Position numbers and translations under genes: made by a program. DNA of 32,550 bases from a virus. Location: positions 1 through 32,550 of the IMG/VR virus record IMGVR_UViG_3300047311_000389. One strand, given 5' to 3'. Below, one piece after another: positions 1 through 32,550 of the stretch (its first letter is position 1; each line of letters starts with the position of its first letter). The notes under the pieces are model-generated. The model made no database searches, was not told the origin of the DNA, and worked only from the letters and a program-made list of their open reading frames with translations.

Positions 1-144
1 CGGCTTCGCGATCACAGGGACGTCCGGGAAGAACTGCCCGGCCTCGTGGACCACGGTCCCGTCCCGGACCTGAAGCGCGCCGCAGTCGGGGCACGGTCCC
101 CGGAGGAAGCCCTCGTCCTTGCAGCGTCGGCAGCGAGCCTTCAT
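1..144 (-). CDS. Zinc-ribbon protein, 3' end cut by window edge
   Basis: Only the first 48 codons are visible; the stop lies beyond the left edge. The N-terminus begins MKARCRRCKDEGF and continues with a second CPDC pair, so two CxxC knuckles about 13 residues apart suggest a structural zinc ribbon. No catalytic motif is visible. The ATG overlaps the stop of the RlpA-like gene as ATGA, so it is the most distal gene seen in the leftward operon and probably depends on translational coupling. The function is unknown; similar tiny zinc ribbons are common in phage early regions. Confidence 0.75.
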   Translation of the reverse strand, partial: MKARCRRCKDEGFLRGPCPDCGALQVRDGTVVHEAGQFFPDVPVIAKP

Positions 145-728
145 CGGTAGGTCACTCGTACGTGGCACAGGCCCATGCCGGGGTCGCCGCAGATCGTGGC
201 GAAGTCGTAGATGGACAGGTCGGCCACCCGCCCCTGCCGCTGCATCGCCTTGCTCGGCCCGGCGTCGGTGCTGACGCGGGTGACGCAGGCCAGCGGGCCG
301 CAGATCGTTGCGCGTCTGTGAGGCCCGCTGGGGAGCGCCAGATAGCCAAGTGGCTCCGTGTGCCCCATGTGGGACGCGATGCCCGTCACGGTGCCTCTCG
401 TTGGCTGTGGCGCGATCCTGACGCTATGGACCACCTGCGGGATGGCCGGATGGACCGGAGGCCGCGCCGAGGACGCGCTCACCGGAGCCGGGATCTCCCA
501 GACCGACAGGACGGTCCCCATCGTCCTGCTCCATCCGGTCTGGGAAGCCCCCGGTCGGGGAGTCGTGGTCGGCGCGGGCCCAGAGCCAGCGAGCCATGTG
601 GTGAGAACGAAGCCGAGGCCGAAGCCGATCAGGAAGGCGAAGGCCAGCAGGGCGCAGCCCGCCCGGTAGCCGCTCACGGCCTCGTCGGGCCAGACGGCGG
701 TCAGGTGCTTGCCCTCGTAGCGGGTCAC
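141..728 (-). CDS. Membrane-anchored RlpA-like double-psi beta-barrel protein
   Basis: This 195-residue protein starts at a GTG that overlaps the VRR-NUC stop (GTGA); the same frame stays open upstream but runs antisense-like through the neighbour, so the internal GTG is preferred. Residues about 21-45 form a hydrophobic, Gly/Phe/Leu-rich membrane segment. A Pro/Thr/Ser-rich linker follows to about residue 110. The C-terminal 85 residues resemble the RlpA/expansin-type double-psi beta-barrel: GIAS near the start, VSTDAGP (Asp155), then RVADLS (Asp170) and a GxCHVRV ending. Cys143, 148, 180 and 188 could form two disulfides outside the membrane. RlpA relatives bind or cleave peptidoglycan glycan strands. 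An envelope role here (entry, lysis or exclusion) is inference. The fold call is moderate, the membrane anchor strong. Confidence 0.6.
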   Translation of the reverse strand: MTRYEGKHLTAVWPDEAVSGYRAGCALLAFAFLIGFGLGFVLTTWLAGSGPAPTTTPRPGASQTGWSRTMGTVLSVWEIPAPVSASSARPPVHPAIPQVVHSVRIAPQPTRGTVTGIASHMGHTEPLGYLALPSGPHRRATICGPLACVTRVSTDAGPSKAMQRQGRVADLSIYDFATICGDPGMGLCHVRVTYR

Positions 729-1105
729 GGATGCACCATCGGCGACGTCGCGATCACGTCCATCACGATCCGCCAGTCCCCTGCTGTCAGGGCGAGCACC
801 TCGTGCCCGGCGTGGCGCAACTGCGCGTGGCGGAGCATCTGGATCGACGACAGCGCCTCGCCCTTCGACTTGCACTCGACCCAGACCGAGCGGGAGTCGC
901 ACAGCATCAGCAGGTCGGGCCAGCCGCGCTGGTCCATCGACTGCGCCCGGAGGACGCCCCGGGTGTTCCGCTGGTCCATCACCCGGACGGTCCAGCCATT
1001 CAGCCGGGCGTTCGTGACGATCCACGCCTGAAACTTCGTCCCGGTCCAGTCCTCGGACGGGATGCCGAGCAACTTCAGGCCGACGTAGTCGATGCCCTTC
1101 GGCAT
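725..1105 (-). CDS. VRR-NUC family nuclease
   Basis: This 126-residue protein carries the compact VRR-NUC form of the PD-(D/E)xK nuclease core: GWPDLLML supplies the acidic residue, VWVECKSKGE gives the E-x-K pair, and Ser-Ser-Ile-Gln follows in the helix. VRR-NUC proteins act as structure-specific DNA nucleases, including phage Holliday-junction resolvases. Junction resolution would fit the RecT/exonuclease genes of the same operon. The chosen ATG overlaps the preceding stop as TGATG. A GTG nine codons upstream is possible but lies inside the previous gene. The family call is good; the exact substrate is inferred. Confidence 0.75.
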   Translation of the reverse strand: MPKGIDYVGLKLLGIPSEDWTGTKFQAWIVTNARLNGWTVRVMDQRNTRGVLRAQSMDQRGWPDLLMLCDSRSVWVECKSKGEALSSIQMLRHAQLRHAGHEVLALTAGDWRIVMDVIATSPMVHP

Positions 1106-1215
1106 CAGCGTGTCCGTTCGCAGAAGTAGCACAGCCCCGACGGCTTGCCCGCCGGGATCATCACGATGCAGCGCCCGGTCCTGCGGCTGGAGCCGGTGCC
1201 TCGGCAGCGGATCAT
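1105..1215 (-). CDS. Small basic Cys-containing protein (36 aa)
   Basis: This 36-codon gene is joined to its neighbours on both sides: its ATG overlaps the upstream stop (ATGA) and its TGA overlaps the VRR-NUC start (TGATG). The protein is Arg/Gly-rich with four Cys, two of them in a C-terminal CYFC pair, so it may bind one zinc ion. The tight coupling and window-like codon use support a real gene despite its size. No family is recognised and no function can be assigned. Confidence 0.55.
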   Translation of the reverse strand: MIRCRGTGSSRRTGRCIVMIPAGKPSGLCYFCERTR

Positions 1216-1502
1216 GCGTGGACCCGAGCGTGGAGGTCGCGGAGCGAGTTCGCGTCGCCGGACTTCTGGCCGAGCGCCTTCGGGCCGCAGGCGCTGCATA
1301 CGACGTCGTAGACGTGGAGGTTGATCCGGGGCTGGTAGCCCGCGTCGATGACCTCGACCGTCGCCGGGGTCGCCTTCAGCGCGGCCATCATCGCGGCGTG
1401 GCGCTCGGCGCGCTCGGCATGGGCGACGTTCTCGCGATGCTTGCGGGTCGCCTTGTGGGCGGTGGTCATCGTGCTGTTGCAGAGGTCGCAGGTGGTGTTC
1501 AT
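1212..1502 (-). CDS. Zinc-finger protein translated from a leaderless mRNA
   Basis: This 96-residue protein begins MNTTCDLCNS, and the following His16 and His22 could complete a C2H2-type zinc site. A second pair, VCSAC, lies in the C-terminal half. The middle is an Ala/Glu/Arg-rich helix. The same frame extends 12 codons upstream, but the internal ATG is preferred because it sits 7 nt after a TACTGT -10 box, at the expected transcription start. No Shine-Dalgarno precedes it. It opens the distal part of the early operon (36-aa gene, VRR-NUC, RlpA-like protein, zinc ribbon). It may be a DNA-binding regulator, but that is not shown. Confidence 0.65.
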   Translation of the reverse strand: MNTTCDLCNSTMTTAHKATRKHRENVAHAERAERHAAMMAALKATPATVEVIDAGYQPRINLHVYDVVCSACGPKALGQKSGDANSLRDLHARVHA

Positions 1503-1509
1503 GGGAGGA

Positions 1510-1538
1510 ACAGTACGCGCATACCGCATATCTGTCAA
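1510..1538 (-). promoter_or_regulatory. Sigma70-like promoter, leaderless class
   Basis: Read on the minus strand, TTGACA (1538-1533), a 17-nt spacer and TACTGT (1515-1510) lie 7 nt before the ATG at 1502. The block upstream reads AACAGGGGC directly before TTGACA, matching the other promoters of this window. The TGA stop of the upstream 72-aa gene is inside the TTGACA box. It would reset transcription for the distal early genes. Confidence 0.75.
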
Positions 1539-1753
1539 GCCCCTGTTTCGCGGTCGAGCGAGAAGCGATGGTTCTCGCTCGGGGGGATCTTCGCGACGAG
1601 GCCGCGCCGGTCTTCGTCAGCGAGGGGGTCGTGGTTCGCCAGACCCTTGCCGAGGAGCCACGTCCGGTGGAGGAGGGACTCCTCGTGCATCGGCCCGGTG
1701 GGATCTCCGCCGCAGGGGCAGGTCCGGGCGATGACGTCGGCGATGTGTTCCAC
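1535..1753 (-). CDS. Hypothetical protein (72 aa) with CPCGG motif
   Basis: The start is taken as GTG because an ideal ACAGGAGGCA Shine-Dalgarno lies with its GGAGG core 7 nt upstream; the same frame is open 18 codons further but without a signal. The 72-residue protein has one Cys pair (TCPCGGDP), then a His/Leu/Asp-rich segment. I recognise no family. Its Shine-Dalgarno is perfectly complementary to the loop of the hairpin just upstream, so its translation may be controlled by RNA structure. It ends inside the -35 box of the next promoter. Confidence 0.6.
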   Translation of the reverse strand: MEHIADVIARTCPCGGDPTGPMHEESLLHRTWLLGKGLANHDPLADEDRRGLVAKIPPSENHRFSLDRETGA

Positions 1754-1757
1754 GGCG

Positions 1758-1819
1758 TGCCTCCTGTGAAAGCGCACCACCGGCCACGACAGGAGGCAAT
1801 CCAACATGGCCGGTGGTGC
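1758..1819 (-). promoter_or_regulatory. Hairpin with loop complementary to the downstream Shine-Dalgarno (candidate pseudoknot)
   Basis: On the minus-strand RNA a perfect 13-bp stem (1819-1807 with 1786-1774) follows the replication gene stop by 9 nt. Its 20-nt loop contains UGCCUCCUGU (1798-1789). That is the exact reverse complement of ACAGGAGGCA (1767-1758), the Shine-Dalgarno of the 72-aa gene, only 6 nt past the stem. The stem may also act as a terminator, though no U-tract follows. Base pairing is seen; regulation is inferred. Confidence 0.6.
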
Positions 1820-1828
1820 TTCGTCAGC

Positions 1829-2812
1829 CTAGTGCGTGAGCACCGCTGGATCAAGGCCCGGTGTGGCGTCACGACACATCGGGCACTTCTTGAACAGGCT
1901 CGGGTCGGCGTGCCCGCCGCCTTCGTGGACGCGGATCTGGGTCCGCTCCAGCCGACGGGCGATGCTCGCCTCCTCGGACTCGACCCGCTCGACCGCCTTG
2001 ACGTCCTCGGTCTCGACCTTGCGGCGGAGGCTGTTGCCGGTGCCGAAGACGATCTCGTCCACGCCCGGGTTGTCGAGGCGGCTTGCGATCAGGCGCATCC
2101 GGTGGTGGACCGTCTCGGCGCTGTGGCGGCGGATCTGCTCCTCGATCTGACGCCACATCGCGCCCCACGGGTCGCGGAGCGCGTACGTCACGCCGGTCAG
2201 TTCCTCCAGCAGGGCCGCCGTCTCGGTGAAGTGCTCGGGAACGAGCGGGCCGGGCTGAAGCGCCTTGTCACTTCGCGAATCTAAGTCGTTCGTTTCTTTG
2301 ACGGAGAGGTGTGAATCTCCGGTGGGATTGGTCTTGGGTTTGGGGGTGCGTTTCTGCTGGCTTTCTGCTGCATCAGGTGCTGTAGCACGCGCTGCGGCAG
2401 TTGCTCGACCACCTGCTGAACCAGCCGCTGCCTTCTTTGCTCGCTCCTCAAGGATCTGCGCCTTCGTGGGCTGGTACTCGCAGTAGTCATGGACCTGATA
2501 CCCGAACGGGGCAAAGTCCCAGACCCCTGCGTCCGTCAGGAGTTTGATCACGAACGACGCGGTGAACGGCGACGGAATGAAGCCCTCCTCGTCCGGGATC
2601 TCGGGGCCGCCGTAGATCCGGTGCGCGCGTTCGTCGGCGTCGATGAACTCCAGCGAGATCAGGCCGCCCGCCACGCCCCACGGGATGAAGCCGTCGGTCA
2701 TGTTCCGGTTGCAGTACGCCAGACCAGCAAGCCAGAGCGCCTGACCGAGCGGCCCCACGCGAGCGAGTTTCGGGTGCTCGTCGAAGTGGTCGTCAATCCG
2801 TATCCACGGCAT
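1829..2812 (-). CDS. Phage replication initiator-like protein
   Basis: This 327-residue protein opens with MPWIRIDDHFDEHPK and a helical domain containing LGQALWLAGLAYCNR and DGFIP. I recognise this as the N-terminus of phage proteins usually annotated as replisome organisers or replication initiators (winged-helix, DnaD-like context). A low-complexity Ala/Lys/Pro linker (about 120-170) leads to a helical C-terminal region with WGAMWRQIEEQIRRH, ending in a CPMC zinc knuckle (Cys310, Cys313). Start: ATG 8 nt after GGAGGT. The gene sits in its own segment, flanked on both sides by hairpins whose loops match Shine-Dalgarno sequences. By analogy it would bind the phage origin and recruit the host helicase. 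Function is inferred from family resemblance and its recombination-gene neighbours. Confidence 0.6.
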   Translation of the reverse strand: MPWIRIDDHFDEHPKLARVGPLGQALWLAGLAYCNRNMTDGFIPWGVAGGLISLEFIDADERAHRIYGGPEIPDEEGFIPSPFTASFVIKLLTDAGVWDFAPFGYQVHDYCEYQPTKAQILEERAKKAAAGSAGGRATAAARATAPDAAESQQKRTPKPKTNPTGDSHLSVKETNDLDSRSDKALQPGPLVPEHFTETAALLEELTGVTYALRDPWGAMWRQIEEQIRRHSAETVHHRMRLIASRLDNPGVDEIVFGTGNSLRRKVETEDVKAVERVESEEASIARRLERTQIRVHEGGGHADPSLFKKCPMCRDATPGLDPAVLTH

Positions 2813-2819
2813 CAGAGAG

Positions 2820-2867
2820 ACCTCCTACACAGGTAGCGGGGGGCCGGGAGGTGTAGGCTCCCGGCCC
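2820..2867 (-). promoter_or_regulatory. Hairpin whose whole loop pairs with the replication gene Shine-Dalgarno
   Basis: On the minus-strand RNA, GGGCCGGGAG (2867-2858) and CUCCCGGCCC (2850-2841) form a perfect 10-bp stem. The 7-nt loop CCUACAC (2857-2851) is the exact reverse complement of GUGUAGG (2830-2824), which runs into the AGGAGGU Shine-Dalgarno of the gene starting at 2812. The linker is 10 nt. This is the geometry of an H-type pseudoknot that would hide the ribosome site, as in preQ1-I riboswitches, but I recognise no known class. Confidence 0.6.
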
Positions 2868-2898
2868 GCACGCCGCTTCGCGCCGTCACCGGCACAGA

Positions 2899-3252
2899 TC
2901 ACTCTACCACCGGCCAGTGCTCGGGGTACAGGGCGCGCAGTACGTCCCTCTCCCGCTGGCGGCGGGCCTTCGTGTCGATCCGCCACGCGCTGCCCCTGTG
3001 ATGCCACGGGCAGACGGTGATCAGGTGCGCCTCGTCGTCGAGCCGGGCGCCCCGGTCGTCGCGGACGTGGTCCAGTTCCATCTTGAAGACGTTGTCCCAG
3101 CGGATCAGCAGGCCGTGCTCGTCCCGGCAGGAGTCGGTCGCGGCGTCGGTGCGGAACCACATCCCGCTCGTCGCCACGCAGCCCCCATCCCGGGCGAGGA
3201 CGGTCTGGCGCAGGCGCGGCCAGCCGTCCTTCCGCCGGGTGATCAACTCCAC
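2899..3252 (-). CDS. HNH endonuclease
   Basis: This 117-residue protein shows an HNH layout: an N-terminal WPRLRQTVLARDGGCVA, a second Cys (DSCRDEHG), then KMELDHVRDDRGARLDDEAHLITVCPWHH spread over the catalytic region, with the LDHV His and the terminal CPWHH. The metal-bound His-Asn/Asp-His fold cuts DNA. The GTG start overlaps the recT stop by 10 nt, so translation is coupled. Free-standing phage HNH proteins act in packaging or as homing-type enzymes. Its place next to recT and away from any terminase favours a recombination or genome-processing role, but that is inference. Confidence 0.8.
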   Translation of the reverse strand: MELITRRKDGWPRLRQTVLARDGGCVATSGMWFRTDAATDSCRDEHGLLIRWDNVFKMELDHVRDDRGARLDDEAHLITVCPWHHRGSAWRIDTKARRQRERDVLRALYPEHWPVVE

Positions 3253-4238
3253 GTCTGGCCCGTGGCGTCACGGTGGTTGCCGTCGTGGCCGAGGGTCTGG
3301 ATGCACGCCCCGGGCTCGTAGCCGTCGGGCGTCAGCGCGCCGCAGCCTTCGCTGTCAGCCGCAGCGGCCTCCACGGCGCTCCCAGAGCCACGGAGAGGCG
3401 CTTCAGGCTCGTCGGCGTCTCCTCGTGCCAGCGCGTAGGCCGCCGCCGTTGCACGCGGTCCTGTGGCGGGCGGGATCTCCGTCGCCGTGCCCTCGATGAT
3501 GTCGGCCTGCTCGTCCGCCGTGACGGCGTGCGCGACCTGCGGCATCGTCTCCAGCGGGAGGCGCTTCAGGAGCCGTCGGAGGACCGTCTTGCGGGCCATC
3601 TCGCCAGCGAAGTCGTCCCACGGGCTGTCCTTGCCCTGCGCCACGGCCTGCGAGCGGCGGCGGACGACGTCCACGTCGGCCCACGCCATCCACTCGATGA
3701 CCTTCTCGCCGGTCGCCATCTCGACCCAGCCGTAGACGCCCCGGTAGTCGCCCCGGTCGCCGAGCAGTTCGCCATCGGACGACTTCTCGCCGAACAGGAA
3801 GGGCCGGTGGATGATCTGGGGGTCCGTGCCGAGGAGCAGGTCGAACTCGTCGGCCATGTAGACGACCTGCGCGTCCGTCCGCCGGATCTGGCCGCTGTTG
3901 CGGAGCAGTTTCAGCAGCCCCCGGTAGCCGGGCCGGAAGGTGGCGACACCCTTGTACGGGATGATCCAGCCCTCGCCCAGCAGGCCGGTCGGCGACAGGT
4001 TCATCGCCGCGCTCTCCCGGATCGCCTCGATGATGCTGATGACCGAGCACTCCTTGAGCACCCGCTGGTTCTGCGCCAGCGCGTGGAGCGCCACCGTCTT
4101 CCAGCGGTCGAAGTTCTCCGCCCCGAGGAGCGGCCCGAACTGGTCCACGCGCTGGTCCATCTCGCGGACGACCAGCGCCAGCGTCTCCCGCTCCTTGCCG
4201 CCCTGTGGCGTCACGGGCGGCGGTCCTGCCCTGTTCAC
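3243..4238 (-). CDS. recT: RecT-family single-strand annealing protein
   Basis: The central part of this 331-residue protein is a clear RecT match: ALAQNQRVLKECSVISIIEA, then AAMNLSPTG and GEGWIIPYKGVATFRPGYRGL, and later DFAGEMARKTVLRRLLKRLP. RecT anneals single strands exposed by a partner exonuclease, here the gene directly upstream (GTGA overlap). The C-terminal tail (about 240-331) is Ala-rich and ends with a Cys/His module (CGALTPDG, CIQTLGHDGNHRD) that looks like a small metal-binding appendix, not needed for the core fold. Together with the exonuclease it forms a Red/RecET-like module, active in the host cytoplasm. Confidence 0.9.
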   Translation of the reverse strand: MNRAGPPPVTPQGGKERETLALVVREMDQRVDQFGPLLGAENFDRWKTVALHALAQNQRVLKECSVISIIEAIRESAAMNLSPTGLLGEGWIIPYKGVATFRPGYRGLLKLLRNSGQIRRTDAQVVYMADEFDLLLGTDPQIIHRPFLFGEKSSDGELLGDRGDYRGVYGWVEMATGEKVIEWMAWADVDVVRRRSQAVAQGKDSPWDDFAGEMARKTVLRRLLKRLPLETMPQVAHAVTADEQADIIEGTATEIPPATGPRATAAAYALARGDADEPEAPLRGSGSAVEAAAADSEGCGALTPDGYEPGACIQTLGHDGNHRDATGQTWS

Positions 4239-5257
4239 TGCTTGAACCTCACGTCAATCCGCCGGTAGCCCGGCTCTGTGCTGGTGTACATGGACTCGGC
4301 GGCGTCCAGCGCCATCTGCGCCGACGCCAGAGACCGGACGGCCTCGTCGTCATCGCCCGGGGCGACGTGCTCCACGACGTCGCCGAGCGCGGCCCGGTAG
4401 ACCTCGGCGACCAACTGCCACGCGACCTTCACGCGGTCCTTCGTCTGCTTCCACGTCACCTTGCCCCACGACCCGGTGATGCCTGCGGCGTCTCCGATCA
4501 GGTCTTCGACCCGGTGCTCCAGCGTGGCGACGACGGCCTCCTGCGCCTTCAACTTCGCCCGCTCGTCCCGGAGCCGGAGGACGACCAGTTCGCGCTCCGG
4601 CGGCAGGGTCTTCAGGGTCTCGTCGTGCTCGGGCCAGCGGGACCGGACGACCCGCCGGGAGAACTCGTCGCCCTCCAGCGGCGGAGGATCTCGGCGCTCG
4701 ACCCGCTGCCAGAACTCGGCAGCCGCCTGACGCCACGTCGAGAGGAACGCCTCGTCCCGCTGGATCGGGTACGTCCTGAACTCCCGGAAGCCGAACAGGA
4801 CCGCGAGGTGACAGACCTTCGCGCTGGTCACGAGCATCTCGTGCTGCGCCTGAACCCAGTAGTGGACCGGGACGTCGTCGGTGCCGTCGTCGCCCCAGCC
4901 CCGGGAGTCGTTCGCCGTCTTGCACTCGACCAGCACGTCCGGGCTGCCGACGACGCGGTAGTCCAGATGGCAGACCAGCCACGGGTAGGCCGGGTGCCGG
5001 TGGTGCTGGTTGTCGGCCCGGACGCGCAGGCCGGTCCGGGCGAAGAACAGTTCGGCGACGACGTCTTCCAGCCGAAGGCCGAGCCACTGCGGGAGAGTCT
5101 GCCCCGAGACCTCCTCCTCCGCGATGGGCTCGACCTTCGACTGGTAGACGCTCAGGGGCGTCGCCCACGGCGACAGCCCCAGCACCCCGGCGGCGTCAGT
5201 TGCTCCGATCCCGGACTGGCGCTCCTTCAGGAACGCCGCGCGGTCAGCCGTCAGCAT
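4235..5257 (-). CDS. YqaJ-type viral recombinase exonuclease
   Basis: This 340-residue nuclease has the YqaJ layout: SGIGATDAAGVLGLSPWATP near the N-terminus, LRLEDVVAELF with the first acidic residue, then HLDYRVVGSPDVLVECKTAN giving the Asp and E-x-K of the PD-(D/E)xK centre, and a VQAQHEM helix. The C-terminal half contains a predicted helical region around residues 205-255. It would resect dsDNA ends for RecT, the next gene. The ATG at 5257 is chosen because it overlaps the 34-aa membrane peptide stop (ATGCTGA); the frame stays open 13 codons further to a GTG without a ribosome site. Confidence 0.88.
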   Translation of the reverse strand: MLTADRAAFLKERQSGIGATDAAGVLGLSPWATPLSVYQSKVEPIAEEEVSGQTLPQWLGLRLEDVVAELFFARTGLRVRADNQHHRHPAYPWLVCHLDYRVVGSPDVLVECKTANDSRGWGDDGTDDVPVHYWVQAQHEMLVTSAKVCHLAVLFGFREFRTYPIQRDEAFLSTWRQAAAEFWQRVERRDPPPLEGDEFSRRVVRSRWPEHDETLKTLPPERELVVLRLRDERAKLKAQEAVVATLEHRVEDLIGDAAGITGSWGKVTWKQTKDRVKVAWQLVAEVYRAALGDVVEHVAPGDDDEAVRSLASAQMALDAAESMYTSTEPGYRRIDVRFKQ

Positions 5258-5355
5258 GACACGGACCACGTGTAGCAGTCCGGGATCGACGTCCACGCGA
5301 TCAGCACCATGCCGACGGCGATCCCGACCAGCAGGTACCAGAGAGCCTTGCGCAT
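5251..5355 (-). CDS. 34-residue single-pass membrane peptide
   Basis: A good Shine-Dalgarno (GAGGAGG, 5 nt before ATG) precedes 34 codons. The product starts MRKALWYLLVGIAVGMVLIAW, one membrane helix of about 18 residues with positive charge at the N-terminus, followed by a short tail with two Cys. The stop overlaps the exonuclease start by 7 nt, and the start overlaps the previous stop (TGATG). A membrane peptide inside a recombination operon is odd. It could interfere with the host membrane, exclude other phages or inhibit a host nuclease, but nothing in the sequence decides this. Confidence 0.65.
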   Translation of the reverse strand: MRKALWYLLVGIAVGMVLIAWTSIPDCYTWSVSC

Positions 5356-5549
5356 CAGCGCCTCCTCGCGATCAGTCGCCCCATCCGGGCGATCACCTTG
5401 CGCTTGTCCGAGATCGGCATCCCCCGGAGGACGACGAGGCAGGCCGTCGCGTAGTCGTCCACCTCGTCAGCCGTCAGCGGGGAAGGCTTCGACTCCTGCG
5501 CCTGAAGGCGCGTGAGGTCGGCCAGCGTGACCGTCGGCTTGTCGTTCAT
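5355..5549 (-). CDS. Hypothetical protein (64 aa)
   Basis: This short protein has no Cys pairs or membrane segment. It reads as an Asp/Thr-rich N-terminus (MNDKPTVTLADLTR), an acidic helix around LTADEVDDYATACLVVL, and a very basic C-terminus (KRKVIARMGRLIARRR). Start and stop both overlap neighbours (ATGA with the 118-aa gene, TGATG with the membrane peptide), so it is probably a real, translationally coupled early gene. The basic tail could touch nucleic acid. I recognise no family. Confidence 0.6.
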   Translation of the reverse strand: MNDKPTVTLADLTRLQAQESKPSPLTADEVDDYATACLVVLRGMPISDKRKVIARMGRLIARRR

Positions 5550-5902
5550 CGCTCGCTCGCGGATCGCGTCTTGACGTGCGCCTTGCACACGTTCATCCGC
5601 CTGCCGTCTTGGTTCGTGATGACGAACTTCGCCCGGTGCTGGCACTGCCACGACGAGACCCGCTCGCCGTAGACGGTGGCCTGACAGTTGATCGCCGGGC
5701 CGGTGTACGGCACCGCCGCCTCGACCGCCGCCGCCTGACGCGCCTTGCGCTCCGCCTCGACCGCCTCCTGCGCCCGGCGGTTGGCCGACTGCCAGTCCCA
5801 CGTCACGACGTAGTTCTGGTCGGCCAGCCATGCGTCGATGCGGGCGAGGCCCATCTGCGAGACCCCCTCGGCTCGCAGGATCTCCGCGAACTCCTTGAAC
5901 AC
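5546..5902 (-). CDS. Early protein with C-terminal Cys/His zinc-binding module (118 aa)
   Basis: A GTG start follows CAGGAGGCA at good spacing and overlaps the previous stop region (TGAGTG). The N-terminal half (MFKEFAEILRAEGVSQMGL) is helical, and an Ala/Glu/Arg helix spans about 45-65. The C-terminal 45 residues carry NCQATVYGERVSSWQCQHRA and later MNVCKAHV: three Cys and two His in a pattern usable for a treble-clef or ribbon zinc site, common in phage proteins of unknown role. It belongs to the leftward early operon. No enzyme motif is visible. Confidence 0.65.
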   Translation of the reverse strand: MFKEFAEILRAEGVSQMGLARIDAWLADQNYVVTWDWQSANRRAQEAVEAERKARQAAAVEAAVPYTGPAINCQATVYGERVSSWQCQHRAKFVITNQDGRRMNVCKAHVKTRSASER

Positions 5903-6022
5903 TCAGTTGCCTCCTGTCGGGATCGGCGCGTGGTCCGCGCCCTTGCTGGTGTGCTGCCAGACGAACTTGCGCGGGTGGTACCGGACCTGCTTGCCGCAGG
6001 TCCGGCACGTCGCCGTTCGCAT
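5903..6022 (-). CDS. Zinc-ribbon microprotein (39 aa)
   Basis: Thirty-nine residues starting MRTATCRTCGKQVRYHPRKF, with one CxxC knuckle and two later His, enough for one zinc ion. It is very basic at the N-terminus. The ATG overlaps the preceding stop (TGATG), and the stop directly precedes the GTG of the next gene. Function unknown; one of a series of similar small ribbons in this genome. Confidence 0.55.
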   Translation of the reverse strand: MRTATCRTCGKQVRYHPRKFVWQHTSKGADHAPIPTGGN

Positions 6023-6198
6023 CAGCCGGGGAACTTGGCGAGGACGGCCTCGGTCTTCGCGATCAGGGTCTTCAGGACGGCCTCGCCGTCGCTGCTCAGG
6101 ACGCCCTCCCGCTCGCCGAGAGCCGCCAGCGCGACCCGGAGGATCGCGGCCTCCTCCTTCGTGACGATGATCTGGCGCAGGACTAGAACCTTGCCCAT
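6022..6198 (-). CDS. Hypothetical protein (58 aa)
   Basis: ACAGGAGGCA lies a few bases upstream of the ATG, giving a clear ribosome site. The product (MGKVLVLRQIIVTKEEAAIL and on) is a short two-helix protein with alternating Ala/Leu/Glu, without Cys, TM segment or known motif. Its stop overlaps the next start (TGATG). I recognise no family. It may be a small helical adaptor or regulator. Confidence 0.55.
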   Translation of the reverse strand: MGKVLVLRQIIVTKEEAAILRVALAALGEREGVLSSDGEAVLKTLIAKTEAVLAKFPG

Positions 6199-6402
6199 CT
6201 ATGCCTCCTGTGCCCGTGCGGGCTTGTTGCCGGTCTGGTAGGTCCAGACCGTGAAGTCCTCCTTGCCGTAGCCGTGGAAGACCTTGTCCCCGCGCTGGAG
6301 ACAGTCCTGACAGACCCGGCTCCCGAACCCGTCGCGCTCGATGGCGTAGACGAGGGAGACGAGGCTGCGGCAGTGGTCGCATCGGCGTCGGCGTGACTTC
6401 AT
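6199..6402 (-). CDS. Zinc-ribbon protein, first gene of the leftward early operon
   Basis: The 67-residue product starts MKSRRRRCDHCRSLVSL and has a second pair, VCQDC, giving a classic two-knuckle zinc ribbon with a strongly basic N-terminus. It is promoter-proximal in the leftward operon. The ATG lies 6 nt after a TATGGT -10 box, at the expected transcription start, and no Shine-Dalgarno is present, so the mRNA is probably leaderless. A small basic zinc ribbon made first could be a transcription regulator of the early region; this is inference from position and charge. Confidence 0.65.
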   Translation of the reverse strand: MKSRRRRCDHCRSLVSLVYAIERDGFGSRVCQDCLQRGDKVFHGYGKEDFTVWTYQTGNKPARAQEA

Positions 6403-6408
6403 GTGAGC

Positions 6409-6438
6409 ACCATACTGCACCCGGCTGGAAGTTGTCAA
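6409..6438 (-). promoter_or_regulatory. Leftward early promoter (leaderless)
   Basis: On the minus strand TTGACA (6438-6433), an 18-nt spacer and TATGGT (6414-6409) precede the ATG at 6402 by 6 nt. Unlike the others it lacks the upstream G-run. It is divergent to the rightward promoter at 6484 and would drive the recombination and replication operon. Confidence 0.78.
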
Positions 6439-6451
6439 GGTACCAGAGCAC

Positions 6452-6470
6452 TGTCTCACCTGATGAGACA
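6452..6470. promoter_or_regulatory. Operator-like dyad midway between divergent promoters
   Basis: TGTCTCA (6452-6458), a 5-nt gap, and TGAGACA (6464-6470) form a perfect 7-5-7 inverted repeat. Its centre (6461) is exactly equidistant from the two divergent -35 boxes (centres 6435.5 and 6486.5). This looks like a binding site for a dimeric HTH regulator acting on both early promoters. The binding protein is not identified; small HTH proteins are encoded at 9218 and 9695. Confidence 0.6.
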
Positions 6471-6483
6471 CCCGTCCGGGGGC

Positions 6484-6512
6484 TTGACACCCGTGGCGTC
6501 ACCGGCTAGGGT
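6484..6512 (+). promoter_or_regulatory. Rightward early promoter
   Basis: GGGGGC runs straight into TTGACA (6484-6489), followed by a 17-nt spacer and TAGGGT (6507-6512). A leader of roughly 38 nt follows, with a small CCCGG/CCGGG hairpin (6522-6538) and an ACAGGAGG ribosome site before the ATG at 6557. It drives the DUF932-type gene. Confidence 0.75.
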
Positions 6513-6556
6513 ACCTGCATACCCGGCGTTCGACCGGGAGCAACAGGAGGCGCGAC

Positions 6557-7507
6557 ATGGTCGCAGCAGTCGAAACGATGGCCTACACGCAGGAGCGTGG
6601 AACGCCGTGGCACGGTCAGGGCAAGGCCCGCAAGGGGCTCGCCACCGCTGACGAGATGCTGGAGGACGCGGGGCTGAACTGGATCGTGGACAAGCGCGAT
6701 CTGGGGCACATCGGCTTCCCCGAGAAGTTCGGCCTGTACCGGACCAGCGACAACGCCGGGCTCGGCATCGTCGGCAGCCGGTACGCGGTCATCCAGAACC
6801 ACGACGCCTTCGGCTTCGCCGACAACCTCGTGGACTCGGGCGAGGCGAAGTACGAGACCGCTGGCTCGCTGTTCGGCGGGCGCAAGGTCTTCCTCTCGAT
6901 GGAACTGGAGCACCTCGGGATCAGCGTCCCCGGCGACGACAGCGACACGAAGATGTTCCTGCTCGTCGCGAACAGCCACGACGGGACGGGCGCGTGCGAT
7001 GCGGCGATCACGCCGGTCCGCACGGTCTGCTCCAACACCCTGAACGTGGCGCTGGCGGGCGCGAAGACCCGCTTCAAGATCCGCCACAGCGGCAACATCG
7101 ACCGCAAGATCCTCGCGGCGCGCGATGCCCTCGGGATCACCTTCAAGTACGCCGAGAAGTTCTCCGGCGTGGCCGCCGGTCTGTCCCTGAAGCAGGTGAC
7201 GGACCAGCAGGTGCTGGACATCCTGCGCAACGCGGTCTTCCCGGTGGACATGGACGACGTGGAGGCCGACGACGTGCCGGAACTCGCCTCGACCCTCGCC
7301 TTCCAGAACTACCTGACCTCGGAGACCGTGGACGGCATCCGTGGGACGGCGTGGGGCGCGCTGAACGGGATCGGCGAGTTCCTCGACTACGGCGTCACGT
7401 ACCGGGGCCGCCGGAACGACGCGAACGACACCCGGACCCTCGCGATCCTGCGCGGGTCGGCGGTCACGAAGAAGACCGCAGCCCTGAAGGCTCTCCAGAG
7501 CCTGTAG
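6557..7507 (+). CDS. DUF932 phage/plasmid-like protein
   Basis: This 316-residue protein matches the DUF932 / phage-plasmid-like family in general pattern: an N-terminal GTPWHGQGKA segment, GLYRTSDNAGLGIVGSRYAVIQN, then NSHDGTGACDAAITPVRTVCSNTL. Members are widespread in phages, plasmids and islands; some are suspected to act in DNA repair or host take-over, but the biochemical role is not settled. ATG follows ACAGGAGG by 6 nt. It is first behind the rightward early promoter, so it is probably made early and abundantly, opposite to the recombination operon. The family call is strong; function stays open. Confidence 0.85.
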   Translation: MVAAVETMAYTQERGTPWHGQGKARKGLATADEMLEDAGLNWIVDKRDLGHIGFPEKFGLYRTSDNAGLGIVGSRYAVIQNHDAFGFADNLVDSGEAKYETAGSLFGGRKVFLSMELEHLGISVPGDDSDTKMFLLVANSHDGTGACDAAITPVRTVCSNTLNVALAGAKTRFKIRHSGNIDRKILAARDALGITFKYAEKFSGVAAGLSLKQVTDQQVLDILRNAVFPVDMDDVEADDVPELASTLAFQNYLTSETVDGIRGTAWGALNGIGEFLDYGVTYRGRRNDANDTRTLAILRGSAVTKKTAALKALQSL

Positions 7508-7515
7508 GAGCCACG

Positions 7516-7548
7516 CAGAGCGCCGTTCCACAGCGGAGCGGCGCTCTG
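7516..7548 (+). terminator. Intercistronic GC-rich hairpin
   Basis: CAGAGCGCCG (7516-7525) and CGGCGCTCTG (7539-7548) form a perfect 10-bp stem with a 13-nt loop, 8 nt after the DUF932 stop. No T-tract follows and the next gene has its own ribosome site at 7561. It may be a partial terminator or an mRNA 3'-end protector that lowers expression of the downstream gene. Confidence 0.6.
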
Positions 7549-7574
7549 TACCACTCGACCACAGGAGGCACGAC

Positions 7575-8417
7575 ATGACCCAGCAGGGAACGCCCCTTCA
7601 GCACCTCACCGCCCGGGCGCGGATGGACGAGTGGCGGCGGCGCATCGCGCTGATCGAACCGCTCCTGACCCTGAACCGCGCGGTCGAACTGAAGGACGCC
7701 GAGATCGCCGAACTCACCGGCCTGAAGCCCGCCGAGGTCGCCTCGTCGCGACTGCTGCTGCTCCACGTCGGCGCGATCCACTACGAGTCGCACCGAGGGC
7801 ACATCGCCGGGAGCCAGTGGACGCTGCTGAAGGCCGGACAGGATCTCCAGCACGCTCTGCATCTGGAGATGGAGCGCCAGATGCGCGGCGGCCTCTCGCC
7901 CGAGACGATGCGCGACAAGCGCAAGAAGGCGAACAAGATCGTGACGCGACGGAGCGCCGAGCAGCCTGCGGTCATCGAGGACCGCTGGCAGGAGCCGGTC
8001 GGCGCGCTGATCGGCCCGGAGCCGACGAACGTCATGCTCCCGCTGAAGGGTCTCGGCCCGGACGCGGCGGGCGCGCTCGTCCTCGCAGCGAAGCAGTACA
8101 AGGGCGGCGAGACCGACGAGACCCGGCAGGCCCGCAAGATCCTGCTGGAACTCCACGACCTCGGCATCCCGGCCCCGGAGGAACTCGCCCAGAAGGCCGT
8201 CGCCCAGAAGGACGACCGGCTGGAGGCGATCCGCCTCGTCCTGCCCTACCTCGACGGTCTGGAGCGCCGCCTGAAGGCGCTGGAGGCCCAACTGAAGGAG
8301 CAGGGCGACTACGGGACCCTGAAGACCATCGCCCTCCGCCAGAAGGCCCAGATCGAGCGGCTCGTCACCGAGGCCGCCGCCCGGTCGATGAAGGAGCAGG
8401 GCCGAGGTCAGAACTAG
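7575..8417 (+). CDS. Helical early protein with HTH-like N-terminus (280 aa)
   Basis: ACAGGAGGCA precedes the ATG. Residues about 35-60 (AVELKDAEIAELTGLKPAEVA) look like a helix-turn-helix. The middle (about 105-130) is very basic (RDKRKKANKIVTRR), and the C-terminal 70 residues (DGLERRLKALEAQLKEQ and on) form a probable coiled coil. DNA binding with oligomerisation is therefore plausible, but I recognise no named family. It is separated from the DUF932 gene by a hairpin. Its stop codon TAG forms part of the promoter motif of the next cassette. No catalytic residues stand out. Confidence 0.7.
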   Translation: MTQQGTPLQHLTARARMDEWRRRIALIEPLLTLNRAVELKDAEIAELTGLKPAEVASSRLLLLHVGAIHYESHRGHIAGSQWTLLKAGQDLQHALHLEMERQMRGGLSPETMRDKRKKANKIVTRRSAEQPAVIEDRWQEPVGALIGPEPTNVMLPLKGLGPDAAGALVLAAKQYKGGETDETRQARKILLELHDLGIPAPEELAQKAVAQKDDRLEAIRLVLPYLDGLERRLKALEAQLKEQGDYGTLKTIALRQKAQIERLVTEAAARSMKEQGRGQN

Positions 8418-8421
8418 GGGG

Positions 8422-8451
8422 TTGACAGGTCGGCATGGCCGGGTGTACGGT
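8422..8451 (+). promoter_or_regulatory. Repeated-type promoter in front of the 8495 cassette
   Basis: AACTAGGGGGTTGACA ends in the -35 box (TTGACA 8422-8427); the TAG inside it is the stop of the previous gene. An 18-nt spacer leads to TACGGT (8446-8451). From the -10 on, GTACGGTACGTCCATCAC is identical to the promoter at 10355. A ribosome site follows at about 8482. Confidence 0.78.
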
Positions 8452-8494
8452 ACGTCCATCACCCGGCCAGACCGGCAGGGAACAGGAGGCAACG

Positions 8495-8788
8495 ATGAAC
8501 GAGATCGACACCACAGGACACCAGCCCGGATGCCCGGAGCCCGTCGGTGGCGACTGTGACTGCGCCGCAGCGGCGTTCCAGCAGCAGATCGACATCGCCG
8601 CAGAGGGTGGCGAGCGTCTCGCCGCCGCGATGGACGCCGTCGAGGCGTCGCGATCCCTCGCGCAGGTCTGGTGCGACAAGTGCGACCAGCCCGCCACGCG
8701 GGAGATCGCACTCACGAACGGCAGCACCGCCTTCCGGTGCAGCACTCACGCATGGGCGCTCGTCGCCCCGAAAGGGACGCTGACATGA
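8495..8788 (+). CDS. Cys-rich zinc-binding protein (97 aa)
   Basis: AACAGGAGGCA lies just upstream of the ATG. The N-terminus has a Cys cluster (GCPEPVGGDCDCAA), the centre is a short Ala/Glu helix, and the C-terminal part has WCDKCDQPAT with FRCSTH about 18 residues later, a likely three-Cys one-His ribbon. The stop overlaps the next ATG (ATGA). The frame is open 20 codons upstream, but that would start inside the promoter leader. Role unknown. Confidence 0.7.
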   Translation: MNEIDTTGHQPGCPEPVGGDCDCAAAAFQQQIDIAAEGGERLAAAMDAVEASRSLAQVWCDKCDQPATREIALTNGSTAFRCSTHAWALVAPKGTLT

Positions 8789-9216
8789 ACGGCTACGACC
8801 AGCACAAGCAGGACGCCTTCGCGGCGATGGTCGCGAGGGACGCGATCTTCGGCAACCGGTCGGCGGCGTACGGATGGCCCGTGACGTCACCGGCCCGAGG
8901 CAACAGCCCCCGCTACTTCGTCGGCGTCATCGTGGACGTCAGCGAGTCGCGCGAGAGCGTCTGGGTCCGCCGGTACACCGACCCGGCAGACGTCAGCGTC
9001 CTCTACTCGGTTCGGGAACTGGAGCCCGCCACGAAGGACGACATGGCGACCGCCGCGTCCTACTTCCTGAACCAGCAGTACCGCGAGGTGCAAGACCTTC
9101 AGGCCCGCGTCGCGCGGGAGCAGGCGGATCTGGAGGCCATCCAGAACGCCGGGCCGGGCGACGAGCCGGGCGCGCCTCTCCACGGCATCGAGCAGTACCA
9201 GAGCGAGGGACGTTGA
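8785..9216 (+). CDS. Hypothetical protein (143 aa)
   Basis: It starts by ATGA overlap with the 97-aa zinc protein. The central part (RYFVGVIVDVSESRESVWVRRYTDPADVSVLY) reads as a small beta-sheet domain, and the end (YREVQDLQARVAREQADLEAIQ) as a coiled coil. There are no Cys pairs, TM segment or catalytic motif. It belongs to the cassette driven from 8422. I recognise no family; a small beta domain plus coiled coil suggests a protein-protein interaction role. Confidence 0.65.
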   Translation: MNGYDQHKQDAFAAMVARDAIFGNRSAAYGWPVTSPARGNSPRYFVGVIVDVSESRESVWVRRYTDPADVSVLYSVRELEPATKDDMATAASYFLNQQYREVQDLQARVAREQADLEAIQNAGPGDEPGAPLHGIEQYQSEGR

Positions 9217-9217
9217 C

Positions 9218-9511
9218 ATGAGCGAGCAGATCCCGCTGTTCGGCGGGCGGACCTTCGACCCGGCGCGTGATGGCGAGCGGCTCTCCGCCAGCCTGATCCG
9301 CGTCCGGGCCTGCGTCAGCGACGGTCGCTGGCACACGCTGGAGGAACTGGCCCGGAAGACCGGCGACCCGGAGGCGTCCATCAGCGCCCGCCTGCGCGAC
9401 CTGCGCAAGGCGAAGTTCGGCGGACGGCAGGTCGAGCGGCGCTACGTCGCCGACGGCCTCTGGGAGTACCGGCTGGTGCCGCAGGGGGCCGGAGATGGAA
9501 TGGCGACGTGA
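9218..9511 (+). CDS. Winged-helix DNA-binding protein (97 aa)
   Basis: Residues about 22-75 form a clear winged helix: RVRACVSDGRWHTLEELA, then KTGDPEASISARLRDLRK as recognition helix, and a wing (GGRQVERRYVADGLWEYRL). This WHTL..EIA..TG..ASISARLRDLRK pattern is frequent in small phage proteins. Likely a dimeric transcription regulator, and a candidate for the dyad at 6452. The ATG is one base past the upstream stop. The DNA-binding fold is well supported; its target is inference. Confidence 0.75.
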   Translation: MSEQIPLFGGRTFDPARDGERLSASLIRVRACVSDGRWHTLEELARKTGDPEASISARLRDLRKAKFGGRQVERRYVADGLWEYRLVPQGAGDGMAT

Positions 9512-9698
9512 GCCCCGCTCCCACGTCCGGGAGGACGGTGCGGCGAAGGCCGCGTTCCACACCGAGACGGACGCCCGGTTCCGGGCGAACCAGATCCACG
9601 CGACGAGCGGCAAGCGCCTCTGGCCGTACGAGTGCAGCCAGAGGCCCGAGCACTACCACCTGACGAAGGACCAGCCTGACCTGAAGGAGACGGGATGA
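9495..9698 (+). CDS. Small phage protein with YxC...H motif (67 aa)
   Basis: It starts 17 nt inside the winged-helix gene in another frame. The product has an Arg-rich start, an AAFHTETDARFRANQ helix, and a C-terminal LWPYECSQRPEHYHLT, close to the YxCxxCxxWHLT ending seen in many actinophage proteins but with only one Cys here. That family is uncharacterised. The stop overlaps the next ATG (ATGA). The gene is supported by overlaps and the family-like motif; function is unknown. Confidence 0.6.
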   Translation: MEWRREPRSHVREDGAAKAAFHTETDARFRANQIHATSGKRLWPYECSQRPEHYHLTKDQPDLKETG

Positions 9699-9919
9699 TC
9701 GACCAGAGACGAGCGCGCGCCCTGACGTGGGCGCGCGAGCAGCGCGAGACGTGGGCCCGCACCCTGCGCGAGCAGGACGAGACCCTGATCTCGATGTACG
9801 ACCGGGACCGCCTGACGATGGAGCAGATCGCCGTCAGGCTCGGCGTCACCCGGCAGGCCGTTCACCAGCGGCTGGTCGCGGCGCGCAAGCGAGGCGAGAT
9901 CCGGGCGAACTTGAACTAG
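9695..9919 (+). CDS. Sigma region 4-like HTH protein (74 aa)
   Basis: The C-terminal half (LTMEQIAVRLGVTRQAVHQRLVAARKRGEI) is a textbook helix-turn-helix of the sigma-70 region 4 or phage antitermination type; the N-terminal half is an Arg/Glu helix. At 74 residues it is too short to be a full sigma factor, so a small regulator or late activator is likely. It could bind the dyad at 6452 or help polymerase at the repeated promoters; both are inferences. The TAG stop is part of the next promoter motif. Confidence 0.72.
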   Translation: MIDQRRARALTWAREQRETWARTLREQDETLISMYDRDRLTMEQIAVRLGVTRQAVHQRLVAARKRGEIRANLN

Positions 9920-9923
9920 GGGG

Positions 9924-9953
9924 TTGACAGCGTCCGCAGGACGTGCATACTAC
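9924..9953 (+). promoter_or_regulatory. Repeated-type promoter, leaderless class
   Basis: AACTAGGGGGTTGACA again, with the upstream stop TAG embedded; TTGACA is 9924-9929. The -10 is either CATACT (9946-9951, spacer 16) or TACTAC (9948-9953, spacer 18). The ATG at 9958 is 4-6 nt further, so transcript and reading frame probably start together. GCAGGACGTGC in the spacer is shared with the promoter at 26574. Confidence 0.72.
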
Positions 9954-9957
9954 TGCC

Positions 9958-10110
9958 ATGAAGCGCATCGCCAAGAACGCAAGCGGCAAGTACGTGCAGA
10001 TGAACGACGAGCAGGTCGCTCGCGAGCAGGCCGCGTTCGAACGGGCAGTCGCCCGCCAGATCGCGAAGGACGAAGCAGCGGCAGCCAAGCGCCGCACAGG
10101 AGGCAAGTAG
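9958..10110 (+). CDS. Basic helical protein from a leaderless mRNA (50 aa)
   Basis: Fifty codons open MKRIAKNASGKYVQMNDEQV, followed by an Ala/Arg/Glu/Lys helix and a Lys/Arg/Gly tail. No ribosome site precedes the ATG; it sits at the predicted start of transcription. Near its 3' end the coding sequence contains ACAGGAGGCA, which serves as ribosome site of the next gene, whose ATG follows the TAG directly. Function unknown; the charge suggests nucleic-acid or polymerase contact. Confidence 0.55.
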   Translation: MKRIAKNASGKYVQMNDEQVAREQAAFERAVARQIAKDEAAAAKRRTGGK

Positions 10111-10350
10111 ATGTCACGCCAGACCTCACGGATCAACTACGGCATCAGCCGCGCTCGCGGCTACGAACTCCCGAAGTACGTCTGCTTCGACTGCGGGCGC
10201 GTCACGGGCGCGACCATGCAGGTCCGCCGCCACTTCTACGCGCAGGACGACGGGGCCGAGTCCATCGCGATGGTCTGCCGCAACGGCAGCGGCTGCCACA
10301 AGGCCACGGACGGGCGCGAGATCCCGCCGTATGTCGCTCCCCAGAACTAG
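10111..10350 (+). CDS. Zinc-ribbon protein (79 aa)
   Basis: The ribosome site lies inside the previous gene, and the ATG abuts its stop. The product has YVCFDCGRVTG as first knuckle and MVCRNGSGCHKA as second, about 30 residues apart, a likely single zinc site. The stop codon TAG is inside the promoter motif of the next cassette. No enzymatic motif is visible; role unknown. Confidence 0.68.
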   Translation: MSRQTSRINYGISRARGYELPKYVCFDCGRVTGATMQVRRHFYAQDDGAESIAMVCRNGSGCHKATDGREIPPYVAPQN

Positions 10351-10354
10351 GGGG

Positions 10355-10383
10355 TTGACAAGGTCCGCAGGGTGGCGTACGGT
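10355..10383 (+). promoter_or_regulatory. Repeated-type promoter in front of the 10417 cassette
   Basis: CAGAACTAGGGGGTTGACA, 19 nt identical to the promoter at 8422 and again holding the upstream stop, gives TTGACA at 10355-10360. Spacer 17, TACGGT at 10378-10383, then the shared ACGTCCATCAC. ACAGGAGGCA follows before the ATG at 10417. Confidence 0.8.
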
Positions 10384-10416
10384 ACGTCCATCACGCAACA
10401 CACAGGAGGCAACCAG

Positions 10417-10758
10417 ATGTCGAACTCCCAGATCACCGACAAGGCCGACGAGCAGGAACTGCTCACCGCCGCCATGAGGGAGATGACGGCGCAGGAGCCC
10501 ATGACCGCCGCGCAGATCGAGGCGGAACTCACCCCGTTCCGCTGCCGCTGCGGGAAGAACGCCTTCGCGACCGAGGCCGAGGCGGACGCCTTCAACGAGG
10601 CCCGGACGGTCGTCACCCATCCGAACGGCTCGACCACCTCCTTCGCCACGAAGTGCGCGGACTGCGGGACGTTCGCCACCGACCACGAGTTCAACGGCGG
10701 CTACGACAGCGACTTCCGCTGCTACTTCGACGACATCCGGTCGGGGAGCCACCGATGA
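10417..10758 (+). CDS. Zinc-binding protein (113 aa)
   Basis: A clear ribosome site precedes the ATG. The N-terminal 40 residues are an acidic helix with two repeats of EMTAQEPMTAAQIEAEL type. Then FRCRCGKNAF and, about 40 residues on, TKCADCGTFA give two CxC/CxxC knuckles, likely one zinc site. The end is acidic and aromatic (YDSDFRCYFDDI). It heads a three-gene cassette. No known family. Confidence 0.68.
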   Translation: MSNSQITDKADEQELLTAAMREMTAQEPMTAAQIEAELTPFRCRCGKNAFATEAEADAFNEARTVVTHPNGSTTSFATKCADCGTFATDHEFNGGYDSDFRCYFDDIRSGSHR

Positions 10759-10946
10759 CCGCCCACACCCACCGCCCGCAGGACGCCTACGTCCTGCCCG
10801 CCGGGGCGGTCGTCCTCGTCCGTGGCGTCAGGGTCGGCACGACGACCGAGCCGAGCAGGCTCTCGCTGTGCATCTCCTGCGGCAAGGCGATCCAGAAGGT
10901 CGCCGAAGCGCCAGACCGCATGGCCTACTGGAGGACCGTTCGATGA
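10755..10946 (+). CDS. Zinc-knuckle protein (63 aa)
   Basis: ATGA overlap with the previous stop. The N-terminus is His/Arg-rich (MTAHTHRPQDAY), the middle is a small beta segment (YVLPAGAVVLVRGVRVGT), and the C-terminus has LCISCGKAIQ, one CxxC. The stop overlaps the next start (ATGA). One of the run of small Cys proteins; function unknown. Confidence 0.6.
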   Translation: MTAHTHRPQDAYVLPAGAVVLVRGVRVGTTTEPSRLSLCISCGKAIQKVAEAPDRMAYWRTVR

Positions 10947-11104
10947 ACACCCACCCGCTGGCGGACGCCGAGGCCGCCGCTCTGATGCGGGGCCGCGAGT
11001 GCCTCGTCTGGATCGACAAGAAGGCCGACGCCTGCCGCCGACCGGCGAAGGGCAAGACCGCCGACGGTCGCCCGGCCTGCGGGATGCACCTGAAGGCCCG
11101 CTAG
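10943..11104 (+). CDS. Small Cys protein, last of the rightward genes (53 aa)
   Basis: It starts by ATGA overlap and ends just before a hairpin that separates it from the convergent late genes. The product contains three Cys and a His (RECLVW, DACRRP, PACGMH), a spacing usable for one metal. The N-terminal helix is Ala-rich. No family is recognised. Overlap and position support it as a real gene. Confidence 0.6.
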   Translation: MNTHPLADAEAAALMRGRECLVWIDKKADACRRPAKGKTADGRPACGMHLKAR

Positions 11105-11120
11105 CCCGCCGACACAGAGA

Positions 11121-11150
11121 AGCGCCCCCGGTGCCCATGCCGGAGGCGCT
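11121..11150. terminator. Hairpin between convergent operons
   Basis: AGCGCC (11121-11126) pairs with GGCGCT (11145-11150), and after one mismatch CCGG with CCGG, around an 8-nt loop. It lies 16 nt after the last rightward stop and about 38 nt after the last leftward stop (11189), where a bidirectional terminator is expected. No strong T-tract is present on either side. Confidence 0.6.
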
Positions 11151-11188
11151 CTCCTGTCTGGGGGCGTCCTAGAGCGTCTGGCGAGACC

Positions 11189-11446
11189 CTACGTGGTCGC
11201 CCACTTCAGGACCACGCGGTAGACGACCTTCAGGACGGCGGTGCCGACGGTCATGATCACGATCATCGGTGCCTTGAAGGCGTCGTCGATGCTGAAGACG
11301 TTGACCGCCGCGAGCGCGGGCGGCAGCGACAGCAGGACGTCCGCGACCGCGTCCTTCAGCACCTTCGACCCGGTGAGCGCGCTGATGCCGCCGCCGTCGG
11401 TCAGGGCGCTGCCAGCGGAGGCGATGGCCCCGGTCTGGTCAGGCAT
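11189..11446 (-). CDS. Membrane protein at the end of the lysis region (85 aa)
   Basis: The last late gene before the convergent terminator. The N-terminus is Gly/Ser/Ala-rich. Hydrophobic stretches follow at about 36-52 (DVLLSLPPALAAVNVF) and 59-80 (PMIVIMTVGTAVLKVVYRVVL), the second a good membrane helix with a basic end. The ATG overlaps the previous stop by 8 nt. A holin or related lysis protein is possible by position, yet the holin-like gene at 13367 is a better candidate. Confidence 0.6.
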   Translation of the reverse strand: MPDQTGAIASAGSALTDGGGISALTGSKVLKDAVADVLLSLPPALAAVNVFSIDDAFKAPMIVIMTVGTAVLKVVYRVVLKWATT

Positions 11447-11582
11447 CGGTCGGCACCGGGTCGTTCTTCGGGGCTTCCTCGTCGGACTGCGGCAGGGCGG
11501 GCTCGGTGCTCACGTCGAACGGATCGTCGCCGGTCCGGTCCGGCGGGTCCTGCGGCTTGACGTCGGTCTCCTGCTCTGTCAT
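11439..11582 (-). CDS. Acidic, Pro-rich small protein (47 aa)
   Basis: The product is almost entirely Asp, Glu, Pro, Thr and Lys (MTEQETDVKPQDPPDRTGDD and on), so it is probably disordered. It starts by ATGA overlap with the peptidase-like gene and overlaps the next gene by 8 nt. It may serve as a linker, chaperone or inhibitor for a neighbour. No family can be named, and it could be a poorly conserved filler gene. Confidence 0.5.
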   Translation of the reverse strand: MTEQETDVKPQDPPDRTGDDPFDVSTEPALPQSDEEAPKNDPVPTDA

Positions 11583-12394
11583 GGCGTTACCCTCGTGCTG
11601 TCGGTGTACTTGCCGGGCTTGAAGAACAGCCCCTTGTTCGCGGCGGCGGTGCCGTCCGACCGGCTGATGATCTTGTACCGCCACGACCCGCTGTACTTGC
11701 GAGCCTCGCAGAGGTAGTCGGCCTTCACGACCGACCGGACGTAGTTCCCGGTCGGCGTCGCGTACAGCGCCGTGGGGCCGCTGATCACCACCTCGCACTC
11801 GACGGTCGCCGTGGGCGGATCGACCGGCGTCAGCAGCGCGTAGACGCTGCCCTGCCCGAGCGTGTGCGTGCCGAGATCCAGCATCCCGGCAGCCCGCCAG
11901 ATGGTCGCCCACGCGATGTTCTGGTAGCCGTCGGGGATGCCGCCCGCCTTGCCGTCGCGGTTGTCCGCGCCCGGGTCGCCGTAGCGGAGGTAGTTCGCGC
12001 TGCCGCTCGATCCGAACACCGCGTGGTTGCCGAAGAACTGGCAGCGGAAGCAGTCGTGGACGGTGCAGGCCAGCGGGCTGTAGTCGATGTCGATGATCGC
12101 GCCGTAGCGCCCGGTCTGGAGCAGCCGCTGAAGGTGCGCGGTGGTGGTCGCCTTGTAGAGCGTGTAGCCCTTGATCCCGTAGTGGTCGGCGACCTTCGTC
12201 ATCTGGTCGAGGTTCGTGCCGTCCTGACAGTCGTTCGTCAGGTCCCTGACGTGACAGGAGGTCGTGACGATCTTGCCCTGACTGGCCCGGTAGAGCCACA
12301 TCGCCATGCTGGCGCAGGTGCAGTTCAGGCCGCCCATGTTCGGGTTGCCGCAGAGGTTGCAGCCGTCGAGTTGCGGGACGAACCGCTCGATCAT
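11579..12394 (-). CDS. Papain-like cysteine peptidase, probable endolysin
   Basis: This 271-residue protein has a C39-like/papain-type pattern: GLNCTCASMAMWLYRAS with Cys27 as candidate nucleophile, GNHAVFG with His124, and YGDPG with Asp140 completing a triad. The last 75 residues (SGPTALYATPTGNYVRSV to the end) look like an SH3-like wall-binding domain. At least ten Cys are present, more than usual for an intracellular enzyme. Its place among membrane genes after the tail module suggests a lysin cutting peptide bonds of the cell wall. Alternatives are a virion peptidase or an effector. The fold is moderately sure; the lysin role is inferred. Confidence 0.6.
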   Translation of the reverse strand: MIERFVPQLDGCNLCGNPNMGGLNCTCASMAMWLYRASQGKIVTTSCHVRDLTNDCQDGTNLDQMTKVADHYGIKGYTLYKATTTAHLQRLLQTGRYGAIIDIDYSPLACTVHDCFRCQFFGNHAVFGSSGSANYLRYGDPGADNRDGKAGGIPDGYQNIAWATIWRAAGMLDLGTHTLGQGSVYALLTPVDPPTATVECEVVISGPTALYATPTGNYVRSVVKADYLCEARKYSGSWRYKIISRSDGTAAANKGLFFKPGKYTDSTRVTP

Positions 12395-12567
12395 CGGCCC
12401 GCCTTCGCGTTCAGTCGGAGGCACGTCTCGCAGGTCTTCTCGTCGCTCGGGAAGGTCTCGGCGGGCTTGCCCGGCTTCGCGATCCACTGGCCGCAGAGGG
12501 TGCGGATGCCGCCACCCCGGGCGGTGAGGCGGGGGATGTGCCACGAGCGGATCTTCACGAACGCCAT
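12391..12567 (-). CDS. Small zinc-binding protein (58 aa)
   Basis: The start is the ATG at 12567; the frame is open further but lies inside the previous gene. The product opens MAFVKIRSWHIPRLTARGGG and has His10, TLCG and CETC, the layout of a small zinc protein found in actinobacterial phages and hosts (WHIP..., CG..., CxxC). The stop overlaps the peptidase start (ATGA). It may be unrelated to lysis. Confidence 0.58.
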   Translation of the reverse strand: MAFVKIRSWHIPRLTARGGGIRTLCGQWIAKPGKPAETFPSDEKTCETCLRLNAKAGR

Positions 12568-12571
12568 CACG

Positions 12572-13054
12572 TCACAGGGTAACAGGGGCTTGCTCGCTGC
12601 AACCAGTGGCTTGACAGCGGTGGCACTGGGGCACATGGCGACAGTCGTGGAGGACAACCGGCAGGCTCGGCAGCGGGATGCTCGGCAGGGGCAGCGTCGG
12701 CGTCGGCACCGGCAGGGACGGCAGCGGGATCGTCGGACGCGGCGTGGGGCGCGGGGTGGGCCGAGACGTCCGCTCGGGTGTCGGCGCAGGCGTGGGCGCT
12801 GGCGTCGCCTGTGGCGTCCTCTGGGGCCCGCTGGAGGCCGACGGCTCGGGCGATGGCGCAGGAGTAGGCAGCGGGGTCTGGCTCGGCTCTGGGGCCGTCG
12901 TAGGCGATGCGGACGGCGCGGGTGACGTGACAGGCGGAGGCAGCCCGGCCAGACGCCCGCCCACGTAGCCCGCCGTGGCGCTGGCGACCGCGATGGTGCT
13001 GGCGATCATCAGCGTCGGAGCGTTCGCCCCCAGCCAGAGCAGGAGCCTAGTCAT
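12572..13054 (-). CDS. Membrane-anchored Pro/Thr-rich protein of the lysis cassette (160 aa)
   Basis: Residues about 3-32 (LLLWLGANAPTLMIASTIAVA) form a membrane segment. About 90 residues then consist mostly of Pro, Thr, Ser, Ala and Arg, with short repeats (TPAPTPAP, RPTPRPT, IPLPSLPV, LPLPSIPLPS). The end has four Cys and His (HDCRHVPQCHRCQATGC). Such a rigid extracytoplasmic stalk could span the cell wall, as spanin-like or wall-spanning proteins do. The ATG overlaps the previous stop by 8 nt. No homologue is recognised. Codon composition follows the low-complexity repeats, so the frame is less certain than for neighbours. Confidence 0.55.
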   Translation of the reverse strand: MTRLLLWLGANAPTLMIASTIAVASATAGYVGGRLAGLPPPVTSPAPSASPTTAPEPSQTPLPTPAPSPEPSASSGPQRTPQATPAPTPAPTPERTSRPTPRPTPRPTIPLPSLPVPTPTLPLPSIPLPSLPVVLHDCRHVPQCHRCQATGCSEQAPVTL

Positions 13055-13370
13055 AGCGGAGGCTCACGAGGAAGAACAGGCTGCCCACGACGTTCGACCC
13101 GATCAGGGCGAAGTACAGGATGGTCGCGCTGGTCGTCTCGCCGAAGCCGAGCGCGAGGAACGCGCTGCGGAACAGGACGCTGGCGACGATCAGCCACAGG
13201 CACCACAGCACCAGCACCCGCCTGAACGACGAGACCACGTCACCGCTGCGGCGCTCGCCTGCTCGCCGCGCGCGCAGGGTCTCCCGGTACTCGCGGACGC
13301 TGACGACGAGCCCGACGCCCCACGTCAGGGACAGGAACAGGCTGATCCAGAACGCCGCGTTGCTGGTCAC
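13047..13370 (-). CDS. Three-pass membrane protein (107 aa)
   Basis: Three hydrophobic segments are visible: about 6-25 (AFWISLFLSLTWGVGLVVSV), 50-74 (VLVLWCLWLIVASVLFRSAFLALG) and 82-103 (TILYFALIGSNVVGSLFFLVSL), with a basic loop (REYRETLRARRAGERR) between the first two. The GTG start overlaps the previous stop (GTGA). It lies between the small two-pass holin-like gene and the Pro-rich membrane gene, so a lysis role (holin or antiholin) is likely but unproven. Confidence 0.65.
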   Translation of the reverse strand: MTSNAAFWISLFLSLTWGVGLVVSVREYRETLRARRAGERRSGDVVSSFRRVLVLWCLWLIVASVLFRSAFLALGFGETTSATILYFALIGSNVVGSLFFLVSLRYD

Positions 13371-13618
13371 TTCTTGCCTCCCGGCAGGCGCGTGACGGTC
13401 TCCAGCCCGGCCAGCACGAGGAGCGCGCCGATCAGCGTGCCGAGGATGACCTCCGAGGCGTGGAAGTCGCGGTCGATCAGGAGCCGACCGAGGGTGTCCA
13501 CCGTCGCCAGCAGCACGATGAGGCCGAGGATGACGAAGCCCGCGACGATCCGCAGACGCCGCAGCAGCCGCTCCTCGGCGGGATCTGGCCGTGCCGCGCC
13601 CTGCTCATCTCCGGCCAT
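13367..13618 (-). CDS. Holin-like two-pass membrane protein (83 aa)
   Basis: The product has a charged N-terminus, two membrane helices (about 23-42, VAGFVILGLIVLLATV, and 56-76, EVILGTLIGALLVLAGL) joined by a short loop, and a basic C-terminal tail (TRLPGGKK). Length and topology fit class II holins, which form lesions letting the endolysin out. The start lies inside the 37-aa gene upstream, the stop overlaps the next GTG. It is the best holin candidate in the window. Confidence 0.65.
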   Translation of the reverse strand: MAGDEQGAARPDPAEERLLRRLRIVAGFVILGLIVLLATVDTLGRLLIDRDFHASEVILGTLIGALLVLAGLETVTRLPGGKK

Positions 13619-13718
13619 GCCGGATCAGGGCTGGCACGACCGAGTTGCGGAGCCATTCGTCGAAGTACCAGCCGACCGACACCCCGAGCAGGAGCCCGGC
13701 GAGCAGTTCGGTGCTCAT
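13605..13718 (-). CDS. Single-pass membrane peptide (37 aa)
   Basis: Thirty-seven codons starting MSTELLAGLLLGVSVGWYFD, one short membrane helix followed by an aromatic/basic tail. It overlaps the holin-like gene by 14 nt in another frame. Small one-pass proteins next to holins are often antiholins or accessory pores. No clear ribosome site is seen, so translation may be coupled to the 22-aa gene upstream. Confidence 0.5.
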   Translation of the reverse strand: MSTELLAGLLLGVSVGWYFDEWLRNSVVPALIRHGRR

Positions 13719-13722
13719 GCCT

Positions 13723-13791
13723 TCAGCCTACGCCACCACGATGCTCTGGACGCGGGTGGATGCCGGGAAGCGTCCCGTTGGCAGCGGTCAT
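13723..13791 (-). CDS. Possible 22-aa peptide gene
   Basis: A good Shine-Dalgarno (GAGGAGG, 5 nt before ATG) follows the fibre gene stop region and opens 22 codons (MTAANGTLPGIHPRPEHRGG and two more). The peptide is Gly/Pro/His-rich without a known motif. It may be a leader coupling translation into the lysis cassette, whose next ATG is 5 nt further. Real translation is plausible, function unknown. Confidence 0.4.
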   Translation of the reverse strand: MTAANGTLPGIHPRPEHRGGVG

Positions 13792-13801
13792 GGGAGCCTC
13801 C

Positions 13802-16081
13802 TCACGTCGCGATGATCTGGTAGAGCACGACGATGAACGGGTACAGCGGCCCCGGCGTACTGGTCCTGTCGCCCTGAACGTACAGGTGCTTCTCGGTCGA
13901 GACCGCACCGATGGCGACGAGATGGTTCGCCTCGGCGTTGACGGTGTCGGCGGCGGTCGTGAACGAGACGATGGTCGTGTTGTCGCTGCCCTTCGCGAGT
14001 TTCACCGTCCAGTAGTGCGACCCGTCGTTCGTCGTCGCTGTGACCGTATCGCCGCGCATCTCGATCAGCCACACGCTGTACGTTGGCTGGAACAGCGGGA
14101 ACCGCCACCGCTGCGCGTCGATGGTCCACGAGAGCAGGTTCTCTTGGATGATGGCCGACTGGAACACTTGGATCGACCGCCAGCGCGTGCCGTCGTACTG
14201 GAAGTCCATCCCGCCGTAGATGTCGGTCCGGGTGTACCGCTGGCCGCTGACGGGGCCGGACGGGAAGGCCGTGCCGCTGCCCCAGAGCGCGCCCGTGTAG
14301 GCGGCGCTGCCGGAGTCGAGACGGGCGATGCCGATGTACGACTGCGCGGTGTTCGTCGAGGCGAAGCCCGCGTCGAGGTTGCCGCCGCTGTCCTGATAGA
14401 CGACCGCTTCGACGTAGTCGCCCGCGACGAGGTCCACGACCCTGCTGACGTTCATCCCGGAACCGTTGGTCGCGTGGCTCGTCGGGATGCGACTGAGGCT
14501 GCCCCTGATGTCGGTGGTGCCGTTCTTGCGCAGCGCGAGGATGCGCTGCCCGGTCGCGTTCCCGGCGAAGTAGGTGCCCGCCGTCACGATGTACCGCCCG
14601 CCCAGCCCGGTCGGGATCGTCATGCGAGCCGTGTTGCTGCCCGTCGAGTGGAAGCCGTCGGTGTCCGACTCCTCGCTGTCCATCGTCAGCGCGGTGGTGG
14701 TCGCGGTCGGGATGGCCTGCGCGGCGCTGTTGTAGGCGACCGCCCCGATGCCCTGACCGACGCGGCCCGAGTCGAGTTTGACGATCTCGCCGGTCGTCTG
14801 GTAGACGGTGTTGTCGCCGAGGTTGGCCGATGACCCGTGGTTCTGGAAGACGATGAACTCGATGTAGTCACCAGCGGCCAGATCGATCACGGCGGTCAGG
14901 TCCATCACCACGCTGGAAGCACTACCTGTCGGGAACGTCTGGTCGATACGCGAGCGGCCCCTGATCTCTGTTGTGCCGTTCTTCTTGGCGAACCAGATGA
15001 TGGCGTCGGACGAGCCGCCCGACGGCGACACCAAGGAGTCCCAGTAGCCCTTGAAGTTGACGAGGTACTTCCCGCCGAGACCCGCAGGGACGGTGAACCG
15101 GCTCGTGTTCGAGCCGGTGTCGTGGAAGCCGTCGGTGTCGTACTCCTCGGAGTCGAACGTGGCCGCTACCGCGCTGTTATTCGCGATGGACTGCGCGGCG
15201 CTGTTGTAGGCGCGGCAGCCGATGAAGCCCTGCGGTGCCTGACGGAGCGAGAACGACCCGCCGCCGTTGTCCACGAGGCTGTTGTTCGGGACTTTCAGCG
15301 TCGTCAGCGAGCCGGTCGGGCTGCCGTCCTCCTCTTGGATCGTGATCGCCGCAGCGGTCGGCGTGTAGGTGGCCTCGTGGGAGGAGATCGAGAGCGTCCC
15401 GTTCGGGAACTTGATCTTCGTGATCGCGCTGTCGGTCGGACTGCCGTCGGACTCCTCGACCGTGAGCGCGCTGCCGCCGCTGCTCGGGATGAACGAGAGG
15501 ACGATGACGTCCGAGTTCGCGAACGGGCTGTTCGCGCTCTTGGCGATGTTCGCGATTGTGATGTTCTTGTAGCCCGACGGCGACGCCACGGCGCTGACGG
15601 TCGCGACTAGCCACTTGCTCGGGTCGTCGGCCTTCTGGAGCCTGAGGTAGCCACTCGACATGATCGCGAGCAGTGCCGTCACGTCGCTGCCGTCAAGGTC
15701 CGCGAGGTCGGCCCGGACCGTGACCGCGCTCGACTGAGTTGCGTTCGATAGGCGCAGTTTCCCGCTGCCCGGGTCCGAGTCCGTCGTGGTCGTGTCGAAG
15801 GTATATCGGATGCTGACCGGACCCCCGTTCGCGGTGCCCGCTCGACCCCACGCGCCGAGACCGTTGATGAAGTCGTAGGCGTTCCCGGAGAGTTTCGGAA
15901 GCAGGCCGTGCTCGGTGATCGTGGCGTCGAGCGTCGTGGCATCAGACGCGACGAGATGCTCGGGACCGTCGAGATGGTGCGACGCGGTCTTCAGCAGGAC
16001 GTTGCCGCCGCCAGCGGTCGCGACGTTGCCGGAGCCCTTCGTGGCCCCGAGCCAGAGGACGGGATAATCGCGGACGCTCAT
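13802..16081 (-). CDS. Tail fibre/receptor-binding protein with two C1q-like domains
   Basis: This 759-residue protein starts by ATGA overlap with the hub gene. The N-terminus (DGPEHLVASDATTLDATITEHGLLPKL, residues 39-65) has a pattern frequent in phage fibre proteins. Two short beta repeats follow (EESDGSPTDSAITKIKFPNG and EEDGSPTGSLTTLKVPNN, about 208-265). Residues about 286-440 and 446-592 are a tandem duplication of one jelly-roll resembling C1q/TNF: both run from AYNSAAQ through DGFH.TGSN and LGG.Y.V to DYxE and LDSG. The C-terminal 160 residues form another beta-rich region, probably the distal attachment or receptor part. It likely trimerises at the tail tip. Fold assignment is by pattern only. 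Confidence 0.7.
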   Translation of the reverse strand: MSVRDYPVLWLGATKGSGNVATAGGGNVLLKTASHHLDGPEHLVASDATTLDATITEHGLLPKLSGNAYDFINGLGAWGRAGTANGGPVSIRYTFDTTTTDSDPGSGKLRLSNATQSSAVTVRADLADLDGSDVTALLAIMSSGYLRLQKADDPSKWLVATVSAVASPSGYKNITIANIAKSANSPFANSDVIVLSFIPSSGGSALTVEESDGSPTDSAITKIKFPNGTLSISSHEATYTPTAAAITIQEEDGSPTGSLTTLKVPNNSLVDNGGGSFSLRQAPQGFIGCRAYNSAAQSIANNSAVAATFDSEEYDTDGFHDTGSNTSRFTVPAGLGGKYLVNFKGYWDSLVSPSGGSSDAIIWFAKKNGTTEIRGRSRIDQTFPTGSASSVVMDLTAVIDLAAGDYIEFIVFQNHGSSANLGDNTVYQTTGEIVKLDSGRVGQGIGAVAYNSAAQAIPTATTTALTMDSEESDTDGFHSTGSNTARMTIPTGLGGRYIVTAGTYFAGNATGQRILALRKNGTTDIRGSLSRIPTSHATNGSGMNVSRVVDLVAGDYVEAVVYQDSGGNLDAGFASTNTAQSYIGIARLDSGSAAYTGALWGSGTAFPSGPVSGQRYTRTDIYGGMDFQYDGTRWRSIQVFQSAIIQENLLSWTIDAQRWRFPLFQPTYSVWLIEMRGDTVTATTNDGSHYWTVKLAKGSDNTTIVSFTTAADTVNAEANHLVAIGAVSTEKHLYVQGDRTSTPGPLYPFIVVLYQIIAT

Positions 16082-18714
16082 ACCGGGTCGATGCAGACTG
16101 TGATTGCTGAGTAGCCGATCGCGGTCGGGCCGATGTTCAGTTCGTCTCGGAGAGTTCCGGTCACGGCGTCCGAACCGCCGCCGCTGGACTTCCAGCCGCC
16201 CCACTTCCACGGGCGGTTGCCAGAGTTACCCTCGTCGTAGTTGTCGAACTGAGTCACGCCAGCCCCGACCGAGAGCATCTTGTTCTCGTCGATATCTGCG
16301 ATGCCCATCGCTGCACCGCACAGGATGAGCGACCCGGACGAGGCCGAGACCGTGCCGCCGTTGAAGGTGGCCGACCCGACGCTGCTGTCCACATGCGCAT
16401 ATGACGGCGTGCCGTCCTGATCGACCTCGGCGATCCAGCACTTGTCGCCACCGGCAGGCCCGTACCAGCCGCCAGTGCTGCCGAGCGAAGCCGGGCCGTT
16501 CCTCGTGTCGCCCGTGACGAGGGTCCGCTTGTAGAGCGCCGACGGGTTCGTCTGACTGCCGTTGCCTGTCGCGCTCGCTACAAGGGACCAGCCGCTACCG
16601 CGCAGACCGTTGCCGCCGCCGCCCCGGATCGCGATGAACGCCCACTGGATGTGACCGACCGTCACCGGGTTCGGAGGAGTGCAGTTTGAGACGGTCTGCG
16701 AGTCCACGGTCTGGATCACAGCAGGTCCGGTCGGGTCAGTAGCCGGAGGATCGCTCGGCGGAGGATCTGGCTCGGTGATCTCGTCGTTCGCGACGCCGCC
16801 CCGGATCAGGGAGACGACGCCGAGGTAGGAGCCGCCGTCGCCGCCGACCATGTCGTCCCGCATCGAGTCGATGACGAAGTTCTGGAACAGGCCGGTCTTC
16901 GCGTCCTCCAGCCGGACCAGATCGTTCTTCTGCACCGCCGGGTTGCCGAGGATGCCCACGTCCACAACCCTACGCCGCCGCCCGAGTCGATCCAACTGGA
17001 AGCGCGCGACGTCGCCCGCCTGCGCGAGCGAGTCGATCTTGTCGAGGTTCATGCTCAGTCGTCGCGACTCCCACGGGTGCGCCGGGTCGCCGCTGTGCGC
17101 GTCGTGGATGCGGTCCTCCAGTTCGGCGTTCGCCCCGAGTTCGTCCTCCAGATCCTGATCGATGATCTCCGCTGCGACCTCGTGCGTCGAGGAGACCGGC
17201 GAGACCAGACTGAACTTCGCGGTGAGGCCCATCGCGTCGTTGTCGCCCCAGCACTCGGTGTGCGTCGTCGTGTTCATCTCGCCGCCGTGCAGCGTGCTGC
17301 CGCTCGTAGCGACCGAGTCGGTGACGGTCCCGGGCGCGCTCTCGTCGGCGATCAGGAACCGCGCCGTGGTCCCGCCGTTCGCCCAGAACAGGTGGAGCGT
17401 CGTCCCGTCGATCATCAGGCCCGACGGGTTCGTCTGCGAGACGCTCGCATAGGTGTGGCCGTAGTTAGCAATCGCGCTGGCGTCGGTCTTGTCGCGCTTG
17501 TAGAAGCGGTCGGTGTCGAGGTTCGTCAGCCACATGAACGCGGCACTGATCTTCAGTGCCGACCACCGGCCATCCGGGAGCGCCATCGTCGAGACTCGGA
17601 CGTCGTCCGACTTGCGCATCTTCGCGACGTAGTTCCCGGACGTGCTGCCCGTGTACTTCCACGGACAGTTCAGGACGTAGTAGTGCGTCGAGTCCGACGG
17701 GTCGCCGCTGATCCCGAGCGGGTACGGCACGACCGCCCCGAGATAGACACTGCTCAGGACCTGATGGTCGCTGTCGCGGACCGTGTACAACTTCTTCGTG
17801 CTGCTGCTGATGACCCGGATCTGCGTCGTGTGCGCCGGGTCGTACCAGATGCCGACCGGGGCCGGGACCTTGTAGGTCTGCCAGACCAGATGCCACGCAT
17901 CGGTCAGCGTCGTCGTCGTCAGCGGGCCGCGCGTCTTGACCCGGGTGATCAGTTCGTACTGGTCCGTGGTGTCACCGAGGTCGAGCACGTCCTCGCCCGT
18001 GCGCCACGTATAGACCGGCGGCGCGGAGACCTCGATCAGGTCGCTCGACGGCGTCGGGCGGAAGTGCGCGATGCCGTGCTCGTCGGCCCACAGGTCGTAC
18101 CCGGTGAGGCCCGTGATCGCCGCGTCGCCCATCAGCGCGTCGGCGTAGGACGAGCCGTCGCCGAAGATGTACTCCGAGAGGACGAGGCTCGTCGTCAGGA
18201 TGTCGCGGTCCGCCGTCGGCCAGCCGACGAGGTCGAGCGCCGCGTCCACGATGTACGACGCCTCGCGGTTCAGGAAGACGCCGTTCGCCTCGGTCCGCAC
18301 CGCGCCGGTCTCGCCCAGACCCTGCGGCGCGCTGGCGCTGAACGTCTGGTCGATGGCGATGCCGAAGCGGTCGCGCCCGGTGAGTGTGACGGTCGGCAGG
18401 TCGCGCCCGTCCCGGACGCTGTCGATGATCCCGTCGAAGGACCGGACCCGGCTCGACCGCGCGCCGTACCACTGCCAGATCCGCACCCGCTGGTTCGTGT
18501 GGAAGATGCTGGTGACGCCCCAGCCGAGCGCGAGGTCTTCGTTCTCCAGTTCGATCTCAAACTGGTCTGCTTGCGTGCGCAACGAACGGTCGCGGCTGAT
18601 CCGCTTGCAGCGGTAGTTGACGCCGTTGATCCGGGCGTACCCGGCGAAGCCGCTGCTGCCTGCCTGAAAGTGCGACTTCAGGATCGCCGTCAGTTCGTCG
18701 GAGATCGCTTGCAT
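16078..18714 (-). CDS. Minor tail / baseplate hub protein with inserted domain
   Basis: This 878-residue protein starts at an ATG overlapping the previous stop (TGATG). Residues 1-270 and about 510-640 look like one phage hub protein (strands, DRFGIAIDQ, then HEVAAEIIDQDLEDELGANAELEDR and VRLEDAKTGLFQNFVIDS). Between them, about 275-505, sits a stretch of repeated strand units (KLYTVRDSDHQVLSSVYLG, YPLGISGDPSDSTHYYVLN, AFMWLTNLDTDRFYKRD, SGLMIDGTTLHLFWANGG) that reads as a beta-propeller-like insert. A Pro/Asp linker (648-663) leads to a C-terminal beta domain of about 210 residues, probably carbohydrate-binding. It would sit at the tail tip between distal tail protein and fibre. The hub role follows from gene order. 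Confidence 0.65.
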   Translation of the reverse strand: MQAISDELTAILKSHFQAGSSGFAGYARINGVNYRCKRISRDRSLRTQADQFEIELENEDLALGWGVTSIFHTNQRVRIWQWYGARSSRVRSFDGIIDSVRDGRDLPTVTLTGRDRFGIAIDQTFSASAPQGLGETGAVRTEANGVFLNREASYIVDAALDLVGWPTADRDILTTSLVLSEYIFGDGSSYADALMGDAAITGLTGYDLWADEHGIAHFRPTPSSDLIEVSAPPVYTWRTGEDVLDLGDTTDQYELITRVKTRGPLTTTTLTDAWHLVWQTYKVPAPVGIWYDPAHTTQIRVISSSTKKLYTVRDSDHQVLSSVYLGAVVPYPLGISGDPSDSTHYYVLNCPWKYTGSTSGNYVAKMRKSDDVRVSTMALPDGRWSALKISAAFMWLTNLDTDRFYKRDKTDASAIANYGHTYASVSQTNPSGLMIDGTTLHLFWANGGTTARFLIADESAPGTVTDSVATSGSTLHGGEMNTTTHTECWGDNDAMGLTAKFSLVSPVSSTHEVAAEIIDQDLEDELGANAELEDRIHDAHSGDPAHPWESRRLSMNLDKIDSLAQAGDVARFQLDRLGRRRRVVDVGILGNPAVQKNDLVRLEDAKTGLFQNFVIDSMRDDMVGGDGGSYLGVVSLIRGGVANDEITEPDPPPSDPPATDPTGPAVIQTVDSQTVSNCTPPNPVTVGHIQWAFIAIRGGGGNGLRGSGWSLVASATGNGSQTNPSALYKRTLVTGDTRNGPASLGSTGGWYGPAGGDKCWIAEVDQDGTPSYAHVDSSVGSATFNGGTVSASSGSLILCGAAMGIADIDENKMLSVGAGVTQFDNYDEGNSGNRPWKWGGWKSSGGGSDAVTGTLRDELNIGPTAIGYSAITVCIDPV

Positions 18715-19076
18715 CAGGAGTAGTTGAAGAAGGGCTCGGTCTCCACGACGGTCGCGGCGCAGGCCCACAGGTCGTTGCCCGCCGCCGACGCGGCGAAGTT
18801 CAGGATGCGGATGCTGTGCGTGTCGCCCCACGGGTCCGCGTACACCACGACCTCGTGGGTCTCGTACAGCGCCCGGATCGCGTCCACGTCGGCCCGGTCG
18901 TCGAGGCTGAACTCGATGTCCGCCTGACGCCACCCGAGCGCGCCGGACTGCATGACCGCGTTGCCGGTGGTCTGCGTCCCGTTGTCGAGGAGGCCGACCA
19001 TCTGCGCGTTCGGCGGGTAGCCGAGCCGCTGCGTCGAGGTCTGGAGGATCTCGACCGCGTCGATGCTGGCGTTCAC
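18714..19076 (-). CDS. Minor tail (distal tail-like) protein (120 aa)
   Basis: The 120-residue product has a beta-rich profile (ADIEFSLDDRADVDAIRALYETHEVVVYADPWGDTHSIRIL), resembling phage structural proteins that measure or ring the tail tip. The GTG overlaps the tape measure stop (GTGA) and the TGA overlaps the hub start. Position directly after the tape measure is that of a distal tail protein, but it is shorter than the usual Dit. No motif confirms the class. Confidence 0.55.
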   Translation of the reverse strand: MNASIDAVEILQTSTQRLGYPPNAQMVGLLDNGTQTTGNAVMQSGALGWRQADIEFSLDDRADVDAIRALYETHEVVVYADPWGDTHSIRILNFAASAAGNDLWACAATVVETEPFFNYS

Positions 19077-21835
19077 GGGACCACGTTCGGGTGCAGCCCG
19101 ATGCGCGCGCCCTGCTGGCGGAACGTCTTGCCCATCTCGTCGGCGATCATGTGGCCGAACCGCTTCGCCCGGTCGGGCGAGACGTCCGAGCCGATGCCGT
19201 GCAGGTTGATCGCCCCGATGCTGACGCTGGTGTTGACGACCGCGCCGCCCGTGACGTCAGGAGCGCCGAGCGTCCGGTACTTCGGGACCTCCGGCACGAT
19301 GACGCCGGGCACGTTCGGGACGAACAGTTCCGGCTTGCCCGCGTCGCCGACGATGAACGGCTCGCCCGCCCGCGCCTTCGCGCCGTGCGCCGCGCGGGGG
19401 ATGTGCGGGCTGGAAACGTGGACGTCCGGGCCGGGCAACTGGTTCGTGAACTTCAGGATCTCCGAGACGAGGTTGTAGGCCGCCAGCGCGCCGCGCCAGA
19501 TGTTCGTCGCGATGCCTGACGCGACGTTCTTCGCGAGGCCCGAGCCCTCGGTCGTGCCTGCCGCCGGGAGGTGCTTCGTGCTGTTGGTCGCGGCGTTGTA
19601 GATCGCCTTGCTGGCGGTCTTGATATCCGCGTCCTTCGACTTCATGCCCCGGCGCAGGAACTCCATCCCGTCCTTGCCGATGTTGTGCGCGTTCGTCTTC
19701 AGCGTGGCGAGGCGGTCGAGGATGACCTGCTTCGTGGTCTCCGCCGTCGCCTTGACGTACGGGTCGTGGTCGTGGAGCCCCTTGATCAGCGCCTTGCTCG
19801 TGAGTTCACCGAGGAGCCGCGCGCGCTCCTTCGTCGGTGACTCGCTGTTCTTCAGGATGTCGAGGAACGAGGACCACTGGGTCTTCACGGCATCCTTGCC
19901 GTCCTGATACCCCTGCGCCAGCGCCTGCGCGGTGCGGAGCCCCTGCTCGTGCGCCAACTTCTGGAGTTCCTTGCCGCCGAGCGAGCCGAGCCCCTTCAGC
20001 AGCGCGATGGCCGGGCTGAACGCCTTCGTGCCCTCGGCGAGGCCGCCGCCGATGCCCTTCAGGAGCGCCGTGGCGTAGTTCAGGCCGTTCGTCTGGCCGA
20101 CGGTCGCGGCGACCCCGTCGAGGTTCCGCGCGGTGGCGTTCGCCTGCGCCTCCAGCCCCCGGTTGCGCTCCTCCACGGCCTTGTCGAAGTCGGCCTTCTG
20201 GCCGAGGATGATGTTCAGCCACGAGTCGTTGTGGCTGGCCCGCGCGCCGTGCTCCAGATCGGCGAGGTGCTTCTCCGCCGCCGCGACCGCCTCGTCCGTC
20301 CCGTCCTTCAGCGCGTTCGCGAGGTTGTCGCTGAGATCCTTCGCGTTCTGGTCCTGAAGCCCCTGCGCGGCGAAGGTCAGGGCGACCGCAATGGCGATGG
20401 GCCCGATGATCGCGGCGGCGGTCGTCGCCAGCGTCAGCAGGGCCCGCGCCCCGAGGAACTTCGTGACGAACTTGCCCGCGCTCGTCGCCCCGAGGTACGA
20501 GAAGGCGTCTTCGAACGCGAAGCCGAGGGACTGGATCAGGTACTGCGCCGGGATCTGGATGCGCTTCACGGCGAAGGTGAGCAGGTTCTGGAAGCCCAGC
20601 GCCGCGCTCTCCTGCGCACTGCTCAGGGCGACGCCGATGCTGTTCTTCAGGACCGGCCCGAGCGTCCCGGCCAACTTGCCCGCCAGCCCGCCGAGCGTCG
20701 CGCCGAAGACCTTCGCGAGGATGTTCGGGAAGCCGAACGCCTGCCCCAGTTGGTTCAGGGCGAAGATCGCCGGGCCGATGCTGTTCACGAACGGAGCGCC
20801 GACCGAGATGATGAACGACTGCACCGTCGCCACCAGCCGCTTGCCCTGCTCGATGGCCGACTGGCTCTTGATCGAGTACTGGTCCATCGCCAGACCCTGC
20901 GAATGGCTGACGTCGATGATCTCCTGACCGAACGCCTGCGCGTGCTCGCCCGTCGTCAGCAGCGCGAACTGGTAGGCGTCCACGCGCCCGAGCGCCTGCG
21001 CGAAGGCGTCGGCGTTGCCGTGCGTGGCCTTCCGCAGCGCCTCCAGCGAGGCGGCCAGACCCTGCGTCTTCGCCAGTTCGGCGAAGTTGATCCCGGTCTC
21101 CTTCTGGATCGCGTTCAACTGCGTGTTCGGCGTGATCAGGGCCGAGATCGCCGCCCGCATCTGGGTCGCCGCCTGCGCCGCTGGCACGCCGTTCTTCGTG
21201 AGGAAGGCGAAGCCCGCCGAGACCTCCTCGATCTTGATCCCCGCCGACGACGCGATGGGCGCGATGTCGCTGATCGCCCCGCCCAGTTCTGCCGCCGTCA
21301 CCTTGCCGTCGGCGACCGCCTTCGCGAAGACGTCGGTGATCCGGGCCGAGTCCTTCGCCGCCAGCCCGTACGAGTTCATCACTGACGTCACGAGGTCCAC
21401 GGCCTCGGCGGTCGAGCCGAGCGCGCCCGTGGCGAAGTGCGCGCTGTCGCTCAGGACGCCGATGGCGTCGTCTGCCGAGACGCCCGCCGAGACGAGGTCG
21501 TAGAAGCCCGCCGTGAGGTCGTCGGTGCTCTTGCCCGTCTCGCGTGACAGGGCGAGGATGTCGTTCTTCGCCTTGTCGAGGTTCAGGTTCGGGGCGACCG
21601 TCTGGATCGTCCGCAACTGGTCTTCGAACTTCGACGCCTGCTCGGTCGCCGCGACGAGGAAGCCGCCGGAGACCGCGCCGAAGCCGACGCGGATCTTCTC
21701 CGCCAGCGACTTCCCGGTGGTCGTGCCCGCCTTGTCCCCGGCCTTGCCCGCCGCCTTCGCGACGTCGTTTTCGAACTGCTTCGTGTCGCCGAGGGTCAGT
21801 TTGACCAGCGCGTCGCCGACGTTGAAACCGGCCAC
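19073..21835 (-). CDS. Tape measure protein
   Basis: This 920-residue protein has the TP901-type tape measure N-terminus: a Lys/Ala/Gly helix start, QASKFEDQLRTIQTVAPN, ALSRETGKSTDDLTAGFYDLVSAGVSADDAI, and further ELGGAISDIAPIASSAGI. Hydrophobic segments around 455-490 (ARALLTLATTAAAIIGPIAIAVALTF) fit membrane insertion at DNA entry. The C-terminal part is helical with a more compact end (about 780-920, GEPFIVGDAGKPELFVP). At about 1.5 angstrom per residue it suggests a tail near 140 nm, an estimate from known scaling. The GTG lies one base after the chaperone stop. It organises tail-tube polymerisation together with the frameshifted chaperone. Confidence 0.92.
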   Translation of the reverse strand: MAGFNVGDALVKLTLGDTKQFENDVAKAAGKAGDKAGTTTGKSLAEKIRVGFGAVSGGFLVAATEQASKFEDQLRTIQTVAPNLNLDKAKNDILALSRETGKSTDDLTAGFYDLVSAGVSADDAIGVLSDSAHFATGALGSTAEAVDLVTSVMNSYGLAAKDSARITDVFAKAVADGKVTAAELGGAISDIAPIASSAGIKIEEVSAGFAFLTKNGVPAAQAATQMRAAISALITPNTQLNAIQKETGINFAELAKTQGLAASLEALRKATHGNADAFAQALGRVDAYQFALLTTGEHAQAFGQEIIDVSHSQGLAMDQYSIKSQSAIEQGKRLVATVQSFIISVGAPFVNSIGPAIFALNQLGQAFGFPNILAKVFGATLGGLAGKLAGTLGPVLKNSIGVALSSAQESAALGFQNLLTFAVKRIQIPAQYLIQSLGFAFEDAFSYLGATSAGKFVTKFLGARALLTLATTAAAIIGPIAIAVALTFAAQGLQDQNAKDLSDNLANALKDGTDEAVAAAEKHLADLEHGARASHNDSWLNIILGQKADFDKAVEERNRGLEAQANATARNLDGVAATVGQTNGLNYATALLKGIGGGLAEGTKAFSPAIALLKGLGSLGGKELQKLAHEQGLRTAQALAQGYQDGKDAVKTQWSSFLDILKNSESPTKERARLLGELTSKALIKGLHDHDPYVKATAETTKQVILDRLATLKTNAHNIGKDGMEFLRRGMKSKDADIKTASKAIYNAATNSTKHLPAAGTTEGSGLAKNVASGIATNIWRGALAAYNLVSEILKFTNQLPGPDVHVSSPHIPRAAHGAKARAGEPFIVGDAGKPELFVPNVPGVIVPEVPKYRTLGAPDVTGGAVVNTSVSIGAINLHGIGSDVSPDRAKRFGHMIADEMGKTFRQQGARIGLHPNVVP

Positions 21836-21836
21836 G

Positions 21837-22651
21837 TCAGTTCACCTTCTCGGGCATCTTGACGTTGTCCGGGAACTGCTTCATCAGGAGCCGCATCTGC
21901 TGCTCCGCGCTCTGTGGCGTCATGGGCTGCGCGTGGCGAGCGTCCCAGCGGGTCGCGGCCTTCTGTGAGCGGGCGATGACGTAGCCCGTCCTCACGGCCT
22001 CCACCATCCGCTCCCAGTCCGCCTCGGCGCGCTCACTGACCGCATCTCCGGCGGCCTCTAGGTAGCCCGCGAACTGCTCGTCCGTGAGCGTCGCGCGGAC
22101 CTGTTCGACGGTCCAGCCGTAGCGGGCTGCGACGAAGTCAAAGAGGGGCCAGACGCGGCTGTCGGGATCGTCGTCTGCTGGCTCCCGAACTCCTCCAGCA
22201 CGATCCGTAGCGCCCCCGGGTTCGCCGCGAGGATGTCGAGCGCGGCGGAGATGAAAGGGTAGGAGGCCGCCATGCACAGGACGAACGCCTGTACGACCTC
22301 CGGTTCGGTCGCGTTCTCCCGGACCCAGTCGTCGGTCGGCAGGACGTCCGAGGCGTCGTAGGCCCGGATCAGCGCGAGCAGCGCCATGCTGTTCTGGCCG
22401 AGGAAGCCCATGACCGCCGCGCCGTTCGGCTGCTCCGCCAGCAGGCCCAGCATCGCCCCGGCCTCGACCGCCAGCCGGTCGCGCCACTCGTCCGCCTTCG
22501 CGATCTTCAGGACCGGGACGACGAACACCTGCTCGCCGAGGACCATCTGGAGCCGCCCGCGCAGGACGTCCTCGACCGCCCGGTCAGGCAGGAGCGCCTT
22601 GAAGATCCCCCCGACCCCTGCGTCAGGGGCCGAGGGGACATTCACCGCCAC
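21837..22651 (-). CDS. Tail assembly chaperone, -1 frameshift fusion (GT-like)
   Basis: Two overlapping frames lie between tail tube and tape measure, the classic place of G and GT. The first frame (GTG at 22651) gives LPDRAVEDVLRGRLQMVLGEQ and on to residue 150. A -1 shift carries the ribosome into the frame ending at 21837 (FDFVAARYGWTVEQVRATLTDEQF, then MTPQSAEQQMRLLMKQFPDN). The span counts 815 nt, and one re-read base makes 272 codons including the stop. The -1 product would hold the T part that binds the tape measure. The only perfect X_XXY_YYZ heptamer in the overlap is CCCGGGG (22220-22214). A sequencing indel is the alternative, less likely given the context. Confidence 0.75.
22058..22651 (-). 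CDS. Tail assembly chaperone, unshifted product (G-like)
   Basis: Without frameshifting the reading frame from 22651 ends at 22058 and gives 197 residues. The first 150 look like a normal helical protein (GAMLGLLAEQPNGAAVMGFLG, ASYPFISAALDILAANPGA). The last 45 are Ser/Thr/Arg-rich and resemble out-of-frame sequence, as expected for a tail that only exists in the unshifted product. It binds the tape measure in the tail assembly complex by analogy to lambda gpG. The GTG start lies 4 nt after the tail tube stop. Confidence 0.72.
   Translation of the reverse strand: MAVNVPSAPDAGVGGIFKALLPDRAVEDVLRGRLQMVLGEQVFVVPVLKIAKADEWRDRLAVEAGAMLGLLAEQPNGAAVMGFLGQNSMALLALIRAYDASDVLPTDDWVRENATEPEVVQAFVLCMAASYPFISAALDILAANPGALRIVLEEFGSQQTTIPTAASGPSLTSSQPATAGPSNRSARRSRTSSSRAT
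22176..22220 (-). promoter_or_regulatory. Programmed -1 frameshift signal (slippery site plus hairpin)
   Basis: The heptamer CCCGGGG (22220-22214) is in phase as C CCG GGG. Thirteen nt downstream on the minus RNA, UGCUGG and CCAGCA (22200-22195 and 22181-22176) form a 6-bp hairpin that may stimulate slippage. The spacer is longer than usual (5-9 nt), so the stimulator role is less sure than the slip site. Confidence 0.55.
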
Positions 22652-22655
22652 TGGT

Positions 22656-23192
22656 TTACGAGCCCGCGATCAGGACGCCGATCTCCCACGGGGACGCGGC
22701 CTCGGTGCCCGTGCTGCCCGCCTCCCAGCGGGCGCTGAAGGTGATCCGAGGGGCCATCAGGCCAGCGTCCTGCGCGGAGAACTCGGCGTTGCCGGTCGCG
22801 ATGGCGCGCCGGACCTCGTAGTAGAACGAGTGCGTGTCCAGCCCGGGGACGACCAGCCGGTACGTGTGGTACTGGCTGGAGGCGACGCGGCGGTTGCCGG
22901 GCGACCAGATCCGGGTGTCCGCGCCGGACGGCGTGGCGGTCGCGTTCGGGGCGACCAGTTCCAGAATGTCGTCCGTCATCTCGGCGAAGGCGACTTCCAG
23001 TTCCGCCGTCTCGGTCTGGATGTAGTCGGTGCCGACGAGCGGCCCGGGGATGCCGTTCAACTGCGGGACGAAGTACGTCCGCACGACGCGGAAGATGTTG
23101 TCGCCGGTCGTCGCGCCGACGTCGGACCCGTCGATCAGGACGTTCCCAGCGCCCACGACGAGGTTGACCGGGGTACTGGCGGTCACGCCCAT
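22656..23192 (-). CDS. Major tail tube protein
   Basis: This 178-residue beta-rich protein opens MGVTASTPVNLVVGAGNVLI and continues with TGDNIFRVVRTYFVPQLNGIPGPLVGTDYIQTETAEL, the look of siphovirus major tail proteins that polymerise into the tube. Its position directly before the G/GT chaperone and tape measure agrees. A good ribosome site (AAGGAGA) precedes the ATG, and a hairpin (23212-23229) sits upstream, as expected for a highly expressed late gene. The family call rests on order and pattern. Confidence 0.8.
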   Translation of the reverse strand: MGVTASTPVNLVVGAGNVLIDGSDVGATTGDNIFRVVRTYFVPQLNGIPGPLVGTDYIQTETAELEVAFAEMTDDILELVAPNATATPSGADTRIWSPGNRRVASSQYHTYRLVVPGLDTHSFYYEVRRAIATGNAEFSAQDAGLMAPRITFSARWEAGSTGTEAASPWEIGVLIAGS

Positions 23193-23211
23193 CCAGAGTC
23201 TCCTTCGCGAC

Positions 23212-23229
23212 CGAGAGCCTTAGCCCTCG
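23212..23229 (-). promoter_or_regulatory. Hairpin upstream of the tail tube gene
   Basis: On the minus RNA CGAGGGC (23229-23223) pairs with GCUCUCG (23218-23212) including one G-U, around the tetraloop UAAG. It lies between the tail terminator stop and the ribosome site of the tail tube gene. It could stabilise the 5' end of a processed mRNA or lower read-through from upstream. Confidence 0.5.
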
Positions 23230-23233
23230 TGTG

Positions 23234-23713
23234 CTATGACGCCGCCTCCAGAGAGGAAGCGTAGAGGCCGATGGTCATGGGCACGAACGGCTCGTCGGTG
23301 TCCGGGTCCCGGAGGACTTGTCCCGTCGAGATGATCCTGATCCTGTGGATGCCGACCGTTCCCATCACCACTGGAGGGTGGTTCTTCAGACCCGCTCGGA
23401 CCACGGACGCGAGGACTGTGGCTTCACGGGACCCGGTGATCACCTTCCGTCCGTAGAGTCTAGCGGTCAGGATGTAGTCCGCAAGGCCCGTTCTGCCGGA
23501 CCCCAGACCGAACGGCTCGTCGCTGACGAGGGGTGTGGACACGATCACCATCGGGGGGTCGTCACCCTTCTTGCCCTCGTCGCCCCGGACGGTCGCGCCG
23601 CTGAAGTCGATGGAGCCGAAGCCCCGCCGGTCGCCGTGGTCGGCGAGGATCTGCTGGATCAGGGTGATCGTCTTGCCGACGACGTCCGGCGGCACCGGCA
23701 TCTGGAGCGTCAT
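23234..23713 (-). CDS. Tail terminator-like protein (159 aa)
   Basis: The product begins MTLQMPVPPDVVGKTITLIQ and has a middle region GLADYILTARLYGRKVITG, with strands and a helix as in tail terminator/completion proteins, which cap the tube and join it to the head. Its ATG overlaps the gp10-like stop (ATGA), and the gene precedes the tail tube, the normal place for a terminator. No diagnostic motif is present, so the call rests on synteny and length. Confidence 0.62.
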   Translation of the reverse strand: MTLQMPVPPDVVGKTITLIQQILADHGDRRGFGSIDFSGATVRGDEGKKGDDPPMVIVSTPLVSDEPFGLGSGRTGLADYILTARLYGRKVITGSREATVLASVVRAGLKNHPPVVMGTVGIHRIRIISTGQVLRDPDTDEPFVPMTIGLYASSLEAAS

Positions 23714-24111
23714 GGCTTCCCTGCGTGGCGGACCATCCCGGCCTTGATCAGCGGCCCGGCGTTCGGACGGTTGTCGTTGAAGGCGGGGCCGAGGAACGGC
23801 TGCGCGTTCATCTTGCGGGTCCCGAGTTCAAGGTAGACGCCGTACCCGCAGTTCGTCCCGACGATGGCGACGACGCCGTTGATCTCCTCGTCCGCGTAGG
23901 ACGGGATCGCGTTGCCGTTCTCGTCGGTGTTGCCGTAGATCCGCGTGCCCCGGACGAACGCCGCCGTGTGCAGCGAGCGCCGCAGGTTGCCGGTCAGGAC
24001 GGGCGCGCGCCGCTGCGCGTCCGCCTGCACCGCCAGCCCGAAGTTCAGCAGGCCGTAGCCGACGGCCTCGTACAGGCTCGCGATGCCCTTACGATCCGGC
24101 TTGAACGACAC
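23710..24111 (-). CDS. HK97 gp10-like head-tail protein (133 aa)
   Basis: A GTG 23 nt inside the previous gene is chosen; GGAGAGGA lies upstream, and the longer open frame is antisense-like. The product has the HK97-gp10 pattern: LNFGLAVQADAQRRAPVLTGNLRRSLHT, then GTNCGYGVYLELGTRKMNAQPFLGPAF. Such proteins are small head-tail or tail-completion parts. The stop overlaps the tail terminator start. The family match is clear from APVLTGNLRRS and YLELGTRKM-QPFL. Confidence 0.85.
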   Translation of the reverse strand: MSFKPDRKGIASLYEAVGYGLLNFGLAVQADAQRRAPVLTGNLRRSLHTAAFVRGTRIYGNTDENGNAIPSYADEEINGVVAIVGTNCGYGVYLELGTRKMNAQPFLGPAFNDNRPNAGPLIKAGMVRHAGKP

Positions 24112-24466
24112 CGACGTTCGTCCTCTCCAGCGCGTCGATCTCCAGATGGTGGCCGCGCCCGCCACCGTCCCGGACCCCGACGACCTCCAGATCGACGTCG
24201 AGTTCCACGACGTGGATGATCCTTGACTCGTCAACGACCGCGCCGTTCAGGTAGACCCGGTGAGTCGAGGCGACCTCGCCGATGCCGACCAGCGACGCCT
24301 CCTCGCGCTGGCTCCGCTCCTGCACCGCGCAGGGCACCGTGGCGAGGACGGTGTGGCCGGTCTCGATGGGCTGGTTCCACTCGTCGTTCGTGACGATGCT
24401 GTCCACGTCCGTATCCCTGCCCTTGATCTGGCAGGTGAAGTTGAACAGCCCCTCGATGCCGCTCAC
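24089..24466 (-). CDS. Head closure-like protein (125 aa)
   Basis: The 125-residue product (MSGIEGLFNFTCQIKGRDTD and on) contains NQPIETGHTVLATVPCAVQERSQREEA followed by THRVYLNGAVVDESRIIHV, an SPP1 gp16 / HK97 gp9-like beta barrel pattern typical of head closure or connector proteins. The ATG overlaps the previous stop (ATGA). The last codons overlap the gp10-like gene by 23 nt. The call is supported by order and by the barrel-like pattern. Confidence 0.7.
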   Translation of the reverse strand: MSGIEGLFNFTCQIKGRDTDVDSIVTNDEWNQPIETGHTVLATVPCAVQERSQREEASLVGIGEVASTHRVYLNGAVVDESRIIHVVELDVDLEVVGVRDGGGRGHHLEIDALERTNVGVVQAGS

Positions 24467-25071
24467 GCGAAGATCGGCAGACCGACGACCGGGATCAACT
24501 GCGCGAGGATCTTCTCCTTGTCCGCCGTGACGCCAGACGCCGCCGCGCCGCCTGCCGCGTTGCTGAACGTCTCGCTGTAGTCGCCCAGCCGCCGTGACGC
24601 CAGAGCGGCGTTCGGATTGCCGCCCGGGGCCGCCGCCGCGCCGACGTCGTAGCAGGTCAGCGAGATCAGGACCGACTCGCGCAGCGCCGCCGTCTCCACG
24701 CCGATGTATGTGATGCTGATCTCGTCGGAGAAGTACTCGCGCTGGTGGGTCCCGTCGTAGCGCCGATGGACCGCCGTGCCGTCAGGCGACAGGTACCAGT
24801 CGTCCGCCGCCAGCGTCAGGTCGGGCGGCTGCGTGAAGTACCAGTGCTCGACGATCTGCGAGATCGACCCGACCCGCTCCGGCAGGAGCACGACGTTGAA
24901 GCCGTAGGCCGGGACACGGATCGTCGTCGAGCCCGTGTTCTGCTGCGCCGCCGACAGGTAGCCGTTCATCAGGATCTCGTTCGCGTCGATCAGGCGCTGG
25001 AGATCGGTCTGGTCGTGTGACGCCGCCGACGCGCAGCGCGCGGCCACGTCCGACGGCGTCACAAGGGACAT
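24463..25071 (-). CDS. Head-tail adaptor (connector) protein (202 aa)
   Basis: The N-terminus (MSLVTPSDVAARCASAASHD) and the helix DLQRLIDANEILMNGYL fit gp6/gp15-like connector proteins that attach to the portal. A beta region follows (NVVLLPERVGSISQIVEHWY, then ADDWYLSPDGTAVHR). The C-terminal helices are Ala-rich. The ATG is preceded by GAGGA, and the gene lies between the small CPVCGAD protein and the head closure gene, as is common in siphoviruses. Confidence 0.72.
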   Translation of the reverse strand: MSLVTPSDVAARCASAASHDQTDLQRLIDANEILMNGYLSAAQQNTGSTTIRVPAYGFNVVLLPERVGSISQIVEHWYFTQPPDLTLAADDWYLSPDGTAVHRRYDGTHQREYFSDEISITYIGVETAALRESVLISLTCYDVGAAAAPGGNPNAALASRRLGDYSETFSNAAGGAAASGVTADKEKILAQLIPVVGLPIFA

Positions 25072-25341
25072 CTACTTGTCCTCGCTCGGAGTGCGGGACT
25101 TCTTCGACGCGCGGACCGTCCGCAGGGTCTTCCCGGTGTTCGGGTCGTAGACCTCGACGTCCTGCTCCCGGGCCGTGTAGCCCGGGACGCCGCGACCTTC
25201 GCGGACCTGCTGCTGCGGGAAGCGCATCTTGCTCCCGTCCACAGCCTTCGTGCTCGCCATGTCGTCCTCCTGAAGGATCAGGCCCGGGTCTGCGTAGTCG
25301 GCACAGGTGCCCTCGTCAGCGCCGCAGACCGGGCAGATCAT
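25072..25341 (-). CDS. Head module protein with CPVCGADEGTC motif (89 aa)
   Basis: The product starts MICPVCGADEGTCADYADPG, a three-Cys motif I know from small actinophage proteins next to head genes, and ends in a Lys/Arg/Ser tail (RTVRASKKSRTPSEDK). The middle has QQQVREGRGVPGYTAREQDVEVYDP. It overlaps the glycosyl-polyol transferase stop (ATGA). The exact function of this family is unknown; a virion or assembly role is likely from position. Confidence 0.7.
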   Translation of the reverse strand: MICPVCGADEGTCADYADPGLILQEDDMASTKAVDGSKMRFPQQQVREGRGVPGYTAREQDVEVYDPNTGKTLRTVRASKKSRTPSEDK

Positions 25342-26366
25342 GCGCTGAGAGTAGCCGAGCCGACAAGGTGCTGGACGACCGCCTCAGCGGCCCGCTGTGC
25401 CCCGCCGGAGCGGAATGTGTAGACGATGTCCAGCGCGGCGTTGCGCTGGCTCTCCGTGGCTCTGGGATCGTCTAGCGCCCTCCTGACGGCAGGGACCAGA
25501 TCCGCCGGGGTGTCCACCTGCTCGCCGACCGTCGCCGCCTCCCAGAAGCGCAGGCCGTGATGGACCCAGCGCCGGTACTTCGACGGGTTCATCAGGACGA
25601 CCGGGCGGTCCGTCGCGGCGAACTCGTAGATCGTCGAGGAGTTGTCGCAGACGTAGACGTCCGCCCGGCGGCAGACCTCGGCGAAGTCGGCCACGAACTC
25701 GATCCCGTTGCGCCGGTAGGCCGACGCCAGCATCCGGGGCCAGTCGGCCTTCGGGTGAGCGTGGCCGATCAGGTTGAACTCCCGGGCCAGATCCGGCAGG
25801 ACCCGGTGGAACTCGCCATACGCCGTGTCGGTCTCCGGCACCTGCTTGCCCGGCCAGTGCCACGAGATCGCGACCGTCGGCGGCTCGCCCGGGTCCTTGC
25901 GCGGCAGGTCGTCGAGTTTCGGGCAGCCGACCACCTGCACGTCCGCCAGCGGGTACCTCTGACGCCACAGGGCAGCGGCGTAGTGGTTCGGGACCATGAA
26001 CAGGGACGTGTCCTCGCGATCCTCGCCGCCCGCGTACGAGTGATGGCGAGCGCCGGTCGAGTTCTCCCCGATGTACGACTGGCCCGCGCCGTGCTCGATG
26101 AACAGGAACCGCGTGTACCCCCGGATGCGCCCGGTCTTCGTGTCGCCGATGGACGCCACCAGCGCCGGGTGATCCTGACCGTGCACGACGCCGCGCCGGT
26201 AGTTCTCCCGGACGACGGGGGCGACCACGGTCACGCCCTGCGCCACCGCGTAGCCGACCAGCGGAGCCTCGGTGTAGAAGACGCCCCGGAGGTGCAGCGG
26301 CAGCGCGTTCCAGACCGGGACCAGATGGTCGATGAACTGACGCTCGCAGGCGATGGCGTCGATCAC
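25338..26366 (-). CDS. CDP-glycerol glycerophosphotransferase-like (TagB/TagF-type) enzyme
   Basis: This 342-residue protein shows the GT-B type C-terminal half of TagF/TagB-like transferases: FIEHGAGQSYIG, CPKLDDLPRKDPGEPPTVAISWHWPG, FNLIGHAHPKADWP, then RADVYVCDNSSTIYEFAATDRPVVLMNPSKYR. Those enzymes move glycerol phosphate or related groups on to a wall or lipid acceptor; in a phage head module the acceptor may be a virion protein. The GTG overlaps the previous stop (GTGA). It is part of the late operon, together with two more transferases beyond the plus-strand island. Activity and substrate cannot be read from the sequence. Confidence 0.75.
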   Translation of the reverse strand: MIDAIACERQFIDHLVPVWNALPLHLRGVFYTEAPLVGYAVAQGVTVVAPVVRENYRRGVVHGQDHPALVASIGDTKTGRIRGYTRFLFIEHGAGQSYIGENSTGARHHSYAGGEDREDTSLFMVPNHYAAALWRQRYPLADVQVVGCPKLDDLPRKDPGEPPTVAISWHWPGKQVPETDTAYGEFHRVLPDLAREFNLIGHAHPKADWPRMLASAYRRNGIEFVADFAEVCRRADVYVCDNSSTIYEFAATDRPVVLMNPSKYRRWVHHGLRFWEAATVGEQVDTPADLVPAVRRALDDPRATESQRNAALDIVYTFRSGGAQRAAEAVVQHLVGSATLSA

Positions 26367-26533
26367 TCCATCACGAAGCCCTTCTGCTGGCGCATCCAGC
26401 CGATCAGCGCCGTGATCTTCTGGCCCTTGAACCGGCGGACGATGGGCGGGGTCTCGATGATGTAGCCGCCCCGGACCCCGACCGTCACGGTCATCGCCTC
26501 GGACGAGAGCCAGTACCAGATCAGGCCATCCAC
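26363..26533 (-). CDS. Small hypothetical protein (56 aa) beside the transferase
   Basis: The product (VDGLIWYWLSSEAMTVTVGV and on to KGQKITALIGWMRQQKGFVME) reads like a small alpha/beta protein, with no TM segment of full length. Its end overlaps the transferase start. Two starts are possible: GTG at 26533, 6 nt after a TACGAT sequence that could be a leaderless -10 without a -35, or the internal ATG 13 codons later. No ribosome site is convincing for either. Function unknown. Confidence 0.5.
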   Translation of the reverse strand: MDGLIWYWLSSEAMTVTVGVRGGYIIETPPIVRRFKGQKITALIGWMRQQKGFVME

Positions 26534-26573
26534 TCCCGGATCGTACCGCGTGGTGAGACGATGGATTAGGGGG

Positions 26574-26602
26574 TTGACAAGATGGCAGGACGTGCGTACT
26601 GT
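26574..26602 (+). promoter_or_regulatory. Promoter of the plus-strand island (leaderless)
   Basis: TTAGGGGGTTGACA ends in TTGACA (26574-26579); a 17-nt spacer leads to TACTGT (26597-26602). The ATG at 26610 follows after 7 nt. GCAGGACGTGC in the spacer repeats that of the promoter at 9924. This promoter points against the surrounding late operon. Confidence 0.8.
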
Positions 26603-26609
26603 GACCGCC

Positions 26610-26750
26610 ATGAACACGAAGCGCCACATCGCAACCCCAGCCGACCGGCTGGCATGGGAGTCCACCTGCACCGCCTGTGGCGAGCGGGTCGTCTCTCGGG
26701 CAAACGTCCACGGCTACAAGGTCTGGACCCACCGCAAGGCAGGGCGCTGA
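26610..26750 (+). CDS. Zinc-finger microprotein of the inserted island (46 aa)
   Basis: Translated from a leaderless start: MNTKRHIATPADRLAWEST, then CTACGERVVS with a CxxC, and two later His (HGYKVWTH) that could complete a C2H2 site. It is basic. It lies on the opposite strand to all flanking structural genes and has its own early-type promoter, so it is likely expressed at another time than the virion genes. Its stop codon forms the loop of a GNRA hairpin. Function unknown; a moron-type host or phage control protein is possible. Confidence 0.65.
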   Translation: MNTKRHIATPADRLAWESTCTACGERVVSRANVHGYKVWTHRKAGR

Positions 26751-26759
26751 AAAGCGCCC
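26742..26759 (+). promoter_or_regulatory. GNRA-tetraloop hairpin between the two island genes
   Basis: GGGCGCT (26742-26748), GAAA, AGCGCCC (26753-26759): a perfect 7-bp stem closed by a GAAA tetraloop. The stop TGA of the first gene spans stem and loop, and the ribosome site ACAGGAGGCA of the next gene starts 2 nt later. It could attenuate transcription, protect mRNA, or tune translation of the second gene. Confidence 0.6.
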
Positions 26760-26776
26760 GACAGGAGGCACCACGA

Positions 26777-27109
26777 ATGTTCGGCTACCAGCACACCTGC
26801 ACCCACGACGGCGACCGTTGCCCGGACTTCGACGTCGATCCGTTCATCACGGCCACCATCGAGCGCGAGATTGCCCTCGACGAGCGCAACGCCGCCGAGT
26901 ACGTCTGGAGCGCGAACCTGATGGAGAAGCGGATCAACCGCTACCGCCCCGGCCACACCGGCTGGAAGGCGCTCCGGGTCGCCGAGGCCGAGGTCCAGCG
27001 GACCAGCAAGGCGTGGGCCGAGGAAGCGCAACTGGTCTACGGCAGCGGCCCGGACCTCACGTTCGACGACCTCGACGACGTCCGCCCGCTCCTCGGGCTG
27101 GTGTCCTAG
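26777..27109 (+). CDS. Hypothetical protein of the inserted island (110 aa)
   Basis: ACAGGAGGCA precedes the ATG. The product starts MFGYQHTCTHDGDRCPDFDV (two Cys and two His in the first 15 residues), then a helical middle (ATIEREIALDERNAAEYVWSANLMEKRINRYR, GWKALRVAEAEVQRTSKAWAEE) and an acidic end. I recognise no family. Its TAG overlaps the stop of the convergent glycosyltransferase (CTAG shared), so both genes run to the very same point. A regulatory or anti-host role is possible, without direct evidence. Confidence 0.65.
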   Translation: MFGYQHTCTHDGDRCPDFDVDPFITATIEREIALDERNAAEYVWSANLMEKRINRYRPGHTGWKALRVAEAEVQRTSKAWAEEAQLVYGSGPDLTFDDLDDVRPLLGLVS

Positions 27110-28653
27110 TAGGCGGTGCCAGCGCGCACCGCCCCGATGTGCTCGATCCACGGAGCGCCGTCGCCCCAGTAGGCGAAGACGCTCCGCTGGTTTGCCAGCA
27201 GCCGGTCGCCGAAGATCCGCTCGCTGGACTTCCCGCTCGGCCAGCGGTTCTTGATCAGGTCCCGCCGGAACAGGGACGGGTTCGCCGTGAAGTGATCCCG
27301 CTGCGCGATGTAGCCGTCCCGCTGCTCGCGCCAGCCGTCGATGCTGGCGAGGACGGACCCCGCCTCCTGCTCCTTCGGGTAGTACGGCCCCCGGAGCAGG
27401 GCGACCTGTAGGACGTTCGGGTCGGCGTCGAGGAGCGCCATCATCGGCACGAGGTCCACGTCCCGGCTGTAGGTGAAGTCGTCCTCGATGCTGAAGACGT
27501 AGTCGCCGACGCAGTGCCGCTCCAGATAGCCCCACAGCGCCTGCATCGCCGCGATGTAGCCCGAGTGCTGCCGGAGGCCGACGACGTAGAAGCCCGCCGC
27601 GCTGGCGATCTCGTGCAGTTCTGCATGGAACTCGTGGTCCCAGTCCGAGTACACGACCTTCTGGGTCATCGGCCCGGTGACGTGCTCGTTGAACGAGGCG
27701 AGCGACCGGCGCAGGTACTCCTTCCGCTCGGGCCAGACGTCCGCCGTACCGCCGCTGCGCATGACCACCGTGACGGCAGGGGGCGGGCCGAACCGCTGCT
27801 CCTTCGCGCTCTGCTTCAGTTCCTCCAGCGTCGGCCACCAGTGCTGCCAGTCCGGCAGGCCGTACTTGCGGACGAGCGGCATCAGGCTCTGGTCGTCGCG
27901 CTTCAGGTTCTCCACGTCGCGGATGTTCTCGGCCTCGCTGGCGGGCAGGCCCGGGCGGTCGTGGAGGCCGTGGTCCCGGCGCAGCGCCACCATGTAGCGC
28001 CGACCGAGGCGGGCGTTCAGCGTGTACTCCTTCGTCGCCGACTGCCGACCGTTCGTCAGGCGGTCCGAGGAACGCGGGTGCCAGAGGTGGATCACGTCGC
28101 CCTCGGTCCGCTCGTGGCCGTACAGCCCGACGACGATGGACTGGAACGCCATGTCTTCGAAGCCCCAGCCTTCGAACCGCTCGTCCAGCCCGCCGAGATC
28201 GTCGAAGACCGGGCGCGGCACGACGATGAAGCAGGACCACGAGATCGGGTTCGTCCGCTCCGCCAGCAGGTCGATCTCGGCGGGGTCGATCTCCGGGCCG
28301 AAGTCGTGGTTGTCGGCGATGATCCGGGCCGTCTCCTCCTGCGCGATCCCGCGCCAGCGCCTGTGGCCCCACGTCACCTTGCCGGTGTCCTGCGCGAGCG
28401 CGATGGCGGCCCGCGCCTGCGACTGGCTGTACATCACGTCCGAGTCGATGATGATCCCGAAGTCCCACTTGCCCGCCGCCGCGCTGGCGAGGTTGATCGC
28501 CTTCGCCCGGTTGAACGGTCGCGGCCCGTCGTCGTGGCCCTCGTAGATCGGGACGTCCGGCAGGATCTTCTCCCAGCGCGCCCGCGCGTAACGCCACAGC
28601 GCGTCGCGGTGCCCGCCGTCGTCACGGCGCGGGGCGAGGAAGACGGTTCTCAC
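27106..28653 (-). CDS. Two-domain glycosyltransferase (GT-A type)
   Basis: This 515-residue protein holds two sugar-transferase-like halves. The N-terminal one has INLASAAAGKWDFGIIIDSDVMY with the DxD metal motif and, about 100 residues on, DERFEGWGFEDMAF, the galactosyltransferase-type acceptor/catalytic motif. The C-terminal one (from about residue 300) has VTVVMRSGGTADVWPERKEYLRR, NEHVTGP, and VFSIEDDFTYSRDV with a second acidic pair. The GTG overlaps the preceding transferase stop (GTGA). Near the capsid gene it may build a glycan on a capsid or tail protein, or modify host surface sugars. Nucleotide-sugar and acceptor are unknown. Confidence 0.78.
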   Translation of the reverse strand: MRTVFLAPRRDDGGHRDALWRYARARWEKILPDVPIYEGHDDGPRPFNRAKAINLASAAAGKWDFGIIIDSDVMYSQSQARAAIALAQDTGKVTWGHRRWRGIAQEETARIIADNHDFGPEIDPAEIDLLAERTNPISWSCFIVVPRPVFDDLGGLDERFEGWGFEDMAFQSIVVGLYGHERTEGDVIHLWHPRSSDRLTNGRQSATKEYTLNARLGRRYMVALRRDHGLHDRPGLPASEAENIRDVENLKRDDQSLMPLVRKYGLPDWQHWWPTLEELKQSAKEQRFGPPPAVTVVMRSGGTADVWPERKEYLRRSLASFNEHVTGPMTQKVVYSDWDHEFHAELHEIASAAGFYVVGLRQHSGYIAAMQALWGYLERHCVGDYVFSIEDDFTYSRDVDLVPMMALLDADPNVLQVALLRGPYYPKEQEAGSVLASIDGWREQRDGYIAQRDHFTANPSLFRRDLIKNRWPSGKSSERIFGDRLLANQRSVFAYWGDGAPWIEHIGAVRAGTAY

Positions 28654-29357
28654 TGGTGCCCTCCCAGAGCCTGTAGGACGGTCGCTGCGTCGATGTCGAT
28701 GCGGTTGGCGTACCAATCGTCAAACGCAGCCTTGTCGGCCTCCACCGTGGCTTGTGCGCGGTCGTAGCCCGCGTCGGTCGCCGCCTTGCCGACAGCCGGG
28801 TGCATATGCTCGATGACGAGGTCCGGCACGTAGTGCAGCGAGCCGATCCGCTTGCCCAGTTCGCGCCATGCGTCGTCGATGTACAGGTGGTTGCACGTCG
28901 GCAGCGCGTACCAGCCGAGCGCGTTGACGATCTCCGCGCTGATGAACGGGGCCGACGGCAGGTGCGCGCCGTGGATCTTGTCGTCGCCGTAGGCGATGCC
29001 GGGCCGCGCCAGCGCCCGCTTCACCAGCCGGTCCCAGCCCTCCGTCCGGCACAGGTGGTCGTCGCCGAGGTTGCCGATGATCGCCGTCGGGTTCTCCCGG
29101 GCGATCCGCAGGGAGACGGTGTTCGTGGCCTTCACGAGGTTGCCCGTGTCGTCCGGCTGGAGCACGACGCGGCTGATCTCGGCCCGGTACCAGATGTCGC
29201 CGTTGCGGGCCGAGTAGCCCGCCAGCGTCGGGTCGTCGGCGTCGAGCGCGAGGACGACGCTGGTGCCGACCAGCACGGCCCGCTTGCGCAGCGCCTCGGC
29301 TGCGTCGAGCGCCCGCTCGGGCCGCCCGCGTGACGGGATGACGGCGACGACTGACAC
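28650..29357 (-). CDS. Glycosyltransferase, GT-A-like (235 aa)
   Basis: The product begins MSVVAVIPSRGRPERALDAA, has TSVVLALDADDPTLAGY and later IIGNLGDDHLCRTEGWDRL, a GT-A nucleotide-sugar pattern with acidic pairs, and ends with ERDV-free helices and a conserved-looking HLYIDDAWRELG. It is co-transcribed with the capsid gene behind a hairpin and precedes the two-domain transferase (GTGA overlap). The start is GTG with no strong ribosome site; TACCAT lies 6 nt upstream and could serve as a leaderless -10. Probably part of a virion glycosylation set; substrate unknown. Confidence 0.72.
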   Translation of the reverse strand: MSVVAVIPSRGRPERALDAAEALRKRAVLVGTSVVLALDADDPTLAGYSARNGDIWYRAEISRVVLQPDDTGNLVKATNTVSLRIARENPTAIIGNLGDDHLCRTEGWDRLVKRALARPGIAYGDDKIHGAHLPSAPFISAEIVNALGWYALPTCNHLYIDDAWRELGKRIGSLHYVPDLVIEHMHPAVGKAATDAGYDRAQATVEADKAAFDDWYANRIDIDAATVLQALGGHQ

Positions 29358-29373
29358 CCCCGCATGGTACGCA

Positions 29374-29411
29374 GAAGCCCCGGCCTCTGGGGGGAGAAAG
29401 GCCGGGGCTTC
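29374..29411 (-). terminator. Strong hairpin after the capsid gene
   Basis: GAAGCCCCGGCCT (29374-29386) and AGGCCGGGGCTTC (29399-29411) are perfect 13-bp arms around a 12-nt loop, 20 nt after the capsid stop. It probably reduces read-through, giving more capsid than transferase mRNA, or protects the capsid mRNA end. On the minus RNA the loop is C-rich (CCCCCC) and could pair with GGGGG just before the next start codon. Confidence 0.7.
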
Positions 29412-29431
29412 CGGGTCAGGAGGTTACAGGC

Positions 29432-30778
29432 TTACGAGCCGAGATCCCAGTCCTGAAGGGTGACGACGCAGAACGCCGCCGGGAAGAAGATGGCGAGACC
29501 CAGCCGGGTCTCGGCGAGGACGGCGACGAGGTTGCGGACGAAGAAGTCGGAATGGCTGTCGCTCGTGAGGATGGTGACACCCTCCCGCTCGAAGACCGTT
29601 CCGCCCTGCTTGAACGCGCCCACGATGGCCGTGCCCGGATCGACCGCCTCGGACTCGACCCGGCGCATCCGCCAGATCGGGGCCGTGTCGGGCGTCGCAG
29701 GGCCGAGGACGCCGAACGGATCGCCCGCCCGGTAGCGCCCCTGCGAGTCCTTCATCAGGTCGTATTCCTCGCTGTCCACCGGGTTCATCACCACGGCGTC
29801 GGCGTTCGCCCGCGCTGCGCCCGTCTTCACGAGCCGCTTCGCGGTGCGGATGCCGTCGAGGTTCGTGCCTGCCGCGAAGTGCGGGGTCAGGTCGAGGGTC
29901 TGGAGACCGCTCCGGTCGAGCAGACCGCTGATGTTCGGAGACGTCCCGTCGCCGTTCATCAGTTGGTCGTCGATCTCCAGATCCAGCATCAGCCGGAGTT
30001 GGTTGTCGATCAGCGACCGGGTCTGGCCGTAGTCGGCCAGTTGCTTGCGCGTCGCGGCCATCCACGTCGCGATGGTCTCGATGTTGTCGGTCCGGCGCTG
30101 CCAGCCGATGGACGACTGCGGCTTCCCACCGGTCGGGTTGCCGTCGATGGCGGCTTCCGAGACGGCGGCTGCCGCGTTGTCGAACGCGGTCTGGTAGGCG
30201 TACGACAACTGGTCGGACGTCGTGCTGTCGTTGCTGAACAGGTCGCGGACGACCGTCGGGGCCTGCGGCAGCGGCAGGATGCCCGGGAGGTACTGGGGGG
30301 TGATCAGCGCGGAACCGGCACCGGCCCGGTCGCCCGACGTCGCCGCCGTGCCCGAGATGATGTCGCTGGCCGCCTTGATCTGGGGGTTGAACGGGGTCGT
30401 CTTGAACGTCGCCCGGTCGCTGTTCAGGACGCCGCTGTCCGTGAGTTCCTTGTACTCCTCGGACTCGACGAACTGCTGGCCGATGGACTTGCGGGTGAGG
30501 ACGCCCCGGGGGTCGTCGATCTGGGTCCGCTGCCACGGGATGGGCCCGCCCCGGGCCTTCTCGTGGTAGAAGTCCAGCCGATCCTTCAGGGTCTCCATCT
30601 GCTCGCCGCGCTCTGCCGACTTCGTGTACTCGGCGTCGGCGGCGATGGCTTCGGCCATCTTCGCCTTGTAGCCGTCGAACTCGGCGTCACTGAGCGAATC
30701 GACGTCCTTACCCTCGACGAGAGCGGCTGCGTCCTTGAACAGGCCCGCCGCCTTCTCGCGCAGGTCGGTGTTCGCCAC
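29432..30778 (-). CDS. Major capsid protein (HK97 family)
   Basis: This 448-residue protein has the HK97 organisation: an N-terminal helical delta domain (about 1-110, Ala/Lys/Glu-rich) that the protease upstream would remove, then the shell part: GSALITPQYLPGILPLPQ, TVVRDLFSNDSTTSDQLSYAYQ, DNIETIATWMAATRKQLADY, LMLDLEIDDQLMNGDGTSPNISGLL, and a C-terminal RVESEAVDPGTAIVGAFKQGG region typical of P-domain and A-domain strands. The GTG is preceded by TAGGAGAAGC, and the gene follows the protease after 12 nt. Strong family call from sequence pattern and order. Confidence 0.93.
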   Translation of the reverse strand: MANTDLREKAAGLFKDAAALVEGKDVDSLSDAEFDGYKAKMAEAIAADAEYTKSAERGEQMETLKDRLDFYHEKARGGPIPWQRTQIDDPRGVLTRKSIGQQFVESEEYKELTDSGVLNSDRATFKTTPFNPQIKAASDIISGTAATSGDRAGAGSALITPQYLPGILPLPQAPTVVRDLFSNDSTTSDQLSYAYQTAFDNAAAAVSEAAIDGNPTGGKPQSSIGWQRRTDNIETIATWMAATRKQLADYGQTRSLIDNQLRLMLDLEIDDQLMNGDGTSPNISGLLDRSGLQTLDLTPHFAAGTNLDGIRTAKRLVKTGAARANADAVVMNPVDSEEYDLMKDSQGRYRAGDPFGVLGPATPDTAPIWRMRRVESEAVDPGTAIVGAFKQGGTVFEREGVTILTSDSHSDFFVRNLVAVLAETRLGLAIFFPAAFCVVTLQDWDLGS

Positions 30779-30790
30779 TGCGTGCTTCTC

Positions 30791-31594
30791 CTACTGCTGT
30801 GGTGTCAGGAGGCCGAGGCCGTAGCCCCGGGAGACGAGTTCGGCCCGCAGTTCCGCCTGAGCGGCGAGCAGTCGCGACTTGCCCGTCTGCGGCTCCTTCG
30901 GCGGGACCTCGGTCTCTGCGAGGAGCGCCGTCGTGTTCTCCACCAGCGACTGCATCGTGGCGAGGAAGTCCTCCAGCCGCTTGCGGCGGTCTGAACTGAT
31001 CTTCCTGCCCTCCTTCAGCCGGAGGTCGATGATCTCGGACTCCCGGACGTTCAGATCCTTCGCTGCGGCCAGCACGCGGTCCGCCTGCTCCAGAAACGAC
31101 CCGGCCAGCAGGTCGTCGTCCAGTCCCTTGATCGCGAGGGTTGCGGTTGACTTGCCCGCGCCCAGCAGGACGGGGCTGATCTCGTGGATGTCGAGCGCCT
31201 TCAGGCCGCGCCGTGCGCCCGGGTGCGACTTCGGCTTCGGTTCGAAGTCCGTCACGTCGAAGCCGTACGACCACTGCTGCACGTCGCCCATCGCCTTGAC
31301 GGTCTCGTAGGCGTTCGCGCCCTGCGTGGTCTTCAGGAAGAAGCCGCCCTTCGCCAGCGCCAGATCCCCGTCCTCGGACAGGAGCGCCTTGCCGGTCGGC
31401 AGGCGTGCGCCGCGCTCGGGCCATGACGTGTGGCCGTAGTCGCTGACCGGGACGATGCGCCCCTTCGGGACCGCGCCCGGGAACGTCACGTCCTTGTCGT
31501 GGTCGATCTCGTTCAGCCGGGCGAAGGCGACGAGGAAGTCCCCGTCGTTCGTCAGGTCGAAGTCAACGAGGTCGAACGCCTTCACCTCGGGCAT
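30791..31594 (-). CDS. Prohead (HK97 U35) protease
   Basis: This 267-residue protein shows the U35 prohead protease pattern: FARLNEIDHDKDVTFPGAV, SDYGHTSWPERG with catalytic His near residue 55, GGFFLKTTQGANAYETVKAMGDVQQWSYGF with the Ser near 109, and LDIHEISPVLLGAGKST. The C-terminal 90 residues are helical (KEGRKISSDRRKRLEDFLATM), possibly a fused scaffold-like tail. It cleaves the delta domain of the capsid protein during maturation. It is the first leftward late gene in the window; no TTGACA promoter precedes it, and portal and terminase are not adjacent. Confidence 0.9.
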   Translation of the reverse strand: MPEVKAFDLVDFDLTNDGDFLVAFARLNEIDHDKDVTFPGAVPKGRIVPVSDYGHTSWPERGARLPTGKALLSEDGDLALAKGGFFLKTTQGANAYETVKAMGDVQQWSYGFDVTDFEPKPKSHPGARRGLKALDIHEISPVLLGAGKSTATLAIKGLDDDLLAGSFLEQADRVLAAAKDLNVRESEIIDLRLKEGRKISSDRRKRLEDFLATMQSLVENTTALLAETEVPPKEPQTGKSRLLAAQAELRAELVSRGYGLGLLTPQQ

Positions 31595-31697
31595 AGACGT
31601 GCTCCCTCTGACATCAGGACTGCCATCGGGAGGGAAGTCTGCACCATCGCACGCATCGAACGCAACGTTCCGTCAGGCGCAACACGCGACTAGGGGC

Positions 31698-31726
31698 TTG
31701 ACAGGTTGCCGGGCCCGCAGTATGTT
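31698..31726 (+). promoter_or_regulatory. Repeated-type promoter of the right-hand cassette
   Basis: GACTAGGGGCTTGACA ends in TTGACA (31698-31703); a 17-nt spacer and TATGTT (31721-31726) follow. The leader is about 67 nt and contains two AGGAGG sites (about 31737 and 31790); only the second is followed by a start codon. It is divergent to the late protease gene. Confidence 0.77.
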
Positions 31727-31799
31727 CTTCCTGTCAGGAGGCAAGGCTCCCCGATCTCACAGGGGTCGCTCCGGCTGGGGTAACACACAGGAGGCACAC

Positions 31800-31988
31800 A
31801 TGGACAACCGGCTGAACCACTGGACCTACCGTCGGACGATCTACGCGACCGACGAGATCGAGGCCCACTGGCTGATCAAGCGGACCGCCGAGCGGGAAGT
31901 CCCCGGCGCGACCGTCACGATCCTCTCAATCCGCAAGACCCCGACGGGCCGGTTCTCGGCCCTCGTGAAGATGGAGCGACACGCATGA
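31800..31988 (+). CDS. Small hypothetical protein (62 aa)
   Basis: ACAGGAGGCA precedes the ATG. The product (MDNRLNHWTYRRTIYATDEI, then AHWLIKRTAEREVPGATVTIL and a beta strand SALVKMERHA) is a small alpha/beta protein without Cys or TM segment. The stop overlaps the next start (ATGA). It is in the plus-strand cassette at the right end. No family is recognised; early or moron-type expression is inferred from its promoter. Confidence 0.62.
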   Translation: MDNRLNHWTYRRTIYATDEIEAHWLIKRTAEREVPGATVTILSIRKTPTGRFSALVKMERHA

Positions 31989-32377
31989 AGCGCCAGAGTT
32001 CACGCACCCACTGGACCCACACGTCGAGCGAGGACGTCCAGACGCAGGTCGAGATCGGCTGGAGCGACACGGAGGCCGGGGTCGTGTTCATCGGCACCCG
32101 CCTGATCTCCGGCGTCCCGACGTACCGCGAGTACCGGGGCACGGTGCGCATCGAGCGCGTCCTGACCGAGGGGCGCGGCGAACGGCTGATCGAGAAGATC
32201 CACCGCGTGACCGTCTCGTCCCTGCTCGGCGACATCGTCGGTCAGGACCGCACGATCATCGGCGCGGTGCAGGACTACGCGAGCAAGGTGCTTCGCGAGG
32301 AGCAGGCGCAGGACCGGCGCGAGTTCAACCGGCGGGCGCACGAGTTCGACGTCACCGTGAAGGGTGTTACGGTGTAG
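31985..32377 (+). CDS. Hypothetical protein (130 aa)
   Basis: It starts by ATGA overlap. The product has a beta-rich first half (TQVEIGWSDTEAGVVFIGTRLISG, TYREYRGTVRIERVL) and a helical, charged second half (DYASKVLREEQAQDRREFNRRAHEFD), with no Cys pairs and no TM segment. I recognise no family. The end contains TACGGT 7 nt before the next ATG, a possible -10 for the downstream gene, though without a clear -35. Confidence 0.6.
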   Translation: MKRQSSRTHWTHTSSEDVQTQVEIGWSDTEAGVVFIGTRLISGVPTYREYRGTVRIERVLTEGRGERLIEKIHRVTVSSLLGDIVGQDRTIIGAVQDYASKVLREEQAQDRREFNRRAHEFDVTVKGVTV

Positions 32378-32380
32378 CCG

Positions 32381-32550
32381 ATGCCTGAGACACCGGACGG
32401 CGGCTGGATCATGGACGATCCGCCGCCGCCTGACTTCACACCGCCGACCGACGAGGAGGAGCGCAAGCGCCTCCTCGCTTCGGGCTTCACCGAGGCCGAG
32501 GTGGACGACCTGTTCGCCGCGCGCCGGGCCCGTCCGAAGGCCACGTTCGC
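32381..32550 (+). CDS. Acidic Pro-rich protein, 3' end cut by window edge
   Basis: The first 56 codons are visible (MPETPDGGWIMDDPPPPDFT and on). It is acidic and Pro-rich, then Glu/Arg/Leu with a helical GFTEAEVDDLFAARRARP segment. The ATG is 3 nt after the previous stop and 7 nt after TACGGT; no ribosome site is seen. The function cannot be told from the fragment. Confidence 0.55.
   Translation, partial: MPETPDGGWIMDDPPPPDFTPPTDEEERKRLLASGFTEAEVDDLFAARRARPKATF

Follow-up and report, generated by a model that had tools for sequence, protein, structure and literature searches.

Adjacent Hairpins with Complementary Loops as a Putative Translational Lock over the Shine-Dalgarno Sequence in Phage Leader RNAs

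The window analyzed in this study, that is, the whole 32,550-nt stretch of viral DNA supplied by a 32.5-kb IMG/VR contig, contains a replication gene whose leader RNA probably locks translation in cis by means of two neighboring hairpins whose 7-nt loops are complementary. Comparison with other phage leaders, the members being uncultivated-virus contigs, supported the assertion that the pairing of the upstream loop with the Shine-Dalgarno (SD) region is a real, selected translational structure, as far as sequence can tell. More tentatively, the element may represent an undescribed, ligand-free class of phage leader RNA, in which an SD-burying hairpin pair stands before homing endonuclease and initiator genes in many unrelated phages as a set of orthogonal locks. 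No paper describing such an element was found in the open-licence literature.

The Leader Element in the Window

The minus-strand leader RNA reads GGGCCGGGAG (2867–2858), CCUACAC (2857–2851) and CUCCCGGCCC (2850–2841), forming hairpin 1 (2841–2867) with a perfect 10-bp stem and a 7-nt loop, and continues 3' with CCCGCUACCU (2840–2831), GUGUAGG (2830–2824), AGGU (2823–2820), CUCUCUG and the AUG start codon at 2812. The original prediction had described this stem, a 10-nt linker (2840–2831) between the hairpin and the SD-side complement, and a loop that is the exact 7/7 reverse complement of GUGUAGG in the SD region of the gene at 2812, all of which were confirmed in the sequence. Absent from that prediction was a small hairpin on the SD side (hairpin 2; 2820–2834, minus strand), in which ACCU (2834–2831) pairs with AGGU (2823–2820) and GUGUAGG (2830–2824) is displayed as a 7-nt loop, the exact partner of loop 1. 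The entire SD sequence, AGGAGGU, falls inside hairpin 2, and the linker between the two hairpins is the 6-nt CCCGCU (2835–2840, minus strand), whose length and letters vary among members.

The leader folded better than its dinucleotide shuffles (z −2.7; equalled by 1 of 200). Hairpin 1 is one of the few perfect 10-bp hairpins in the window, which holds 20 hairpins with a stem of at least 8 bp versus 8–14 per shuffle. For the window, an alternative nested fold in which the SD is also paired was predicted to be 3.3 kcal/mol more favorable than the two hairpins without their kiss; the stacking energy of the loop-loop helix would be about −13 kcal/mol, penalties not yet included. The nested fold also paired the region of the stop codon at the upstream gene's end (2910–2896, minus RNA) with the SD and start of the downstream gene (2823–2810), and this predicted pairing could add translational coupling. 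A scan for promoters of the sigma-70-like type alone found no site at 2780–3300 of the window.

The gene behind the element encodes a 327-aa replication initiation protein with an AUG start (1829–2812, minus strand; phrog_2447, E 7.9e-29), whose weak tblastn relatives are annotated as RepA-like replication initiators in Mycobacterium and Gordonia phages. Upstream lies a gene for a small, 117-aa HNH-like endonuclease (2899–3252, minus strand), assigned by a weak match to the HNH family phrog_333 (E 0.0013), with no Pfam match to its product; it ends about 31 nt 5' of hairpin 1. It is preceded by genes for a RecT-like annealing protein (3243–4238, minus strand; PF03837, E 6e-29) and a RecE-like/YqaJ exonuclease (4235–5296, minus strand; phrog_434, E 2e-68; PF09588), giving the gene order RecE, RecT, HNH-like gene and initiator. 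The element sits in an 86-nt gap, the sole real gap in this run. The region recurs in a near-identical 42-kb contig, where about 6.9 kb contain one difference; this contig is too close to be informative.

Recurrence of the Loop/SD Match

When the loops of 190 hairpin/SD pairs from the collected loci were re-paired with other SDs, a mean of 0.145 seven-letter matches was obtained in all. A 7-nt match in a single leader is thus about a one-in-a-thousand event, which alone is only modestly surprising and is insufficient after a screen by eye; it is the recurrence of the match elsewhere, with different letters, that places the window match beyond chance. This recurrence was not found among homologous genes. 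Four annotated phages with initiator homologues have leaders without a loop/SD match, and the element was absent from the 75 distinct viral leaders of homologous initiators, the window phage's own excepted, so that within this gene family it is limited to the window phage and the near-identical contig; conservation within the family was accordingly rejected. Because the homologous initiators were uninformative, the search was aimed at the device and not at the gene. An alignment of homologous leaders would miss such a class, as the element precedes non-homologous genes.

A scan for the exact letters found L030, in which an 11-bp hairpin with the loop CCUACA stands before GUGUAGGAGG and an HNH gene within a tRNA cluster, together with two further members, L009 and L020. 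The first scan that left the loop/SD match free used the pattern GGGAG-CCU(N3-4)-CUCCC with GGAGG 6–36 nt downstream, leaving free the remaining loop letters, the letters 5' of the SD and any second hairpin. Eight of the 30 collapsed hairpins (stem of at least 8 bp) showed a perfect loop/SD match, while shuffling the loops among the hits gave a mean of 0.37 perfect matches and a maximum of 4 in 20,000 shuffles. The eight loops were CCUACAC, CCUACA, CCUGAAU, CCUGAUU, CCUACUU, CCUUCA, CCUCAAC and CCUAUU, two of them previously known (the window and L030) and six new. A CCU just 5' of the SD-side complement, which the scan had not requested, was present in 7/8 perfect matches versus 0/20 non-matches, so that the SD's second AGG gains a partner for a second stem. 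The 20 hairpins that clearly do not match are of an ordinary kind, precede a mixture of genes and served as an internal control.

In the second scan, the second CCU was required, stem 1 was relaxed to GAG/CUC and NNNN was left free on either side. Perfect matches made up 17 of 36 distinct hits, or 12 of 29 after collapsing, versus 0.59 expected and a maximum of 5 in 20,000 shuffles. Twelve different NNNN sequences occurred among the perfect matches, and perfection went with the length of stem 1 (9/10 with at least 8 bp versus 3/19 otherwise; Fisher p 2e-4). These exact-pattern scans are confined to hairpins with a GAG/CUC stem end or a fixed loop. A looser scan of the collected loci added L484 and a second copy in L501, whereas reversed loops gave few matches. 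The second L501 copy has a different frame (loop ACUCCAU, SD hairpin GUCC-UAUGGAG-GGAC) and, like L009 with its AU-rich stems and L020, lies beyond the scanned one. L495 (rc 4038) carries a second hairpin with the loop UCCUUGG, whose complement CCAAGGA overlaps an SD; its linker start (GCCCGGCAC) resembles that of the first copy on the same contig, and it may be a duplicate that has diverged and acquired another loop.

Several candidates were set aside. L215, with a GU-rich stem, and L228 have a hairpin-like look that is probably due to chance. No member was recognized among 73 matches, many of them cyanobacterial repeats, in an exact-sequence scan of GTDB genomes, and the pattern with the match left free gave three hits, none complementary, in about 800 bacterial genomes. 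No DNA similarity of L009 or L501 to named phages was detected.

Covariation and Architecture of the Two Hairpins

The members were compared in a covariation alignment (A2) with a 16-row core. As its rows were mostly picked for their match, the alignment alone overstates the case, and the unselected counts (8/30 and 12/29) carry the weight. In the loop-loop helix of the 16 cores, the four variable pairs were 100% paired, with 3–4 pair types each and double changes at all four; the loops of the two hairpins thus covary across members. In stem 1, 94.5% of cells were paired, and each of the five free positions showed double changes. Hairpin 2 has an outer pair that was neither imposed nor selected; it was paired in 12/16 rows as GC, AU, CG or GU. 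The covariation score of the whole structure was 0.53, versus 0.13 when shuffled and at most 0.13 when the partners were slid. Covariation of the loop match, or its conservation in relatives, had been named with the original prediction as the result on which it would stand or fall: the comparison came out positive across unrelated phages with different loop letters, and negative in the leaders of homologous initiators, where the element is absent.

Across members, hairpin 1 has mostly 8–14 bp and a loop CCUNNNN, hairpin 2 has 3–8 bp in the form CCU-[N'N'N'N'AGG]-AGG, and the linker between them is 0 to about 20 nt long, with no letters conserved. The loop of hairpin 1 (6–8 nt in the definition of the class) pairs by reverse complementarity with a stretch that overlaps the SD, and in the window and usually in the other members the SD side forms a second hairpin (a CCU/AGG stem or similar) that displays this complement in its loop. 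The start codons called in perfect matches lay 4–9 nt 3' of AGGAGG. Folded without constraints, L401, L444, L499 and L490 had these two hairpins and nothing else as their minimum-free-energy structure, both loops being open; the window did not.

The loop was originally placed in an H-type pseudoknot with a linear SD. The loop/SD pairing stood, but given the CCU/AGG stem that flanks the SD-side loop in 7/8 perfect matches, two hairpins with kissing loops are a better description than a linear SD. This geometry resembles that of ColE1 RNAI/RNAII, which form a kissing complex with fully paired 7-nt loops, and in structural terms it would ease the steric problem of an H-type pseudoknot without an L1 nucleotide.

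Some members carry additional structure. L489 (about 4330–4400, plus strand) and L501 (rc, about 5820–5880) have a common motif directly 5' of hairpin 1, namely a hairpin with a loop around GGUUUAGCGrCC, followed by GGGCUAG, which may be a further conserved domain of a subgroup. L009 (+11475), L035 (+1490) and L512 (rc, about 1405) have in common (GG)GACAGC-(variable hairpin)-GUUUC 5' of the SD-masking structure, and L410, L504 and L512 have an extra outer helix around hairpin 1. The former motif or the outer helices could form an aptamer-like domain.

Genes Downstream of the Element

Most downstream genes encode homing-type nucleases of the HNH or endonuclease-VII kind, and three encode replication initiators. 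HNH or endonuclease-VII products were assigned by Pfam or PHROGs in L030, L401, L405, L412, L444, L463, L489, L495, L499, L501 and L503, whereas L445, L496 and the second copy in L501 are HNH-like, and L009 is GIY-YIG-like, by eye only. The replication initiators or helicase loaders (the window, L490 and L416) belong to different PHROG families. Other products are glycosyltransferase-like by eye (L504) or a membrane protein (L410), and the proteins downstream in L020, L484 and L512 have no assignment. The suggestion that the element times initiator synthesis specifically was not borne out, as the homologous leaders lack it and most other bearers are nucleases. Neither is it a universal feature of HNH genes: when 80 relatives of the L030 HNH gene were checked for it in their leaders, L030 alone had it, and it was absent from 10 HNH leaders of named cultured Streptomyces, Arthrobacter and Gordonia phages.

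A strong sigma-70-like promoter lies just upstream of the element in L499, and hairpin 1 can therefore lie close to where its own transcript begins. The stop codon of the upstream gene lies inside loop 1 in the L401 family, while elsewhere it is usually about 40–90 nt upstream; translational coupling through such a stop was thus rejected as a general feature. In L487 (rc 2744 onward), the SD of a perfect element is followed by an ORF that stops after about 10 codons, so that the gene would seem to be absent, broken or mis-sequenced. The contig of L512 also bears a GOLLD RNA and a tRNA cluster (94–530, minus strand).

Proposed Mechanism and Alternative Explanations

In the proposed mechanism, hairpin 1 would be transcribed first and fold. 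The emerging SD region would then form the weak hairpin 2, whose loop N'N'N'N'AGG would kiss the CCUNNNN of loop 1, bringing one AGG of the SD into the loop-loop helix and the other into stem 2. With both AGGs paired, the 30S subunit could not bind, and translation would stay low until the kiss opens; the kissing state would therefore be the off state. From the sequences we infer that the structure forms in the cell and represses translation, and that its purpose would be to restrict the amount of a protein that is harmful in excess, or to delay it, such as a homing nuclease or a replication initiator. Opening might occur by the hairpins spontaneously breathing apart, by a transcript starting inside hairpin 1, or by a phage protein; alternatively, the lock may simply set a low expression level.

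The main alternative is an ordinary GC-rich intergenic hairpin (a terminator, mRNA stabilizer or processing barrier) with a coincidental loop/SD match. Similar hairpins without a match do stand before many phage genes, as the 20/30 of the first scan illustrate, the leaders of homologous initiators have no match, and a nearly identical 11-bp stem lies 3' of the major capsid gene of Curtobacterium phage Olliecat (L399, 1201–1236), where its loop, CCUAGU, matches no SD and the hairpin was classed as ordinary and intergenic. However, the perfect matches of both scans occurred in many sequences and far above the shuffled level, they go together with hairpin 2 and a strong stem 1, and the window hairpin lacks the U-tract that follows an intrinsic terminator hairpin, the sequence past 2841 being CCCGCUACCUGUG. 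We therefore regard this explanation as unlikely. Elsewhere in the window, a 13-bp perfect GC-rich hairpin without a U-tract (29374–29411) between two minus-strand genes of the structural region is likely a terminator or processing hairpin.

A protein-dependent operator, in which repression or release would be set by a phage protein (the nuclease, the initiator or another) bound to the kissing complex, after the manner of gp32 on the T4 gene 32 pseudoknot, has precedents in the leader pseudoknot or hairpin operators of T4 (PMC3014915). It is nevertheless very unlikely here, since the downstream proteins are unrelated (HNH, endonuclease VII, initiators and glycosyltransferase-like) and the letters of loop and stem vary freely, making a shared sequence-specific binder improbable.

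The ligand-sensing riboswitch put forward originally, following the logic of preQ1-I, agrees with the pairing of a hairpin loop with the SD, and the longer outer helices of L410, L504 and L512 could hold an extra domain. The analysis spoke against it, and we consider it highly improbable: linker length, linker sequence and loop letters vary freely while pairing is kept, no unpaired position is conserved, and the regulated genes have no common metabolite pathway. Rfam gave no match at the element in 20 member loci, nor in the window at gathering thresholds or at E up to 10, in line with the initial impression that no known riboswitch class was recognizable. The freedom of the loop letters favors a self-contained lock over a pocket for a ligand or a shared protein that reads the sequence. 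A DNA-level inverted repeat, with the two 7-mers as a recognition site of a protein or nuclease such as the HNH enzyme, would suit the association with homing-type nucleases and the HNH-like gene upstream in the window, but is scarcely credible for repeats that form the loops of coding-strand hairpins, whose stems show compensatory changes, and that contain the SD, itself at a fixed distance from the start.

If the kissing-loop lock is correct, each copy would be orthogonal to the others, the free but matching loop letters providing a natural set of translation locks, and a phage or host RNA with one loop sequence could be a private key. The control of homing endonuclease and replication initiator levels in phages is known mainly from T4, and a device of about 45 nt, found by covariation before just those two kinds of genes, would offer a general and easily tested answer. 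It would also illustrate that an observation made by eye on a single sequence, here a loop that is an anti-SD, can reveal an RNA class.

Comparison with Known Systems

The preQ1-I riboswitch is an H-type pseudoknot in which a hairpin loop pairs with the downstream SD region. The element is alike in this pairing and differs in its 10-bp stem (in the window), its wholly paired 7-nt loop, the placement of the SD in a second hairpin and the absence of a ligand pocket: no Rfam covariance match was obtained, conserved pocket nucleotides and an A-rich tail were not seen, and linker and flanks are not conserved. In the cobalamin (corrinoid) riboswitch, an L5-L13 kiss of 3–5 bp stabilizes P13, promotes the RBS hairpin and turns translation off (PMC10653944). 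The element likewise has a loop-loop kiss that would stabilize an RBS hairpin, but its kiss has 6–7 bp, the SD lies inside the kissing loop, the loops covary freely and no aptamer is seen; Rfam found no cobalamin aptamer core in the window or the 20 member loci.

Among phage leaders, the T4 gene 32 pseudoknot also acts on the translation of a replication gene, but it lies 67 nt upstream of the start, leaves the SD unpaired and acts via the binding of gp32 (PMC3014915). The SAS/ESAS sites of cluster K mycobacteriophages are, like the element, inverted repeats just 5' of the SD and start in actinophages; they are copies of one repeated consensus at 11–19 sites per genome, with little hairpin support according to their authors (PMC3203893), whereas the element usually occurs once per contig with free loop letters. 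The seg43 gene of Aeromonas phage 25 has a stable hairpin directly before its homing-endonuclease SD, with a role given as undetermined (PMC2988022); its loop, GAUAAA, does not match the SD, and it was rejected as a member.

The closest systems are the T4-type homing endonucleases (I-TevI, I-TevII, I-TevIII, segB and Aeh1 mobE), in which a good SD is buried in RNA structure; a single structure pairs the SD directly, and a late promoter is so placed that late transcripts, without the 5' half of the structure, escape (PMC3014915, PMC2988022). In the window, no late promoter of this sort was identified, the scan having covered sigma-70-like sites at 2780–3300. L023 (+1228) and L035 (+1519) resemble this simple single-hairpin kind of I-TevI and mobE, a long hairpin before their homing-endonuclease-like genes pairing CCUACAC(G/A) directly with (C/U)GUGUAGG. 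The element shares with T4-type leaders the burial of the SD before phage homing endonuclease genes and the negative control of translation that this would impose. It differs in that two hairpins are joined via complementary loops, with the SD split between the loop-loop helix and stem 2 instead of being paired inside one hairpin, and in that initiator genes are also found behind it. Most likely the lock is a further form of the SD masking by hairpins that is known from T4 homing endonucleases.
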